From the NCBI RefSeq assembly GCF_963678975.1, contig NC_089276.1:2253445-2317444 (forward strand): 64,000 nucleotides of DNA. The letters are read 5' to 3'. The first letter of the stretch is position 1, and every line of letters begins with the position of its first letter. Under the pieces are notes generated by a model, which searched no databases, was not told the DNA's origin, and saw nothing but the letters and a program-made list of their open reading frames with translations. Origin of the DNA: Dysidea avara (Eukaryota; Porifera; Demospongiae; Dictyoceratida; Dysideidae). A program made the position numbers and the translations under genes. Below, one piece after another: positions 1 through 64,000 of the stretch.

Positions 1-65
1 ATGAATAGATTATAATAGACGCAAATCTAGACAAGTAGTCGATTACCTAAAACCAGAAAAGTGCT

Positions 66-1550
66 ACAGTATTTTTACTTCTCCCTTTTCAATGGATTTT
101 TTTAAAGACTTTATAATTTCATTGTCTTCAGGACCACAGTCATCAAATGATATTAGATAGCCCTGTTTATTGTATCTTATAACCGTTTCTTTGTACCATG
201 TTGTGGCACTGTTATCAGGATCATTATAGAACTCCACACTAACATGCGTACCTATAGCCTTCTTTCCTGTTGGGATTTCTTTAGTTTGCCTGGACTTTGA
301 TGATAATGCAGACCTCTTTTCAGGCGGCTTTAGGGATCTTCAGGTTCTTCTTCTTGCCTTTACATGGTAAGTAATTGTGATATTGGCTGCTATGGCAACT
401 TCTAAAATAGCTTGCCTTCGATCTTCAAGATATACATGTTCCACTAAAGGCTTTAAAGAAACTAATTTCTGGTTTTCTGGTACACTTTGTCGATTAATAG
501 ATTCCACTGGATTGGTGGTTCCTGGTAGATCTTCCCATTCTTCAGCTGAAAGTGAGCTGTATGCTTTACTCAGCTTCTTCAAAACCTGAGGTCTTTTCCA
601 CCAATCCACCCAGGTTCCTGTTTCTTTCCATCTGCTGGTATCCACTTGAGTGAAATCTGTGGCCCTAAGATATGGTGGTAATTGATCTGTAAATTGTTCA
701 GATGACTGCAAACCACATAGCACATCAAAAGCTTCATCTACCCTTTGCTTGGACGGCTCATCTGGGATTCTCCTGGCAATTGACATGAAAATGTGATAGC
801 TAGGTGATGTTGTAGATGGATTTACTAACTTGGAAACACACATAGCAGACCTCAAAAAATGTACTGCACACCCTCGCAAAACATTTGAAAGTTCTTGTCC
901 AAAGCTAGTAACAAATGCATTTGATTCTGCATCATCAAAATCAACTAGTATCTCTTTGTGAGCAGTTTTGATGTTGTATTCGCTATGATAGAGTTTCACA
1001 TTTTCAACTAGTTTAGACAACACTGTACCAATAGATTCAGCATCTTGACGGTTCAATAATCCTCGTCCACAAGCAATGTACTTTGAAGTAATGGTGTTAA
1101 AACAGACGACATTAAGTAGATATGGAAAATGGCGGCACCCAGTGTGGTCAATGTCTACGAAAAGAACTTCTGCCTGTGACCAGTGCTTTGCCTGAAATGG
1201 TGACTGAAACAATGCAAATTGTCTGTCTCTGCCAAAGCAGTATGCATCATTTCCATCGATTTGGTATTTTCCTACCAGTTTATCTACGGTTTCACTCTGT
1301 TGGCAGTGGTTGCTCTTATCAATACGCTCTTTAATGTTAGGGAAAGAGGCAATGATCTTAAATGGATTAACCCCCTCATTATCAATTTTATCCACCTATT
1401 GCCTGGCTTTCTTTACATGCACTCTAACCCGTTCTATGTTTATAGCAGTTAACGAACTTTCAATTGGTCTATATTCCATACCTACTCCATTCTGAATCTC
1501 CTTAGGAGTGATACGCATGTTCCTTTGTGCTGCATTGGCAATGTCATGTA
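66..1550 (-). pseudogene. MULE-type DDE transposase, broken by two in-frame stops
   Basis: The main open stretch (1395 to 340) resembles Mutator-like (MULE) transposases. Visible motifs are an acidic strand VLFVDIDHTG, a second acidic strand EILVDFDDAE, a C-x-H-F-x-R segment (GCAVHFLRS) and TTNPVESINRQS near the end. The same frame stays open on both sides of the listed stretch. Upstream it runs back to about 1550 and is cut by TAG at 1396-1398. Downstream it runs about 91 codons past TGA at 340-342 to a stop near 64-66. That tail holds a small Tudor-like segment (WYKETVIRYN, then FDDCGPEDNE), as transposase-derived proteins of this kind often do. Both stops are single-base changes away from CAG and CGA. 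Flanking inverted repeats were not found. Seen: open frame, motifs, stops. Inferred: family and inactivity. Confidence 0.6.
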
Positions 1551-4500
1551 ATAGCTATGATCTTCTAGTTTCAATATATCATTGGCCAACCAAGAGAGTT
1601 CAGCAAAATAGTAACACTATAATAGTCTAGTGTTGTCCTGATTATATACTTACTATACACAACCTAGCAGCTGTAGATCTTCTCTAGAACATTTTTGAAG
1701 AGTCCATATCGTGGAGGCCTATTCTATTATAGGACACATGTAGCACTGATGTCTTAAAGCAATGTTCTTTGATATGACATGAGCAGGGTCACAAATATGA
1801 TTCAAGAATGCTAGAGCTGCATAAGCTTTTGACTTAATGTGTCCTTTCTGAGTTACAGTAGTTATAGTTAGAATTGCTATTATAGGGTTAACACCTCATA
1901 AACTCAATTGTGATAATTGGTTTATGCTTTCCCTGATACATGTTGGTTATCATAAACAATTTTGGCTCAGGATAAATAATTATTAATGCTTGCCGAGAAT
2001 GCATGAAGAGCCTTACTGCATAATGATATTGACCTATAATTGCTAGAGCTAAAATGAATATTCTAAATGCCTCTGTTGTAAAAATAACAAATAGCTACTG
2101 ATTCGAATATTCTAAATATGTTTTATTCACAGACACTTGCGATTATGTTTTTGTAGGAAATGAAACTGTACTTCATTTGTGCTGATCTATTGGTACAACT
2201 ACTATAAGCCCCATATATTTCATCGAAGTTTTAGTCTATTAGCTATGTTGATAAGAATTATTCAAAAGAGCTATTGCTTTACCATTGTAAAGTATGTCTA
2301 TAGAATATTGAATCTGCTCACATAGTATCGAATATTTGATTTAGAATTTAGAATGAATAACGAACTATTTGAATGGTTTGTTTTAGCCCTAATAACTATT
2401 ATAGGTGGTGATCTATCACCTTTTCTGAGCAGCTTTCCAGTCAGAGTCTGTAACATGGACTGGTACATGAAGCTTTGAGCAATTTTGATTAGCAGTTTCT
2501 TTTAGCATGGACCAAACTGGAATTAGGGTATAGCTACATCATAATGCTCTGATGATAATGACAAGGCAGATGTTCCCTCTATTTTCACTGTTGAAGATAC
2601 TTCACATTTACCAGTAACCACGCAGTGAAGATGAAGCTCCTAGGATGTAACCATCAAGTTGCAAGATTTCTCTCAGGTTTCAAACCTGCATTATATTGCT
2701 GCATATTAACTCTTAATTCATATACCATGTAGGCCACAAATGCTTAAATTTACCAAAATTAATTTAAGGAGGTTCTTAAGACCCTTCTAAATTTCTTCTT
2801 GCACCATTTCTTCTTTATCTACCTATCCATTATCATAATAACTGTAGTTTTTTTATTTGAGGGCCATTTAATCTCAGCGTTTATCCAAGGTTGACGTCTG
2901 TCTGATACTTTAGCTGAACTTGTAAAAGACACTTTCTACTGATAACCTTAAATTCTGATCTGACCATCTATCGCTATTGTATTTGTTTTAAATGAACCTA
3001 TACTCTGAAAGGTAGTTATATAGCCACAATTATTATGTTAAGGAAGAATACCAGTTTAGCAGAACAATCAGCTGAAAATCCCTAACCACTACAAAACCTA
3101 TACCCAGATGAATTGGAATTTTTGGGGACTGAACTAGCTACCGACAATTTTCTGTCAATTGGAATTTTTGATTAAATTTTACTTGTCAGAATTTAATTTC
3201 TAAATAGTGTCTTTAAACTTTCGTCACAGCATCCCATATTTATAGCACGGGACTTCAAGGCCAGAATGGCTGTGTCTTACTTAGAACTCACAGAATCTTG
3301 TCATTTATAATTTATATGTACATATAGTTATGCTATAATGTTTTTGTACTTCTCATTTCACTCTAGTTTCATTTTAAGAGCCAGTCTTTGGTCATATGTG
3401 ACTAAGGTTTTCTGTGTGTATACTTAGTGCATTACATTTTCTCATTTCATTCACTGTATATTTTCAATAATGATGGTTGCAAACAAGAAAATATAAGTAT
3501 ACAACAAATGATTAGATGTATTGGGTATGCTGAGGGTTAAGTGATAATTATACAGTAATTACACATAGTTAAATAAATCATGGTTATAAAAATGATTGTT
3601 AATTAAAGGGGTATAGTATTTCAAACTGTTGCGGCATTGGAGATATGTTTCAAAAATTCCACTAAAATATAGTTGCACTTCATTAATGTCAGCCAAGTGA
3701 CTGACCATTTTATAAAGTGATCATTTTGAAGAGCTATAGTCATTACTATACTTCTTTATTAATTTTATTTAGTTATTAACTTTATTTATTTATTTATTCA
3801 TTAAGATTTGCAGCATAAGTTCTGAAGGTCTGTAGACTCCTTAAAGTTTTTACAGAAACTATATGTTTGAAACGGTGCATGAGATTATCATTAGTGTCAT
3901 TGGCAAACATATGCATGAATACATGCAGGACTTGAAACAATTGATGGTATATAATACCAGTGACAAATTAAACATTGTGAAGAGCATGCACAGGACCTAA
4001 CACTGATCTCATACATGGTACACTACTTGTTACTGGGATGTATTACCTATATACAACTTAATAATTGTTCTTGTGTAGTAATTGGGTAGTACAAGATCTT
4101 TAAGTAAAAATTCATGAGCAGAGATCTAGACCAGCTAGTGGATAAATGTCTCACATGCACTCTCAATATGCATGTGATCATTAACAATAGATCCCCTAAA
4201 CTTGTAAACATTATACATACATAGAAGTTAAATTAATTGGTCAATAGTTTGACTCTGAAACAAGATTCCATGCACTCTTGTGAATGGGTGGTACTTGGGA
4301 AGACTTTCAGTCTACAACTCTATACAACTATTAAACAACTTATTGAATATATATATATATTAGACAGCAATGAATTCATCAGGCCCAGGATATTTACTTC
4401 CTGTGGATACTGCAGTTTTTTAAAGTGTATGTCCCAATGGTTACAGTGTGCTCAGATTCTGAAATTTTCATTCTTTAATTTAATTTACAATGATTACTTT

Positions 4501-5460
4501 TTACCATTGAAGATATACTACCATCATTCCTACAGTTCATCCAACAGGCTCTCCCCTTGCTGTTGATTCTATTGACATGACTCTAGAAATTATTTTCAGT
4601 AAAGTGATAAATACTGAAGTCACCAAAATGTCCCAATACAGACACCACATGCAATGATGATAATAGAGAGGATATTTTGGTGGCCAGGGGACACTTTAGA
4701 TTTTACAGTGGTTGCTACCTTGGGAATATATAGGCATGAAAGTCAGCATAATACATATGTAGCTTCTTAGTACTCATACTTATAGCATTTTACATCTGGG
4801 GGTCTGGCAGTAGCACGCCTGCAGCAGAGAAATGATTCAAGCAATGTTAGTAATGAGCTGGCTGCAGGTTCGGCAAGGCCGACCAAAGCTAGTCATGGAC
4901 TTTTCTCCTTTCTCCACCTTTTCAAACATGCTTTATATAACAACTTTAAATAAGTTGTAGGATCGGGTGTCCTACAGACCTTCAACACTTATAGCTGTGA
5001 AGCCTTAGCTAATAGATAAAATAAATTAAAATTAGAAACTCAGTAAGCTTTAAGAATAAGAAAGAATGTTCTTTATCCATGGCTGCTCCTTACCACACCT
5101 AGAAATTTAAATAAGCTCCTAAGCATGTGGTTGCCATGGTTGCAAGTGCCTGCTTAGTCCACCAAGTGATAGGCTTTTTGTAAATAGTATTAATTTTGTA
5201 CAAAGGGGAGGGCGCACCTGGCTCTAGACAAACTACAGAACCGTGGCATATTAATAACCTAGATTTATTTCAGTCATAGCAACCATACTACACCTGCAAA
5301 TATAACTTGTTTAACTGAAAGCAATAAATTCTTGACAACTCGGAGAAAGCAATTTCTGTTTTAATTTCTATTTCACCCATGATGTGTACATTTTGTGTGG
5401 GCGGGAGAAAGCAGTGGCAGTAATCTCAGCGATTTCAATGCATTTGATTAGTATATAATA
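1551..5460. other. gene-free AT-rich stretch
   Basis: No coding region or RNA gene could be supported on either strand. Short open frames here have no recognisable motif and no splice pattern. Only simple repeats stand out: a TTTA run near 3765-3800 and an AT run near 4348-4362. Confidence 0.5.
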
Positions 5461-5645
5461 AAGATATCAGAGGTCGCCACTATCTCAGCAAAGACGGAGA
5501 CGTTGTATACTAGACGTTGTCACAACGTCTTCGTGTTCGCTGAGATGATGGCGACCTCGAATATCTTTAGTACACAACGACGTTGTGTACTAAAGATATT
5601 CGAGGTCGCCACTATCTCAGCGAACACGGAGACGTTGTGTACTAA
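5461..5645. repeat. large near-perfect palindrome with a third direct copy
   Basis: Bases 5521-5579 pair with 5581-5639 as 59-bp arms with about 3 mismatches around a single unpaired base at 5580. The inner 29 bp are perfect. The same roughly 50-bp unit occurs a third time, in the orientation of the right arm, at 5461-5512. GC content is above that of the surroundings. A transcript of this stretch would form one long hairpin. It has no terminal motif of a known element. It may be part of the composite repeat that follows. Confidence 0.8.
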
Positions 5646-5676
5646 AGACTGCCTAATAGCCATAATCTTGGCTATC

Positions 5677-6282
5677 AGACAGTGTTTATATCAAAGGTAT
5701 ACCGTGCTGCTGAAGTCTCCGCGTTTGTGGTGAATTTGATTCAAAGGTTTTTTCAAGTCGCCATAATCTTGGCTATTATGCACTTGTCAATTTCATGCCC
5801 CACCCCCCCACCCCCGGGCGTCCCCACACCCCAGGTGGGGATTTGACATTGCTTCTTGTCCCCACCCCTGGGGCAATTGACAATTGTCCAATTCACTGAC
5901 CGATTTTTGGTAGTTACATTTCTAAACAATAAAATCGCACTCGCTATAATTTTACTAGTTACAGGGCAGGTTTATTACTAGTCGTGTGTATGAAATATGC
6001 GCTTAGACATCCTTGAGGTGTTGTCAAATCCCCTACTATGGGGGTGGGGACATAGTCGGGATTTGACAGCCGATTTTGCCCCAGTAGTGGGGAATTTGAC
6101 ACCGCGATTTGTCAAATCCCCTGTATTCCCCCACCCTCCCCGGGGGTGGGGGGGTGGGGCATGAAATTGACAAGTGCATTAGACAGTCTTTATATCAAAG
6201 GTATACCGTACTGCTAAAGTCTCCGCGTTTGTGGTGCGTTTTATTCAAAGGTTTATCAAGTCGCCATAATCTCAGCTATTAC
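5677..6282. repeat. tandem direct repeat split by a MITE
   Basis: Bases 5677-5778 and 6181-6282 are two copies of a roughly 100-bp unit that contains TCTCCGCGTTTGTGGTG. They differ at about a dozen positions. The 400-bp MITE at 5779-6178 lies exactly at the end of the first copy. A weaker third copy may follow at 6283-6350. Confidence 0.75.
5779..6178. mobile_element. 400-bp PIF/Harbinger-like MITE
   Basis: The terminal inverted repeats are 40 bp and perfect (5779-5818 and 6139-6178), starting TGCACTTGTCAATTTCATG and followed by a C-rich run. The flanks carry TTA on both sides (5776-5778 and 6179-6181). A 3-bp TTA or TAA duplication is the known signature of PIF/Harbinger elements. The inside has no open frame of note and holds further short inverted repeats of the type GGGGATTTGACA. 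It is therefore non-autonomous. The superfamily call rests only on the target duplication. Confidence 0.8.
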
Positions 6283-6359
6283 ACAGCCTTTATGTCAAAC
6301 GTCTTTGAAGTTGCTGATATCACAGACGCTACCGTCGCCTTTAATACAAGTATTTTTAC

Positions 6360-8696
6360 GGTGGGGACTATTCTACGGAACGGAACGGAACGGAATGATG
6401 GACTAAACCACGGAACGGAACGCTTTCTCAAACTGAAGCTTGCAACTTACCATTGCTGAAACTTTCCTTATAAGTTAGCAGTGGCATCTCCAGTGGGTGG
6501 TTAAACATAAGATAAAAAGAATTAACGGATCGATTGTGGGTTTTTGTTGGTTGTCATTAGTAACGAAGTATTATTGTGGGATGAGCTGTATCAGTGATGT
6601 TCATCCATACGGAAGGGAACTTTATGTGAGCTGTTTTTCTTATTTAGACTTTACAAAACAGTCTGGGCCGGTCTTTCAAGTCATAAGTCAGTGTATAAAT
6701 AAAGCAAGCAGGAAGATACTGGTAACAGGAAAGAGCCAGCTGAATTAAAACTTGTGCAGTGTGTGAGGAGCAAATATTTTGGCAGACCGCAAGGAGGGTA
6801 TATTCTGCAAACATCACTGAAGTGTATGCATGGAGTTATTTATATATTAACAGCTGGTGCAGTGGACTAATGCCGTATTCAATAGTGAGCTGATTTTATC
6901 TGTTGCACAATTCAAGGATGTGTCTGACTGCTAGCCTTGAATCAGGCTAAATGTCAAACTCCAAGATCAGCCAAATCTCTTATTATAAGCCGCATGTGAA
7001 ACCATGCCCGTAGCCACCAGGCAAACGTGATTTGGACCAGGATGTGTGTGTAATTTCAATGTATCTAGTCAGACCTGAAATGGAACACTTACATTAATTA
7101 CATACCACCTAAGAATCCTAGGATTTCTTAAGTGTAACATTTCACATGCTTCACTTCAAACAAAACAGGTTAAATTTGTTCGTCTATTTTCAAGTGATTC
7201 CCAGTCCAGCTGGTCCATGAAATTACAATGGGATCACATGTATTTGTTACAGTGCGGGCTGTCCTGTGTTGGATCTACTCTAGAGTTGAGATTTCAAGGT
7301 AGACTCACTGCCAATTTAATGACACTAGTACTGTTGTAGCATGTTTAAGTGGAGGACAAATGAAATAGTAATGCTAGATTATTTATGTATACAAATTTTT
7401 CATAATGAAATTGATATCCAATTTTGATTTGTACTTCCACTTTGCAACATATTCAAGAGCAAGAAGTCTAACTTGAATGCATTCACCAAACACCCTGCTT
7501 AAAGTAACACCTCGGCCTTATTTCAGAACAAAGGCTTTACCTTCTTCAGCAACTCTAATCAACAGTTTTCTATCCCCCAGTAAAGGTGTTGATTTGATGA
7601 AAGGTGAACTTTACACAGGGTGTTTGTACAGGCCATACTGAGAGTTAGACACTCTCCCCCATACAAATCAGTATTACGAACTCTTGGTTGTACAGTATAG
7701 GTAAACAAAGATAAGTTTCTCTCCCATCTTATTCTAGGATTTCTATTGACAAGGAAAATTCAATTATTTGTATACAGGCTCAAAATTGAGAAAATATAAA
7801 GAAAGTGAATTAATATTATACAGTCAGTTTGCTTTTGGATATTTAATGTCTCCAACCACAACAAAAATTCGATGAATCCATGCATCTCATCACTGGTCGT
7901 CTGAACATTCTGAAAGTAATACCTCACTCAATCAACCATATATTCTGTTTATTAGACTGAATAAAGTCATGATTACCTAAACAATCAATTAATGTTTTAT
8001 AATTATCCTATTCCATTTTCCTGGAGGTTCCACTGATAAAATGCAATTTCAGCAATGATAGCAGCTAGCCAAGCTGCAAGTTGATTCAGAAAGCACTCCA
8101 TTCTGTAAAATAGACCCCATTCAGAATTCAACTCAGTACTCAGGCTGAGATATCTGACAATAGTCCACTACTCTGTTAATGAATCATTGATGTTCACACA
8201 ATATAGCCTCCTTGAGGTATCTGAATGTTTGCTCCTCACACACTGCACAAAATTCCTTTAGATTCTACTTAGGCTGAGTTGATTCAGCTTGTCACCATAC
8301 TTGTTTCCTTTGTAGTGTAGCTATACACATACTGGATTTATGCCGATTAGAAAGGCTGGGCCTCAGACTGTACATTCTAAAGTCAAGTAAGTAAAAATAA
8401 CTCACATACTAGTAAAAAAAAGTAATGCATTAAGTTCCCTACTTGATATATCCGAAGATGAAATCACTGAGTCAGCTATTCCCACAATTAGTACTTCGTT
8501 ACTAATGACAACCAACAAGAACCCACAATCGATCCTTAAATTCGTTTTATCTTTCTTGGGGTACGTTTGATTACCTGCTGGAAGTGCCACTGATAACTTG
8601 TACAGCAATGGTAAGCTGCAAACTTCAATCTGAGAAAGCATTCCGTTCCGCAGTTTAGTCCATCATTCTGTTCCGTTCCGTAGAATAGTCCCCACC
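6360..8696. mobile_element. 2337-bp foldback element with 9-bp TSD (Mutator-like)
   Basis: The ends GGTGGGGACTATTCTACGG (6360) and its complement (ending 8696) start long imperfect inverted repeats. These can be followed inward for roughly 500 bp on each side, to about 6860 and 8200. Perfect 9-bp target duplications, TATTTTTAC, lie at 6351-6359 and 8697-8705. Long terminal repeats with a 9-bp duplication are typical of Mutator-like elements. No transposase frame is present, so it is non-autonomous. GGAAC repeats (GGAACGGAACGGAACGG) sit just inside both ends and may be transposase binding sites (inference). Confidence 0.85.
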
Positions 8697-8705
8697 TATT
8701 TTTAC

Positions 8706-9265
8706 CTCCAATATTTATATATTATATATATACCCACCATTTAGTGTGGTAGGAGAAAATGAGTGAGTAGCAGGGGCGTAGCTAGACGTTTAGTGATGGT
8801 AGGGCCTAGGTGGGGCACACCTTCGCATCAAGTCCTCCCATGCAATATACATACACGACATACGAGTCCATCTCACTGTGGGCTCTTACACATTTATATA
8901 GAAATCTTATTAAAATGCATGGTTGTGCCTAGCTAGCTAAATATACTGCTACACTGCTGTTTCTGCAGCTAATTGACCCTACAACCTACGCTATTGCTCG
9001 ATCAGCATGCAATTTTACCTAATTTCTTCTTCCACAGCTCTCACGGATTAACTCTTGATCCAAATTTTAATCGGCTAGCAACATGTCACACATCAGCACT
9101 GCAGTGTTGGAGATCCGCTAAACCACAGCGGGCATTAAAAGGAATGCGTAGTAGCATGTGCCTCATCATCTTGACAATCTCCTTTAATAGTATCATAGGT
9201 CTAATCTCCAATCACTACACCTCACTATTCACAACCTTTTTGCAGTGAGCATTAAAAGGAATACT
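8706..9265. other. gene-free DNA with one hAT-like terminus at 8771
   Basis: No coding region is seen. At 8771 a terminus CAGGGGCGTAGCTA begins, of the same kind as the 8-bp-TSD element at 11089. A possible partner end (TAGCTACGCCACTG) lies at 21243-21256. Bases 8732-8770 resemble 17582-17613, inside the element at 17518-18283. Confidence 0.4.
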
Positions 9266-10224
9266 TCATTTATTAATAATAATAATAATAATAATAATGC
9301 TTTTCAGAATAATAATTCTGAGGGTCTACCAGTGACCTACACTGATAGCCTAACATACATTAAAAAATAACTATACACTAACATCTACATACTTAGTTAC
9401 AAGTGGTTAAAATTGTTAGATGCAGGATTCTTGGAACAACGGGAACAGGGACAAAGGTAATGGAAACAACAGGGTGAATTGTCAAAGTAAGTTTTAAACT
9501 CTCAGTAAAACATCTGTGAATGCAGGTTTACTGAAAAACTACTAAAATACCAAACAATTAACTGTTCCATATACTGGGGATATACCACTCTAGTAAACAA
9601 AGAAGTTTCAAGCAGTGCTAGGTAGGCAAAAAAAATAGGAGTTCATAGCTGCATTGGTATGGGCTGTCTTGTAGTGTAGTTTGATTCCAGAAGATCTAGT
9701 AGAACCAGTATTGAAGCTGACATAGTTCAGGATATTGAACTTATCTGTAGGAGTTTTAAGTGATTTGATGAAAAAGAGGATGTCAGATATTTCATAAATA
9801 TACATCAATGGCAACATACCAAGTTGGGTCAATCTAGTCCTGTAGTCTGAAGTGTAATCAGAGAGTATGAATATAGTAGCACGCCTTTGTAATTCTATGT
9901 CTTTCAACAAATAAGGTCTCCACAATGTGGAACAGTATAGCAATTTAGATCTCACTAATGATATGTATAGGGATTTTCTAGCCTGAGGACAATGCAAATC
10001 CTTGAATACTCTGTGTAGCAGTCCAAGTGATTTGTAGGCTTTAGAGGAAATCATTTCATAATGCTTTCTCCATGACAATGAGTTAGTGAAAATAATCCCT
10101 AGGTCTTTGCAACTGGGTGATTCATTGATTATATGGTCATTTATGATGTACTGAGAGTTGAATTTACGATGGAAGCTCATGAATACGGATTTAGAGAGGT
10201 TAAATAACAGATGATTGTTAATAG
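9266..10224 (-). pseudogene. non-LTR reverse transcriptase gene, 3' part
   Basis: From 10219 down to about 9621 the minus strand encodes the end of a reverse transcriptase and its thumb region: KSVFMSFH, then KDLGIIF, then SLYISLVRSKLLYCSTLW. The frame is then cut by a MITE fragment (about 9480-9620). It resumes at about 9477-9406 with the cysteine-rich tail CFHYLCPCSRCS and a stop. A 3' (ATT)n tail at 9274-9298 marks the retroposon end. The 5' part continues at 20714-20970 after a 10.5-kb insertion. With one copy of the AATAG duplication removed, the two parts read in the same frame. It is decayed and inactive. Confidence 0.8.
9480..9620. mobile_element. partial copy of the 246-bp MITE seen at 26515
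   Basis: About 140 bp match the right portion of the element at 26515-26760, ending in the same terminus CTTCAAGCAGTG. The left end is missing or diverged. It sits inside the C-terminal region of the minus-strand reverse transcriptase and supplies the false last residues of that frame. Confidence 0.65.
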
Positions 10225-10912
10225 CAGGGGCGGATCCAGGGGGGGGCTTTGGGGGCTGAAGCCCCCTCTTCATATTGAGGCTTTACTTGATCAATATGCT
10301 GAGTATTATAATAAAATTTTGTCTTAGCATAATTATATGATCACTAATAATACAAATACTCATAAAAACATCTTTCCAAGGTATTATCAGTGGATTTATG
10401 CTAAAGTGTATGCAACAAGGATCCGGATCAGCATTGGAGGTGTACAAGATCGAGATACTCTAATAGAGCAGTCAGCTAACTACTCTAATAGAACATTCAC
10501 TGGAAGCATGTAGATGGTTCTGTTATGGCATTTTTTCCAAATCTGCCTGCACCTATACATACAATGAAGTGTATTGGTCTGTTTAAAGGGCTTCATTCAT
10601 CTACTTGTGTAGTTAATATGTATGGAAATACTTAATTCAGGTACACAATTTCCATTGAAAATGCTCTCAGATTCAATCTTGCATTGTTCAAATTTCAAAA
10701 TTTTCCACTTTCAACATTATTATTCTAACATGCACCTATTCTTGGTTGTCAGTACCTACCCAAACTTTTCCATTAACAAAATGCTTCAGAGAGCCATACC
10801 TATAATCTAAAGACACTATATAAAATATCTACAGGCAAAAAATATTAGGGATTTTATGTGGAAATGTCTCCAAATTGCAGTATTTTAGCATCTATTTTTC
10901 AGTTTGCTCAAG

Positions 10913-12672
10913 ATGACGGATGTTCGCCCGCTTAAACGTACTGCGGATGAAGTTATATCGCCTGATGTAGCATCAAGGAAAAAGTCTGCCAGGGACGGTG
11001 AGTCCTTTGTTTGTACAATTTGTCTAGAATCTATTGCTCCACCAACTGATGATATCGATGAGAGAGAACTGATATTTTGTGAGGGTAACAGAGGCGTAGC
11101 TAAGGGGGGGCAAGGGGGGGCATTTGCCCCCCCATCACTAAATGATTTTTTTAAAACCTTCGTCACAAGTTTACCAGTATTAAACTGACATGCAAATGCC
11201 TGTAAATTATGTACACCACTACGCGGTATCACCAGGGGTTGCTAGTGAATGTGCACACACAACATTCAACTCGCTCGTGAATCCATCGAACGAAAATATT
11301 AGAGACATACTTCTATATTTAGCCTAGATTACTCGCGTGATCGAACATTTTTGAATCTAAAAAGGGTGACCCGTTTCTCCTCGACAGGAGTCACAACTCA
11401 CAAGTGACAAAGGAGACCAGATGAGGCTATGAGCCTACTGCCTACGAGGTGATAAAGCGTTAGCTAAATAAATGTACCATTATCGAGTCGATCACACTGG
11501 ACCTTTGTACGTACGACAGTGCAGTCTGTTTTTACTTTGTCAGTCAGTCAGGTGGATCAGTCAAGCTTACAAGTTCTGCTAGCAAGACAGGTGGGATTTC
11601 ATGCAATACATTGCATTTGAATTTCGCCGAGTGAAGTGAATGAATACGTCATCCTGTCAGCAGTGTGCTAGAACTGCAGCACAGGCTGTGGCTAACGTTT
11701 GTATTTGCACTAAATTATTAGCTCTACCGGACTGTGGATGAATTTGTTGGAGTACAGTTGTGGCACGTGCGATGATGCTCGACGAATGTAGCTACCTCGA
11801 TTGGAAGCAGTCAGTACTGAAATAGTTACGTAGCTAGTTATTTAAGCTGTAATAATACAACACCGTATGTTGGCTAGCCCACCATTGGGTTATTAGCCTT
11901 TTTTTTGCAATCATGAATGATTTTGAATGTTTCGTGGGGGCATGCCTGCCCCTCCATCACCTTCTGGCTAGCTACGCCCCTGGAGGGTAAATGTGACTCT
12001 TGGCTTCATAGGAAATGTGCAGGGCTACCAAAACCAATATTTGATTCAATCAGATTGTCAGAGACCCCTTTTCATTGCCCATTCTGTCGCTTAACTAATT
12101 ATGAGTGCTTATTTAATGATATGAAAGCTACTATTGCATCACTAGAGCAAACGGTATCTCAACTTGAGAAAAACTCAACACCCACTATAAACACTGTCAG
12201 ATCTGTGAGCAATACTAGTAATGAACCTCATGATTCCACATTGGTGACTCCACAAACAAAGGAAACACTGCCTGATCACAGCATACAAGACATGGTTGCA
12301 ACTCTACTTAATGAGGAGAATGAGAAGCGTCGCTTGAATATTATTGTACATAATGTACCGGTGTCTTCATCTGAGGAAAGTTTGACTAGGAAGAATGAAG
12401 ATACAGAATTTGTGAGTAAACTATGTGAGTCTCAATTTAATACAAAGGTGTCAATAGTTAAAGCATACCGTCTTGGTAAAAAGGGAGCTAAACCTAGATT
12501 ACTTAAGATTTCATTATCATCAGTTTCTGAGAAAGCCACAGTTCTCAAGAACTGTACCCAACTTAGAAATCGGAGCACACCACCTCCGTATCAGAAAATC
12601 TTTATTTCCCCAGATTTAACCCCTAAGGAACAAAAGAGAAGTAAAGAACTAAGATCTGAACTAAAAGAATGA
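10913..12672 (+). pseudogene. CR1/L2-like ORF1 (PHD finger, coiled coil), copy 1, interrupted
   Basis: The frame opens at ATG 10913, nine bases inside a longer frame that begins with TTG. A PHD-type zinc finger starts with FVCTICLES. It is cut after IFCEG by an 894-bp MITE (11089-11982) and resumes at about 11991 with CDSWLHRKC and FHCPFC. A coiled-coil stretch and a basic region (RRLNIIVHNVP, then FISPDLTPKEQ) follow, matching copy 2 at 13677-14565. The frame ends at TGA 12670-12672, where copy 2 reads on for about 20 more residues. The TGA overlaps an ATG of ORF2 (ATGA), which is probably a chance effect of the mutation. Confidence 0.8.
11089..11982. mobile_element. 894-bp hAT-like MITE with 8-bp TSD
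   Basis: Termini are CAGAGGCGTAGCTA on the left and TAGCTACGCCCCTG on the right, each followed inward by G-rich or C-rich runs. The 8-bp duplication GAGGGTAA at 11081-11088 and 11983-11990 is perfect, as expected of hAT elements. It lies inside the PHD-finger codons of ORF1 copy 1. Removing it with one duplication restores the frame, so it inserted after that retrotransposon. No transposase is encoded. Confidence 0.88.
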
Positions 12673-13676
12673 AACAAAAATGGCCGTCTTTATTAGATAA
12701 AAAACAGGTCAATAGTGCGGAGGAGGCAGTAAGCCACCTTTGCACTGATAATCAAACCTCCATCCAAGCTCAGGACTATTTTGACATTGCCATAATTAAT
12801 TTTCAAAGTATTATATCTAAGCAAGCTAATTTTTCCCTGTTTCTAAATGATAATCACCCAGATATAATTTTGGTACAGAAAAATGGCTATCCTCAGAAAT
12901 CAAATCCAGTGAAATTATCCCAAACATTTATAACATTGTACATCATGATAGAAGTGATGGCTATGGAGGAGTACTCATAGGAATACGTAGTGACCTCAGT
13001 GTTATTGAATGTTCTACAGAAACTGATTCTGACTTAGTTATTTGCAAGATAATTCTCCCAAACAAAGAACCAATTCTTTTGTGTGCAGTTTACAGACCAC
13101 CTAATTCTAACTTGGTTTATCTTGAAAACGTGATAACTACACTCACCAATATAGTACGCAATAACCCTCAGTCTCCGATTTGGATAGCAGGTGACTTTAA
13201 TCTTCCCATCATTAATTGGAGTGATGGCTCAATATCTGGAAACAACTACCCTCACACCTTTGCAGAGCTCCTTCTAGACTTTTCTAACACTTATGGTTTC
13301 ACACAAATGGTTGATGCTCCTACCAGAAAACACAATATAATAAAAAAATAAAAAAATCACGTGATTACGTATGGTGGTTCTTCGACAAGAGTGCTGTTTC
13401 GTTGTTTTAATAGCTCCCAGAGGCATATTTTGAACGTGATTAGGCTTCTTTTGATGTTTCTTTTACCAAAGTTTGTTCGTCTGATCACTGGTGTGGATAT
13501 CCTAGAGATCTTACTCCAAGTAACGCTCGCCACTAAACGCTCCACCTTGTACCGTGGTGTCCAACGTCTCTGCGTCTGGTAAAACGGTACCACAAAAGGC
13601 GAGACTTCAGTACTTGTTTGTTCTGTTTTTGTTGTGGTGTTTCCCTATAGTTTTATTGTGAACAACAATTTTGAGT

Positions 13677-14565
13677 ATGCCAAAGCGTGGAAGAGTACCA
13701 GGGGGAACTCCACCGTCCAAGGAAGGGAAGAAGTCAGCTAGTTTGTGTGTTACTTGTAGTAAGGAGTCAAGTACTGATTGTGTTGAATGTGATTGGTGTG
13801 GGAAATGGCAACACAGAGAGTGTGCTGGGCTATCTACATCAGAATTAGAAGCGCTAGCAGATATATGGGATCGTCAGCCCACTGAATCAAATGTCATGTT
13901 TTTTTTGTACTGTGTGTAAACCAAAGGTCACACTAGCCCTGAAGTTCTTCACAGACATACAAGATAAGCAGGATGAAATGGAGAAAAGACTAACGGAGAT
14001 AGAGGACAATCTGAAGAAATTACAACCTGTGGATTCAACAGAAGCAAATCCTAGTGACCAAACACAACCCACTCTTCAAACACAGCCGGTTTCTCAGTCT
14101 AAAGAGCAAATATCTGAAATGGTGTCTTCCTACATTAATGAAGAAAAAGAAAAATCCAAGAGACGTTTGAATGTTATAGTACATAATGTTATTGAATCAA
14201 CATCTGAGGATCCTGAACTTAGACGTAAGCATGACATTGATTCTGTGTCATCCATCTTTCATAAACATCTGACAGTCCCTGCCACAATAACTAAAGCAAT
14301 CCGGTTGGGCAAGAAAAGCGATAGGCCAAGACTCTTGAAGGTTTCGGTTGCGTCTGAGTCAGACAAGGCATCAATTATGCGAAATTGTACCAAACTTCGC
14401 AATGTTAACCTTCCTAGCATAGTTCAAAAGGTTTTTATCACCCCTGATCTCACACCTAGGGAGCAGGAAGTTAATAAGAAGTTACGTGCTGAACTTAAAG
14501 AACTAAACAAGGATGGGAACAAATTTAAAATAAAAAACTGGAAAATAGTGCAGAGGAGCCCCTAG
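13677..14565 (+). CDS. CR1/L2-like ORF1 protein, copy 2, one frameshift in a T run
   Basis: The start is ATG 13677, two codons inside a TTG-opened frame. A PHD-type finger occupies residues of about 25-80 (CVTC, then CDWCGKWQHREC, then CTVC). A coiled coil (DKQDEMEKRLTEIEDNLKK) and a basic domain (RRLNVIVHNV, then ITKAIRLGKK, then TPDLTPREQE) follow. The last CxxC and everything after it lie in another frame, entered within the run of eight T at 13899-13906. Seven T would keep one frame. This may be a real mutation, an assembly error in the homopolymer, or slippage. ORF1 proteins of this class bind the element RNA (known). It overlaps the open frame of ORF2 by 37 nt. Confidence 0.85.
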
Positions 14566-17408
14566 CCGGGCCCCCCTGCACTGATAATTTTACACTTAAT
14601 CCTGAAATTTTGAATCATTCTGATATATTAGATGTAGCTGTTGTCAACTGTCAAAGTGTCCTTGCAAAACGACTTGATTTTCAGAACTTTATAAACTGTC
14701 ACTCACCAAAAATCATCATTGGTTGTGAATCATGGCTGTCTCCCTCCATAGTTTCAAGTGAAATTTTCCCCCAACAATATCAGGTATACCGTAAAGACAG
14801 ATTCGATGGTTACGGGGGTGTATTCATTGCTTGTCACAATTCATTGTTGTCTACTGCACTTGAATACCATAGCACATCTCTATGTGAATTGATAGTATGT
14901 AAAATTCAGTTAGCCACAGGCCCTCCACTTATTATTTGCTCTGTGTATCGCCCACCAAATGTAGATATACCATATTTAGAAAATCTTTGCACTGTCCTAC
15001 GTGATATAATGGATCACAATCCTAATTCCGTTGTGTGGATTGCAGGTGATGCAAATTTCCCAAATATAGATTGGGACTCCTACTCAGTTAGTGGTAACAA
15101 TTATCCTGTACATCTGTGTGAAACTTTTCTCAACTTCATTGAGGATTGTGGCCTAACACAAACTGTCAACTTTCCAACTAGATATGCAAATACTCTTGAT
15201 ATTTTCCTAACAAATCGACCATCATTAGTACTTTGTTGTAAACCATTGTCAGGGATTAGTGATCATGATATCGTGTATGTGAAGTCTACTGTAGAAGTCA
15301 AACAACAAAGCAATCCCTCAGTGCAATCTTATAAACTCTGGAACAGGGCAAACAACGATATCATCAGTGAATACATTACAAGATCTAGTGAACAGTTTTT
15401 AGAGGAACATGATATGGATACACAAGTTGATGTCTTATGGAAAGTGTTCAAGGAAATGTGTCAAAAGTGTCTAGATATGATTCCATCCAGAACTTATAAA
15501 CCTGGCCATAGCCCCCCTTGGATGAATCCCGCCATTAAACGTCTATCTCACAGGAAGCAAAGACTATATAATTTGGCCCGACATTCCAAGTCTAGTGATG
15601 CCTGGCAAAAATATCGACAGATTAAGAAAGAAGTTCAAAGGGCATGTCGGCAATCCCACAACTCCTATATTCAACACTTAGTCACCCCTGGAACATATTC
15701 TACAACTAAGAGGTTATGGAGTTACATTAAGAGTCAAAAGAAGGACTACTGTGGCATACCACCATTACTAGAAGGAGACACTCTGATCTCTGATACAGCA
15801 ACCAGAGCAAGCTTATTGAATGACTATTTCTCATCTGTCTTTGTTAAAGAAGATTTAAGTTCTGTACCACATATTGAAAATTTACCTATCCCACTAATGG
15901 AACCTATCAGTATTAATCCAGAAGGTGTTAAAAACTTATTAGAAAACCTGGAGGTAAACAAAGCTCCAGGTCCAGACCAAATTCCACCCCGATTTTTAAA
16001 AACCTTTGCAAACTACATTACGCCATTTCTTGTGCTGATCTTTAGGGCCTCTTTGCATCAAGGTCACCTTCCATCTGAATGGAAACATGCTACTGTTGTA
16101 CCTGTTTTTAAAAAGGGAGATCGTAAATTACCATCTAACTACCGCCCAATATCCTTAACATCAATCTGTTGTAAAGTTCTAGAGCACATCATCTATTCTT
16201 CCATCAGCTCTCATTTGGAAAATCATCAACTTATTCGAGAAGAACAGCATGGTTTTCAGAAAAATAAGTCCTGTGAAACACAACTGATCTACACAATTCA
16301 TGAATTTGCAACAATACTTAATGATGGTGGAGAAGTGGATGCTTTATTTCTTGACTTTAGCAAAGCTTTCGATAAAGTTCCACATGTAAGACTTCTTCAA
16401 AAACTTGAGCATTACAGAATTTGTCCACAACTTGTCAATTGGATAAAAGATTTTCTTGGACAAAGACAACAGCAAGTAGTTCTGAATGGTGTAACTAGTG
16501 AGAAGTGTGAAGTTATCTCTGGCGTACCACAAGGTACAGTACTTGGCCCTTTACTATTTACTTGTTTTATTAACGACCTACCAGCTCTAGTGAACTCTCA
16601 GATACGACTCTACGCAGATGATATACTTATTTTTAGACCGATTTACTCAAATGAAGACACTTTAGTATTGCAGAGAGACCTTGATGCCATAGTGAGGTGG
16701 AGTGAAGACTGGCAAATGTTTTTCAACCTTAGCAAATGTGTACACCTCAAGATCACTAACAGGATATTAACAACTAACTCAACATATTTTCTGAAACAAC
16801 ATCAAATTTGTAGATCTACCAGTGCCACTTACCTGGGAGTAACAATAGATGAACACCTCAAATGGACAAACCATATCCAACATGTTACCTGTAAAGCAAA
16901 CTCAGCCAATGCCTTTTTGCGTCGTAATATTAGCTCTTGCACTCAACAAACTAAGAAGCTGTGTTATCTAGCAATGGTACGTCCTATCTTAGAGTATGCA
17001 TCAACTGTCTGGTCTCCATACACTAACAGTAGCATCTACAAGTTAGAAATGGTCCAACGAAGAGCTGCAAGGTTTATTACAAACAATTATTCACCCTGGG
17101 CTAGTGTAACTGAGATACTAGATCACCTGAATCTACCAACTCTTGAACAGCGACGGAACAATTTGAAGCTAGTTATGATGTATAAAATGGTGCATAGACA
17201 AGTTCACATCGATAATGGAACCTATTTAATCCCAACAGCAAGCCAAACACGAGGTCACGATCAACGATTTTTGCAGCCACACTCCAGAATTGATTCTTAC
17301 CTTTACTCTTATTACCCCTCTACAATTAAATTATGGAATAACCTATCTAGCAGTGCTGTGGAATCACCTACCTTAAACACATTTAAACAATGTATTAATT
17401 GTAGCTAA
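14529..17408 (+). CDS. CR1/L2-like ORF2: APE endonuclease and reverse transcriptase
   Basis: The frame is intact from the codon after TAA 14526-14528 to the stop at 17406-17408. The domain order is APE-type endonuclease (VVNCQS, CESWL, RKDRFDGYGGVF, YRPPN, IAGDANFPNIDW, ISDHDIV), a linker rich in basic residues (about 15500-15720), then reverse transcriptase (NKAPGPDQIPP, NYRPISLTS, FLDFSKAFDKVPH, SGVPQGTVLGPLLF, the catalytic RLYADDIL) and a C-terminal domain. All catalytic motifs look complete. No ATG precedes the endonuclease domain. Translation must start at a non-AUG codon (CTG 14538 or TTG 14610 are candidates), by reinitiation after ORF1, or by frame change. It nicks target DNA and copies the element RNA at the nick (known for the class). 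Confidence 0.93.
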   Translation, partial: NKKLENSAEEPLAGPPCTDNFTLNPEILNHSDILDVAVVNCQSVLAKRLDFQNFINCHSPKIIIGCESWLSPSIVSSEIFPQQYQVYRKDRFDGYGGVFIACHNSLLSTALEYHSTSLCELIVCKIQLATGPPLIICSVYRPPNVDIPYLENLCTVLRDIMDHNPNSVVWIAGDANFPNIDWDSYSVSGNNYPVHLCETFLNFIEDCGLTQTVNFPTRYANTLDIFLTNRPSLVLCCKPLSGISDHDIVYVKSTVEVKQQSNPSVQSYKLWNRANNDIISEYITRSSEQFLEEHDMDTQVDVLWKVFKEMCQKCLDMIPSRTYKPGHSPPWMNPAIKRLSHRKQRLYNLARHSKSSDAWQKYRQIKKEVQRACRQSHNSYIQHLVTPGTYSTTKRLWSYIKSQKKDYCGIPPLLEGDTLISDTATRASLLNDYFSSVFVKEDLSSVPHIENLPIPLMEPISINPEGVKNLLENLEVNKAPGPDQIPPRFLKTFANYITPFLVLIFRASLHQGHLPSEWKHATVVPVFKKGDRKLPSNYRPISLTSICCKVLEHIIYSSISSHLENHQLIREEQHGFQKNKSCETQLIYTIHEFATILNDGGEVDALFLDFSKAFDKVPHVRLLQKLEHYRICPQLVNWIKDFLGQRQQQVVLNGVTSEKCEVISGVPQGTVLGPLLFTCFINDLPALVNSQIRLYADDILIFRPIYSNEDTLVLQRDLDAIVRWSEDWQMFFNLSKCVHLKITNRILTTNSTYFLKQHQICRSTSATYLGVTIDEHLKWTNHIQHVTCKANSANAFLRRNISSCTQQTKKLCYLAMVRPILEYASTVWSPYTNSSIYKLEMVQRRAARFITNNYSPWASVTEILDHLNLPTLEQRRNNLKLVMMYKMVHRQVHIDNGTYLIPTASQTRGHDQRFLQPHSRIDSYLYSYYPSTIKLWNNLSSSAVESPTLNTFKQCINCS

Positions 17409-17455
17409 GTACAATCACTATAATTTATTCTTAATTTAATCTGTTGTACTATATA

Positions 17456-17467
17456 CTCCATATGGAG
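17456..17467 (+). other. 3' UTR stem-loop of the CR1/L2-like family
   Basis: CTCCATATGGAG is a perfect palindrome just before the CTGTACAGTAAACAAATAA tail of copy 2. Copy 1 has ACTCCTTGATGGAGT at the matching place (20517-20531), with different loop bases but a kept stem, followed by CACAGTAATAAATAA. A kept stem with a changed loop suggests a recognition hairpin for the element's own reverse transcriptase (inference). Confidence 0.55.
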
Positions 17468-17517
17468 GTTTCTGTACAGTAAACAAATAATAATAATAAT
17501 AATATTTTAGACTTATT

Positions 17518-18283
17518 CAGGGGCGTAGGGAGGGGGGGTTCAGGAACCCCCCTGTAAAATTTAGACTTCTGCAAGCAGGATCCTAACACACCATTTAGTG
17601 CGGCAGGACAAAATGAGTGAGTTGATAAAACTTACATTCATCTCTCAGGGAAGGATTTACAGAGGTAACATGAGCCCTCTTCAAAACTTGTTAAGAAGAT
17701 CGATATAGTCTAATAGAGCAGTCAGGTATATACTCTAATAGAGCAGTCAGGTATACTCTAATAGAACATGCATGTAAATATCCATGTACATATGAAGTTT
17801 TTCAGACATTCCAACATTAAATGCAAAACTTAGCATGACCTTATATTGCTATAGCTTTGGTGTGCAGTGTTTAAAGATATAGAGCTCCAGTAATTTATCA
17901 CTTTTATTATGCAAAATTAATTCATGCTATGCATATTTGTATAGTTAGCTATATTGATTTGATTGTCATTTGTATCAGTGGATTCATGGCTCCTATACCA
18001 CAGTGAGATATAACTATCACTTACAGATTACTATATGTGTCTCTATGTGTTATGCTGTCTGTTTCCACTAGGTGACTTTATCTAGTACTACCTTTATCCC
18101 TGGGGCACTTAATGCATCATAATTAATGTACTTTTTGTATAAAATATAGTAATTTGCTGAGTTTTGATTTATTAAAATATTGAAAGTCTCTCAGCGGCTG
18201 GGGGCTGTGCCCCCAGACCCCTGCTACTAGTAACTCAATGCTGGTGCTGGAACCCCCTTCAAAAAATCCTGACTATGCCCCTG
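17518..18283. mobile_element. 766-bp MITE with CAGGGGC termini
   Basis: The termini CAGGGGCGTAGGG and GACTATGCCCCTG are flanked by CTTATT on both sides (17512-17517, 18284-18289). Both ends continue into runs of the type GGGGGGTTC and GAACCCCC. Three copies of the CTCTAATAGAG motif lie at 17709-17768. It inserted into the reverse transcriptase sequence of copy 1, a few bases past the 3' end of copy 2. No open frame of note. Confidence 0.8.
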
Positions 18284-20709
18284 CTTATTCCTTACAAATC
18301 GACCATCTTTAGTCAAATCATGCAAGGTCATCCCAGGATTTAGTGACCATGAAATTGTGCATATTTCCACTTATGTGTCAGCACCTTGTAAATTAAACTC
18401 AAGAAAAGTTTTTCTTTGGCATAAGGCTAACTTTGATTTAATTGAAGAAGTCATCCTAAACTTCAATAATAGTTTTTTAAATGATTATACCCTTGATACT
18501 CCTATTAATACTCTGTGGAATAAATTTAAATATCTTTGTGAATCCTGTTTAGCCCTTGTACCACAGAAGCAGACATCAACCAAGTTTCGAACTCCATGGA
18601 TAACTGCCCAAATCAATAGATTATCAAGGAAAAAGCAGCGTAGATACAACACTGCTCGCTCATCCAACCTTGCAAAAGACTGGGAAAGCTACCATAATTT
18701 GAAGAAAGAATTGCAATGTTTATGTCGAAGATCTCATAACAACTATCTTTCATCACTGCTGGACTCACATAACAAACTCACTAAAAGATTTTGGTCTTTT
18801 GTTAAGGGCAAACGTAAAGATCAGGTTAGCATCAATACACTATGCTCTCATGGACAAGTGTATACTGATAGTAAAGACAAAGCAGATATTTTAAACAAAC
18901 ATTTTTCATCAGTATTTACTGAAGAGGATTTGGATTCACTCCCCACTATCCATGGATCCCACACACCAGATATTTCAACTCCTGACATTAATCCTATTGG
19001 CGTCCAAAAACTTTTAGGAGACTTGGACATACATAAAGCATCAGGACCAGACAATATACCATCAAGATTACTAAAAGAAACTGCTAGTCTCATGGCTCCT
19101 CTTTTGACTCTTATTTTTCAAGCCTCTATTCAACAAGGTACTGTCCCGGATGAATGGAAGAAAGCTAATGTAGTGCCAATTCACAAGAAAGGATCTAGAA
19201 GTGATCCGGGTAACTATTGACCTATCTCATTAACCAGCATTTGCTGTAAAACCCTTGAACATATTATTTACTCCTGTATCTTTACGAATCTCAATAAATA
19301 CAACATTCTATGTGACAATCAGCATGGTTTCCGTTCCAAGCGATCATGTGAAACTCAACTACTGGGTGCAGTGAACAATTTTGCTAAAGCATTGAACTCT
19401 GGAGAACAAATTGATGCTTTGTTTCTTGACTTCTCCAAAGCATTTGATAAGGTACCTCACGAAAGACTTTGTCACAAATTATCACACTATGGAATAAATG
19501 GCCACTTGCTAGATTGGATCAAAAGTTTTCTGACAGAAAGAACACAATCAGTTGTTATTGATGGAGAAAATAGCTGTCCTTCTACAGTACTTTCCGGTGT
19601 GCCACAAGGCAAGTTTTGGCACCCTTATTGTTTTTAATATTTATAAATGATATTACACAAGATCTCCAGTGTACTGTTAGACTTTATGCAGATGATATCT
19701 TAATTTACAACATCATTCATTTTCCCAATGACTCTGAGCATCTTCAACAAGATTTATATACTTTACAAGCATGGGCCAGGAGATGGCAAATGGAATTTAA
19801 CCCAGCTAAATGTGTACATCTTACAATTTCAAATAAACATCATATTATTGAACATAACTATTACTTATTTGATCACCTAATTCAAAAGGTCTCCAAGGCA
19901 AAATATCTAGGAATAACATTTGATGAACATCATACTTGGAAAAATCATATTCATAACATCTGTCATAAGGCCAATTCAGCCTTAGCTTTTCTGAGGAGGA
20001 ACGTCAATCATTGTCCAATTTCTGTAAGATCTCATTGCTATAAGTCCCTTGTCAGACCCATACTAGAATATGCTTCACCTATATGGGCTCCTCACCTTCA
20101 ATCTGATATTTTTGCCATAGAAAAGATTCAACATAGTGCTGCAAGGTATACAATGAACTATTACTCCTGGAGAAGTAGTGTTACTAACATGCTCACATCA
20201 CTTAATTGGCCCTCTCTAGAATCACGACGTACATTTTGCAAACTAGTCATGTTTTATAAGATAATCAATTGTCAAATGGAAGTTCCATCTATCTCACTAA
20301 CATCAATGTCATCAGTTACCAGAGGTCATTCACAACGTTTCAGAATCCCACAAGCAAGAATCAACTTGTACTTATTTTCCTTTTTACCATCCACTATTAA
20401 ATTATGGAACACTTTGCCAGAAGATGTGGTCAATCAGCCATCTATAAACTGTTTTAAGGACATTTTGTTAAATCATCTGAATTTACTTTGATTTTGTTTT
20501 TGTATCTGTGTGTTATACTCCTTGATGGAGTCCTACACAGTAATAAATAAATAAAAAAATTTCAAAATTTTCCTGGGGGGGGGGCATGCCCCCAGACCCC
20601 CTAGTTCCAGCATGCTTCGCATGCTGGGAAGTGTGACTTTGCACACCTTTACCCAAGAGATTAGTACCTTGAGTTAGCCCCCCCTTTATAAATCCTAGAT
20701 CCGCCCCTG

Positions 20710-20970
20710 AATAGTCCAATTAAATAAAGAGTTGAGGTCTTCTTGAAGCTGCTGTATGTCCAGTATGGAAATGATTTGCCAAAAGCACTTTGTATCATCT
20801 GCAAATTCGAGTAGTTGAGATATGATGGTAGATGGCAGATCATTTATAAAGATCAGGAAAAGCATTAAACCTCTTGCATGTCTTTTATCAAGAACACCTC
20901 ACTCAACACCTGTCATAGAGTATGCTATCACCTTGACTTGATTATTATGATAATTGATATGATCACGATA
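20710..20970 (-). pseudogene. non-LTR reverse transcriptase gene, 5' part
   Basis: On the minus strand this stretch reads into RGLMLFLIFINDLPS and EFADDTKCFW, the reverse transcriptase catalytic region (ADD kept), then LQEDLNSLFNW. That segment runs in frame into the part at 10219-9621 once the 10.5-kb insertion and one AATAG copy are taken away. The segment before RGLML is decayed, with a stop where SGVPQG should begin. The copy is 5'-truncated near 20970. Confidence 0.78.
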
Positions 20971-21353
20971 CGTACAGCCTCATTTTACTGACACCTTCCC
21001 TCCAACTCACACATTTGAACTCGCAATCACGTGATAGTGGGTATTTAATGGAATTTTAATTTTCTTTGTCCGCTGATGTTAGTAATAGCGAAATAACAAG
21101 AAATTGTATCTGCATCGATGATTTTCATATAAAAATCTACATGGTAGCGTTGTGAAAAATCGTCGCGTGTCGAATCACGTGACTTGCAACATTTACTGAA
21201 GGTGGGACCTGGAAAGTTGACGGTGGGGCACAGGCCCCAGTGTAGCTACGCCACTGGACCTGAGTAGCCGCTAGCTATCTAGCTAGTTGGTCAACCATAA
21301 GGTTTTAAACTGAATTTTTATCATCTCCTTGGATGTCGGAAAGATTTAGCTAA

Positions 21354-21733
21354 GGCCACTCCAAATAAATTCTCTGTTTCCCGTCCTGGACGCAGGCACA
21401 TTTGCATGCGGGCGGGCGGTTCATTTCCATTATTTCATTATAAGGTTGGCAGCTTTTCTAGCCATTACTTGCCTGGCAAAACCATAAACAGCTACATAAA
21501 AGCATGCTTATAAAGCTTGTTCTTTCCTTTTAAGTTGCAACATAGCACAAACGTGAAGTTTGTGCAGAGTTGATAGCACTGCTGACACTGACTTAGGATG
21601 GCTTTTACTGAGCCTGCCAGTATGCAAGAATAACCGGAAATAATGGAAGAATACGGAATAGTAGGATATTTAGAGCTGACAGTAACCAGATGCGGGCGGT
21701 GGACGGGAAACAGAGAATTTATTTGGAGTGGCC
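21354..21733. mobile_element. 380-bp Harbinger-like MITE
   Basis: The 33-bp terminal inverted repeats are perfect, starting GGCCACTCCAAATAAATTC, and flanked by TAA on both sides (21351-21353, 21734-21736). A 3-bp TAA duplication fits PIF/Harbinger elements. The inside has no gene. The termini differ from the 400-bp MITE at 5779, so it is a separate family. Confidence 0.85.
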
Positions 21734-21757
21734 TAATAGGTCGATTTAAGCTAGTGA

Positions 21758-21864
21758 TCCATACGCGTATAGCTATGGGTGCCCTGTACGTGTATGGGTA
21801 TCCCATACGCGTATAGGAAGCCCGTATAGGTATACTCGTATGGGATATCCCATACACGTACAGG
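21758..21864. repeat. degenerate array of palindromic CGTATGGG units
   Basis: Short units such as CATACGCGTATA, CGTGTATGGGTATCCCATAC and CGTATGGGATATCCCATAC follow each other in both orientations. Each is close to self-complementary. The stretch is bounded by unrelated AT-rich DNA. Confidence 0.6.
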
Positions 21865-21912
21865 AAAATTACGCAGTGGGTCACAACACATATAGTATAG
21901 TAATATCATTAG

Positions 21913-22239
21913 CAGGGGCGGATCCAGGGGGAGTTCAAAGAGTTCCATGGAACCCCCCTTTTGAAAGAGCCTCTCTTACTTGAGATACTCTAATAGAGCA
22001 GTCAAATTGAGATACTCTAATAGAGCAGTCAAATTGAGATACTCTAATAGAGCAGTCACGGTAGTCTTTTGAGGAGCAGTGTAGAAAGTTATGTATCTAG
22101 TTATAAATAAGGAAATATAGTTGGTGATGGGCAGCTATTGTCAGCAGGTAATGACTTTTTTTGTCTTTAACTTACAGCTAGGCTGAAGTTGCAATTCCAA
22201 AGTGGAATTCCCCTTTTTAAAAGTCTGGATCCGCCCCTG
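21913..22239. mobile_element. 327-bp MITE with CAGGGGCGGATCCA termini
   Basis: The ends CAGGGGCGGATCCA and TGGATCCGCCCCTG are exact inverted repeats of 13-14 bp. The flanks ATTAG and ATTAT could be a mutated 5-bp duplication. Inside, a 27-bp unit with the CTCTAATAGAGCAGTCA motif is repeated three times (from 21982, 22009 and 22036). The element at 36230-36557 is a second copy in the opposite orientation, alike from end to end. Confidence 0.82.
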
Positions 22240-22353
22240 ATTATATCACAGTAGCATGGTCAGCAATAGTATGAGCCAAGTGGATAAAGCAATCGACTCT
22301 TTATAAATTGCACTTTTTTCATTATTATTATTTTAGGATAACTAGAAGAACCT

Positions 22354-22442
22354 ACCCTAATGGCATAACCATCCACCACAATCAACTTGAGTGTGGTGGA
22401 TGGTTATACCCTAATGGCATAGCCATCCACCACACTCAAGTT
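22354..22442. repeat. three-copy inverted/direct repeat
   Basis: ACCCTAATGGCATAACCATC (22354) is followed by an inverted copy (22385-22408) and a direct copy (22408-22442) of the same roughly 30-bp unit. The first two would form a hairpin. No element termini were recognised around it. Confidence 0.65.
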
Positions 22443-22699
22443 AAGATGTTCTAGTTTTGCCTATACCTACACCAACAGAACTAAACAATAGAACCTACAG
22501 AACAAAGAATAGAAGAGATTTCTTTGGTTGTTCTATTAGAGTGATTGAGACTGTAACAACTGTACTTGTGGTTAATCTTGTTGAAGTTTTCCGCCACACT
22601 CATTGTCCCACTTTCCACAGTCAGGTTAATGCATCAAATTAATCTTGCATGTATGAATAGATTTATCTTGCATAAATTGTGCTGAAATTTTCATTTGCT

Positions 22700-22860
22700 A
22701 TCTTGTCGCGAAATTTTATTACGACGACGCTCGCGATAGCGTGATAACCTCTCCGCTTACGTCATCGTGAAATGTTTCATTACACGGCGTCGTGAAATAT
22801 TTCATTATACGAAATCATGAAATTAATCTAGCTATGACGTTGCAAATTTAGATAATCAAC
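22700..22860. promoter_or_regulatory. CpG-richer stretch, possible upstream control region
   Basis: Compared with its AT-rich surroundings this stretch has many CpG steps. It holds TTACGTCA (a CREB/ATF-type site) near 22758 and repeats of the type CGTGAAATATTTCATTA. It lies about 0.5 kb before the start codon at 23330, separated from it by a MITE. A control role is inference only. Confidence 0.25.
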
Positions 22861-22902
22861 AATCATCGAATTCCATTGTAACGACACATGCGACATGCTT
22901 AG

Positions 22903-23276
22903 CAGCGGCGGAGGAAGTAGTTGATATGAGGGGGGGGGCTCCGCTGAGCTGACCCAGACTTATTTCTATAGTTTGGTAAGGTGAGACCAAAAAAAAAAAA
23001 AAAAAGGTCACAACCAACTGACAAGAGCTTTCCACCTCATCAGCTACCATTTTTAGCTGATAAACTACATAAAAATCCTTACATAGCTCGCTACACACTG
23101 ACTACTTTATTAGAGTGACTGCTCTATTAGAGTATCTCGATCTTTATCACGGTTTTCAGCCCCACTCCAAGAAAGATAATTTCGGTATGATATCATTCTG
23201 AGGGGGGGCTAAGCCCCCCCTCAGCAGACCTAGGGGAGGCTTCAGCCCCCTAGCCCCCCCCTTTCCGCCGCCTATG
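22903..23276. mobile_element. 374-bp hAT-like MITE just upstream of a gene
   Basis: The ends CAGCGGCGGAGGAA and TTTCCGCCGCCTATG are flanked by a perfect 8-bp duplication ATGCTTAG (22895-22902, 23277-23284). Inside are G-rich runs, a 17-A tract and one copy of the CTCTATTAGAG motif (23115-23142). It ends 53 bp before the ATG of the gene at 23330, so it must lie in or next to that gene's promoter. Confidence 0.82.
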
Positions 23277-23329
23277 ATGCTTAGTATGATGGTGTAGCTA
23301 CCGACGGGAAGTGATCCGCCTTGTTTGTG

Positions 23330-24865
23330 ATGAAGATGTTTCTAAAAACCTATATTAGCGTCCTAGTCATCCTAGGTTTTGTGACAGTGAGTTTTTTAAT
23401 CTATTGGTGTTCCAGTAATACAGCGGCATCGTTTCACCTTGAGTACAAACAGCCTATGTTGACGCCAACTCGTTACGTCTCCAAAGCTATCCACGAAATA
23501 AATCCCAATGATACAGCGATTGTAACATCGTTAAATGCTCCGATAGCAGCAACAACCCACCCAACAAGCGACAACGCAGCCGTCATAGCTGAGGAAGCTA
23601 CCACCAAAAGCCAGGAATCACAAGGGCATGCTTTTATTTATAGCAACTTTGAAGAACAAACTAATGGAGCTAGAAACTTATGGCAGTTAGAAATATGGTC
23701 TAAATTGGTGGGCATGAAGGTTGCTGAACCATTTGCTGTAGATTCTAATTTTGGTGTGATGGGAGTAACTTCTACATTTAGCCAAGCATTACGATTCAGT
23801 GACTACTATGATATAGAAGACTGGAACCATAAGGTAACCAAGTTTGGTGGAAATCCGTTAGTGAAGTGGGAAGACTTTCTTTCTACAGCACCTCGTAATG
23901 CTATACTTTTTTATACAGTATTAAGGAGAGGTCCGCAGTCACCGATATTTAGTTATGGTAAAGATGACATAAAGAAATATAATCCTGGTAAGTATGAACA
24001 GATTACAAAAGATGACATGGTTTGGATTGAAAAGAACTTCAACATCACCAAAGTGGTAAACTACGTCCGTGGAAGTGTTCGACAACCAATGATACTGGAA
24101 CAATTCAAGTCTAGTATATTTGGGAGCTTGAAACCAAATGAAGTAACTTTAATAATTGTAAATTGGTTTGGTACAGAGAGGGTAAAATTCAGACCATCTG
24201 ATTCTGCTTTTAATGCTGCTGCAAATGTACAATTCTTTTTCCCACATGAACCAAATTATGCAACACTTGTGATTTCACCAAGTCAGAGAGTTTTAAATGC
24301 TTACAAATCTTATGTCTCCAATTACATCGGTGATCGGAAGTATATTGGAATTGCTTTTAGAACACATAATGTTTTATACTATGCTCCAGGACACCATCTT
24401 GCAGAGAAAAGCAAATATTTGTTTGACTGTAGTAAATCCCTTAGCCATTTGCTTGAAAAAATAAGGAGTAAGTGGGGAATATTCTTAGCATATGATATGG
24501 GTACGTATGGAAGTATTGGATTTTATAATTCGCTTGCTGACAAAAACTTGATTCCACTGCGTGATCAAATAATGTTAGATGTCTTTAATGGTAGTCTTCT
24601 AGCAGAACAAAGAGAACAAAGATTGATTAAAGTTGCAGGTGGGATTACAGACAGAGGATTTATTGCAATCCTGGAGAAAACAATTGCTACACGTGCTGAT
24701 TGTATTGTATTACTAGGAGCAATCACTAGTTTTGTGAGATCATCAGCATCAACATATATTTCACTCCATGACACTAATAGGTGTATCTTGTCAATCTGTG
24801 CAGAGGACTACTATGACCCAACTGGTAAAAAGGTCTCATCTAATACAATACAAGACTTTTTTTAA
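23330..24865 (+). CDS. type II membrane protein, fucosyltransferase-like
   Basis: A single-exon gene of 511 residues. I chose ATG 23330; the frame is open three codons further up but without ATG, and MKMFLK gives a normal type II start. A membrane segment (residues about 7-25, ISVLVILGFVTVSFLIYW) follows a short basic tail, as in Golgi glycosyltransferases. A Ser/Thr/Ala-rich stem runs to about residue 100. The catalytic-like part begins NGARNLWQLEIWSKLVGM and includes LRFSDYYDIEDW and, later, YIGIAFRTHNVLYY. These recall the start and the G-x-x-x-R strand of GDP-fucose O-fucosyltransferase folds (weak likeness, inference). A signal AATAAA lies at 24981. The donor sugar and acceptor are unknown. 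Confidence 0.85.
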   Translation: MKMFLKTYISVLVILGFVTVSFLIYWCSSNTAASFHLEYKQPMLTPTRYVSKAIHEINPNDTAIVTSLNAPIAATTHPTSDNAAVIAEEATTKSQESQGHAFIYSNFEEQTNGARNLWQLEIWSKLVGMKVAEPFAVDSNFGVMGVTSTFSQALRFSDYYDIEDWNHKVTKFGGNPLVKWEDFLSTAPRNAILFYTVLRRGPQSPIFSYGKDDIKKYNPGKYEQITKDDMVWIEKNFNITKVVNYVRGSVRQPMILEQFKSSIFGSLKPNEVTLIIVNWFGTERVKFRPSDSAFNAAANVQFFFPHEPNYATLVISPSQRVLNAYKSYVSNYIGDRKYIGIAFRTHNVLYYAPGHHLAEKSKYLFDCSKSLSHLLEKIRSKWGIFLAYDMGTYGSIGFYNSLADKNLIPLRDQIMLDVFNGSLLAEQREQRLIKVAGGITDRGFIAILEKTIATRADCIVLLGAITSFVRSSASTYISLHDTNRCILSICAEDYYDPTGKKVSSNTIQDFF

Positions 24866-26514
24866 ATGAATATCCTCATTTAGGTATCGGTTATTATGAA
24901 TTTTTGTATATATTCACTTTCATATCCTTGAAGTGGTCACTGAAACATGTGCTTAAATTTCTAGTGGATCCATTGCATACAATAAAGAATTTACAGAAAC
25001 TGTATAGCAGTTATTGGATGGAGTACAAGGATTCAAAAAAATAGAAGCCAATTAACTACATTACATGGTCAGAAACCCTGGAAACAAGGTATCAATTTTC
25101 AATAAGGTTAAAAGTGTGCAGTTCACTTTTTGGCCTCTTGTATTCCTTTACTGGGGTGCCTTAAATTAACCACGAAAGTCTTGTTTTCTATAGGCTGAAA
25201 TGCATTTTGACATCACCTTTGATTAGCTGTTGATCTCATATACTTTAGTGTAGCAATTAGTTATACAGATTTTCAGAAGCTTCTGGAACAGCTCTATTAA
25301 TTGATCCTTGTTGAATAGTGTTGATGAAGTTAATAGCTATGCAGCAATATTAGTGACCTGTCAATTTTGACATCATTTGTGCACAAGTTGTCTTGGGCAG
25401 TTAAAACAGTTATATAAAATGAAAGCTCTTTTATGAGGTAGGCACTTTGTGGTGAAGTTTTAAAATGATTTCTGGCATTGTAGCCATTGGCAAGTACTGT
25501 ATTGCTTCACCATCTAAGTAAACCTAGTTTTCACATGTGGGGGCTCTGATAGTGGTGTTTCCCTTAATCTAATCAATAAATCTTAAAAGTTTAATTGCTG
25601 TAATTGATGTTTTCATTATACTATTGTTTATGGTAGGGTTCCTTACTGCTCTAGCCTTTGTTGTCCGTGCTCTAGATTATGCACAGAAGTGATGTCATAT
25701 GTGAGCAATTATTTCTACTACGGCATATTTTTGTCATGTTTCATGGTATGAACTACCAACATGGACTCTTTTAAAGAGCAGTGTCAAAAGTTTATAAAGC
25801 TTTATAGCAGCCTCCAAGACAACCCAGTATGCTTGAGTACCATGCGCAGAAAGAAAAGGCCAAAAAGTAATGTAATTTGACTAATTTCTGGTTACTGGCA
25901 CAGGACACCCCCCACAGAAGCCATAAATGTAATTGCATACCTTGGTTGTTTATTGAGAATGGACTGAGTTATAGAGGTATATACCCTTATAGCTACTAGT
26001 GGACATTCAATCCCTATACTTCAAAGCAATATTGAAGTAGGGATTAAATGTTCACTGTCTCCATAATATGTGACCATCTCAGCAAATTTGTTCGCACAAC
26101 TTCCCATCTTATAAATGTGACTCAAGAACTATAACCTGTACATAGTAAGAAGAGGTAAAGAAGAAACCAAGGCCGAACCCACTAACTTGAGGTTCGCCTG
26201 TTAAGCATAATTGTGTCATTCACTGTCTGTATGAAGGTAGCTAATTTTTGAGGTGAGAATCCGCACTGCAATTCTTTTCTTGGGCCTATTTATCACTTGA
26301 TGTCCCCTCTTCATTGCATAAGTCATAGCTGCATATTTGCTCAAATAATGGATTGGAACACTCCCTAACACTTCTAAATACCAATGTTATCTGTACCCTA
26401 TGCACTCAGGGTAACCCGTTGCTTTACCTACAGTAGTACCAATTTACAGTATTCTACACAGTAGTGATTTCACTGGTAACAATGTACAGCACTTATCCAG
26501 AAATAACGACCATC
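24866..26514. other. 3' UTR and gene-free DNA
   Basis: The first 120 bp are probably the 3' UTR of the gene at 23330, with AATAAA at 24981-24986. The rest shows no supported gene, RNA or transposon end on either strand. Confidence 0.45.
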
Positions 26515-26760
26515 CACTGCTTGAAGGTTCTTAGTTTACTAATTTGTTAAGCTGCTTTACTGTAGTTGTGCCCAGTTATACTGATAGTAAAATGTCAGGA
26601 GCTTTAAGTATATGGAACATAATTGTTTTACTAAGTTGTAAACTCTCAGTAAACATCAGTGAATGCAGGTTTACTGAAAAGCTACTAAAATTCCAAACAA
26701 TTAACTGTTCCATATACTGGGGATATACCACTCTAGTAAACTAAGAAACTTCAAGCAGTG
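26515..26760. mobile_element. 246-bp MITE
   Basis: The termini CACTGCTTGAAGGTTCTTAG and CTAAGAAACTTCAAGCAGTG are imperfect inverted repeats of about 27 bp, flanked by ATC on both sides (26512-26514, 26761-26763). A partial copy lies at 9480-9620. No coding capacity. The superfamily is open. Confidence 0.72.
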
Positions 26761-27004
26761 ATCCTTATAGGACTCAGCAAAAACTTTCACACCAATGCAC
26801 CAGGAAAGTTTGTCACAGAAACACAAATTTACTTTCTGCTGATTTGTACAGGTTTTTGGTCTAGTTATATACAGTGAAACTTGTGTATTAATGGTCACCT
26901 TCGGATCAGAAAGTGTTGGCCTTTATATACCCTTAACAGGTGACTGTTGTAAGGCGGTCAGCAGGATTTTACTTACAATGACCACTATAAACTAGTGTAA
27001 AAAT

Positions 27005-27254
27005 AATCTAATCCAAAACAGCCAAGCTGTAAAATAAGAGTGCGGCCCTGAGAAAGGCTATGGTGAAAAAAGATGTGAAATCCAAGGTGGCGGCCAAGAA
27101 ATGGCTGTGATGGTAGGTTAATGGTAAAAATTTTAATAACGACAATTCAAGTGAATTTTGTGCCAAGACCACCTTGGATTTCACATCTTTTTTCACCATA
27201 GCCTTTCTCAGGGCCGCACTCTTTTTTTACAGCTTGGATGTTTTGGATTAGATT
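27005..27254. repeat. 250-bp foldback hairpin with 85-bp arms
   Basis: Bases 27005-27089 and about 27170-27254 are inverted repeats of about 85 bp, nearly perfect. They contain GAGTGCGGCCCTGAGAAAGG, with a loop of about 80 bp. A transcript would form a long double-stranded stem. No clear target duplication was seen. It directly precedes the hairpin at 27282 and the minisatellite. Confidence 0.8.
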
Positions 27255-27281
27255 TCACTGCTTTTTGTATTTGTATACCCC

Positions 27282-27304
27282 AAAGCCGGCCTATGGCCGG
27301 CTTT
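27282..27304. repeat. GC-rich hairpin, 10-bp arms
   Basis: AAAGCCGGCC, loop TAT, then GGCCGGCTTT. The stem is perfect, in an otherwise AT-rich stretch, and is followed by TAGGGCTTTTT. It may mark the edge of the composite repeat that includes the minisatellite (inference). Confidence 0.7.
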
Positions 27305-27389
27305 AGGGCTTTTTGACCTGTCATTTTTTTCTTTACTACAGGAAGAAGAAAAGATGAAGCAGGGTGATTTCTTTGTAGCTGACCTCTCT

Positions 27390-30180
27390 GCAAGGTGATC
27401 CTTGTAGCTCATCCCTCTACCGGATAACTTGTTTGTAGCTGAATGCTCTACAGGGTGATTTGTTTGTAGCTGAACTCTCTACAAGGTAACTTCTTCTAGC
27501 TGATCTTTCTACAGGGTGATTTGTTTGTAGCTGAATTCTCTACAGGGCGATTTGTTTGCAGCTAAACTGCTGAACTCTCTACAATGTAACTTCTCTTCTA
27601 GCTAAACTCTCTACGGGTGTCTTGTTTCTAGCTGATCTCTCTACAGGGTGACTTGTTTGTAGCTGAACTCTCTACAAGGTGATTTGTTTGTAGCTGAACT
27701 CTCTACAAGGTAACTTCTTCTAGCTGATCTTTCTACAGGGTGATTTGTTTGTAGCTGAATTCTCTACAGGACGATTTGTTTGCAGCTAAACTCTCTACAT
27801 GGTAGTTTCTTTGTAGCTGAACTCTCTACAATGTAACTTCTTCTAGCTGAACTCTCTACAGGATGACTTGTTTCTAGCTGATCTCTCTACAGGGTGACTT
27901 GTTTGTAGCTGAACTCTCTACAAGGTGATTTGTTTGTAGCTGAACTCTCTACAAGGTAACTTCTTCTAGCTGATCTTTCTACAGGGTGATTTGTTTGTAG
28001 CTGAATTCTCTACAGGGCAATTTGTTTGCAGCTGAACTCTCTACATGGTAGTTTCTTTGTAGCTGAACTCTCTACAGTGTAACTTATTCTAGCTGAACTC
28101 TCTACGGGTGGCTTGTTTCTAGTTGATCTCTCTACAGGGTGACTTGTTTCTAGCTGAACTCTCTACAGGGTGATTTGTTTGTAGCTGAACTCTCTACAAG
28201 GTAACTTCTTCTAGCTGATCTTTTTACAGGGTAATTTGTTTGTAGCTGAATTCTCTACAGGGCAATTTGTTTGCAGCTGAACTCTCTACATGGTAGTTTC
28301 TTTGTAGCTGAACTCTCTACAATGTAACTTCTTCTAGCTGAACTCTCTACATGGTGACTTGTTTGTAGCTGAACTCTCTACAGGGTGATTTGTTTGTAGC
28401 TGAACTCTCTACAAGGTAACTTCTTCTAGCTGACCTTTCTACAGGGTGATTTCTTTGTAGCTGAATTCTCTACATGGTAGTTTCTTTGTAGCTGAACTCT
28501 CTACAATGTAACTTCTTCGAGCTGAACTCTCTACAGGATGACTTGTTTCTAGTTGATCTCTCTACAAGGTGACTTGTTTGTAGCTGAACTCTCTACAGGG
28601 TGATTTGTTTGTAGCTGAACTCTCTACAAGGTAACTTCTTCTAGCTGAACTCTCTACATGGTGACTTGTTTGTAGCTGAACTCTCTACAATGTAACTTCT
28701 TCTAGCTGACGTTTCTACAGGGTGATTTGTTTGTAGCTGAATTCTCTACATGGTAGTTTCTTTGTAGCTGAACTCTCTACAATGTAACTTCTTCTAGCTG
28801 AACTCTCTACAGGATGACTTGTTTCTAGCTGATCTCTCTACAGGGTGACTTGTTCGTAGCTGAACTCTCTACAGGGTGATTTGTTTGTAGCTGAACTCTC
28901 TACAAGGTAACTTCTTCTAGCTGATATTTTTACAGGGTAATTTGTTTGTAGCTGAATTCTCTACAGGGCGATTTGTTTGCAGCTGAACTCTCTACATGGT
29001 AGTTTCTTTGTAGCTGAACTTTCTACAATGTAACTTCTTCTAGCTGAACTCTCTACATGGTGACTTGTTTGTAGCTGAACTCTCTACAGGGTGATTTGTT
29101 TGTAGCAGCTGAACTCTCTACAAGGTAACTTCTTCTAGCTGATCTACTTCTCTACAGGGTGATTTGTTTGTAGCTGAATTCTCTACAGGGCGATTTGTTT
29201 GCAGCTGAACTCTCTATATGGTAGTTTCTTTGTAGCTGAACTCTCTACAGGGTGATTTGTTTGTATCTGAACTCTCTACAAGGTAACTTCTTCTAGCTGA
29301 TCTTTCTACAGGGTGATTTGTTTGTAGCTGAACTCTCTACAGGGCGATTTATTTGCAGCTGAACTCTCTACATGGTAGTTTCTTTGTAGCTGAACTCTGT
29401 ACAACGTAACTTCTTCTAGCTGAACTCTCTACAGGATGACTTGTTTCTAGCTGATCTCTCTACAGGGTGACTTGTTTGTAACTGAACTTTCTACAGGGTG
29501 ACTTGTTCGTAGCTGAACTCTCTACAGGGTGATTTGTTTGTAGCTGAACTCTCTACAAGGTAACTTCTTCTAGCTGATATTTTTACAGGGTAATTTGTTT
29601 GTAGCTGAATTCTCTACAGGGCGATTTGTTTGCAGCTGAACTCTCTACATGGTAGTTTCTTTGTAGCTGAACTCTCTACAAAGTGACTTCTTCTAACTGA
29701 TCTATCTACAGGATGACTTGTTTCTAACTGAACTCTCTACAGTGTGATCTGTTAATAGCGGAACTTTCTACTGGGTGATTTGTTTGCAGCTAAACTCTTT
29801 GCATGAGTGTTTCTTTGTAACTGAACTCTCTACAAGGTGACTTCTTCTAGCTGATCTCTCTACAGGATGACTTGTTTCTAACTGAACTCTCTACAGTGTG
29901 ATCTGTTCATAGCGGAACTTTTTACTGGGTGATTTGTTTGTAGCTAAACTCTTTGCATGATTGTTTCTTTGTAACTGAACTCTCTACAAGGTAACTTCTT
30001 CTAGCTGATCTCTCTACAGGGAAATTTGTTTGTAGCTGAATTCTCTACAGGGTGATTTATTTGAGCTGAACTCTCTACATGATGGCTTATTTGTAGCTGA
30101 ACTCTCTATTAGGTACCTTCTTCTAGCTGATCTGACTGCAGGGTGACTTGTTTGTAGCTGAATTCCCTACAGAATAACTT
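27390..30180. repeat. 31-bp minisatellite, about 90 copies, higher-order structure
   Basis: The unit is 31 bp. Its constant core is GTAGCTGAACTCTCTAC and the other 14 bp are variable, such as AGGGTGATTTGTTT, AAGGTAACTTCTTC, ATGGTAGTTTCTTT or AGGGCGATTTGTTT. These variants follow each other in a recurring order, so blocks of about 7-8 units repeat as a larger unit of roughly 220-250 bp. The core begins GTAG and ends CTAC, so each unit can form a small stem. A period of 31 is not a multiple of three, so no protein repeat is kept. Units at the right end are more diverged. Confidence 0.92.
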
Positions 30181-30184
30181 ACAA

Positions 30185-31075
30185 TGTAATATAACTGAGT
30201 AAATTATAAATGCAGCTGAATGCTTTATTAGGGTGACTGTTCTATTAGAGTATCTCGATCTCGCATTTGCTGCACCTAGTTGCCTTTCGAATCATAACTC
30301 AGTGATTTGTAATCCGATTCTTCTGTACTACAGCAAGGACTTTCTATGATGATTATTCCAGCTACATACTGATTTTCAGCTCGTTGCTCTAAGCGGTTTG
30401 CCTGGTAGATGCGAAAACTAATAGTTTTTTTATTCATAAAATTCGATCGCGTAATTTTGACACAGGTTGGGTTTCGTGTCATATCTCCATGGTCTTTATC
30501 CCGAATCCTTTCAAACCACAAAAAGGCACTCCTACGATGGTTGCTCCATCTACATATCAATTTTCAACTGATTCCTCCAAGGCGTTTACCCTGTAGGCGT
30601 GACAGACCTTCGACCTTATTGTACGCAAATAATCGGTCATAACTCCGTGAATGGTCATCGGATTCCTACCAAAGTTGGTACGGAGATCCGCCTTAATGAG
30701 CCCTGTAAGTGTGCCAAATTTCAGCCAAATCCGAGCACGCATTCGTGTTTTATGGCGAATTTTGCGAAGTGTGCGAAATGAAGATGAAGAAAAAAACGAA
30801 GAAATTAAAACGAAATTGTGCTCGCTCGTATCTCGGAAATGGCTGGAGCGATTTTCTTCAAATTTGGTATGTAGACTACCCTAATTGGGCGGCACGTCTC
30901 CAGCAAATTTGGTTCCAATCGGGTAAGGGATCACAGAGCTACATAGGTGTGAAAATTGCGTTTTCTTTCTTCCTGTTAATATACTCACGGTGTGGCGCGC
31001 CGGCTTCTTGGGCCGCACGACACACTATCGTGTGTCTTGATATTGAGAATGGCTTACAATCACTAATTAAAAAGT
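30185..31075. other. unidentified module next to the minisatellite
   Basis: This stretch is richer in GC than its flanks and starts with the CTCTATTAGAG motif (30241-30262). It ends near a short hairpin (GACACAC, TAT, then GTGTGTC at about 31019-31035) that follows GGCGCGCCGGC. Open frames here are short and overlapping and have no motif I recognise. Together with the minisatellite and the hairpins at 27005-27304 it may form one large non-autonomous element. I cannot place it in a superfamily. Confidence 0.4.
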
Positions 31076-32711
31076 AGGTTGCACTATAAAGCGTGTTATT
31101 TGGTCATATATTTTAATTGTCAAATGCGCCCATATGCATGGTTGATTTTCTAAAATTCGGTCACATTTCAGCTATTAGCAATTACAATAGTATTCAACAA
31201 TATTAACACAATGCTGTGTAGCTACGTAAAGCCATGCACAATGGTATTATGCAAATTACTGTAAAATCATAATCTATAATGGCAACAGCATTGAAGCATC
31301 ACAAACATATAATGTTTTCTGTGCAAAATACTGTACACAATTCTGACTTTTAATTACGATGGCAACTTAATATTTTCTCCTCACAAAAAAACACTAATGG
31401 ACAATACATGCATGAGGATATACAACACTGATAAATGATCACGAGTGTACTGTATGTAGCTATTGGTAAAAAGTCATTGCTGAGATCATTGCCATCAGTC
31501 ACTACAAATCACTTATAGGCTAGTTAGCAACAACTTATGCTATGTACGTAACAGTCATGGCACCATGTAGCCATCAGTTCTAGTAGTTTGCATATTAGAA
31601 AAATTCTGTAACACGCATTGATATACATACATACTTATTACTACACACAACAAATGACTCACCTTGTAGAGAAATATAGAATGATAGAAAAATCACCAAG
31701 ACAAAATTAAACATCTTCAAGTACCCTCAATGTTAGCATTATAACCACACTATTGCTCACTGTAACTCTTATAGGACAACTAGTGTATCACATGGCAACT
31801 GTACTAATTTATTCACGTGGCTTCTCTTTCCACATGAGCTACACAATGCTATGGACAACTCCAACCCACAATGAAAGCAGGAAGTATAACTCTCAACAAG
31901 TCACCCACAAAATTAGTAATCTACACAGCCACCATAAAGTAGCAGCCACGTGCATAATTATATATTATCATGAATTGATGAATTCCCTATCATATGACTA
32001 AATGTATGATCATTAATTGTGACCTAATTTGGGAAAACCGTCGATCCACATACATCAATAGTTTGTGAGATATGCAATTTTAAACATTTCAATCCAGTAT
32101 AGCTTGGGAAGGTCAAAAGCTACAAGTTTAAAATTTTCACCGTGAATGCAGCCAACCATACACTCCAATCCATAGCAAGCTAGCTATTGATATACCATGA
32201 TTTAGAGCACTTTTTTCACCATGGTATCTGTAACACAAGCATGTCACCATGGGTGGTGGTGGTGGGGGTGATTGATATTTGGGCATGACCAGAAAATGGC
32301 CAAGTGGGTCATACGGTGTCTCCAACCTTAATATTGGACACCTGTGCCACTGAAAATTAAAGAATGTAGAAAATATCTGGGCAACTGTGCAAGGCTGTTC
32401 ATGCCCACAGTCTCATGTTTCAGCTGGCCAGTAGGTGCCAGAGTGTTATCAGTGGCTGGCACACGTCTCTAGAAATTCACTCGTGAAAAGCAGCCTGATC
32501 AAAATCAGAGGCATGACTGTGGTGCAAATCTGTAGAGTATTGGTGTGGCTATATATCCATTCGTGGTGAAAAGTGAACTTCACTGGTGTGTGCGTAGATT
32601 GACGATTTTCAAAAGTTTGGTCACAATTATTGTAGATTCTCTGGAAAAATATTACTGTGTTTGCTTTAACACATCTAAATTGTATATTCCATAGAGTGTT
32701 TTATAATGTAA
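31076..32711. other. intergenic DNA downstream of THADA
   Basis: No supported gene on either strand. The part next to 32711 must hold the 3' UTR of THADA. No AATAAA is seen within the first 70 bp after the stop codon. Confidence 0.4.
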
Positions 32712-35700
32712 CTATAGAGTTGATGGTAGCAAAGAAGTAATCCTTGTGATCACTGGCTCAACAGTGTCATCAGCTAACTGGAGAACATTCAGTACTGACT
32801 GCAAGTGATGTAGGGCAACAACAAAGTAGCTATTGTGTTGGATCATGACAGGCAGAGAACAAAGTTGAATTAGTTTAGTGGCACAAGCAATCATGTTTGA
32901 ACTAAACGTTTTCAATTCTGCTAACACTGTAGGATCATCACTTGAATCATTGATTATCAACTTCAGAGCTCTACAAGCATGACGTACTAATATTACTTCT
33001 TCTTTGTAATCATTAATAGGACCCTCAATGAATAATATATTACTCTGACTGTCACTAGTATCTATTGCATTACTGACTGTAGTAATTAAAAATTGGAGAA
33101 CTATTTTCTGATGTACAGAGCAATTTCCACCATGAAGATGTCTTGTTAAGCTAAAGACAAGGCTCAAACAATAATGAGGATGAATGTTCCAGCACTCTCC
33201 TAAAGATAGATAAAAACATTACATAAACATAATCACATCGTATACACTACAAAACATGACTTCCAGTACTCACACACTACTACACAAACACACAGTCAAA
33301 TAATCAATAGTAACACATAGTTTATGACTTAACATCTATTTACAATACCTACCATCAGTACTGGCTTGAATATCTGTCACACATTTAGCTGCTACATTAC
33401 GACATGTTACATTGTAATCTTGTAACAGTTCCACTAGTAATGACCAAAACTCAGTGATCACTGTACTATCATTATTACAGTAATGTAACAGTGCTCTCCA
33501 ACTATGACCTAGAGCATTAGCCACCACCTGACATAGTGACTCAGGCTGTGAAGGACCATAGTTTCTTTTAAGTAATCTAATCCACTGTACTAACTGTATA
33601 ATAAGAACACAGTAAGAGGAAAAAATAGACCATACAGGAACAATATATTTGGGTAATTAACACATAGCAACAGCTATATTAATAGCTCATCATACAGTAT
33701 GTAGCTAAACATGCAGTAGCTAACAATATCACTTCAAGTAAGACCACAACACTATGTAGGCTTCTTGAATGTAAAACGTCATTATTTTCATTGAAGCAAA
33801 AAGTTCACATACTTAAACAGATGATTTATGTGCAAGTACATAATAGTACAGGAAGAGTAACTCTTAATGAAAGAGGAATCATTTAGCAAAAGCAAAACTA
33901 AAAGCAATACAGAAAGTGTCTGATGAACACCTATCTGTTAACAAGCAAATTTCATATTTATTACAGCAAGACATAACATTTGTCACCCATCCAAGCCAAT
34001 ATACAACTGCTACAAAGTCAGGTCTATACCAATAGTAAAAGCACACTATCAGTGGGCCTATGATGGCTTCTGTTTGTCCTATAGTGAATTCCAGTTTTGA
34101 TATTGGTAGAGTTTATACGTTGTTGAACGTCATTTACACACATTATGTAACTAAAACATTGTTCCCACTTACCATTGTTAAACTAGCTGTTTCCTTTACA
34201 CAGTGAAAGAGGATATAGCTTGCTAACATAATGCTAACTTCCTTCAAGTACATTTTAATGGTGTGGGTTTGATTTAATTTAATAATACTCTGAAGTAACT
34301 GTAAAAAGAACGCAAACCAAGAGCTAAAACCTGTCCATTAGTGTCATACCACACTACATAATTATATTATTGTCATTATTATTTTTATAATATACATTAT
34401 AATTATAATGGCAATAACCTATTTACCTTTAATGGAGAAAAGTTCTCAGAGTAGACTGCTGCAATGATCTCACCAAAGCAAACATCATGATAATTTACAA
34501 GTAGCTCATAAACCTGCAGTTATATAATATTTAATCTAAAACAAAATCATTATTGTGTACAACTAACCAGTGTTAGCAGTTCTACATTACTAACTGAAAT
34601 ACTCATAGTTAAAAGTGATGGGACAAGTGATGGTAGAAGATCTGTAGCTAGAGGCTTCCTTCTCAACACAGTCACAATACACTGACTGACTTCTACCAGT
34701 GTATGCTGTAAACACATTAACACAAACTGAACTGATATATGATCAGTAACTGAATAATAAAGCAGGTTAGCTGCCGTGGTCATAACTACTTCATCACAAA
34801 CACAATCATGAGCACATGTTAACAAGTGATAACAGTAACAACAAGATGCAGTCATTAGATCAGTGTTTAAAAATAACTCATTCTGAGGGTAGTCTTTATT
34901 AGACGATAGTGTAGTGATGGCATCACAGAACAGTTGCTGTATCTCTACTGTGATACTGTGATGCTGTTGATCAGTCTTGAGAGGAGGAAAGGAACTTATC
35001 TTATCAAAAAATGTTGCCAAGATCTGCAAGTACTTCCCTCTAGTAACTGGACATTTGTTTTCACTAGTATTAAACAAATATGAATGGTATGTGTAATATA
35101 CTGCAACTATACCGTTTTCCAATCCAGTTAATATTTAGCAACGTGTTTAGTGTAGCTAATGTGTTTTCCCAGTCTTTAGGAAACTTCTCCATCACAATGA
35201 GGTGTAGCATTAGTAGCAGTCCATGAATGTGGTTGTGTCGAGCATCTCTGTTTGCTAAACCATTAGAATACAGCAAGTCCAAGCATATTCTTAGTTCAGT
35301 CTGAGATGACATTGACAATAATGCTCTGGCTGCTGCTTCCCTGATCTTCCATACTGAACTCTTAGCACACCTGAGAGAGGAGAATAATTATAAACTAAAT
35401 TTAGTAGTGCAATAAAATACATTATCCATGTACATAGCAGGTAATTTCAAACAGGTTTAATTTCATGTAATATATACATATCTATCATTAATAACCTCCA
35501 CACTAGATACAGTATACACACTTCACATGTTACCATACCTCAACACTAGTGGGATAAATGGTCTCAGGCTCATACTGGGGTTACCACCATCATCAAAGGT
35601 AGAGGGGTAGAGTCTGGCCAGCAGTAGTAACATGGGGAATAGGGATGGCTGAAGTTCGTCAAACCTGAAAAACAAAATTAATGTGTGAAGCCTTAAATAT

Positions 35701-38700
35701 AGGAAACAATTAATGATTGTAACATAATGGAACTTTGCATTTTAGAACTAGACAAGGTTGGCCACATACCTGTAATTGAACATCTTGTAATCTCAAAGAA
35801 ACACAGAAAACCCATTTAATCCTGAGCAGACACCTCAGCAACAGTATGTAATGACTTATGGCAACTTGTCACTACCACTCATACACATGTTCACACCAAT
35901 AACGTACAGTTACAATTACGTGATACACTATATTATTATTACATATCAAAACTGTTCAACGCATGAGTCTAATGTACAATGTTACACTTGCCCCTCCCTT
36001 GTCTACAAGCAAATGTGTCATCATTTGCAGTGGACCATATTATACAGAAAAATGCTGTGACAATACGATTTGCTGTATGGTCAGGTACAGGGACAGCATC
36101 ACCCTACTTAGCAAAATAATCTTGCAGCACAAGTAATAGCAGTTATTACTGGTTTAAAAGGGAACTTGCAATATGTCCACACTGACCATCTGCCACGGTT
36201 GATCAATTGGGGTGTTTTGAAGTGGAATGCAGGGCGGATCCAGATTTTTTAAAAGGGAGGTTCCACTCTGGAATTGTAACTTCAGCCTAGCTATAAGTTG
36301 AAGACCAAAAAAAAAGCTCATCACCTGCTGCATGCATGACAATAGCTGCCCCTTACCATATATACCCTCACCAACTATATTTCCTTATGTACAACTCCAC
36401 AAGTAGCCTGCTACACTGCTCCTCTTAAGAATACTGTGACTGCTCTATTAGAGTATCTCGATCTTGACTGCTCTATTAGAGTATTTCGAGTAAGAGAGGC
36501 TCTTTCAAAAGGGAGGTTGCATGGAACCCTTTGAAGCCCCCCCTGGATCCGCCCCTGGGATGCGTGTTAGCTTGCTACTTAAGTTTGGACTGCTGACAAC
36601 AAGTAGTGCAGCTTCTGCAGTATTGCTTGATATCTCATGCCATGTTGAGTAGGACAACTTTTCTAAGGTTTGTCCACCCCTCTATGGCCTGCTGCATGAC
36701 TCAGCCTTAGCTGGAAGTAAGGAGAAAGGACAAGTATCGTGACAACTGGCTCCAGTGGTCCAGGTGAGTATATTTTCAACATAGGGTGCCATCAGCAATA
36801 AGCAACTGTTTCTACAGTTGCTTGAATATGCACAGTGAAAGCTGATTCCACATCTTGTCAGATTTGATGACTGCAACTTAGTATAACGTACACAGGGAGT
36901 TAGGCTTTGTAATTCTGGTGCTGAGCATGGTGGAATAGAAACAGTAAAAGAGCATGGGGTTGATGGCAATCATGACAATACATCAGCATTAGTAGTAGTT
37001 GAGCCCTTATGACACACAATTTATACTCTTGCATGGCCAAGGCCCAAAGAATAGCATGCCTTACATCTTTTACTGAGCTAGGCATTGCAGGAGGGCATAG
37101 TCAGTATAAAAATCTACCACAAATATAGTGGCGGAACTGGCCAAAAACAATAGCAAGCTGTATAATACTGAAATTATGCTCAGATGAGGTCAGAGAATCA
37201 GTAAAACATGGCTGTGCTGATAGGAAAGCCACTTGCTTTGTCAGCAGGAAAATTTGATCTTTCAGCTCCTGTAATTATGCGTGCTCCTTGGCGACCTCTT
37301 TAACTGCAGAATCTAACTGTGAATCAATGGTCATCAATAATCAAGCATGAGTAACCACCACTTCACAAGTGTTTTCACTTCTCCTGAAGTCCTTTGTTGA
37401 TTGGTTCTGGATGCCACTAACAAACTGGAGAAGAAGAAGGGAATCTCTTGCATCCTTATTTATTCCTGGAATCACCATCTCTAGTAGCTTCCTTAGGTTG
37501 AGAACAAACATGGAAACTGCTTCGCCAGGTCGCAGTTAACTTCAGTAAAACTCCTCTAGAGATGCAAACTCCATCGGCATTATCACGTTCTGTATCTTCT
37601 TCTTGGTAGTTTCGTGGTCTTTCTCCTGCTCTGCAGTGAGCTCAAGCCAAATAGCCAGTGCTTCCCATTTCAGCAATGTTGGCAACTTATTTGCTTGGTC
37701 CTCCACCTTCCAACCATTTGCCATCAAACATATTCAAACCTCTGAAACCAATCCTCGGCATCCCCACTAGGAAAGGACTGCAGTAAACTGATGTGCCACT
37801 CAGCCACCCTCTGCTACCAGTAAAATGAATTAGAGCAATTTATCACTACCACTTATACACATGTTCACACTTATAATAACAATCACATGATACACTATAT
37901 TATTATTTATTTATTTATGATTACAAAACTGTACATTGTGCAAGTAATGTACAGTATATGTACATGGGAGTAAATATTTTAACGAGCAAATTTAATAAAT
38001 CACGGTTCCCAAAGTCCTTCTTTCAGCCATCCTAACACTTTGTGTGGTTTTCTATCTACTAAATAAATGCTACAGTATTCATAAATCTCGTGAGTATGAC
38101 AAAAGGACTTCACCAATCCCAAGCACCATGTTTGGCTGTGTAATAAAACATACGGCTATGACGCATGACCATCCTTGTCTAGAATTAAACATACCTGCAG
38201 CCTAATTGTCCCTTAAACCTGCATACGTCGATATATTGGCATTTTTTTTATAAAGTGCAAATACACACAATTATTATTACCAATGGATAACCACAAGATG
38301 GCTTCTAAACTGACAGTGTATGAAACTTGTCTAACTAAATTAGTCCAAAAACCACTTATCACTGGAAAGCGTACTCATTGGGCTACTTAGACAAGGATGA
38401 ATAATCACTGTAACAACATTTGCTCATTTGCTATGATGAGCTGAAGATGGACGTCTGGTTTCCCCTACCTCATGAGCGCATGGGAGATACAGTGAACTGG
38501 GAGGGAGTTACGAATCATTTTCTGAAGGTATGTATTGGAATGCGTGTTTTGACTGCGTACATGCTGTTTCTTGGCAAGTTTTGGTCCAGGCTTTTGTCAA
38601 AGGGTAAACCCCTAGGTATTCTTTTATTCCTTATTACAATACAAATACAATTGCACAAATTGCATAGCCATAGGGTTTTTGGTCCGACAGTTACAGCGCT

Positions 38701-41700
38701 TTGTTTGAGGCCATTGGTAAAAGCTGATTTACCGGTGTATGCATTTTCAGTGCATTGTTAGCAAAAATTACCAGGGGGGGTTAAGGGTTAACAAAGCCAT
38801 GTTATTCATGTCAGGATTAGCAATAATTGCATTGACATCATATACGTATGGGTACCTTCCTGCTTCAAGTGATGAGGTTGCTGTGTCAAGTTCTGTTATT
38901 AGAAAAGAATGTAGTGAAGGAAACTTGGTAAAGAATTGTCTAGATGCCATCTTGTTTTCTTGAGAATGTTCATCTGACAACTGTTTCACTCCAAACACCC
39001 TCGTCATCAAGGCACTAAACAACAGTGTGGAGGAGTTCCTTACCTAAACACAATGTACTCCATATCACAGTTTAATAATAAGCTCTATGACTTACTGCCC
39101 ACAAGTGTGATGAAATGCCGAACAGTGCAGCCTTAAAACCACTAGCTACAAATGGCATCACATGATCTCCCAAACGAGACTCCCTAAATAAAGCCCTGAG
39201 GATATTGAGAGCATGAACACAAGATGGCTGTAGACTGTTGTCATCAGGTTGATCCGAAGATGATGCAATGTCAAGTAACGCTGTCATGGTTGTCCTCAGG
39301 CATGATCGGCCATTAAAATCTGGTTCAGCTGACAAGATTGCCTGTTACAGTAACACATACAAACTGTAAGTTACACATCATGTAAAAAAATCCAAACATG
39401 TAAAATGAAACACAGCCAAGATGACCCGCACTGAGAGTATTGTATGCACATCCTTACTTGCAAGTAAAATGGTACTCCAGCACTTCTCCTGGTAACCCTG
39501 TAATCTGGGTGTTGTGACTTGAATGAGTCTAACAACTGCTTAGCCCACTCCAGTGGTTTAGTTAGTAATTGTGGTGAAGTACTGGCCCATAGAACACCAC
39601 ACAATTTCTGGAATCCAGCATAAGCCATCTCAAATGCTCCCATGTGTTTGGCCTCCATCAAATGATAAGTGAATAACTTGCCAATATTCAAAATCTATAG
39701 TGAAAACAGTGTAAATAAAAGTTTACTAGAAACACAATATGGACTACATACAGAATTGACAACAAAAAAATTCTTTACGGCAAGAAGTTCATTATTTTTA
39801 CTGTCTGTACTATCCTTACTTGTTCTACAGTGATCAGTCCAGCAGTATCAGACTCCTTCACTATCAGCGGTGCTCTCTCTACAATATCTCCTAACAATAA
39901 GGAGACCTCCTTCATACAATGCCAACAACAGATAACAAGTGACTGAGCTGTAGCCCCATTGTCCCCCTGGCTATCATTAACATGTGATGTCAGATGATGG
40001 ATGATGTTCTCATCAGGTAGACAACCCTCAGGGGAACTATTACACACTACTGGAGTGACTAGTTGAGCTACCCTAGTACTGATCTCTATAAGGTGTGACA
40101 ACATCTCCCTCCAACTTGGTATAATACTGTCAGGAACAGTTCTGTATAATAACAAAACTCCATTGATACAGCAAAACATTGAACTTGACTATTTAGTGTC
40201 TACATATACAGCAATCCCTCCATTGTTGGCTATCAAATCAACAAATATCCCATTGTCCGAACAGTTCAAATGACTGTTCTATTAGAGCATTTTGTCTATG
40301 GTGTGCATTCTATTGAACAGGGTTTTATATATAAACGAATGGAGTTCATTTATCTGAAGTTTTTGATTATCCAAATGCACTCAAGGCCCAATGACTTTGG
40401 ATAATAGAGGGACCACAGTATGTAGATGCTAATGTTACGATTTCATCATTGCACACTTGTCACTTAATTCCACTTTATTTGTTACTCAAGTTTGTCTAAA
40501 TTATCATGATATGTAATCACGTGCTATTACTTACAGTAACGGGTAAAACATGTACATACTTACAAGCATGTAACAATGAAGTGCAGCTATATCCAGCCCT
40601 TTAACTCACTTCAGGTCAACACACTCCAGTCCAATCCTGATCACTTCTAGTACACCATACACTGGAGTCTCTACTGATGCCTGTAACAAGTTGTGTTCTG
40701 CTAGTGATAACTGGAGCTGGAGGAAGTTCATCAACTCTGCTATAACATGAAGTGAACTTTCTACCACTGGAACCTCTGAGTCATCACCAACTCTGTTAGC
40801 TAAACTAAACTGACTCATCAACAGATCCTGTTTAACTTTACCAGAACTTTTAACCTGATCATACCACTTTGTATTTAGCTGTCTAATGATGTTAGCTAGT
40901 TGTACTCCATCAACGATCATAAATAATTTAATGTGGTAGGCACTTGAGGAACAGTCAGCAGCTTTAGACCCACACATCATCTCATGAGCTATTGGGATAA
41001 GAGTCTGGATGTGTTCTAATAGTGTTTCCTTGGATACCAGGTTGGTGAGTAACTCCAGTGCTAGTATTTTGTTACCAACATAAGTGTCTTGAAGACAGCA
41101 CAGTAATTGTTTGATGTGTGAGTTGGTAAGTGTCGCAGAGCAAGTGAACACACTAGGAATCCATTCACCTGTGTAAAACAGCACACAGCAGTGAATAACT
41201 CACAAATTGAAGACCAGGACACAGCCTATTAGTTATCACCTCACCATTTTCCACAGCTTGTTTAATATGATAGTCAAACAGTGTAGCCAGTAGGGTCAAG
41301 CAGTGTAGTACACATTGTCGTCGTTGAAATGATGATCCTGGGAAGAGTGATGCGATTGACATCTCAAAATAGTCCACAAGAAATTTCTAACAACAAAGGG
41401 ATCAGTGAATCATTGTTGCAAGTTCAGCAAAATAAGTACCTTAAACTTCTGCAGATTTGAAGTTCCACATTTTTTAGCCAATGTGATTCCACATTCCCTT
41501 ATTCTGATCAGCAACTACATAAAATGATGCCATTGCCAATTGTAATACAACTAACTCTTGGTAATATGTATAAGGAAGAATTTTTACTTCAAGTAAGAAA
41601 ACCTCTATTTCTAAGAGATTGGATTAACGATTTGCAAGATATGCCTGTTTAAAACCATGTATGTAAAATGGAAAAATATTGTGCGTTTTTCATTCGTGTT

Positions 41701-44700
41701 TTATCAAATCCAGTTTTCTGGATTATGCAGGTTTAAGGGTTAATTTGTAACATTTTTATGACTGGCAAACTGACGCATACTGCATCAAAAGAAAGGATGG
41801 CACCAGGCTTATTGCTTTCATATAAACGTGTGCCATTAACGAAAGAGCAAAATGGTCATTTTCAGCTACATATGTTCAGCCCAATACACAGCGTCACAAA
41901 CCAAGAACACTAGGAGAAGGAACTCTGTAATTAACCCAGTCACAATTACAGAAAACTCGGATGATTCCTGTAACACATAGGGAAGCCATCACGTGGCACT
42001 ACACGAATTGACACCATGCGTTGTCAGCAAAGATAAATGGGCCACAAAGGTAAGTCCATGAAGAATGCATTGTACATACTGCAGCATGCCAAAAGGCACC
42101 TGCAACACCAAACAGTGAAAAAAGCAAGCCCGTAGCCTTAGCCGTTATCGAGGTATGCTTGTCTGAGAGAGTCAGTCAGTCAGTCACCAGTCAATAGAAA
42201 ATTCCACTGAATATATTTTTTAAATCAACTTATTATGTAGAAGTATTTCAGGTTGCTTGGTTAACCTAACCAATACTGTCAAGGCACCATGAAGATATTG
42301 TGAGGCTGGTTTCAGGATGATACTTTTGGCCACAAAAGCCGAAACCTAATATCATTCAGTACAATAAATACATTACTACTGTATCATACTGTATGACATG
42401 TACAGTACATTTAGAGGGACTACCTTAGAAAGAATACTATGTAGATATGCTTGGGTTGAAATATTCTTTTTGTTACAGCAAAAAGTTTATTACAACTACA
42501 TCTAACTACATTATACATAGTGACCAGTTGGTTAAATAGCTAGTTAAATGATCAACTGACCAACTGACTAAATGACTGGCTTGTAATTATGGTCTGTCTT
42601 CCCAGAAGAATATAAGTCTATTCCACGTACATCACACTGACCTTTTTGAGCAATGTCAACATTTGTTGCCTAAACTGTGGTGACTGTGAGTTCATGTTGT
42701 ATTCCATGAAGGACAACACTAACTGAAGCTCTTCTTCGCTAGGAGCATTTGTTGTCTTCTTGCTCTCACACAACAGACCAAGAGCATCAATCCTCACCTG
42801 GAACAAACATTAACTGATGTGCACATGTAAATGTGTGAACTAAAATTAGAAGCTTACACCTCAGAGAGAATAACAACATGCCATATTCCTCAAGAACACT
42901 ATGTGTATACATATATACACTAGATCACAGCAGATTGCCCAGCACATTAGCAGTGAAGAGGTTCAGTGTAAGATGGGCTTACCTACTCCCCTATCAGACT
43001 TGATTTCTGGCCATATAGGCTTCATTGGTTGAGACATCTAGCTAGAATGTGAGACCATCGTCTTCCCAAACTGATGTTGTTTGGGTGGTTGACTCAGCCT
43101 TGTCTGCCACATGGACCTAAGCTTTGTTGACAAAATAGGGTTAGGCAGGATCTGAACTTTTTCGTGACTGGTATGTGGTAGCAAAAAATCAGAGATGAGT
43201 GGAGGAGATTGTGTATAGAATCCCCTTTGTTAGTAATAGAACTTGTGCAGCAGCAGAGATTGTTTTGTGATAGATGTAATACATACTTTTAATAAGTGCA
43301 TAAGATATGGCTAGACTGAAGTGTGATAGTATTAGATCCAGACACACAGCAGAGAATAGCAATAGTGTTTTCATGTGGTCTAATTGCCATTAAACATTTA
43401 GATGTCGCCAGGATTTGTCGAGGTACAAGTGTGTACAAGTCTAATGTGGCATTGAGGTGGTGGTCATCGCTCATGTCACTCAAGTCAAGCCAATACATTA
43501 CACACTACAAACATTAACTCTACAATACACTACACCTGATCATCAATGTGGCAGAGACAAGGTCCAATAGTTTCCATAGACAGTGACGTGATCTCAGGGT
43601 GTTCACTTCGAAACTGCCTCAGACACAAAAGATATATTGACACACTTTCAATGACATCTGTAACAATAGCAATATTGACACACTTTCATTGACATCTGTA
43701 ACAATGGTAGTATAAAATACTTGATCTCAGAAAAATTACACGAAGTGTCATTAATACAAACACACATACAACATGTTTGCTATATACACTGAAACCTCAC
43801 TTAGCAGACACCTCTTTTATAAGACCATCTCATTATTATGATCACCTTTAGAACGTCCCAAACACAGCTAAAATGCACTTTATGACCTCAGTAATAAGGC
43901 AACCTCAATATTAAGGCCATTGTGCTATGGCGCAATATTATTGTCTTACCATTAAGTTTCATCTTGATATAATCCATCACATCTTGTGACATTAGCACAG
44001 CTGGTAATGCATACTACACCAACCAAACAATAAGACAAGCAGTTTATATATTACACAATTCACTATTGTTATGACGTACTAACTTGCTATACATATACAT
44101 GTGTATTAGAAATATATGCTTACAAAGGAGCATACTTTAGGACACTTTAGGACCAAGAAATCCATATAGAAACTTTTCTCAATCAGAACCAAAAGCCCAT
44201 TCACCCAGATTGAGCCTGATTTGTGGGGAGTTATCCATTACAATTGGAGATTCCTTAAATACACCATATACAAGTTAATTATAATTTTATGAATTAATGG
44301 ATTTCTTGGTTTTAATTTCACGAATCATTCATATTCCCTATAAGGCCTATTCTATAGTATAAAGCTAATTTGACGATGGTTCAGTTTTGAGGATGAAAAT
44401 TTTGTGGACAGCTAAGCAATTGCAAAACATGTAAAAATTACATTCCTAGAAAATTTGTACGTATTCGGTAAAAAATAGTCATTAACACAGAGTTTGCTAA
44501 TTAAACAATGATGGAACTCATTGCTGACAAATTTGTTCTCTTTCTGGGCACATCTGCATCTATATATCAGCAGGCAAAAATACCTTGCCAAAAGATGTAT
44601 CATGTATCATTTGCATAACTTTTGTTGGGTAGTTACTGTTATATACCAGCTAATCAGCTAATACCTGAGCAACATGTGTACGATGACCTGATGTGGCATC

Positions 44701-47127
44701 TTGTAGTACCTCCAGTAATGGATCAACCCAAGTCTGTGAGAAAGGAGACTGCCATCATACTTACATGTATCAACTATATTTTCCACATCATACCTCTAAC
44801 CACTTGTCAGTGTCCACTTCTTGGTGATGCTTCACTGCTAGCTTTGACCAAAAGTGTCCAGCCTGCAAAATGTTATCAGTAAATGAACACACTTCACAGT
44901 ACATACTTTACATGACAGTTCCTTTTAGTGCTATACAATGTACACAGCCTTTCTCAGTCATTAGAACTTGTAGTTGTGCATAAGTCTCAATGTAACACTT
45001 TCACACCTCAGATCAAAGGAACCGCCCGGGCTACATTTTGTACTGGTTTGGGTGATTGATCGCCCTGTACAGGCTATCAGCCTAATAAGTGTTACATATT
45101 AGCTGTAACATGGGAATTCGGGCTTTGCCTGATATGTATGCACCACATTCGGGCTTTGCCTGATATGTATGCCCTCTGCCTTCGGGCCGATATGTATGCC
45201 CTCTGCCCTCGGGCATACATATCAGGCAAAGCCCTCATGCCCATGTTACAATTATTACATGTACTCTTGTTCATGCATACGTAGTCTGTGTCCGTATGTG
45301 TGTATGCATTATTACATCTTATATGATCCCACCATTGTGTGTGTTTGTGTAACGTATGTGCATGTACACACTTGATTATCAAACAGTACAATTGTACCGT
45401 TTAGTAGGGTCTGTCCGAATATTGAATTTTGAAAAAATTGTCGTAACTAGGAATTTCGTCTGACTGCCTGCCAGCCTGCCCGACCGCATTCGCAAGGTTA
45501 GAGGTCAATAAAACTACACACAACCACAATTTTACACCACAGCAATAAACTCAATGGTGAAATGTTCCGACAAATGTTTGCCTTCTGCACTTTTCCCTTC
45601 AATGTAATGGCTGTTTTCTTCTTCTTCATGGAAACCATACCAAGGCATTGATTTTCTCCATTGACACATTCCTTGAAGGAGAGCATTTAGACACCACAAA
45701 CTATTTGAGGTGCTTAATGGACTGTAGCAGTTAAGCTGCACTTTTAAAACAATTGCCACACCCCTTTCAACGATCAGAACGCATGATCTATGTAGTTCCA
45801 TTGGAAATAAGGTGTTGCACCACACCCAATAGTTTGATCTACTGCACAGCTGAGTGGCGAGAAAACAAGGCATCCCATTAGCTTGATCTACTGCGCAGCT
45901 GAGTGGTGAGATCAAGATACTCTAATACAGCAGTCACAGCCACACATCACAGCTATGCTCTAATAAAAAAAGTTAACAAACTAGTACAATAAAAAAATTA
46001 TATTTTAAAAAATGAAGTAGGGCTCCAGCAATAAAAAGCAGACAAACAAGAAATGATGGTAGCTATGAGAGAAAATCCCTACTTTGGCATTATTCCTACA
46101 ATGCCAATTATCCCACATTGCTACAATGCCAAGTAGATAGGACTTCCCTCATAGCTACCATCACATCTTTTCATTGCTGGAACCTTACTTCATTTTTAAA
46201 TTAATAGTTTTTATTGGTTAATACAACACTCGTAAATAATACCTTTAGAACAGTTTAGCACATAACACCACATAACACTTACACACAGAGCCACTGAGTG
46301 TTGCTCCATTGCCTTCAGCACAAGACTTGGCAGAGAAGGGGATAGCTCCAGGAACTGACTGGCATCACCAATGTGGGTCAGTACATGTTGTAGGCAGACA
46401 TATTTGCCTCTTGTCCGCCATGTCACCTCAACAAGTTGTCTCAACAAGTTTGGGATGAAGTCCTTGTGCTCTGATGAGTACATTGTGATATTGTATGATC
46501 AGCGTTTACACACATGAACAAAAGTTCATTCATTGTCAACTCCAAGTGCCACCATTACAATATAGTGCTACTGGTATCAATATTTAAGCAACATCATCCC
46601 ATTGGTACAGTGTAGGTACGTTAGTAGAGACCCACCTAAGTGACAGGCACTGCCCAAAATGGTGCCTTTAAAAATCATCCTAAGACACCTTAAGTGATGA
46701 AAATCATCTATAAACTTATAGATCAACTGGCCATGGACTGCCATTCAAAGACTAGCAACTAAATGCTTTATAGTGATGAACTCAACTATTTAGTGCCTTG
46801 GCTAGCCACCTTACCCATGTACAACCCACAAGCAATAGCCACTAACAGAATGTGTGTACATTACAGGCTCATGAAGAGTTGACACAATGAAAACATGAAA
46901 ACATGTCAGGAAACACTATCCACAATACACTTAGGGGAAGGTATAAAAGCTGGAATGGAATGGAACACTGGAATGGAGGCGCGTGCCAGCTTAAAATTGC
47001 TTTTCAACATCCTGACATTTCTTCATGTGGTTAATACGGCAACAACAGATAATGTGTGTGTATGTAGAATACGTGTTGTTTGCCATACGTATAGTGTGTG
47101 TGTAGTGTGCGTTGTTTGCCATACATA

Positions 47128-47165
<38 letters not shown>

Positions 47166-47199
47166 TGTGTGTGTGTATGTGTATGTGTGGTGTGGTGTG

Positions 47200-47258
<59 letters not shown>

Positions 47259-47302
47259 TGTGTGTGTGTGGTGTGGTGTGTAGTGTGTGTGTGTGTGGGT
47301 GT

Positions 47303-47374
<72 letters not shown>

Positions 47375-48721
47375 TGTGTAGTGTGTGTGTGTGCGTGCGT
47401 GCGTCCCCCACTAACCATTATGATAACAAGTCTGATAGAGGTTCACTACTCCATCAAATATCTCCATCACTTGATATCTGATGCCCTACAATGGTAGGAT
47501 ACACACATGTCTCTAGTATGATTGATAACTGTTTTCAACATGTCTCCATGTTATGTGAACACAAACAAAGAACTCATAAATTAAGCATGTAGGTATGTGT
47601 GGCATGATCAGTGACAAGCAAAATGACAGTCAATATGGCTGCTCTCAAAGACTAATAATGGCCACATGCTCCATGAATACAAGAACAATAAGAGTATATC
47701 ATTTGCATAAATTCTGTAAGATACCCACAAAACAACTGTGATGACCACAATCATGTCATGGTGTTAACAATACAGTTATCAAACGTACAATAGTATATGT
47801 ACTGCACCTTCTACAGTACCAAAGAGGAGCTTGAGACAGTTATACACACACTACACACAACACGTTCACCTCCACAGGGTCATCCCATTGTGACCACACA
47901 CACTGTAGTAATGATGTCATCACTGTACCATTAGGGGTAGTAGCATTATGACAAGCTGGACACACTGGAGCACACAACCTGTACAAAACAAACAGACTAG
48001 GTACACGAATACATTACTATGTTATACCACATATCAATGATAAACATTACTCAATCTCAAACAGCTACATGGATTTCTATATGTCTCTAGGTACTAGTGT
48101 GTGTAACATTTAATAACTTGAAAACAAACATTATAACTATTTGATTCTGCTTTGAGGATATACACACACCCCAATGTACACATACACAAGTATCAAACAA
48201 TTACATGTAACTACGGAGTATGGAAACAGTTATTTGATTTATATGTTTATGTTGACATGTGTGTTTGAAACAGTTCTATGCATATGTGACCGGATTTGCG
48301 AAAAGGGTCTTCCACACACATCCAATTCTATGAATTTGGAAGACCATAACTTAGTTGTCCAAGCACATGCAAACCTCAAAGTTTCTCCATCAGTTCACCC
48401 ATGTTGGTTCTCGCTACAGCACAAATTTCAAGACAATAGCTTATTGTAATCTGCAGTTATGAATTGTCAAAGTTGGTATATTGGATGTGTGTGGAAGACC
48501 CCTTTTCGCAAATCTGGTCACATATTATGACTGTACAACTGTACTGTACTAGTCTACTGTATTATAGTGGTTATGTACAATGAACAAATACCAATAGCCA
48601 ATAGGTAGTGTCATATATCACAACTAGTGTTGAGTGGTGTGTGTACACTACAATATGGTATAGTGAATGATATACTGCTGCCTTGAACAAAGAGCAAAAT
48701 AACTTTGACATTTTCCCTCCA

Positions 48722-48752
<31 letters not shown>

Positions 48753-51700
48753 AATGTACAAACTCAATCATGAGTAATAGTTTCACTATACAGTACATAC
48801 TACACACCTTGCAGTAGTGATCCACAGAGCTAGTGCCTTGACAACATTAAACCGACCAGACACTTCAACTAACCTGTAAGTGACACGTTGTATTAATATA
48901 TTACACAAGATGTTAGACCTGATATTGACATCTAACTTTGCTCACTTTTGGTTCAACACAGACAAGTGGTCATATAACACAATGAAGAATGGCTTGTCAT
49001 TTGCTACAACCTTTTCTACCAAAATGTCAACAGGAAACTTTGTCAATACTCCATATGTCAAGCATAGCTGGGAAAATGGCTTCATATCTGCAAACACAAC
49101 ACACAATAACACACTAGTCTAACTATCATCCTACCTTGTGTGGACTGTACTAGCATCATGTGAGCATGTGAGGTTACCATGGTAGCAGTCTGGTGTAGTG
49201 TCTTCCACAACACTGCTGTTGTCATGCCAACAACCAACAACATATCGCATGATGCTGAGGAACCTACACAATAAAAAATCACATAAACGGTCAGCTTCAA
49301 TTATCACAATGTCAACCCCCTGACCATTTGAATGGTACAACTAAATGTTCTATTAGAGTATTTTGGTGCTCAACTAAGTAAGTGTGTGTTCTATTAGAGT
49401 AATTGGACAGCTCTGTATAACACCAGGAGATCATAAAGGTGCCTTTGGCATTTATAAGCTTCTGATAGTATAAATCGGCTCCATTTATCTCAACAACTTC
49501 ACTGATCTAAACACTTTTGTAGTTAAAGTGACATACAGGTGGCTGGATAATGGAAATCTCACTGTACATACATATGGTATAACATACATACACAATAAAT
49601 ACACAACTCAATGCATTGCATACTGTACTCTAGCTACACATAGCACAGTAGTACATCTTCAGAAATAAATTAAATGGTGATTCATTGAAATTTTAAAATT
49701 CTAATTTTGATATACCTCCTTGCTTTAGTTTATTGCTAGGACAAGCATTGTTCAAATAATTCATTTATACCATACTTATTCTCAAACTTCTCGATACTGC
49801 GTGCTCACATATTTGATCACATGAAGGTCATCTGGTGACATTAGTCTAACTTCTTGGTCCAGGAACTGTGCACTAATAAAGTATACACCTGAAAACTAAC
49901 CTAGTAGTTATCTAAAGGTATTCTTTGCCACTAATCATTGATCTACATAAGTCAAATATAAAGAAGGTTTTTGTACATCAAGTGTTAATCGGCATTTGTA
50001 ATTAGTCACATCAGCGAGTTTTATAAAATAACATTGTTGGAAATTAGCTTAAGTTCATTCATTTTAATGCAAGTACGTATCAATGAGCACAAGAAGCACA
50101 TTTGTACAAATATCCAACTAGCACCAAGACTACACCCATCACTAGTCCACAGGTTACCGTACAACAGGAAATTTTGATGAAAGAAAACTTTGGCGAATTT
50201 TACATTTGGGTCATTCCATGCCAAATCACCAAGGAATCGTAAGGTCACCTCTCGGATTTTGATGAAACTTGGTGTGTTTGGAGTACCTATGGTACTCATC
50301 ACCCATACCAATTTTTGGCCCCATACACCACATAGTTTCGGATTTATGACCACAAATATTTTGAATATTTCATGAAAAATTGGTCACTCTTGAGTTACAA
50401 AATCAACTGTAGCTCATCACTGTGTTAATATTTTAAATCAAAAGTTCAGACTGTTGATTGACCTTTCAAGTGATTCATAAATTATGGGATATCAACTTAA
50501 TTATGGTTTAAAAGGGCTCTATTAAAACTTCAATCCTTAACATTTCAAAAAGCGCTGCTTTAAATTCTTTGAATTTTTTACTGAATAAGTATTGGATCAT
50601 GGTCTATTTATTGTTGATAAAATATTTGTGGTGGGGCCACAATGGGTTCAAGAGATATAATTAAATATGTTGTGGTATGTAGTGGCTATTATTGCTGTAT
50701 GGGAGCGTAAACCTCTAATAACCACTCTTAATAAAGCCATGCCGAATTTGTCTTGCACAGTGAAGATGTTCAAGTACAGTGAAATTTGTATTAGTGACCA
50801 CCTGTATTGAAAGACCACCTTTGTGCTGCAATTATTTAGTCACATTTACCGTTCTGTTTTCCAATGAAGCTGGCTTATATAGCGATCCTTCTTGAACAGG
50901 TGGATTTGAAAATGCCTTTTGTATTAAGTAAAATTCCACACTATTTACTGTATATAGGGTATTTTATAAATGGATAAATTAGTAAATTTGCCAACATTTC
51001 CAAAAAAACAACAAACAAAACAATATTTGTGCGGTACATCACCCCCTGATTTGGGGTGGATGGCATGCAACGTTTAGATTTACATGATGCTATTATTGCC
51101 ACAATGCTTCACATGGGTACATCATGTGGGCAAGATACGTAATTCAAAGACCCATTTAGAGAAAGGAGTGAAGATTAATCAACCCGCCACTGGCACCAAG
51201 ATCTACTATGCTGCTCATGAGTTTATGTCATCATTTCAAATTGAGTATAAAACGTCTTTATAGCAGTGTTGCATTTTCATCTAAAGTGAATGGTGCTATT
51301 ACTTTTTTACAGCTAAACTCCAAAATGTTTTAGTTTAAAAACAGCTGACAGTTTTTGAAGTTTTTGAAAATTACATTATGTGGGTTGCATAGGTGCAGTG
51401 GAATAGTAAAATGTAGGTAGCTTGATAGCCAGGACTCTTGTTAATTGCCCCAATTAACAATACCAAAAGAATTAACAATTAATTTAATGGTGAATATGCA
51501 TGCACTCATACCTTTGGACAGACACTTTATGAGTTTTCTAATACAAACTATTTATCATGGTTCCATATAATCAAGACTGTTTGTACTGTCTTCAAAGTGT
51601 GCATAATTGTGAAATACGTACATTTAAAAATGTCTTAGTAAAGTTCACACATGTATTGTAATATGTACAAAGTACAACCCTGGAGCCAAAATAACATTTA

Positions 51701-54635
51701 TGAGGTCAGTGCCGATGTGTGTACTCCATTAAAATAATGAGCAAGTGCCATAGTTCTCAAGCTGTCCATGTTCCAGGGTGGCTACATAATATTATGTAGT
51801 GTGGCTTTGGCCTATGTAAGTGTAGTGTACTACTGTGGTGGTAAATTAAGAAGATAACTAGGTGTCCATGTTCGATAATGTTTGCTATAGTCAGGACAAG
51901 CTTAAGGTGGGACTATATGGTAAGTCAGACTAAAAATGGAAATAAACTGGAGCACAAAGGTGGTCTTTAAATACAGGTGGTCACTAACACAAGTTGCACT
52001 ACTGGAAAGTTGGCATGGCCTTATTAGGAGTGGTTAATAGAGGTGTAGACTCCCATACAGCAATAATAGACACAAAATTCCACAACATACCACAACATAT
52101 TTACTTATATCTCTTGAACCCATTGTGGCCCAACCACAAAATTTTTATCAATACTAGATCATGACCCAATACTTATTCACTAAACAATGCAAAGAATTTG
52201 AAGCAGCACTTCATGAAATATAAAGGATTGAAGTTTTTAATTGAGCCATTTTAAACCTTAATTAAGTGTATATCCCATAATTTATGGACCACTTGAAAGG
52301 TCAATCAACAGTCTTCAATCTCTGAAACATTTATTTAAAAATATTAACACAGTGATGAGCTACAGTTGATTTTGTACCTTGAGATGGACCAATTTTTCAT
52401 GAAATATTCAAAATATTTATGGTCATAAATCAGAAACAATGTGGTGTATGAGGCTAAATATTGGTATGGGTGATGAGCACCAGGGATACTACAAACACAC
52501 CAAGTTTGGTCAAATCCGAGGGGTGACCTTACGATTCTTTGGTGATTTGACATGGAATGACCCATTTGTCAAGTTGTAAATTGTCAAACATCAATAAGCA
52601 CCTCAAAAGTCAAATGTTTAGATCTGTGATTTCTTGCTTTTCATTAAATTTTAATTTGTCAAAACTGATTAATTGTGAATTCATCAAATTTTCTTTTTGT
52701 TAATATTTCCTGTTGCACAGTAGATGAAAAATGTACACCCATCACATGATCCCCATGTTATTAAAGCCTTTTCCACTGATAATACAAATATACTCACATT
52801 GAAGCAAATTCATCAAGATATTTTCAATTGTTGTCAGCTTCTCCTTAAGCCATGACTGTTTTTCTGTTGCCGTGGCCATTGGATGTTGCCATTCCATCAG
52901 AGGCAGGCCAGTTTCCATGCCAACCACAATGGTACGAAGCTTCTCAGAATATTTGTTCACAATTATCATGATCACTTTACAACAGGTTGTGACTGTCTCC
53001 ACCAGTTGAATATCCCACTGCTCTGAACTGGATGGGTAAGTATTGAGTGGTAATATCAGTATCAATATAGCATGTCTTACCTTAATGATCTCTGTGTAGT
53101 TCTGTCCAGAACAGTACAGAATAGCTCAAAACCTGTTGAACAAGAGGCAGGTAAACTGTAGCCACTATTTAATCATGCTACGATGTGATGCAGAGATTCT
53201 ACTAGAAATGTACATACTGTATTTGACTAATTAATAGCTATAATAGCCACCAGTTGCTCCACAGAATTATTGTCATAAGAGTTTCCCTCGGATAAGAGTT
53301 GGAATACACTGAATTACTGATGCAAGTGTTGTTTGAAGCAGAAACCAGGCAAAAGAGTTGTTTTAAAACAGGAAATAGCATTTTTGAAGCTAAAATGAAT
53401 AATGACATTAAAGGATGATTTAACTAGTCTTGCCATCCAGCCTGTAATTTTTTTTTCTTTTTGTCATTTGGACAAAAGAAAAATACAGGATGGTTGGAGA
53501 GACTATGATTTAACAAGGTCAGTCATCTACGAATCCATATAAATGCCCCAGGCTACTGCCAAACAAGCCCACATCACATAGTAAACAGTAACTGCATTAT
53601 GTATGGGAAACTTTATCTGAAAATGACCAAAGATTTTGGAACATAATTATGCGTACTGATTAATCACAGATTAATACATTTAGCACATAACATATCACAC
53701 AAACTGGCTCACTCACATGTTGGCATGTGATATTGTAAGCATTCAGCTCCTGTGGACATAATCAGAGGACAAATAATTATTTCAATTTCTTTGAAATATT
53801 CATCTATACTAGACTTGCCACAACCATGCACATCACACAATTACTCCTAATAGAGTAGTCACTATACTATTGTAAATACACTCTAATTGAACACTCAACA
53901 ATTCACTATATTACATGTTACCTAGTGAGAAGTTCTCAGTCATGGTCTCCAGGTAGTTGAGGCTATCAAGGACATCAAAGGGTTCCTCCACATTTACCAC
54001 ACACTTAATTTGATTGGTTAAAACTGAGTGAACAAGTCTGTCACTTCTGGATGACGCAGTGTCCATTAAAACTCTGAAATGATAAATAATTTACAAGTAC
54101 ACTTTTAATTCCTATATTGAATCACATGTCTAACTAATTACACAAAAATGTACCATGGCAAAAATATCTATAAACCAGTTGGCATTGCACAAACATGCAA
54201 ACTCTAATGTCGACATCAGCATTTTGCAATACGCGGAGTGTAGTTACGGATAGATAGTAATGTGTTGATATCTGTTTACCTTCCAATGGCTCTCTGTAGT
54301 GGATGACGTGGTAAGCAGTGTGTGTGCATGGCACTGAGCACTTGTACCAACAATTTGACCTGCTGCTCATCTTGCAGCTGTTGTAGTTGTACAGTGAGCA
54401 CCTTAAACTCTTTCAGCTGTACTGAAGGGGTGGGTGCTTTCACACACGCTAGAAACACTGGAACGAGCAATAATACGGATCGTGACACAAAGAAAAGCGA
54501 GGAAACAGAACAATTATCAATACCTTTTTCGCATGCACTGATCGGAGTTAACAGTTGTCTCCACCGCTCTATCAACTTATCGGTGAATTGCTGCGATTGC
54601 TTGGCCCTGGCAACTTTGGGGTACTTGCCTTCCAT
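32712..54635 (-). CDS. THADA: THADA homologue (tRNA 2'-O-methylation regulator), complete
   Basis: A 30-exon gene of 1819 residues (human THADA about 1950). THADA partners the FTSJ1/Trm7 methyltransferase for the ribose of tRNA position 32 (known). It is an all-helical repeat protein. Exons: 54635-54524, 54457-54280, 54073-53922, 53749-53717, 53132-53081, 53027-52798, 49263-49135, 49087-48946, 48873-48808, 47978-47870, 46468-46283, 44862-44794, 44733-44665, 44013-43950, 43657-43536, 42797-42642, 41514-41440, 41386-41245, 41168-40610, 40141-39820, 39694-39458, 39341-39096, 39043-38856, 35664-35539, 35370-35113, 35063-34568, 34513-34427, 34298-34173, 33593-33353, 33199-32712. All introns are GT-AG and all phases agree. 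Signatures: ALGLLCESKK, SQSPQFRQQM, GAFEMAYAGFQKLC, RRSAGVPFYLQ (residues 1058-1068), VRNSSTLLFSALMTRVFG (from 1151), HNHIHG. The 33-nt fourth exon is the least certain. It shares its promoter with GET3. Confidence 0.93.
35845..35980 (-). repeat. candidate 3' LTR piece of the Gypsy remnant
   Basis: About 90-130 bp here match 37820-37950 in the same orientation (shared TCACTACCACT, ATACACATGTTCACAC and GATACACTATATTATTATT). They flank the Gypsy-like coding remnant on both sides, as decayed LTRs would. The outer borders are not clear. Confidence 0.5.
36150..37819 (-). pseudogene. decayed Ty3/Gypsy retrotransposon in a THADA intron
   Basis: In minus-strand order there is a primer binding site TGGTAGCAGAGG (37819-37808), complementary to the 3' end of initiator tRNA-Met. 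Gag follows directly (about 37806-37240; DWFQRFE, NGWKVEDQANKLPTLLKW, LEEFY), broken by stops and a frameshift. Protease and most of the reverse transcriptase are missing. The end of RNase H follows (about 37085-36950; NADVLS, then a stop), then the integrase zinc-finger region (about 36680-36560; CRSCTTC). A MITE (36230-36557) comes next, then the start of the integrase core (PWQMVSVDILQVP, ending about 36154). It is clearly inactive. Flanking LTR pieces are at 35845-35980 and 37820-37950. Confidence 0.8.
36230..36557. mobile_element. 328-bp MITE, second copy of the 21913 family
   Basis: The inverted ends CAGGGCGGATCCAG and CTGGATCCGCCCCTG flank a body that matches 21913-22239 along its whole length in opposite orientation. 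It includes two tandem copies of the CTCTATTAGAG unit (36431-36491). The flanks GAATG and GGATG are probably a 5-bp duplication with one change. It landed in the integrase region of the Gypsy remnant. Confidence 0.82.
37820..37950 (-). repeat. candidate 5' LTR piece of the Gypsy remnant
   Basis: This matches 35845-35980 in direct orientation and lies right next to the primer binding site at 37808-37819, where a 5' LTR must end. Similarity fades beyond about 37950. Confidence 0.5.
38856..41168 (-). other. THADA: DUF2428 core of THADA (exons 19-23)
   Basis: These five exons encode the DUF2428 region, the part best kept between THADA and yeast Trm732. It includes the segment with GAFEMAYAGFQKLC and RRSAGVPFYLQ, and ends with NSSTLLFSALMTRVFGVK. 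No frame damage is seen. The long intron after exon 23 holds the Gypsy remnant. Confidence 0.85.
40209..40418. mobile_element. 210-bp pogo/Tigger-like MITE
   Basis: The ends CAGCAATCCCTCCATTGTTGG and GGATAATAGAGGGACCACAG are imperfect inverted repeats flanked by TA (40207-40208, 40419-40420). CAGTNGTCCCTC-type ends with a TA duplication are known from pogo-like elements. It lies in the intron between THADA exons 19 and 20 and holds one CTATTAGAG motif (40271-40290). Confidence 0.6.
43636..43711. repeat. 38-bp tandem duplication over a splice acceptor
   Basis: ATTGACACACTTTCAATGAC and the bases after it (43636-43673) recur at 43674-43711 with about three changes. The first copy contains the acceptor and first 22 bases of THADA exon 15, so a second acceptor-like site (TGTTACAG) stands 38 nt upstream of the real one. 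Confidence 0.8.
45104..45250. repeat. 147-bp palindromic repeat
   Basis: TGTAACATGGG at the left pairs with CCCATGTTACA at the right. The unit GGGCTTTGCCTGATATGTAT occurs twice directly and once inverted in between, so the stem can pair in two registers. It lies in the THADA intron between exons 11 and 12. It is probably a MITE of unknown type. Confidence 0.72.
46004..46200. repeat. 197-bp foldback repeat
   Basis: The outer arms (AATGAAGTAGGGCTCCAGCAAT and its near complement) and the inner arms (GATGGTAGCTATGAG and its complement) are imperfectly inverted around a centre near 46100. It lies in the same THADA intron as the repeat at 45104. No clear target duplication. Confidence 0.65.
47130..47404. 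repeat. (TG)n microsatellite
   Basis: About 270 bp of almost pure TG, with a few GTGGTGTGTAG interruptions that recur. It lies in the THADA intron between exons 10 and 11. Long Cys/Val and Thr/His frames across it are translation artefacts. Confidence 0.95.
48285..48522. mobile_element. 238-bp Tc1/mariner-like MITE
   Basis: The ends TGTGACCGGATTTGCGAAAA and TTTTCGCAAATCTGGTCACA are inverted repeats of about 40 bp, flanked by TA (48283-48284, 48523-48524). The TA duplication points to Tc1/mariner (inference). It is in the THADA intron between exons 9 and 10. Confidence 0.75.
48722..48748. repeat. (AT)n microsatellite
   Basis: Pure AT run in a THADA intron. Confidence 0.9.
50208..52563. mobile_element. 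2356-bp foldback element in a THADA intron
   Basis: The ends GGGTCATTCCATGCCAAATC and its near complement start long imperfect inverted repeats that can be followed for about 630 bp (50208-50840 and 51940-52563). ATTT occurs on both flanks (50204-50207, 52564-52567), so the duplication is 4 bp or shorter. The middle has no coding region. It fills most of the intron between exons 6 and 7. The superfamily is not clear. In size and build it resembles the 6360 element, but the ends differ. Confidence 0.78.
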
Positions 54636-54690
54636 GTGACTTGGTCTGGTGTAATTCTTTAATTACATTAGATTTCTTTAATTACGGATA
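54636..54690. promoter_or_regulatory. 55-bp shared promoter region of THADA and GET3
   Basis: The start codons of two divergent genes lie 55 bp apart, so both 5' UTRs and core promoters must fit here or overlap coding DNA. TTCTTTAATTAC occurs twice (54655-54666, 54674-54685). No TATA box is evident. Confidence 0.8.
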
Positions 54691-57600
54691 ATGGCTACAA
54701 AGTTTCCCGAACCAGAAGATACAGATGAGTACCCTCCTACTCTGCAGAATGTTGTTGAACAGAATTCACTGAAGTGGATATTCGTAGGTGGAAAAGGAGG
54801 AGTTGGTAAGACAACGTGCAGGTCAGTAAAGTGTGCACTATTTAGAATCGTTAATTGTAAGATTCTCGCCGTCTCCATTAGCTGTAGTTTGGCGCTACTA
54901 CTAGCTAGAGTTCGTCCTAGTGTCTTACTGATATCCACCGACCCTGCACACAACATATCTGATGCTTTCGACCAGAAGTTCACCAAATACCCTACCAAAG
55001 TGAAGGGTTATGATAACCTCTCTGCTATGGTGAGTGGGTAAATATTTGGTACAGGAACTAATGTGTTACTGGAGTAATTGTACCCAGTTAACATATTTTA
55101 ATAGTACATCTCCCACTAATTTTAGTGCCATTTTCAGTTAATCTCATTTTCAAAATTGTATAGAATCACAAGCACATAGTGACTACATTAGTCCTCTACT
55201 TTTTGTGTTCGCATGTTGTCCGAGGTTTCACATGCCTATTTGTTTTATTGTACATCTTTTCATCACAATTGTTAATGATGGTTATCTCTCTGAATGTGTT
55301 GTAGGAGATTGATCCAGAACTAGTGGACCCAGATAAGATAGTCAATGAAGATCTTGATGATAGCGATAGTGAGTTGACTTGTTAACAGTTTGTGTTAGTC
55401 TGTACATGTTTGCATACGTACATTGTACCTGATTGTACTATTAGAGTTTTTCAGTTTGGAGTCATTACAAATTGGCGAGCAAACTGGTTATCATTTAGTA
55501 GAACAAATTTGCAGTAGATTATCAATGGGGTAATAAACCCTTCAGTGACCCCTTTTATGATTGTGAGTCAGCTAGCCAATTTATAGCCATTATTTTTCTG
55601 TTGATAACGTACATGTGCTGTTTGTGTGGTTCAGTGGTGTTGTTTTTAATGAAGTAGTCTGTAGTTAATGCTATTAGACTAGTTACATTCTTACTGTGTG
55701 TCTCAGGTGGCATAAAGGGATTGGCAAAGGAGATACTTGAAGAGTTAGCAGGTTCAGTTCCTGGGATTGATGAAGCTAAGAGCTTTGTTGAAGTGATAAG
55801 GTAAGTATTTGTGTATGTGTATATATGGTAGGAAGCCACCAAATGTGATACCCATTGGGTTGTTATTGAACTATTATCTTAAGTTTCCATCAAATACTTG
55901 TGAACACAGAGTGTGTATGTATGTATGCATACACTGCTAAGTGTTATGTAGTTTATAGTGTATTATAAACCATTACTAGTTCTGTGTAGTACAGAAGAAC
56001 CTGCCTTAGTGATGGCCTGGCCTGGCCTGTATGTATGTATGCATACAGGCCAGGCCACCCCTTTAAAAAGGCCAACTTTTAATGTCCCAAAGTGAGAACT
56101 TTCTACAGTACCACCTGCCTATCAAGGCCATCGGTCGGAAGGTGACCAGGCTAGGCAGGTTCCACTTTAATACAACCTGTATATGGTCAGTGTTTTATTG
56201 TACGACACCTGATCATGCACACAGCCTTGTGAAGGAGATGGATTTCTCTGTTGTCATTTTTGACACTGCTCCTACTGGACACACATTACGTTTTCTCTCC
56301 ATGCCAAACTTGTTCATAAAAGGAATGGAGAAGTTGAAAAAAGTGAAAGGACAATTTGGCTCCTTATTTACACAGGTATGTATACGCTATGTACAGTCGC
56401 ACAGTGTTATGAGTTCTTGTGTGTTCCATCAGTGAGTTTGGTAACTGTCATTTTAAGTTAATACTCTGACACTTAAGTACTGTACATAAGATGGCAGCTA
56501 TTTGAAAACCCCAAGTGTGTGATTCGGAACAGTGACCTGCCTATTGCAGCCACCTACCTGCCTTGCAAGCAGTTTTGGCTCACTAGGTTAAGCTGTGTGC
56601 CCACTTCATTATGTGTACAATAAGCCAGCTACGAGTGCATCTTCCAGTAGATTCCTCTCTCTGGTAAGCATTATTGTCTGTTTGGTAAATCCTGAACTCA
56701 GTGGTAGTGGGTCCAATTAGTGTTTGTTATATCCTATAGTTTATATGGGATTTGCGATTGTCGTTCACCGTCAAATAAGTAGAGAACACTGCAATTTTTT
56801 ATTCAAATAATGAAGTGTATGTATTGTCTATTATGCTAAAACTAAATTTCAGGCTGCTGCCCATCTATTCCGTGGCCAAAATTTGTCTGACCTACCGGTA
56901 GTGTAATTAAGCAGGTAGCTACTGTATATACTTTAGGCAGGTCACTTTTACATTTGGGAGTTTTTATAATGGCCAGGTGACCCACTTAGTGCAGATTTCA
57001 CTGTACTGTGTTAACTACAGTTATTACCGATGCTCGGGATAAACAGTAAAGAGGAAGGCTCATCATTGATGGGACAACTGCAACATTCTGCTCCAACTGT
57101 CAAGCAAATTAACGATGAGTTTCAAGATCCTGTAAGTCTAGTAGATATCATACATAATTAAGTTATGTGTACATGTACAGCCTACAGTATACGTACGTAT
57201 GTGCGTATTAGTATTCCCAGGAGCCTTGTGGCGCTTATGAGCTGGTATTACACAGCTTAGGGCTGATCTCATTTATTGCTGTTGTTTGGCGTTTCTAAAA
57301 TATATAATGTAGAATTTTTGTTTCAATATTTATAACACTAGTTCTCATGTGTAATAAGTACCTGAGCTTATATTTGGGTATAAAAGTGCACAACACATGT
57401 ATAGGCTTGTAGACTGCAGGGCGTAGACTAATAATAATAGCATACACTTATTGTAGATGTAAATTGTTATATCGGTGGTTAACTTGTAGGACAAGACAAC
57501 ATTTGTGTGTATTTGCATACCGGAGTTCTTATCACTCTATGAGACAGAGAGACTAGTACAAGAACTAGCAAAACTCAATATTGATGTACACAACATTGTC

Positions 57601-60600
57601 GTAAACCAGTTGCTAAGGCCAGAAAAGAATTCTGAAGGTGAGTGAGTCATTGTGATGGTAATGGGGCCAGTATGATGTTTGTAATGGGTTGACTGCTATT
57701 ATTCCATCATGTAACTGATGTGTGTGTTATTTTTAAAATAGTTTTATAAACATGTACTTTATAGTACACATTATATATGCAATACCCATTGTTTTTTGCA
57801 GAAAATGTTTTTCTGTGAAAAAACGTTTCGATATGTTATGAAGGAAAGCGAGGTCGGTATTTTGGTGATATTTTTGGGCAAGAAAGCCCAAACCTACTAT
57901 AATTATATGTACAATGTTTTTTTGTATCTCTTCATAATAGCTATTATGACTGTAACTAAAAGCTATTTGACATGACTCCAGCACTTGCTGATCTACAGGT
58001 GTATGTAAAGAAAAGACTTGTAACATGGTTTTGAATGGATACCTCCCATGGACACAGCATGACTGCTGTAAGAACTTCATAGTCCAAGTCACGCTCAGCT
58101 GATAGAAGCTTTAGATCTATTGTACATGTTTTCGTATGGGATATGTACAAGCAAAAACCTATCATTTTCACACATTCCATTGCTTCTCTGCTATCTATAG
58201 TAACAAAAGAGTGCACAGCTAGAGTTTCAGTTTTTATGTTGTAGTTATAGTGGTAGATAATTGGAACAGCAAGAAACTTGATTTGTACAGCAACTATTTA
58301 CAGTAAGAGTTCACAATATTTGTATCATTGTAGAATGTTTGTGGTGAGTAGAAAATCCTGGCCGAGGTCCAACAGAAGAAAATGGTTATTGTTAACCCGA
58401 GTTGAGTGTCCATTCACACATTGTATCCTATCCTGGGCCAACCCGTGCCAGCAAGCTAGTTAGCATGGCATGATCTGTTCATGCAATTTATGTCAATGCT
58501 GTATCCGAGTTAGAAAATAGTGTGAATGGGGTGTAAGATTACCATGTGGTTACAGTTATCAGTGTTGTAATATAATCCATTCTCATATCAGTTAATCCAA
58601 GGTTTATCATGAATGGTATCCACTGAACCACAGGTAACTCTTGTCTGGCTTTTGTCATCAAACATAATTAGCTTTTGATAAACCAGGATATTTCTTTGAT
58701 AACTCAACGATATCTCTGATGTGCTGGATACACTGATACACACCTTGTGGTTTGTTATCAGGCTTCCATTCACAGTTGATAATCAGTGCAATGTCCATGG
58801 TTTCAAATTCAGTGTGTACACATTTAGACCCCTGAAATCAGCTAGAACTCTACACTGTATTGGTGACACTTCGGCATGGTCCCTGTATCCGTTAGTTAAG
58901 TTTTAACACTATGCCAATTATTCACTGTTTGTGTTGTGTGCAGTTATGTTATCTTCAGTGATTGTTCCAAATTGTTTACTGCCTGTTGGGAGTAGCTTGG
59001 AACAGTGTTATATTACAGCTAGGTACGCATCAAGGCCTGTACTCCCATTACATATACTAGATTAATTATATTAGTCATTACTCTTCTTACATACCTAAAT
59101 GGGTTACAACCCTCACAATAAGTTAACACTGAATAGCTGAGCTTTGTGACAGCTAACCGAATGATTCAATACAACGAGCCCTTGTTCCTGACATTATCAG
59201 TCATTGATTCACACAACAGATGAAATCATGAAATGTTTGTCCCACATTTAATGTCCTGTTTATTAGTATTTGCTCATCATAGAATATGAAAGTTTGTCCA
59301 TTGAACGGTATCTGCTATGCTGTGAATCTACCCAGCCAGGAAGCCAGACATTCTCTTAACAACTCTGCACTAGTCTATTATCCCATAATGAAGGGAGACT
59401 CTTGTGTGTGTGCGTAATTTTATAGAACTTCATCATGAGAAACATGATCATATTTCTTTATGAAAGTAAACTGTGTGTACAGGACGTCATCACCATGTCT
59501 CATATACCACTAACAAGAGTATTATAATGTCAAGTAGTGTATTAACCTGTGTTAAATGATGTATAGAGCAATGGATATTTCAGTAATTGTTCGTTTTTGT
59601 GAAATTGTAATTTGAAATGCGTATACATGGCAACAGGTATTTGTTTGCCAGTTTTTTGTGTTGTTCAACCAACCAAATATTCAACAGTTGTTGTACAAGG
59701 AAAGTGTAGTAAGGACCTAAGATAACTCCAACTAAGTGGTGGCACAAACGAGCTTGTTGTAACGCCTTCAGGGATCCACTTGACAGTGCCTGAACTCTAA
59801 CATTAGCCATTTCTCTTCATGTTTTTGCTTAGTTTAGTGGCCGAATTGGACTAAAAACAGCAGCAACATAGATGAACAGTTACTGAATTATATGTCTTAC
59901 TTCACACAATCATTTATCACATGCCGAGTTGAGGGTAACTACAGTGTGATTTTACTTTTTAAAGTAACTAGTAATGTAACTTTTTCAGTAGTTACCTTTT
60001 AAAAAGTAACTCTGTAACACAGTTACTTTTAAAGGTAACGAGTAACTAGTTACTTTTTAGTAACTACCCCGCATGCTAATATGCCATTTGATACTCTTGT
60101 TTGCTATTATTAATTCTTGTAAATTAAAGATTATGTGATCTTAAAATTCTTCTAAAATTCTCCTACAGTCCTAGTGGCTTTGTACCCAAGTCAAGTACGT
60201 TGCCATGTATTCATCCACTTGTAGGTTCACTTAATATACAATAATGCTCACATACATGAAGTAATTGCTATATTCCTAGTAGCCTATGAAGTGAAAGACG
60301 ACAATTGTTTCCTATAATTGCTTCACAATATTTGGTTATTGAAATCTTTGATTCATTTTTATTGAAATGACACAATGCCTTTATAACTGGACTAGACTGA
60401 AGCCTCTCTTTCCTCATGACTTAGTGACTAAGTGATGCATTACAGGTTAGCCATGTTTGGTGCCTGGTCACTATAACAAGGTGGTCCTATTAATCATGTG
60501 GTTGCTAAGTGAGGTTTCATTGGTGGCCTCATCGAGGATGTCAGGGTTCATGTTTGCGATGTACTCAATTTCCCTTTGTTGATAGTGTACCTGATGTGCT

Positions 60601-61702
60601 TGTAAGGTTTGTTTGATGTTGGGGTAGGTATTCAACTGATTATACGGCTGCTTATTTTCTGTGTGAATGATGGAAGGTACTACTAACACCTCTCCCCATA
60701 TGACACATGTAATAGTGCATGATGCCGATCTTGTGAGTTCAACTTTGCTCGATATGTAAACTCTAAGAATAATTATAAATCACCAACCAGGGTCTACTGG
60801 TCAAGTGTTTTTCTGAAATCTGTGGATTGTCTAACTTTCTCAGTCTATTTAATAATTTTGTGGGATATCATTTTGTAACTTTAGTGACTCTGAACAGCGC
60901 AATAACAAGTTTAGCAGGTTTCAGTAAATTACAATAACCTGTTAAAGGTCACCACACCTAACCCATCAAAGAGATCAATAACTTGATAACGTTTTATTGT
61001 GGTCATCAATTACAGGTACCATCAAGTGTACAATGTGTGCTGCTAGACATAAGATACAGTCAAAATATCTCGACCAGGTAAAACATTGTGTAGAGTACGT
61101 TGGATGGTGTCATATTGTGTGTGTTTGAATGTCGTCATTATTGTTCTGTTTCCTGCCCTATGAATTGTTTGTGTATAGTAATACCGTATGGTGGGATTTT
61201 TTCAAGAGGGGGGGGAGGGGTTTGCTCTGTTTTAGGATCATTTATGCATTTATATTAGTAAACAATGCCATTTTAATCTAGCTGCAAATTTCGAGGGGTT
61301 GAATAGCTAGCTACCCATCCATGAAATTTGCAATCCCCCCTCATTATACTTAACAGATTTCTACATTCCATAAGGTATACACAGTGTGTGGTGTGATCAT
61401 GTGTCAAAAATTAACTTTAATACTCTGGCTCCAATTTTCTGTGTTCAAACATTTTTGCGACTAATATGGCATGAAATTTAAATTTACAGCAAACTTATTT
61501 CTTAATATTTTTTTGTCTTGTCAGCTAAGCCTTAATCATGTGCCCATATAAGTACACAAATCATGTATGTGCATCATAACAGATTTATGATCTCTATGAT
61601 GATTTCCACATCGTGGAGTGTCCACTATTACAAGAGGAGGTACGAGGAGTGGAGAAGGTGAAACAATTCTCACAATATTTACTAGGAGGGTCAACAAACT
61701 AG
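54691..61702 (+). CDS. GET3: GET3/ASNA1 ATPase for tail-anchored proteins, complete
   Basis: A nine-exon gene of 342 residues (human GET3 348). The cytosolic ATPase dimer takes tail-anchored proteins to the ER receptor (known). Exons: 54691-54821, 54882-55029, 55305-55368, 55707-55800, 56225-56375, 57021-57131, 57490-57637, 61016-61077, 61583-61702. All introns are GT-AG with agreeing phase. Motifs: deviant P-loop GKGGVGKTT (residues 34-42), switch [11 protein letters not shown] (64-73), switch [13 protein letters not shown] (158-168), and the zinc-binding pair CTMC (Cys287/Cys290), which holds the dimer together. The end [14 protein letters not shown] matches the family C-terminus. It is head to head with THADA. 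The 3.4-kb intron 7 is gene-free. Confidence 0.97.
55989..56172. repeat. MITE-like inverted repeat with an inner perfect hairpin
   Basis: AGAACCTGCCTTAG near the left and CTAGGCAGGTTCC near the right are inverted. Inside, GGCCTGGCCTGTATG (56019-56033) pairs perfectly with 56042-56056 across an 8-nt loop. It lies in GET3 intron 4. Confidence 0.65.
59961..60066. repeat. GTAACT-rich low-complexity stretch
   Basis: Repeats of AGTAACT and its complement AGTTACT alternate over about 100 bp and can fold on themselves. It lies in GET3 intron 7. Confidence 0.75.
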
Positions 61703-62452
61703 TGTTGATCGTATCACAATTGATAGTGTAATTGATTTGTATGGTGTAAGATTTATGATGGTCTAGTGGGGGTAATTGGACAACAGAAATGTGCTGTTTG
61801 AAATTTGTGTACACAAAGACAAAAATAGGCTAGTCTGTCAGGTGGTGATGCTTAGTCTCACTCATACTGTTTCTATGCAAGCGTTTATCAGTTGAAGACT
61901 ATAGATGCCATCCAAGCTGCAGTTCAATCGATAAGCATCTAAAGGTTTAATGGGACACCTTGATAATCAGAACACTTGTATATAGTTCCTGAAATTCTGA
62001 GCATTTCATGTAATAGGTGTCTGGAATAAGTGAGTACATACTGTACATAACAGAAAACTACTTGATTGAAACATCTTCATTTATAATTTTAATCTTGCAT
62101 CTTACATACATACATGCATACATAATATAGTACATACAAATTAGTAATCATGAAATATATTACAAATTAATTATTACAATGAAGCATTTACTATAATATT
62201 CTTACTTACAAGTGGTGATTTGATATAAAGCAGTGTCCATGCATTGCTACCAGTGCAAGTATAGTTCCAATACAGTACATAACATTTGTATCATTACAAG
62301 CCTTAAAATATCTACACAATTGACCAGAGATACAGTTACAAGACAAGCAGTACACAACACATGGACACACATACACATTTCTCTGTCATGTTTTAAAAAT
62401 GTTTGTAGCGTGAGTGATCGTGAAGTAGGATAACAATAAATGGCGGCGGTTG
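61703..62452. other. convergent intergenic region
   Basis: It lies between the stop codons of GET3 (+) and the PDZ gene (-), so it must hold both 3' UTRs. No further gene was seen. Confidence 0.5.
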
Positions 62453-63443
62453 TCATGGACACAAGTGGTGGGGGCATAATGTGGAAAGGTGGGTTGAACT
62501 GGGTCCCATTAAGATGATCTTAGCTGCTTCTTGATGTGATGACTGTAGTACCGTCTGTCCATTAATAGCATACAAGAACTCTCCGATCTGAAGCAAAGGA
62601 AAAATTACATAAAATCACATGTCAACTATAAAACAGTGTGTTTGTATTACATATTTGTATTTTGTTCATGCACAGGATCATTGGCCATATGTTTTAACCC
62701 TTGCTGTTTACTAAATATGGTTTTATCACATCACAGCCTGCTTTTTTAGATAGGTAAGCCTTGTACTGTGTTGGGGTGGAGTTCTGGGACACACATGATC
62801 TACACATTAGTATTGATATAGAGATGTTGAAATTTTCCTTGAAATCACAGGATGTTTGATGGCACATATGATCAAGCTTCTCTAGGCACAACACATCCTT
62901 CAAGCCTTTTGTATTAGCAACAAGCCCTTACTCTACACTGTAAGCCACAGAATATTCTGGGAAGGTGTATTAGACATCTCTGCCTGCTTGTACAGGGTAA
63001 CAGTAGATTGGCTCTCCCACTTTCACACATACTGTATAACCCACACCAGAGACAACCTTCAACGCTTTGTACTCTACATAAGCAATAAGCCCTTGTAAAG
63101 GATACTCTATACTGTAAGCCACAGAATATTCTGGGAAGGTGTAACCTCTGCCTGCTTGTACAGGGTAACAGTAGATTGGCTCTCCCACTTTCACACATAC
63201 TGTATAACCCACATCAGAGACAGTTCACTCAATTAACAAATTCGGTAACACGTATATACATACGTACGTACAAAATCAAGCAAAGTCATGATGTCAAACT
63301 AATCCACCAAGGTCAAGGATTTACAAAAGGTCACTCACTTGTAATCCAGCTGCAGCTGCTGGTCCCATTGGGTCAACAGAATGAACATAGACCGGACTAT
63401 TACCTCGTATGACAAATCCATACCCTACCGGGTCGCTAACCAC
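62453..63443 (-). CDS. PDZ-domain protein, last two exons
   Basis: Two exons, 63443-63339 and 62587-62453, splice in phase 0 with GT-AG sites and together encode one PDZ domain that ends the protein. The first has the carboxylate-binding loop region (VGYGFVIRGNSPVYVHSV) and GPAAAAGLQ. The second has IGEFLYAINGQTVLQSSHQE and ends LCP then TGA. The sequence style recalls PDZ domains of DEPTOR and P-Rex proteins, but this is a loose impression. The rest of the gene lies beyond 64000 or in exons I could not find. Its intron holds a tandem duplication (62931-63222). Confidence 0.75.
62931..63222. repeat. tandem duplication inside the PDZ-gene intron
   Basis: About 120 bp (62931-63058) recur at 63106-63222 with over 90 percent identity and one 8-bp indel. 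On the minus strand the pair is open in one frame (TFPEYSVAYSIEYPLQGLIA, then GYTVCVKVGEPIYCYPVQAG twice). The period is about 170 bp. No known domain was recognised, and no clear splice sites tie it to the PDZ exons. Confidence 0.75.
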
Positions 63444-64000
63444 CTGTAACAATAGCAACAATAATGTAATGGTACAAAAATCAATTAACTACGTGTAATA
63501 TGACATGAGGCTATAAACTAGCAGGAAAACGACAATGAATTTCTTAAGGATGCTACATCACATCTTTTAGCTACATCACATCTTTCATAGTCATTTTAGT
63601 TGACAGTTGGAAACATTGAGGAAACTCACACAGACACTTAGTACATATTTTAAGGCAAGTCATCAGATCATTTCTCATTACTGAGATCAAACATTACCAA
63701 AGTCATTGACTAGTACTACACACACACACACACACGCACAAGCCTAGTACATACATTAATTGTGAAGGCCTAAGGGAGTAGATACAATGGCATGGATAGT
63801 CAACTAAAACTGAGGCACTGAAATCACATCTGGGGAACTTTGTTGGTTGTATCAAGAGTATTAGGGACTCTTGGTTGTATGCTTTGTGGTATCTGTGTAA
63901 GACTTGATTAGTGTAGCTGATGTGTAATGTAGTGAGTGAGTGAGTGTGTGGTACTGTATAGTGTAGAGTGTGCAATTTTGCAATAAATGGTTACATGTAC
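63444..64000. other. upstream intron of the PDZ gene
   Basis: No exon could be recognised. It holds a CA microsatellite at about 63719-63736. Probably intronic DNA. Confidence 0.4.

Follow-up and report, generated by a model that had tools for sequence, protein, structure and literature searches.

Seven transposable elements lie nested in five layers between positions 8771 and 21256 of a 64,000-nucleotide stretch (the window) of contig NC_089276.1 from Dysidea avara, and this nest was almost certainly built by serial transposition into transposable elements that had already inserted. The target duplications (TSDs) of the six internal insertions measure 5, 5, 5, 8, 5 and 6 bp. Both junctions of each insertion fall at element ends, the TSD is present once in relatives, and the genome contains other, uninterrupted copies that supply the empty sites for all six. 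Three DNA elements were examined for TSDs at the family level, and each family has them at the same ends. A first-pass annotation of the window had discerned a nest four or more layers deep and suggested a search for uninterrupted host copies; the depth proved to be five, and such copies were found for every internal insertion. Nests of this kind are ordinary; it is the completeness of the present one that is unusual.

The three outer layers

The outermost layer is a hAT-like MITE (8771-21256, no strand assigned) with the ends CAGGGGCGTAGC and GCTACGCCACTG, whose own pieces occupy 8771-9276 and 20864-21256 and which measures ∼860 bp when uninterrupted. Its halves, one running up to 9276 and the other from 20864 or 20866, adjoin in nine of 13 relatives, bearing out an outermost hAT-like layer that had previously been raised only as a possibility. 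Among the nine relatives in which both ends were found, the 8-bp TSD is exact in seven and matches at 7 of 8 and 6 of 8 positions in the other two. Inverted CAGGGGCGTAGC ends combined with an 8-bp TSD, as in other hAT MITEs of that TSD length, are the rule in this family. The window copy lacks an exact TSD, its flanks reading GTGAGTAG vs GACCTGAG; three bases further on, the right flank reads CTGAGTAG, which matches at 7 of 8 positions.

Within this MITE lies a 5′-truncated LINE on the minus strand, LINE A (9277-20863; own pieces 9277-10219 and 20715-20863). It is flanked by the TSD ATTAA (9272-9276 and 20864-20868), and the site is uninterrupted in relatives of the outer MITE. LINE A, which resembles ORF2 of LINE C (see below), is the split reverse transcriptase of the first-pass annotation. 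There the gene had been extended to 20970; such an end is ruled out, as LINE A stops at 20863 and the outer MITE resumes at 20864, accounting for 20864-20970.

LINE A is in turn split by a CAGGGGCGGATC MITE on the plus strand (10225-20709; own pieces 10225-10901 and 20565-20709). The earlier description of a reverse transcriptase gene divided by a 10,485-bp insertion flanked by AATAG (10220-10224 and 20710-20714) is exact. Of the seven non-self LINE A loci, six (L002-L007) run straight across the junction with a single AATAG, and L008 lacks a match to the 20710 side. The contiguous relatives rule out an origin of the two reverse transcriptase halves from different copies and, together with a window free of N throughout, an assembly join at 10225 or 20709. 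Both ends of the MITE were recognised in 26 of its 29 non-self relatives, which display TSDs of five (22 relatives), six (one) or seven bp (one), or none (two).

Among the relatives of the CAGGGGCGGATC element, L194 is 3.2 kb long, and its ends and right subterminal stretch match the MITE. Its TSD (TTAAT) is 5 bp long, and it contains an 835-aa ORF with DUF4371 (2.7e-20) and Dimer_Tnp_hAT (1.9e-8) domains. Forty transposase loci were inspected, 20 found via PF05699 and 20 via PF14291; CAGGGGCG ends occur in two of the 40, and one element, L194, links a hAT transposase to the layer-3 ends. A link through PF05699 alone was rejected: in the 700 bp downstream of those 20 hits, no end of the CAGGGGCG type is convincing, a loose match at L161 included. 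According to PMC12730594, which cites Kapitonov and Jurka (2007), TSDs of 5 and 6 bp define two groups within the hAT transposons, hAT5 and hAT6. Like hAT5 as so defined, the MITE and its 3.2-kb relative share hAT transposase domains and a 5-bp TSD, which supports a putative hAT5 assignment of the layer-3 element.

LINE B and its three guests

The fourth layer is LINE B (10902-20559, plus strand; copy 1 in the first-pass annotation), a member of a low-copy family with 18 genome matches, itself included. Its TSD is TTTCA (10897-10901 and 20560-20564). In 25 of 29 non-self loci of the layer-3 family, the match resumes across this site at 20556-20560; in the other four it resumes 20-33 bp further on. 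LINE B holds three separate insertions, MITE1, LINE C and MITE2, which together form the fifth layer.

MITE1 (11089-11982, plus strand) is a hAT-like element flanked by the 8-bp TSD GAGGGTAA (11081-11088 and 11983-11990). It is absent from all three LINE B relatives that reach the GAGGGTAA site; the sequence is single in L044 and L047, and L041 is 8 bp short there. The family has inverted CAGGGGCGTAGC ends, and an 8-bp TSD accompanies eight of ten relatives as well as the window copy, as expected of hAT MITEs. With short inverted ends and no ORF, MITE1 and the outermost family resemble ordinary hAT MITEs with 8-bp TSDs, and nothing notable sets them apart. No CAGGGGCGTAGC ends were found in the 40 inspected transposase loci, one side of each locus being covered.

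LINE C (13339-17500, plus strand; formerly copy 2) is bounded by the TSD AATAT (13334-13338 and 17501-17505), and MITE2 (17518-18283, plus strand), also hAT-like, by the 6-bp TSD CTTATT (17512-17517 and 18284-18289). Both are missing from ten of the 11 non-self LINE B relatives (L041-L050), which contain the joined site CACAATATTTTAGACTTATTCC; the remaining relative, L051 (72% identical to LINE B), lacks the joined site. LINE C had been called near-intact, which is fair: its ORF2 is open (14610-17408, 932 aa), and in the ORF1 region the frame changes near a run of T. The element has RVT_1 (6.6e-38) and Exo_endo_phos_2 domains. The nearest relatives of LINE C are 99-100% identical over 801 bp.

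LINEs B and C had been taken for copies of one LINE. Their protein identity of 45-48% over the three longer matches (∼47%) makes them different families. All three LINEs fit the profile of non-LTR retrotransposons (reverse transcriptase with endonuclease, A/T-rich 3′ tail, short TSD, 5′ truncation): LINE C by its domains, LINEs A and B by their similarity to it, and each by its short TSD; the 5′ ends of A and B are shorter than in relatives. All three may be CR1/L2-like, a label carried over from the earlier reading of the sequence.

Order of insertion and competing explanations

The hAT-like MITE of layer 1 landed first, and LINE A integrated into it in 5′-truncated form. Target-primed reverse transcription commonly leaves such truncation. 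The hAT5-type MITE then cut into LINE A, and LINE B integrated into the hAT5-type MITE. MITE1 (8-bp TSD), the young LINE C and MITE2 (mixed TSD length) finally landed independently in LINE B. The chemistry of these steps is presumably that established for hAT elements and LINEs, and a selective function is unnecessary to explain the nest. The first-pass annotation had held the events to be datable relative to each other. This stands for the five levels, whose order is fixed without a molecular clock by the nest and the empty site for each internal insertion; the order of MITE1, LINE C and MITE2 cannot be read from nesting because they are siblings inside LINE B. Nested insertions have been read as a relative chronology by TinT, in which, as described in PMC3014933, a host element must be older than the element inside it. 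The present order is likewise derived from nesting, but from a single locus with seven elements and empty sites rather than a genome-wide count.

Divergence was tried as a clock and dropped: the layers give overlapping values, each derived only from best matches. It amounts to 1.2% and 3.5% for the outer MITE halves, 2.8% for the hAT5-type MITE and 0.8-1.0% for LINE B. For LINE A, a value of 6.2% reflects an alignment over stretches of unequal length, and two shorter stretches give 2.0% and 0.6%. That the layers are not cleanly ordered by divergence counts against serial transposition, as do the outer copy without an exact TSD and the 8 bp missing from L041 at the MITE1 site.

Two of the families in the nest, MITE2 with 1574 among them, have more than 1500 first-look candidates genome-wide. 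In principle this leaves room for mis-joins, and separate repeats might have been collapsed or reverse transcriptase halves of different copies brought together. Such an artefact of assembly or rearrangement is nevertheless highly improbable: no assembly join is needed, because all six internal insertions start and stop at element boundaries with a TSD that relatives carry once, and the window contains no N. It is equally hard to credit that the ends at 8771 and 21256 belong to two different elements, leaving four layers rather than five. The inexact flanks of the window copy would fit this, yet in nine of 13 relatives the halves run on unbroken at the very point that LINE A and its ATTAA duplication occupy in the window. 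Some outer elements might also have been amplified as composites already holding inner ones, so that the levels were not separate events at this locus. This, too, is very unlikely, as the fetched host relatives are mostly uninterrupted (25/29, 9/13, 10/11 and 6/7) and none carries the window's guest at the same site. Serial transposition at this locus is strongly preferred. The nest is well suited to testing how repeats are annotated.

Target duplication length in the MITE2 family

Among 30 relatives of MITE2, the TSD is five bp in 16, six in six, seven in two and ten in one; five have none. MITE2 is not filed as hAT6 because a 6-bp TSD occurs in only 6/30 relatives vs a 5-bp TSD in 16/30. The mixture, which departs from both hAT5 and hAT6 as defined above, is mildly unexpected, given that two other families with similar termini hold to 8 bp. 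The two strand cuts might be loosely spaced when MITE2 integrates, which would yield TSDs of 5, 6, 7 or even 10 bp, while families of near-identical termini in the same genome keep to 8 or almost always to 5 bp; the chance of this falls slightly short of even. As a variant, two transposases of unlike spacing may mobilise the same MITE. If relaxed spacing is true, TSD length would be set by the transposase and subterminal DNA rather than the terminal bases, and a shift between hAT5 and hAT6 behaviour would have been caught in progress. Transposon biology as generally understood is unchanged by either the nest or the mixed lengths.

More than one TSD length in a group or family has precedents: IS481EU, with discrete lengths of ∼4, 15 and 25 bp and TNT or TGT termini (PMC10045372), and hATm, with 8 or 9 bp and TAGGGTG termini (PMC6004678). 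The MITE2 family shares this property with both, but differs from them in its mostly 5- and 6-bp TSDs and CAGGGG termini. Its mixed lengths, beside fixed-length families and transposase elements with long ORFs, provide a natural comparison for strand-transfer spacing.

Depth and order of the nest

The element nest spans 8771-21256 of the window (contig positions 2253445-2317444; genome of 551 Mb in 108 contigs). The first-pass annotation described at least four layers of transposons here and proposed a search for empty sites, which relatives elsewhere in the genome make possible for all six internal insertions. The nest proves correct and is one layer deeper than claimed. Five levels are fixed: an outer hAT-like MITE (8771-21256) contains LINE A, which contains a hAT5-type MITE (10225-20709), which contains LINE B, which in turn holds MITE1 (11089-11982), LINE C (13339-17500), and MITE2 (17518-18283). 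It is ordinary in kind. The suggestion that the events can be ordered relative to each other holds for the five levels, fixed by nesting, but MITE1, LINE C, and MITE2 are siblings whose mutual order the nest does not give.

Divergence was taken as distance to the majority columns of the closest relatives (best matches only). For the outer MITE it is 1.2% in the left half and 3.5% in the right; two stretches of LINE A give 2.0% and 0.6%, the hAT5-type MITE gives 2.8%, and LINE B 0.8-1.0%. On their own these values do not put the layers in order. Of the elements in the nest, LINE C has the closest relatives, the best matching at 99-100% over 801 bp (best 40 of 270 candidates).

Empty sites in relatives of each host element

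The LINE A query (9266-10219) has at least 44 matches in the genome (scoring covered the best 40 of 1619 candidates). Of seven non-self loci examined, six (L002-L007) agree: window position 10224 runs directly into 20710 with a five-base overlap, AATAG; the seventh, L008, has no match to the 20710 side. This continuity shows that the two reverse transcriptase pieces are one copy and that the intervening 10,485 bp is an insertion, bearing out the earlier reading of a gene split by an AATAG-flanked element.

The segment 20971-21256 belongs to a separate family, with at least 42 genomic matches (best 40 of 89 candidates scored). The outer-MITE halves (up to 9276; from 20864 or 20866) adjoin in 9 of 13 non-self loci. 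Among the others, L055 has a 13-base gap between the halves, L056 has abutting halves without 9155-9276, L059 has no match to the left half, and L061 is rearranged. The uninterrupted site is CTTCATTTATTAAACC in six of seven printed loci and CTTCATTTACTAAACC in L053. Because the halves abut in relatives and ATTAA occurs twice in the window, LINE A is placed at 9277-20863. Both ends are recognised in 9 of the 13 relatives, with lengths of 857-874 bp in seven and longer in two (1476 and 1559 bp). The target site duplication (TSD) is an exact 8 bp in seven of the nine, and the remaining two match at 7/8 and 6/8. Comparison of both flanks of the window copy found no exact TSD; as the left flank reads GTGAGTAG and CTGAGTAG appears three bases past the right end, a small later change here is possible.

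The hAT5-type MITE family measures 791-854 bp (best 40 of 2063 candidates scored). In 25 of 29 non-self relatives the match ends near 10901 and resumes directly at 20556-20560; in L021, L028, L033, and L034 a further 20-33 bp are skipped before the match resumes. The LINE B empty site is ATTTTTCAAAATTT in six printed relatives; the window has TTTCA twice. Since LINE B relatives L041 and L044, which reach further 5', also carry TTTCA there, the 5' junction shows microhomology, and by position the TSD includes TTTCA as a minimum. Among the 26 of 29 relatives with both ends recognised, the TSD is an exact 5 bp in 22, 6 bp in one, 7 bp in one (within a CA repeat), and absent in two.

LINE B is a small family of 18 genomic matches, itself included. 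The site lacking both LINE C and MITE2, CACAATATTTTAGACTTATTCC, is found in 10 of 11 non-self loci, including L045 and L050, and is absent from L051, a 72% identical relative. This joined sequence indicates that LINE C (AATAT) and MITE2 (CTTATT) landed about 12 bp apart. MITE1 is absent from all three LINE B loci extending to its site; L044 and L047 have a single GAGGGTAA, and in L041 8 bp are missing at this point.

LINE C encodes a 932-aa ORF2 (RVT_1, 6.6e-38; Exo_endo_phos_2, 7.2e-13), and its ORF1 region has a frame change near a T run. Its protein is 45-48% identical to that of LINE B over three longer matches and 39% over a fourth (33 aa), and 34% and 43% identical to that of LINE A over shorter parts. 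The three LINEs are thus separate families.

Terminal sequences, TSD lengths, and hAT transposases

Two families with CAGGGGCGTAGC-type ends have 8-bp TSDs (MITE1, 8/10; outer family, 7/9). The MITE2 family (window copy 17518-18283; relatives L066-L085 and L106-L145) has CAGGGGCGTAGGG ends and no single TSD length: among 30 relatives, drawn from the 40 top-scoring of 1574 candidates, it is 5 bp in 16, 6 bp in six, 7 bp in two, 10 bp in one, and absent in five. When left flanks were paired with the right flanks of other copies as a control, exact matches of at least 4 occurred in 14 of 870 pairs. In the parts of the sources consulted, TSD variation within one group has precedents in hATm, with 8 or 9 bp (PMC6004678), and in IS481EU (PMC10045372); titles and abstract openings yielded no description of a 5/6-bp mixture in hAT elements.

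Transposases were sought through PF05699 (best 150 of 1875 candidates scored) and PF14291 (best 150 of 427). With 20 hits of each examined, one side each, a convincing CAGGGGCG end accompanies none of the former and an end of this type two of the latter. One is a 3232-bp element running from CAGGGGCGGATC to GGATCCACCCCTG, with TTAAT on both flanks and an 835-aa open frame containing DUF4371 and a hAT dimerisation domain; at the ends and in the right subterminal region it matches the window's hAT5-type MITE. The second, a 3063-bp hAT-type element (C14:7287760-7290822; 880-aa open frame; TSD TCCTA), occurs in seven copies that all score equally for the domain. Of the six further copies, five show an exact TSD of 5 bp and one shows none (6/7 overall), and the element looks recently active.

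Shared motif and other features of the window

A near-palindromic motif, CTCTAATAGAGCAGTCA, often in tandem, recurs in a number of DNA elements whose ends are CAGGGGCGGATC or CAGGGGCGTAGGG and which are otherwise little alike, and also where no ends are recognised. Allowing up to two changes, it is present in the hAT5-type MITE and MITE2 and was not found in MITE1, the outer MITE, or the LINEs of the window; occurrences lie at 10458, 10483, 17708, 17733, 21988-22058, 23116, 36437-36481, and 45920. All 29 hAT5-type relatives contain it. It lies inside none of nine outer-family relatives, yet in the flanks of 7 of 13 outer-family loci, and is absent from the 3.2-kb transposase-bearing element. 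The motif may be a subterminal binding site or simply a common ancestral piece.

Two more short elements with CAGGGGCGGATC-type ends, at 21913-22239 and 36231-36557, are 79% identical to each other and oppositely oriented. On the minus strand, 340-1395 holds a 351-aa open frame with no Pfam match at E 0.01, which may be a MULE-type transposase remnant. A 2.8-kb tandem array of a ~31-bp unit (91 copies) occupies 27360-30172, and similar arrays adjoin LINE A relatives L004 and L006.
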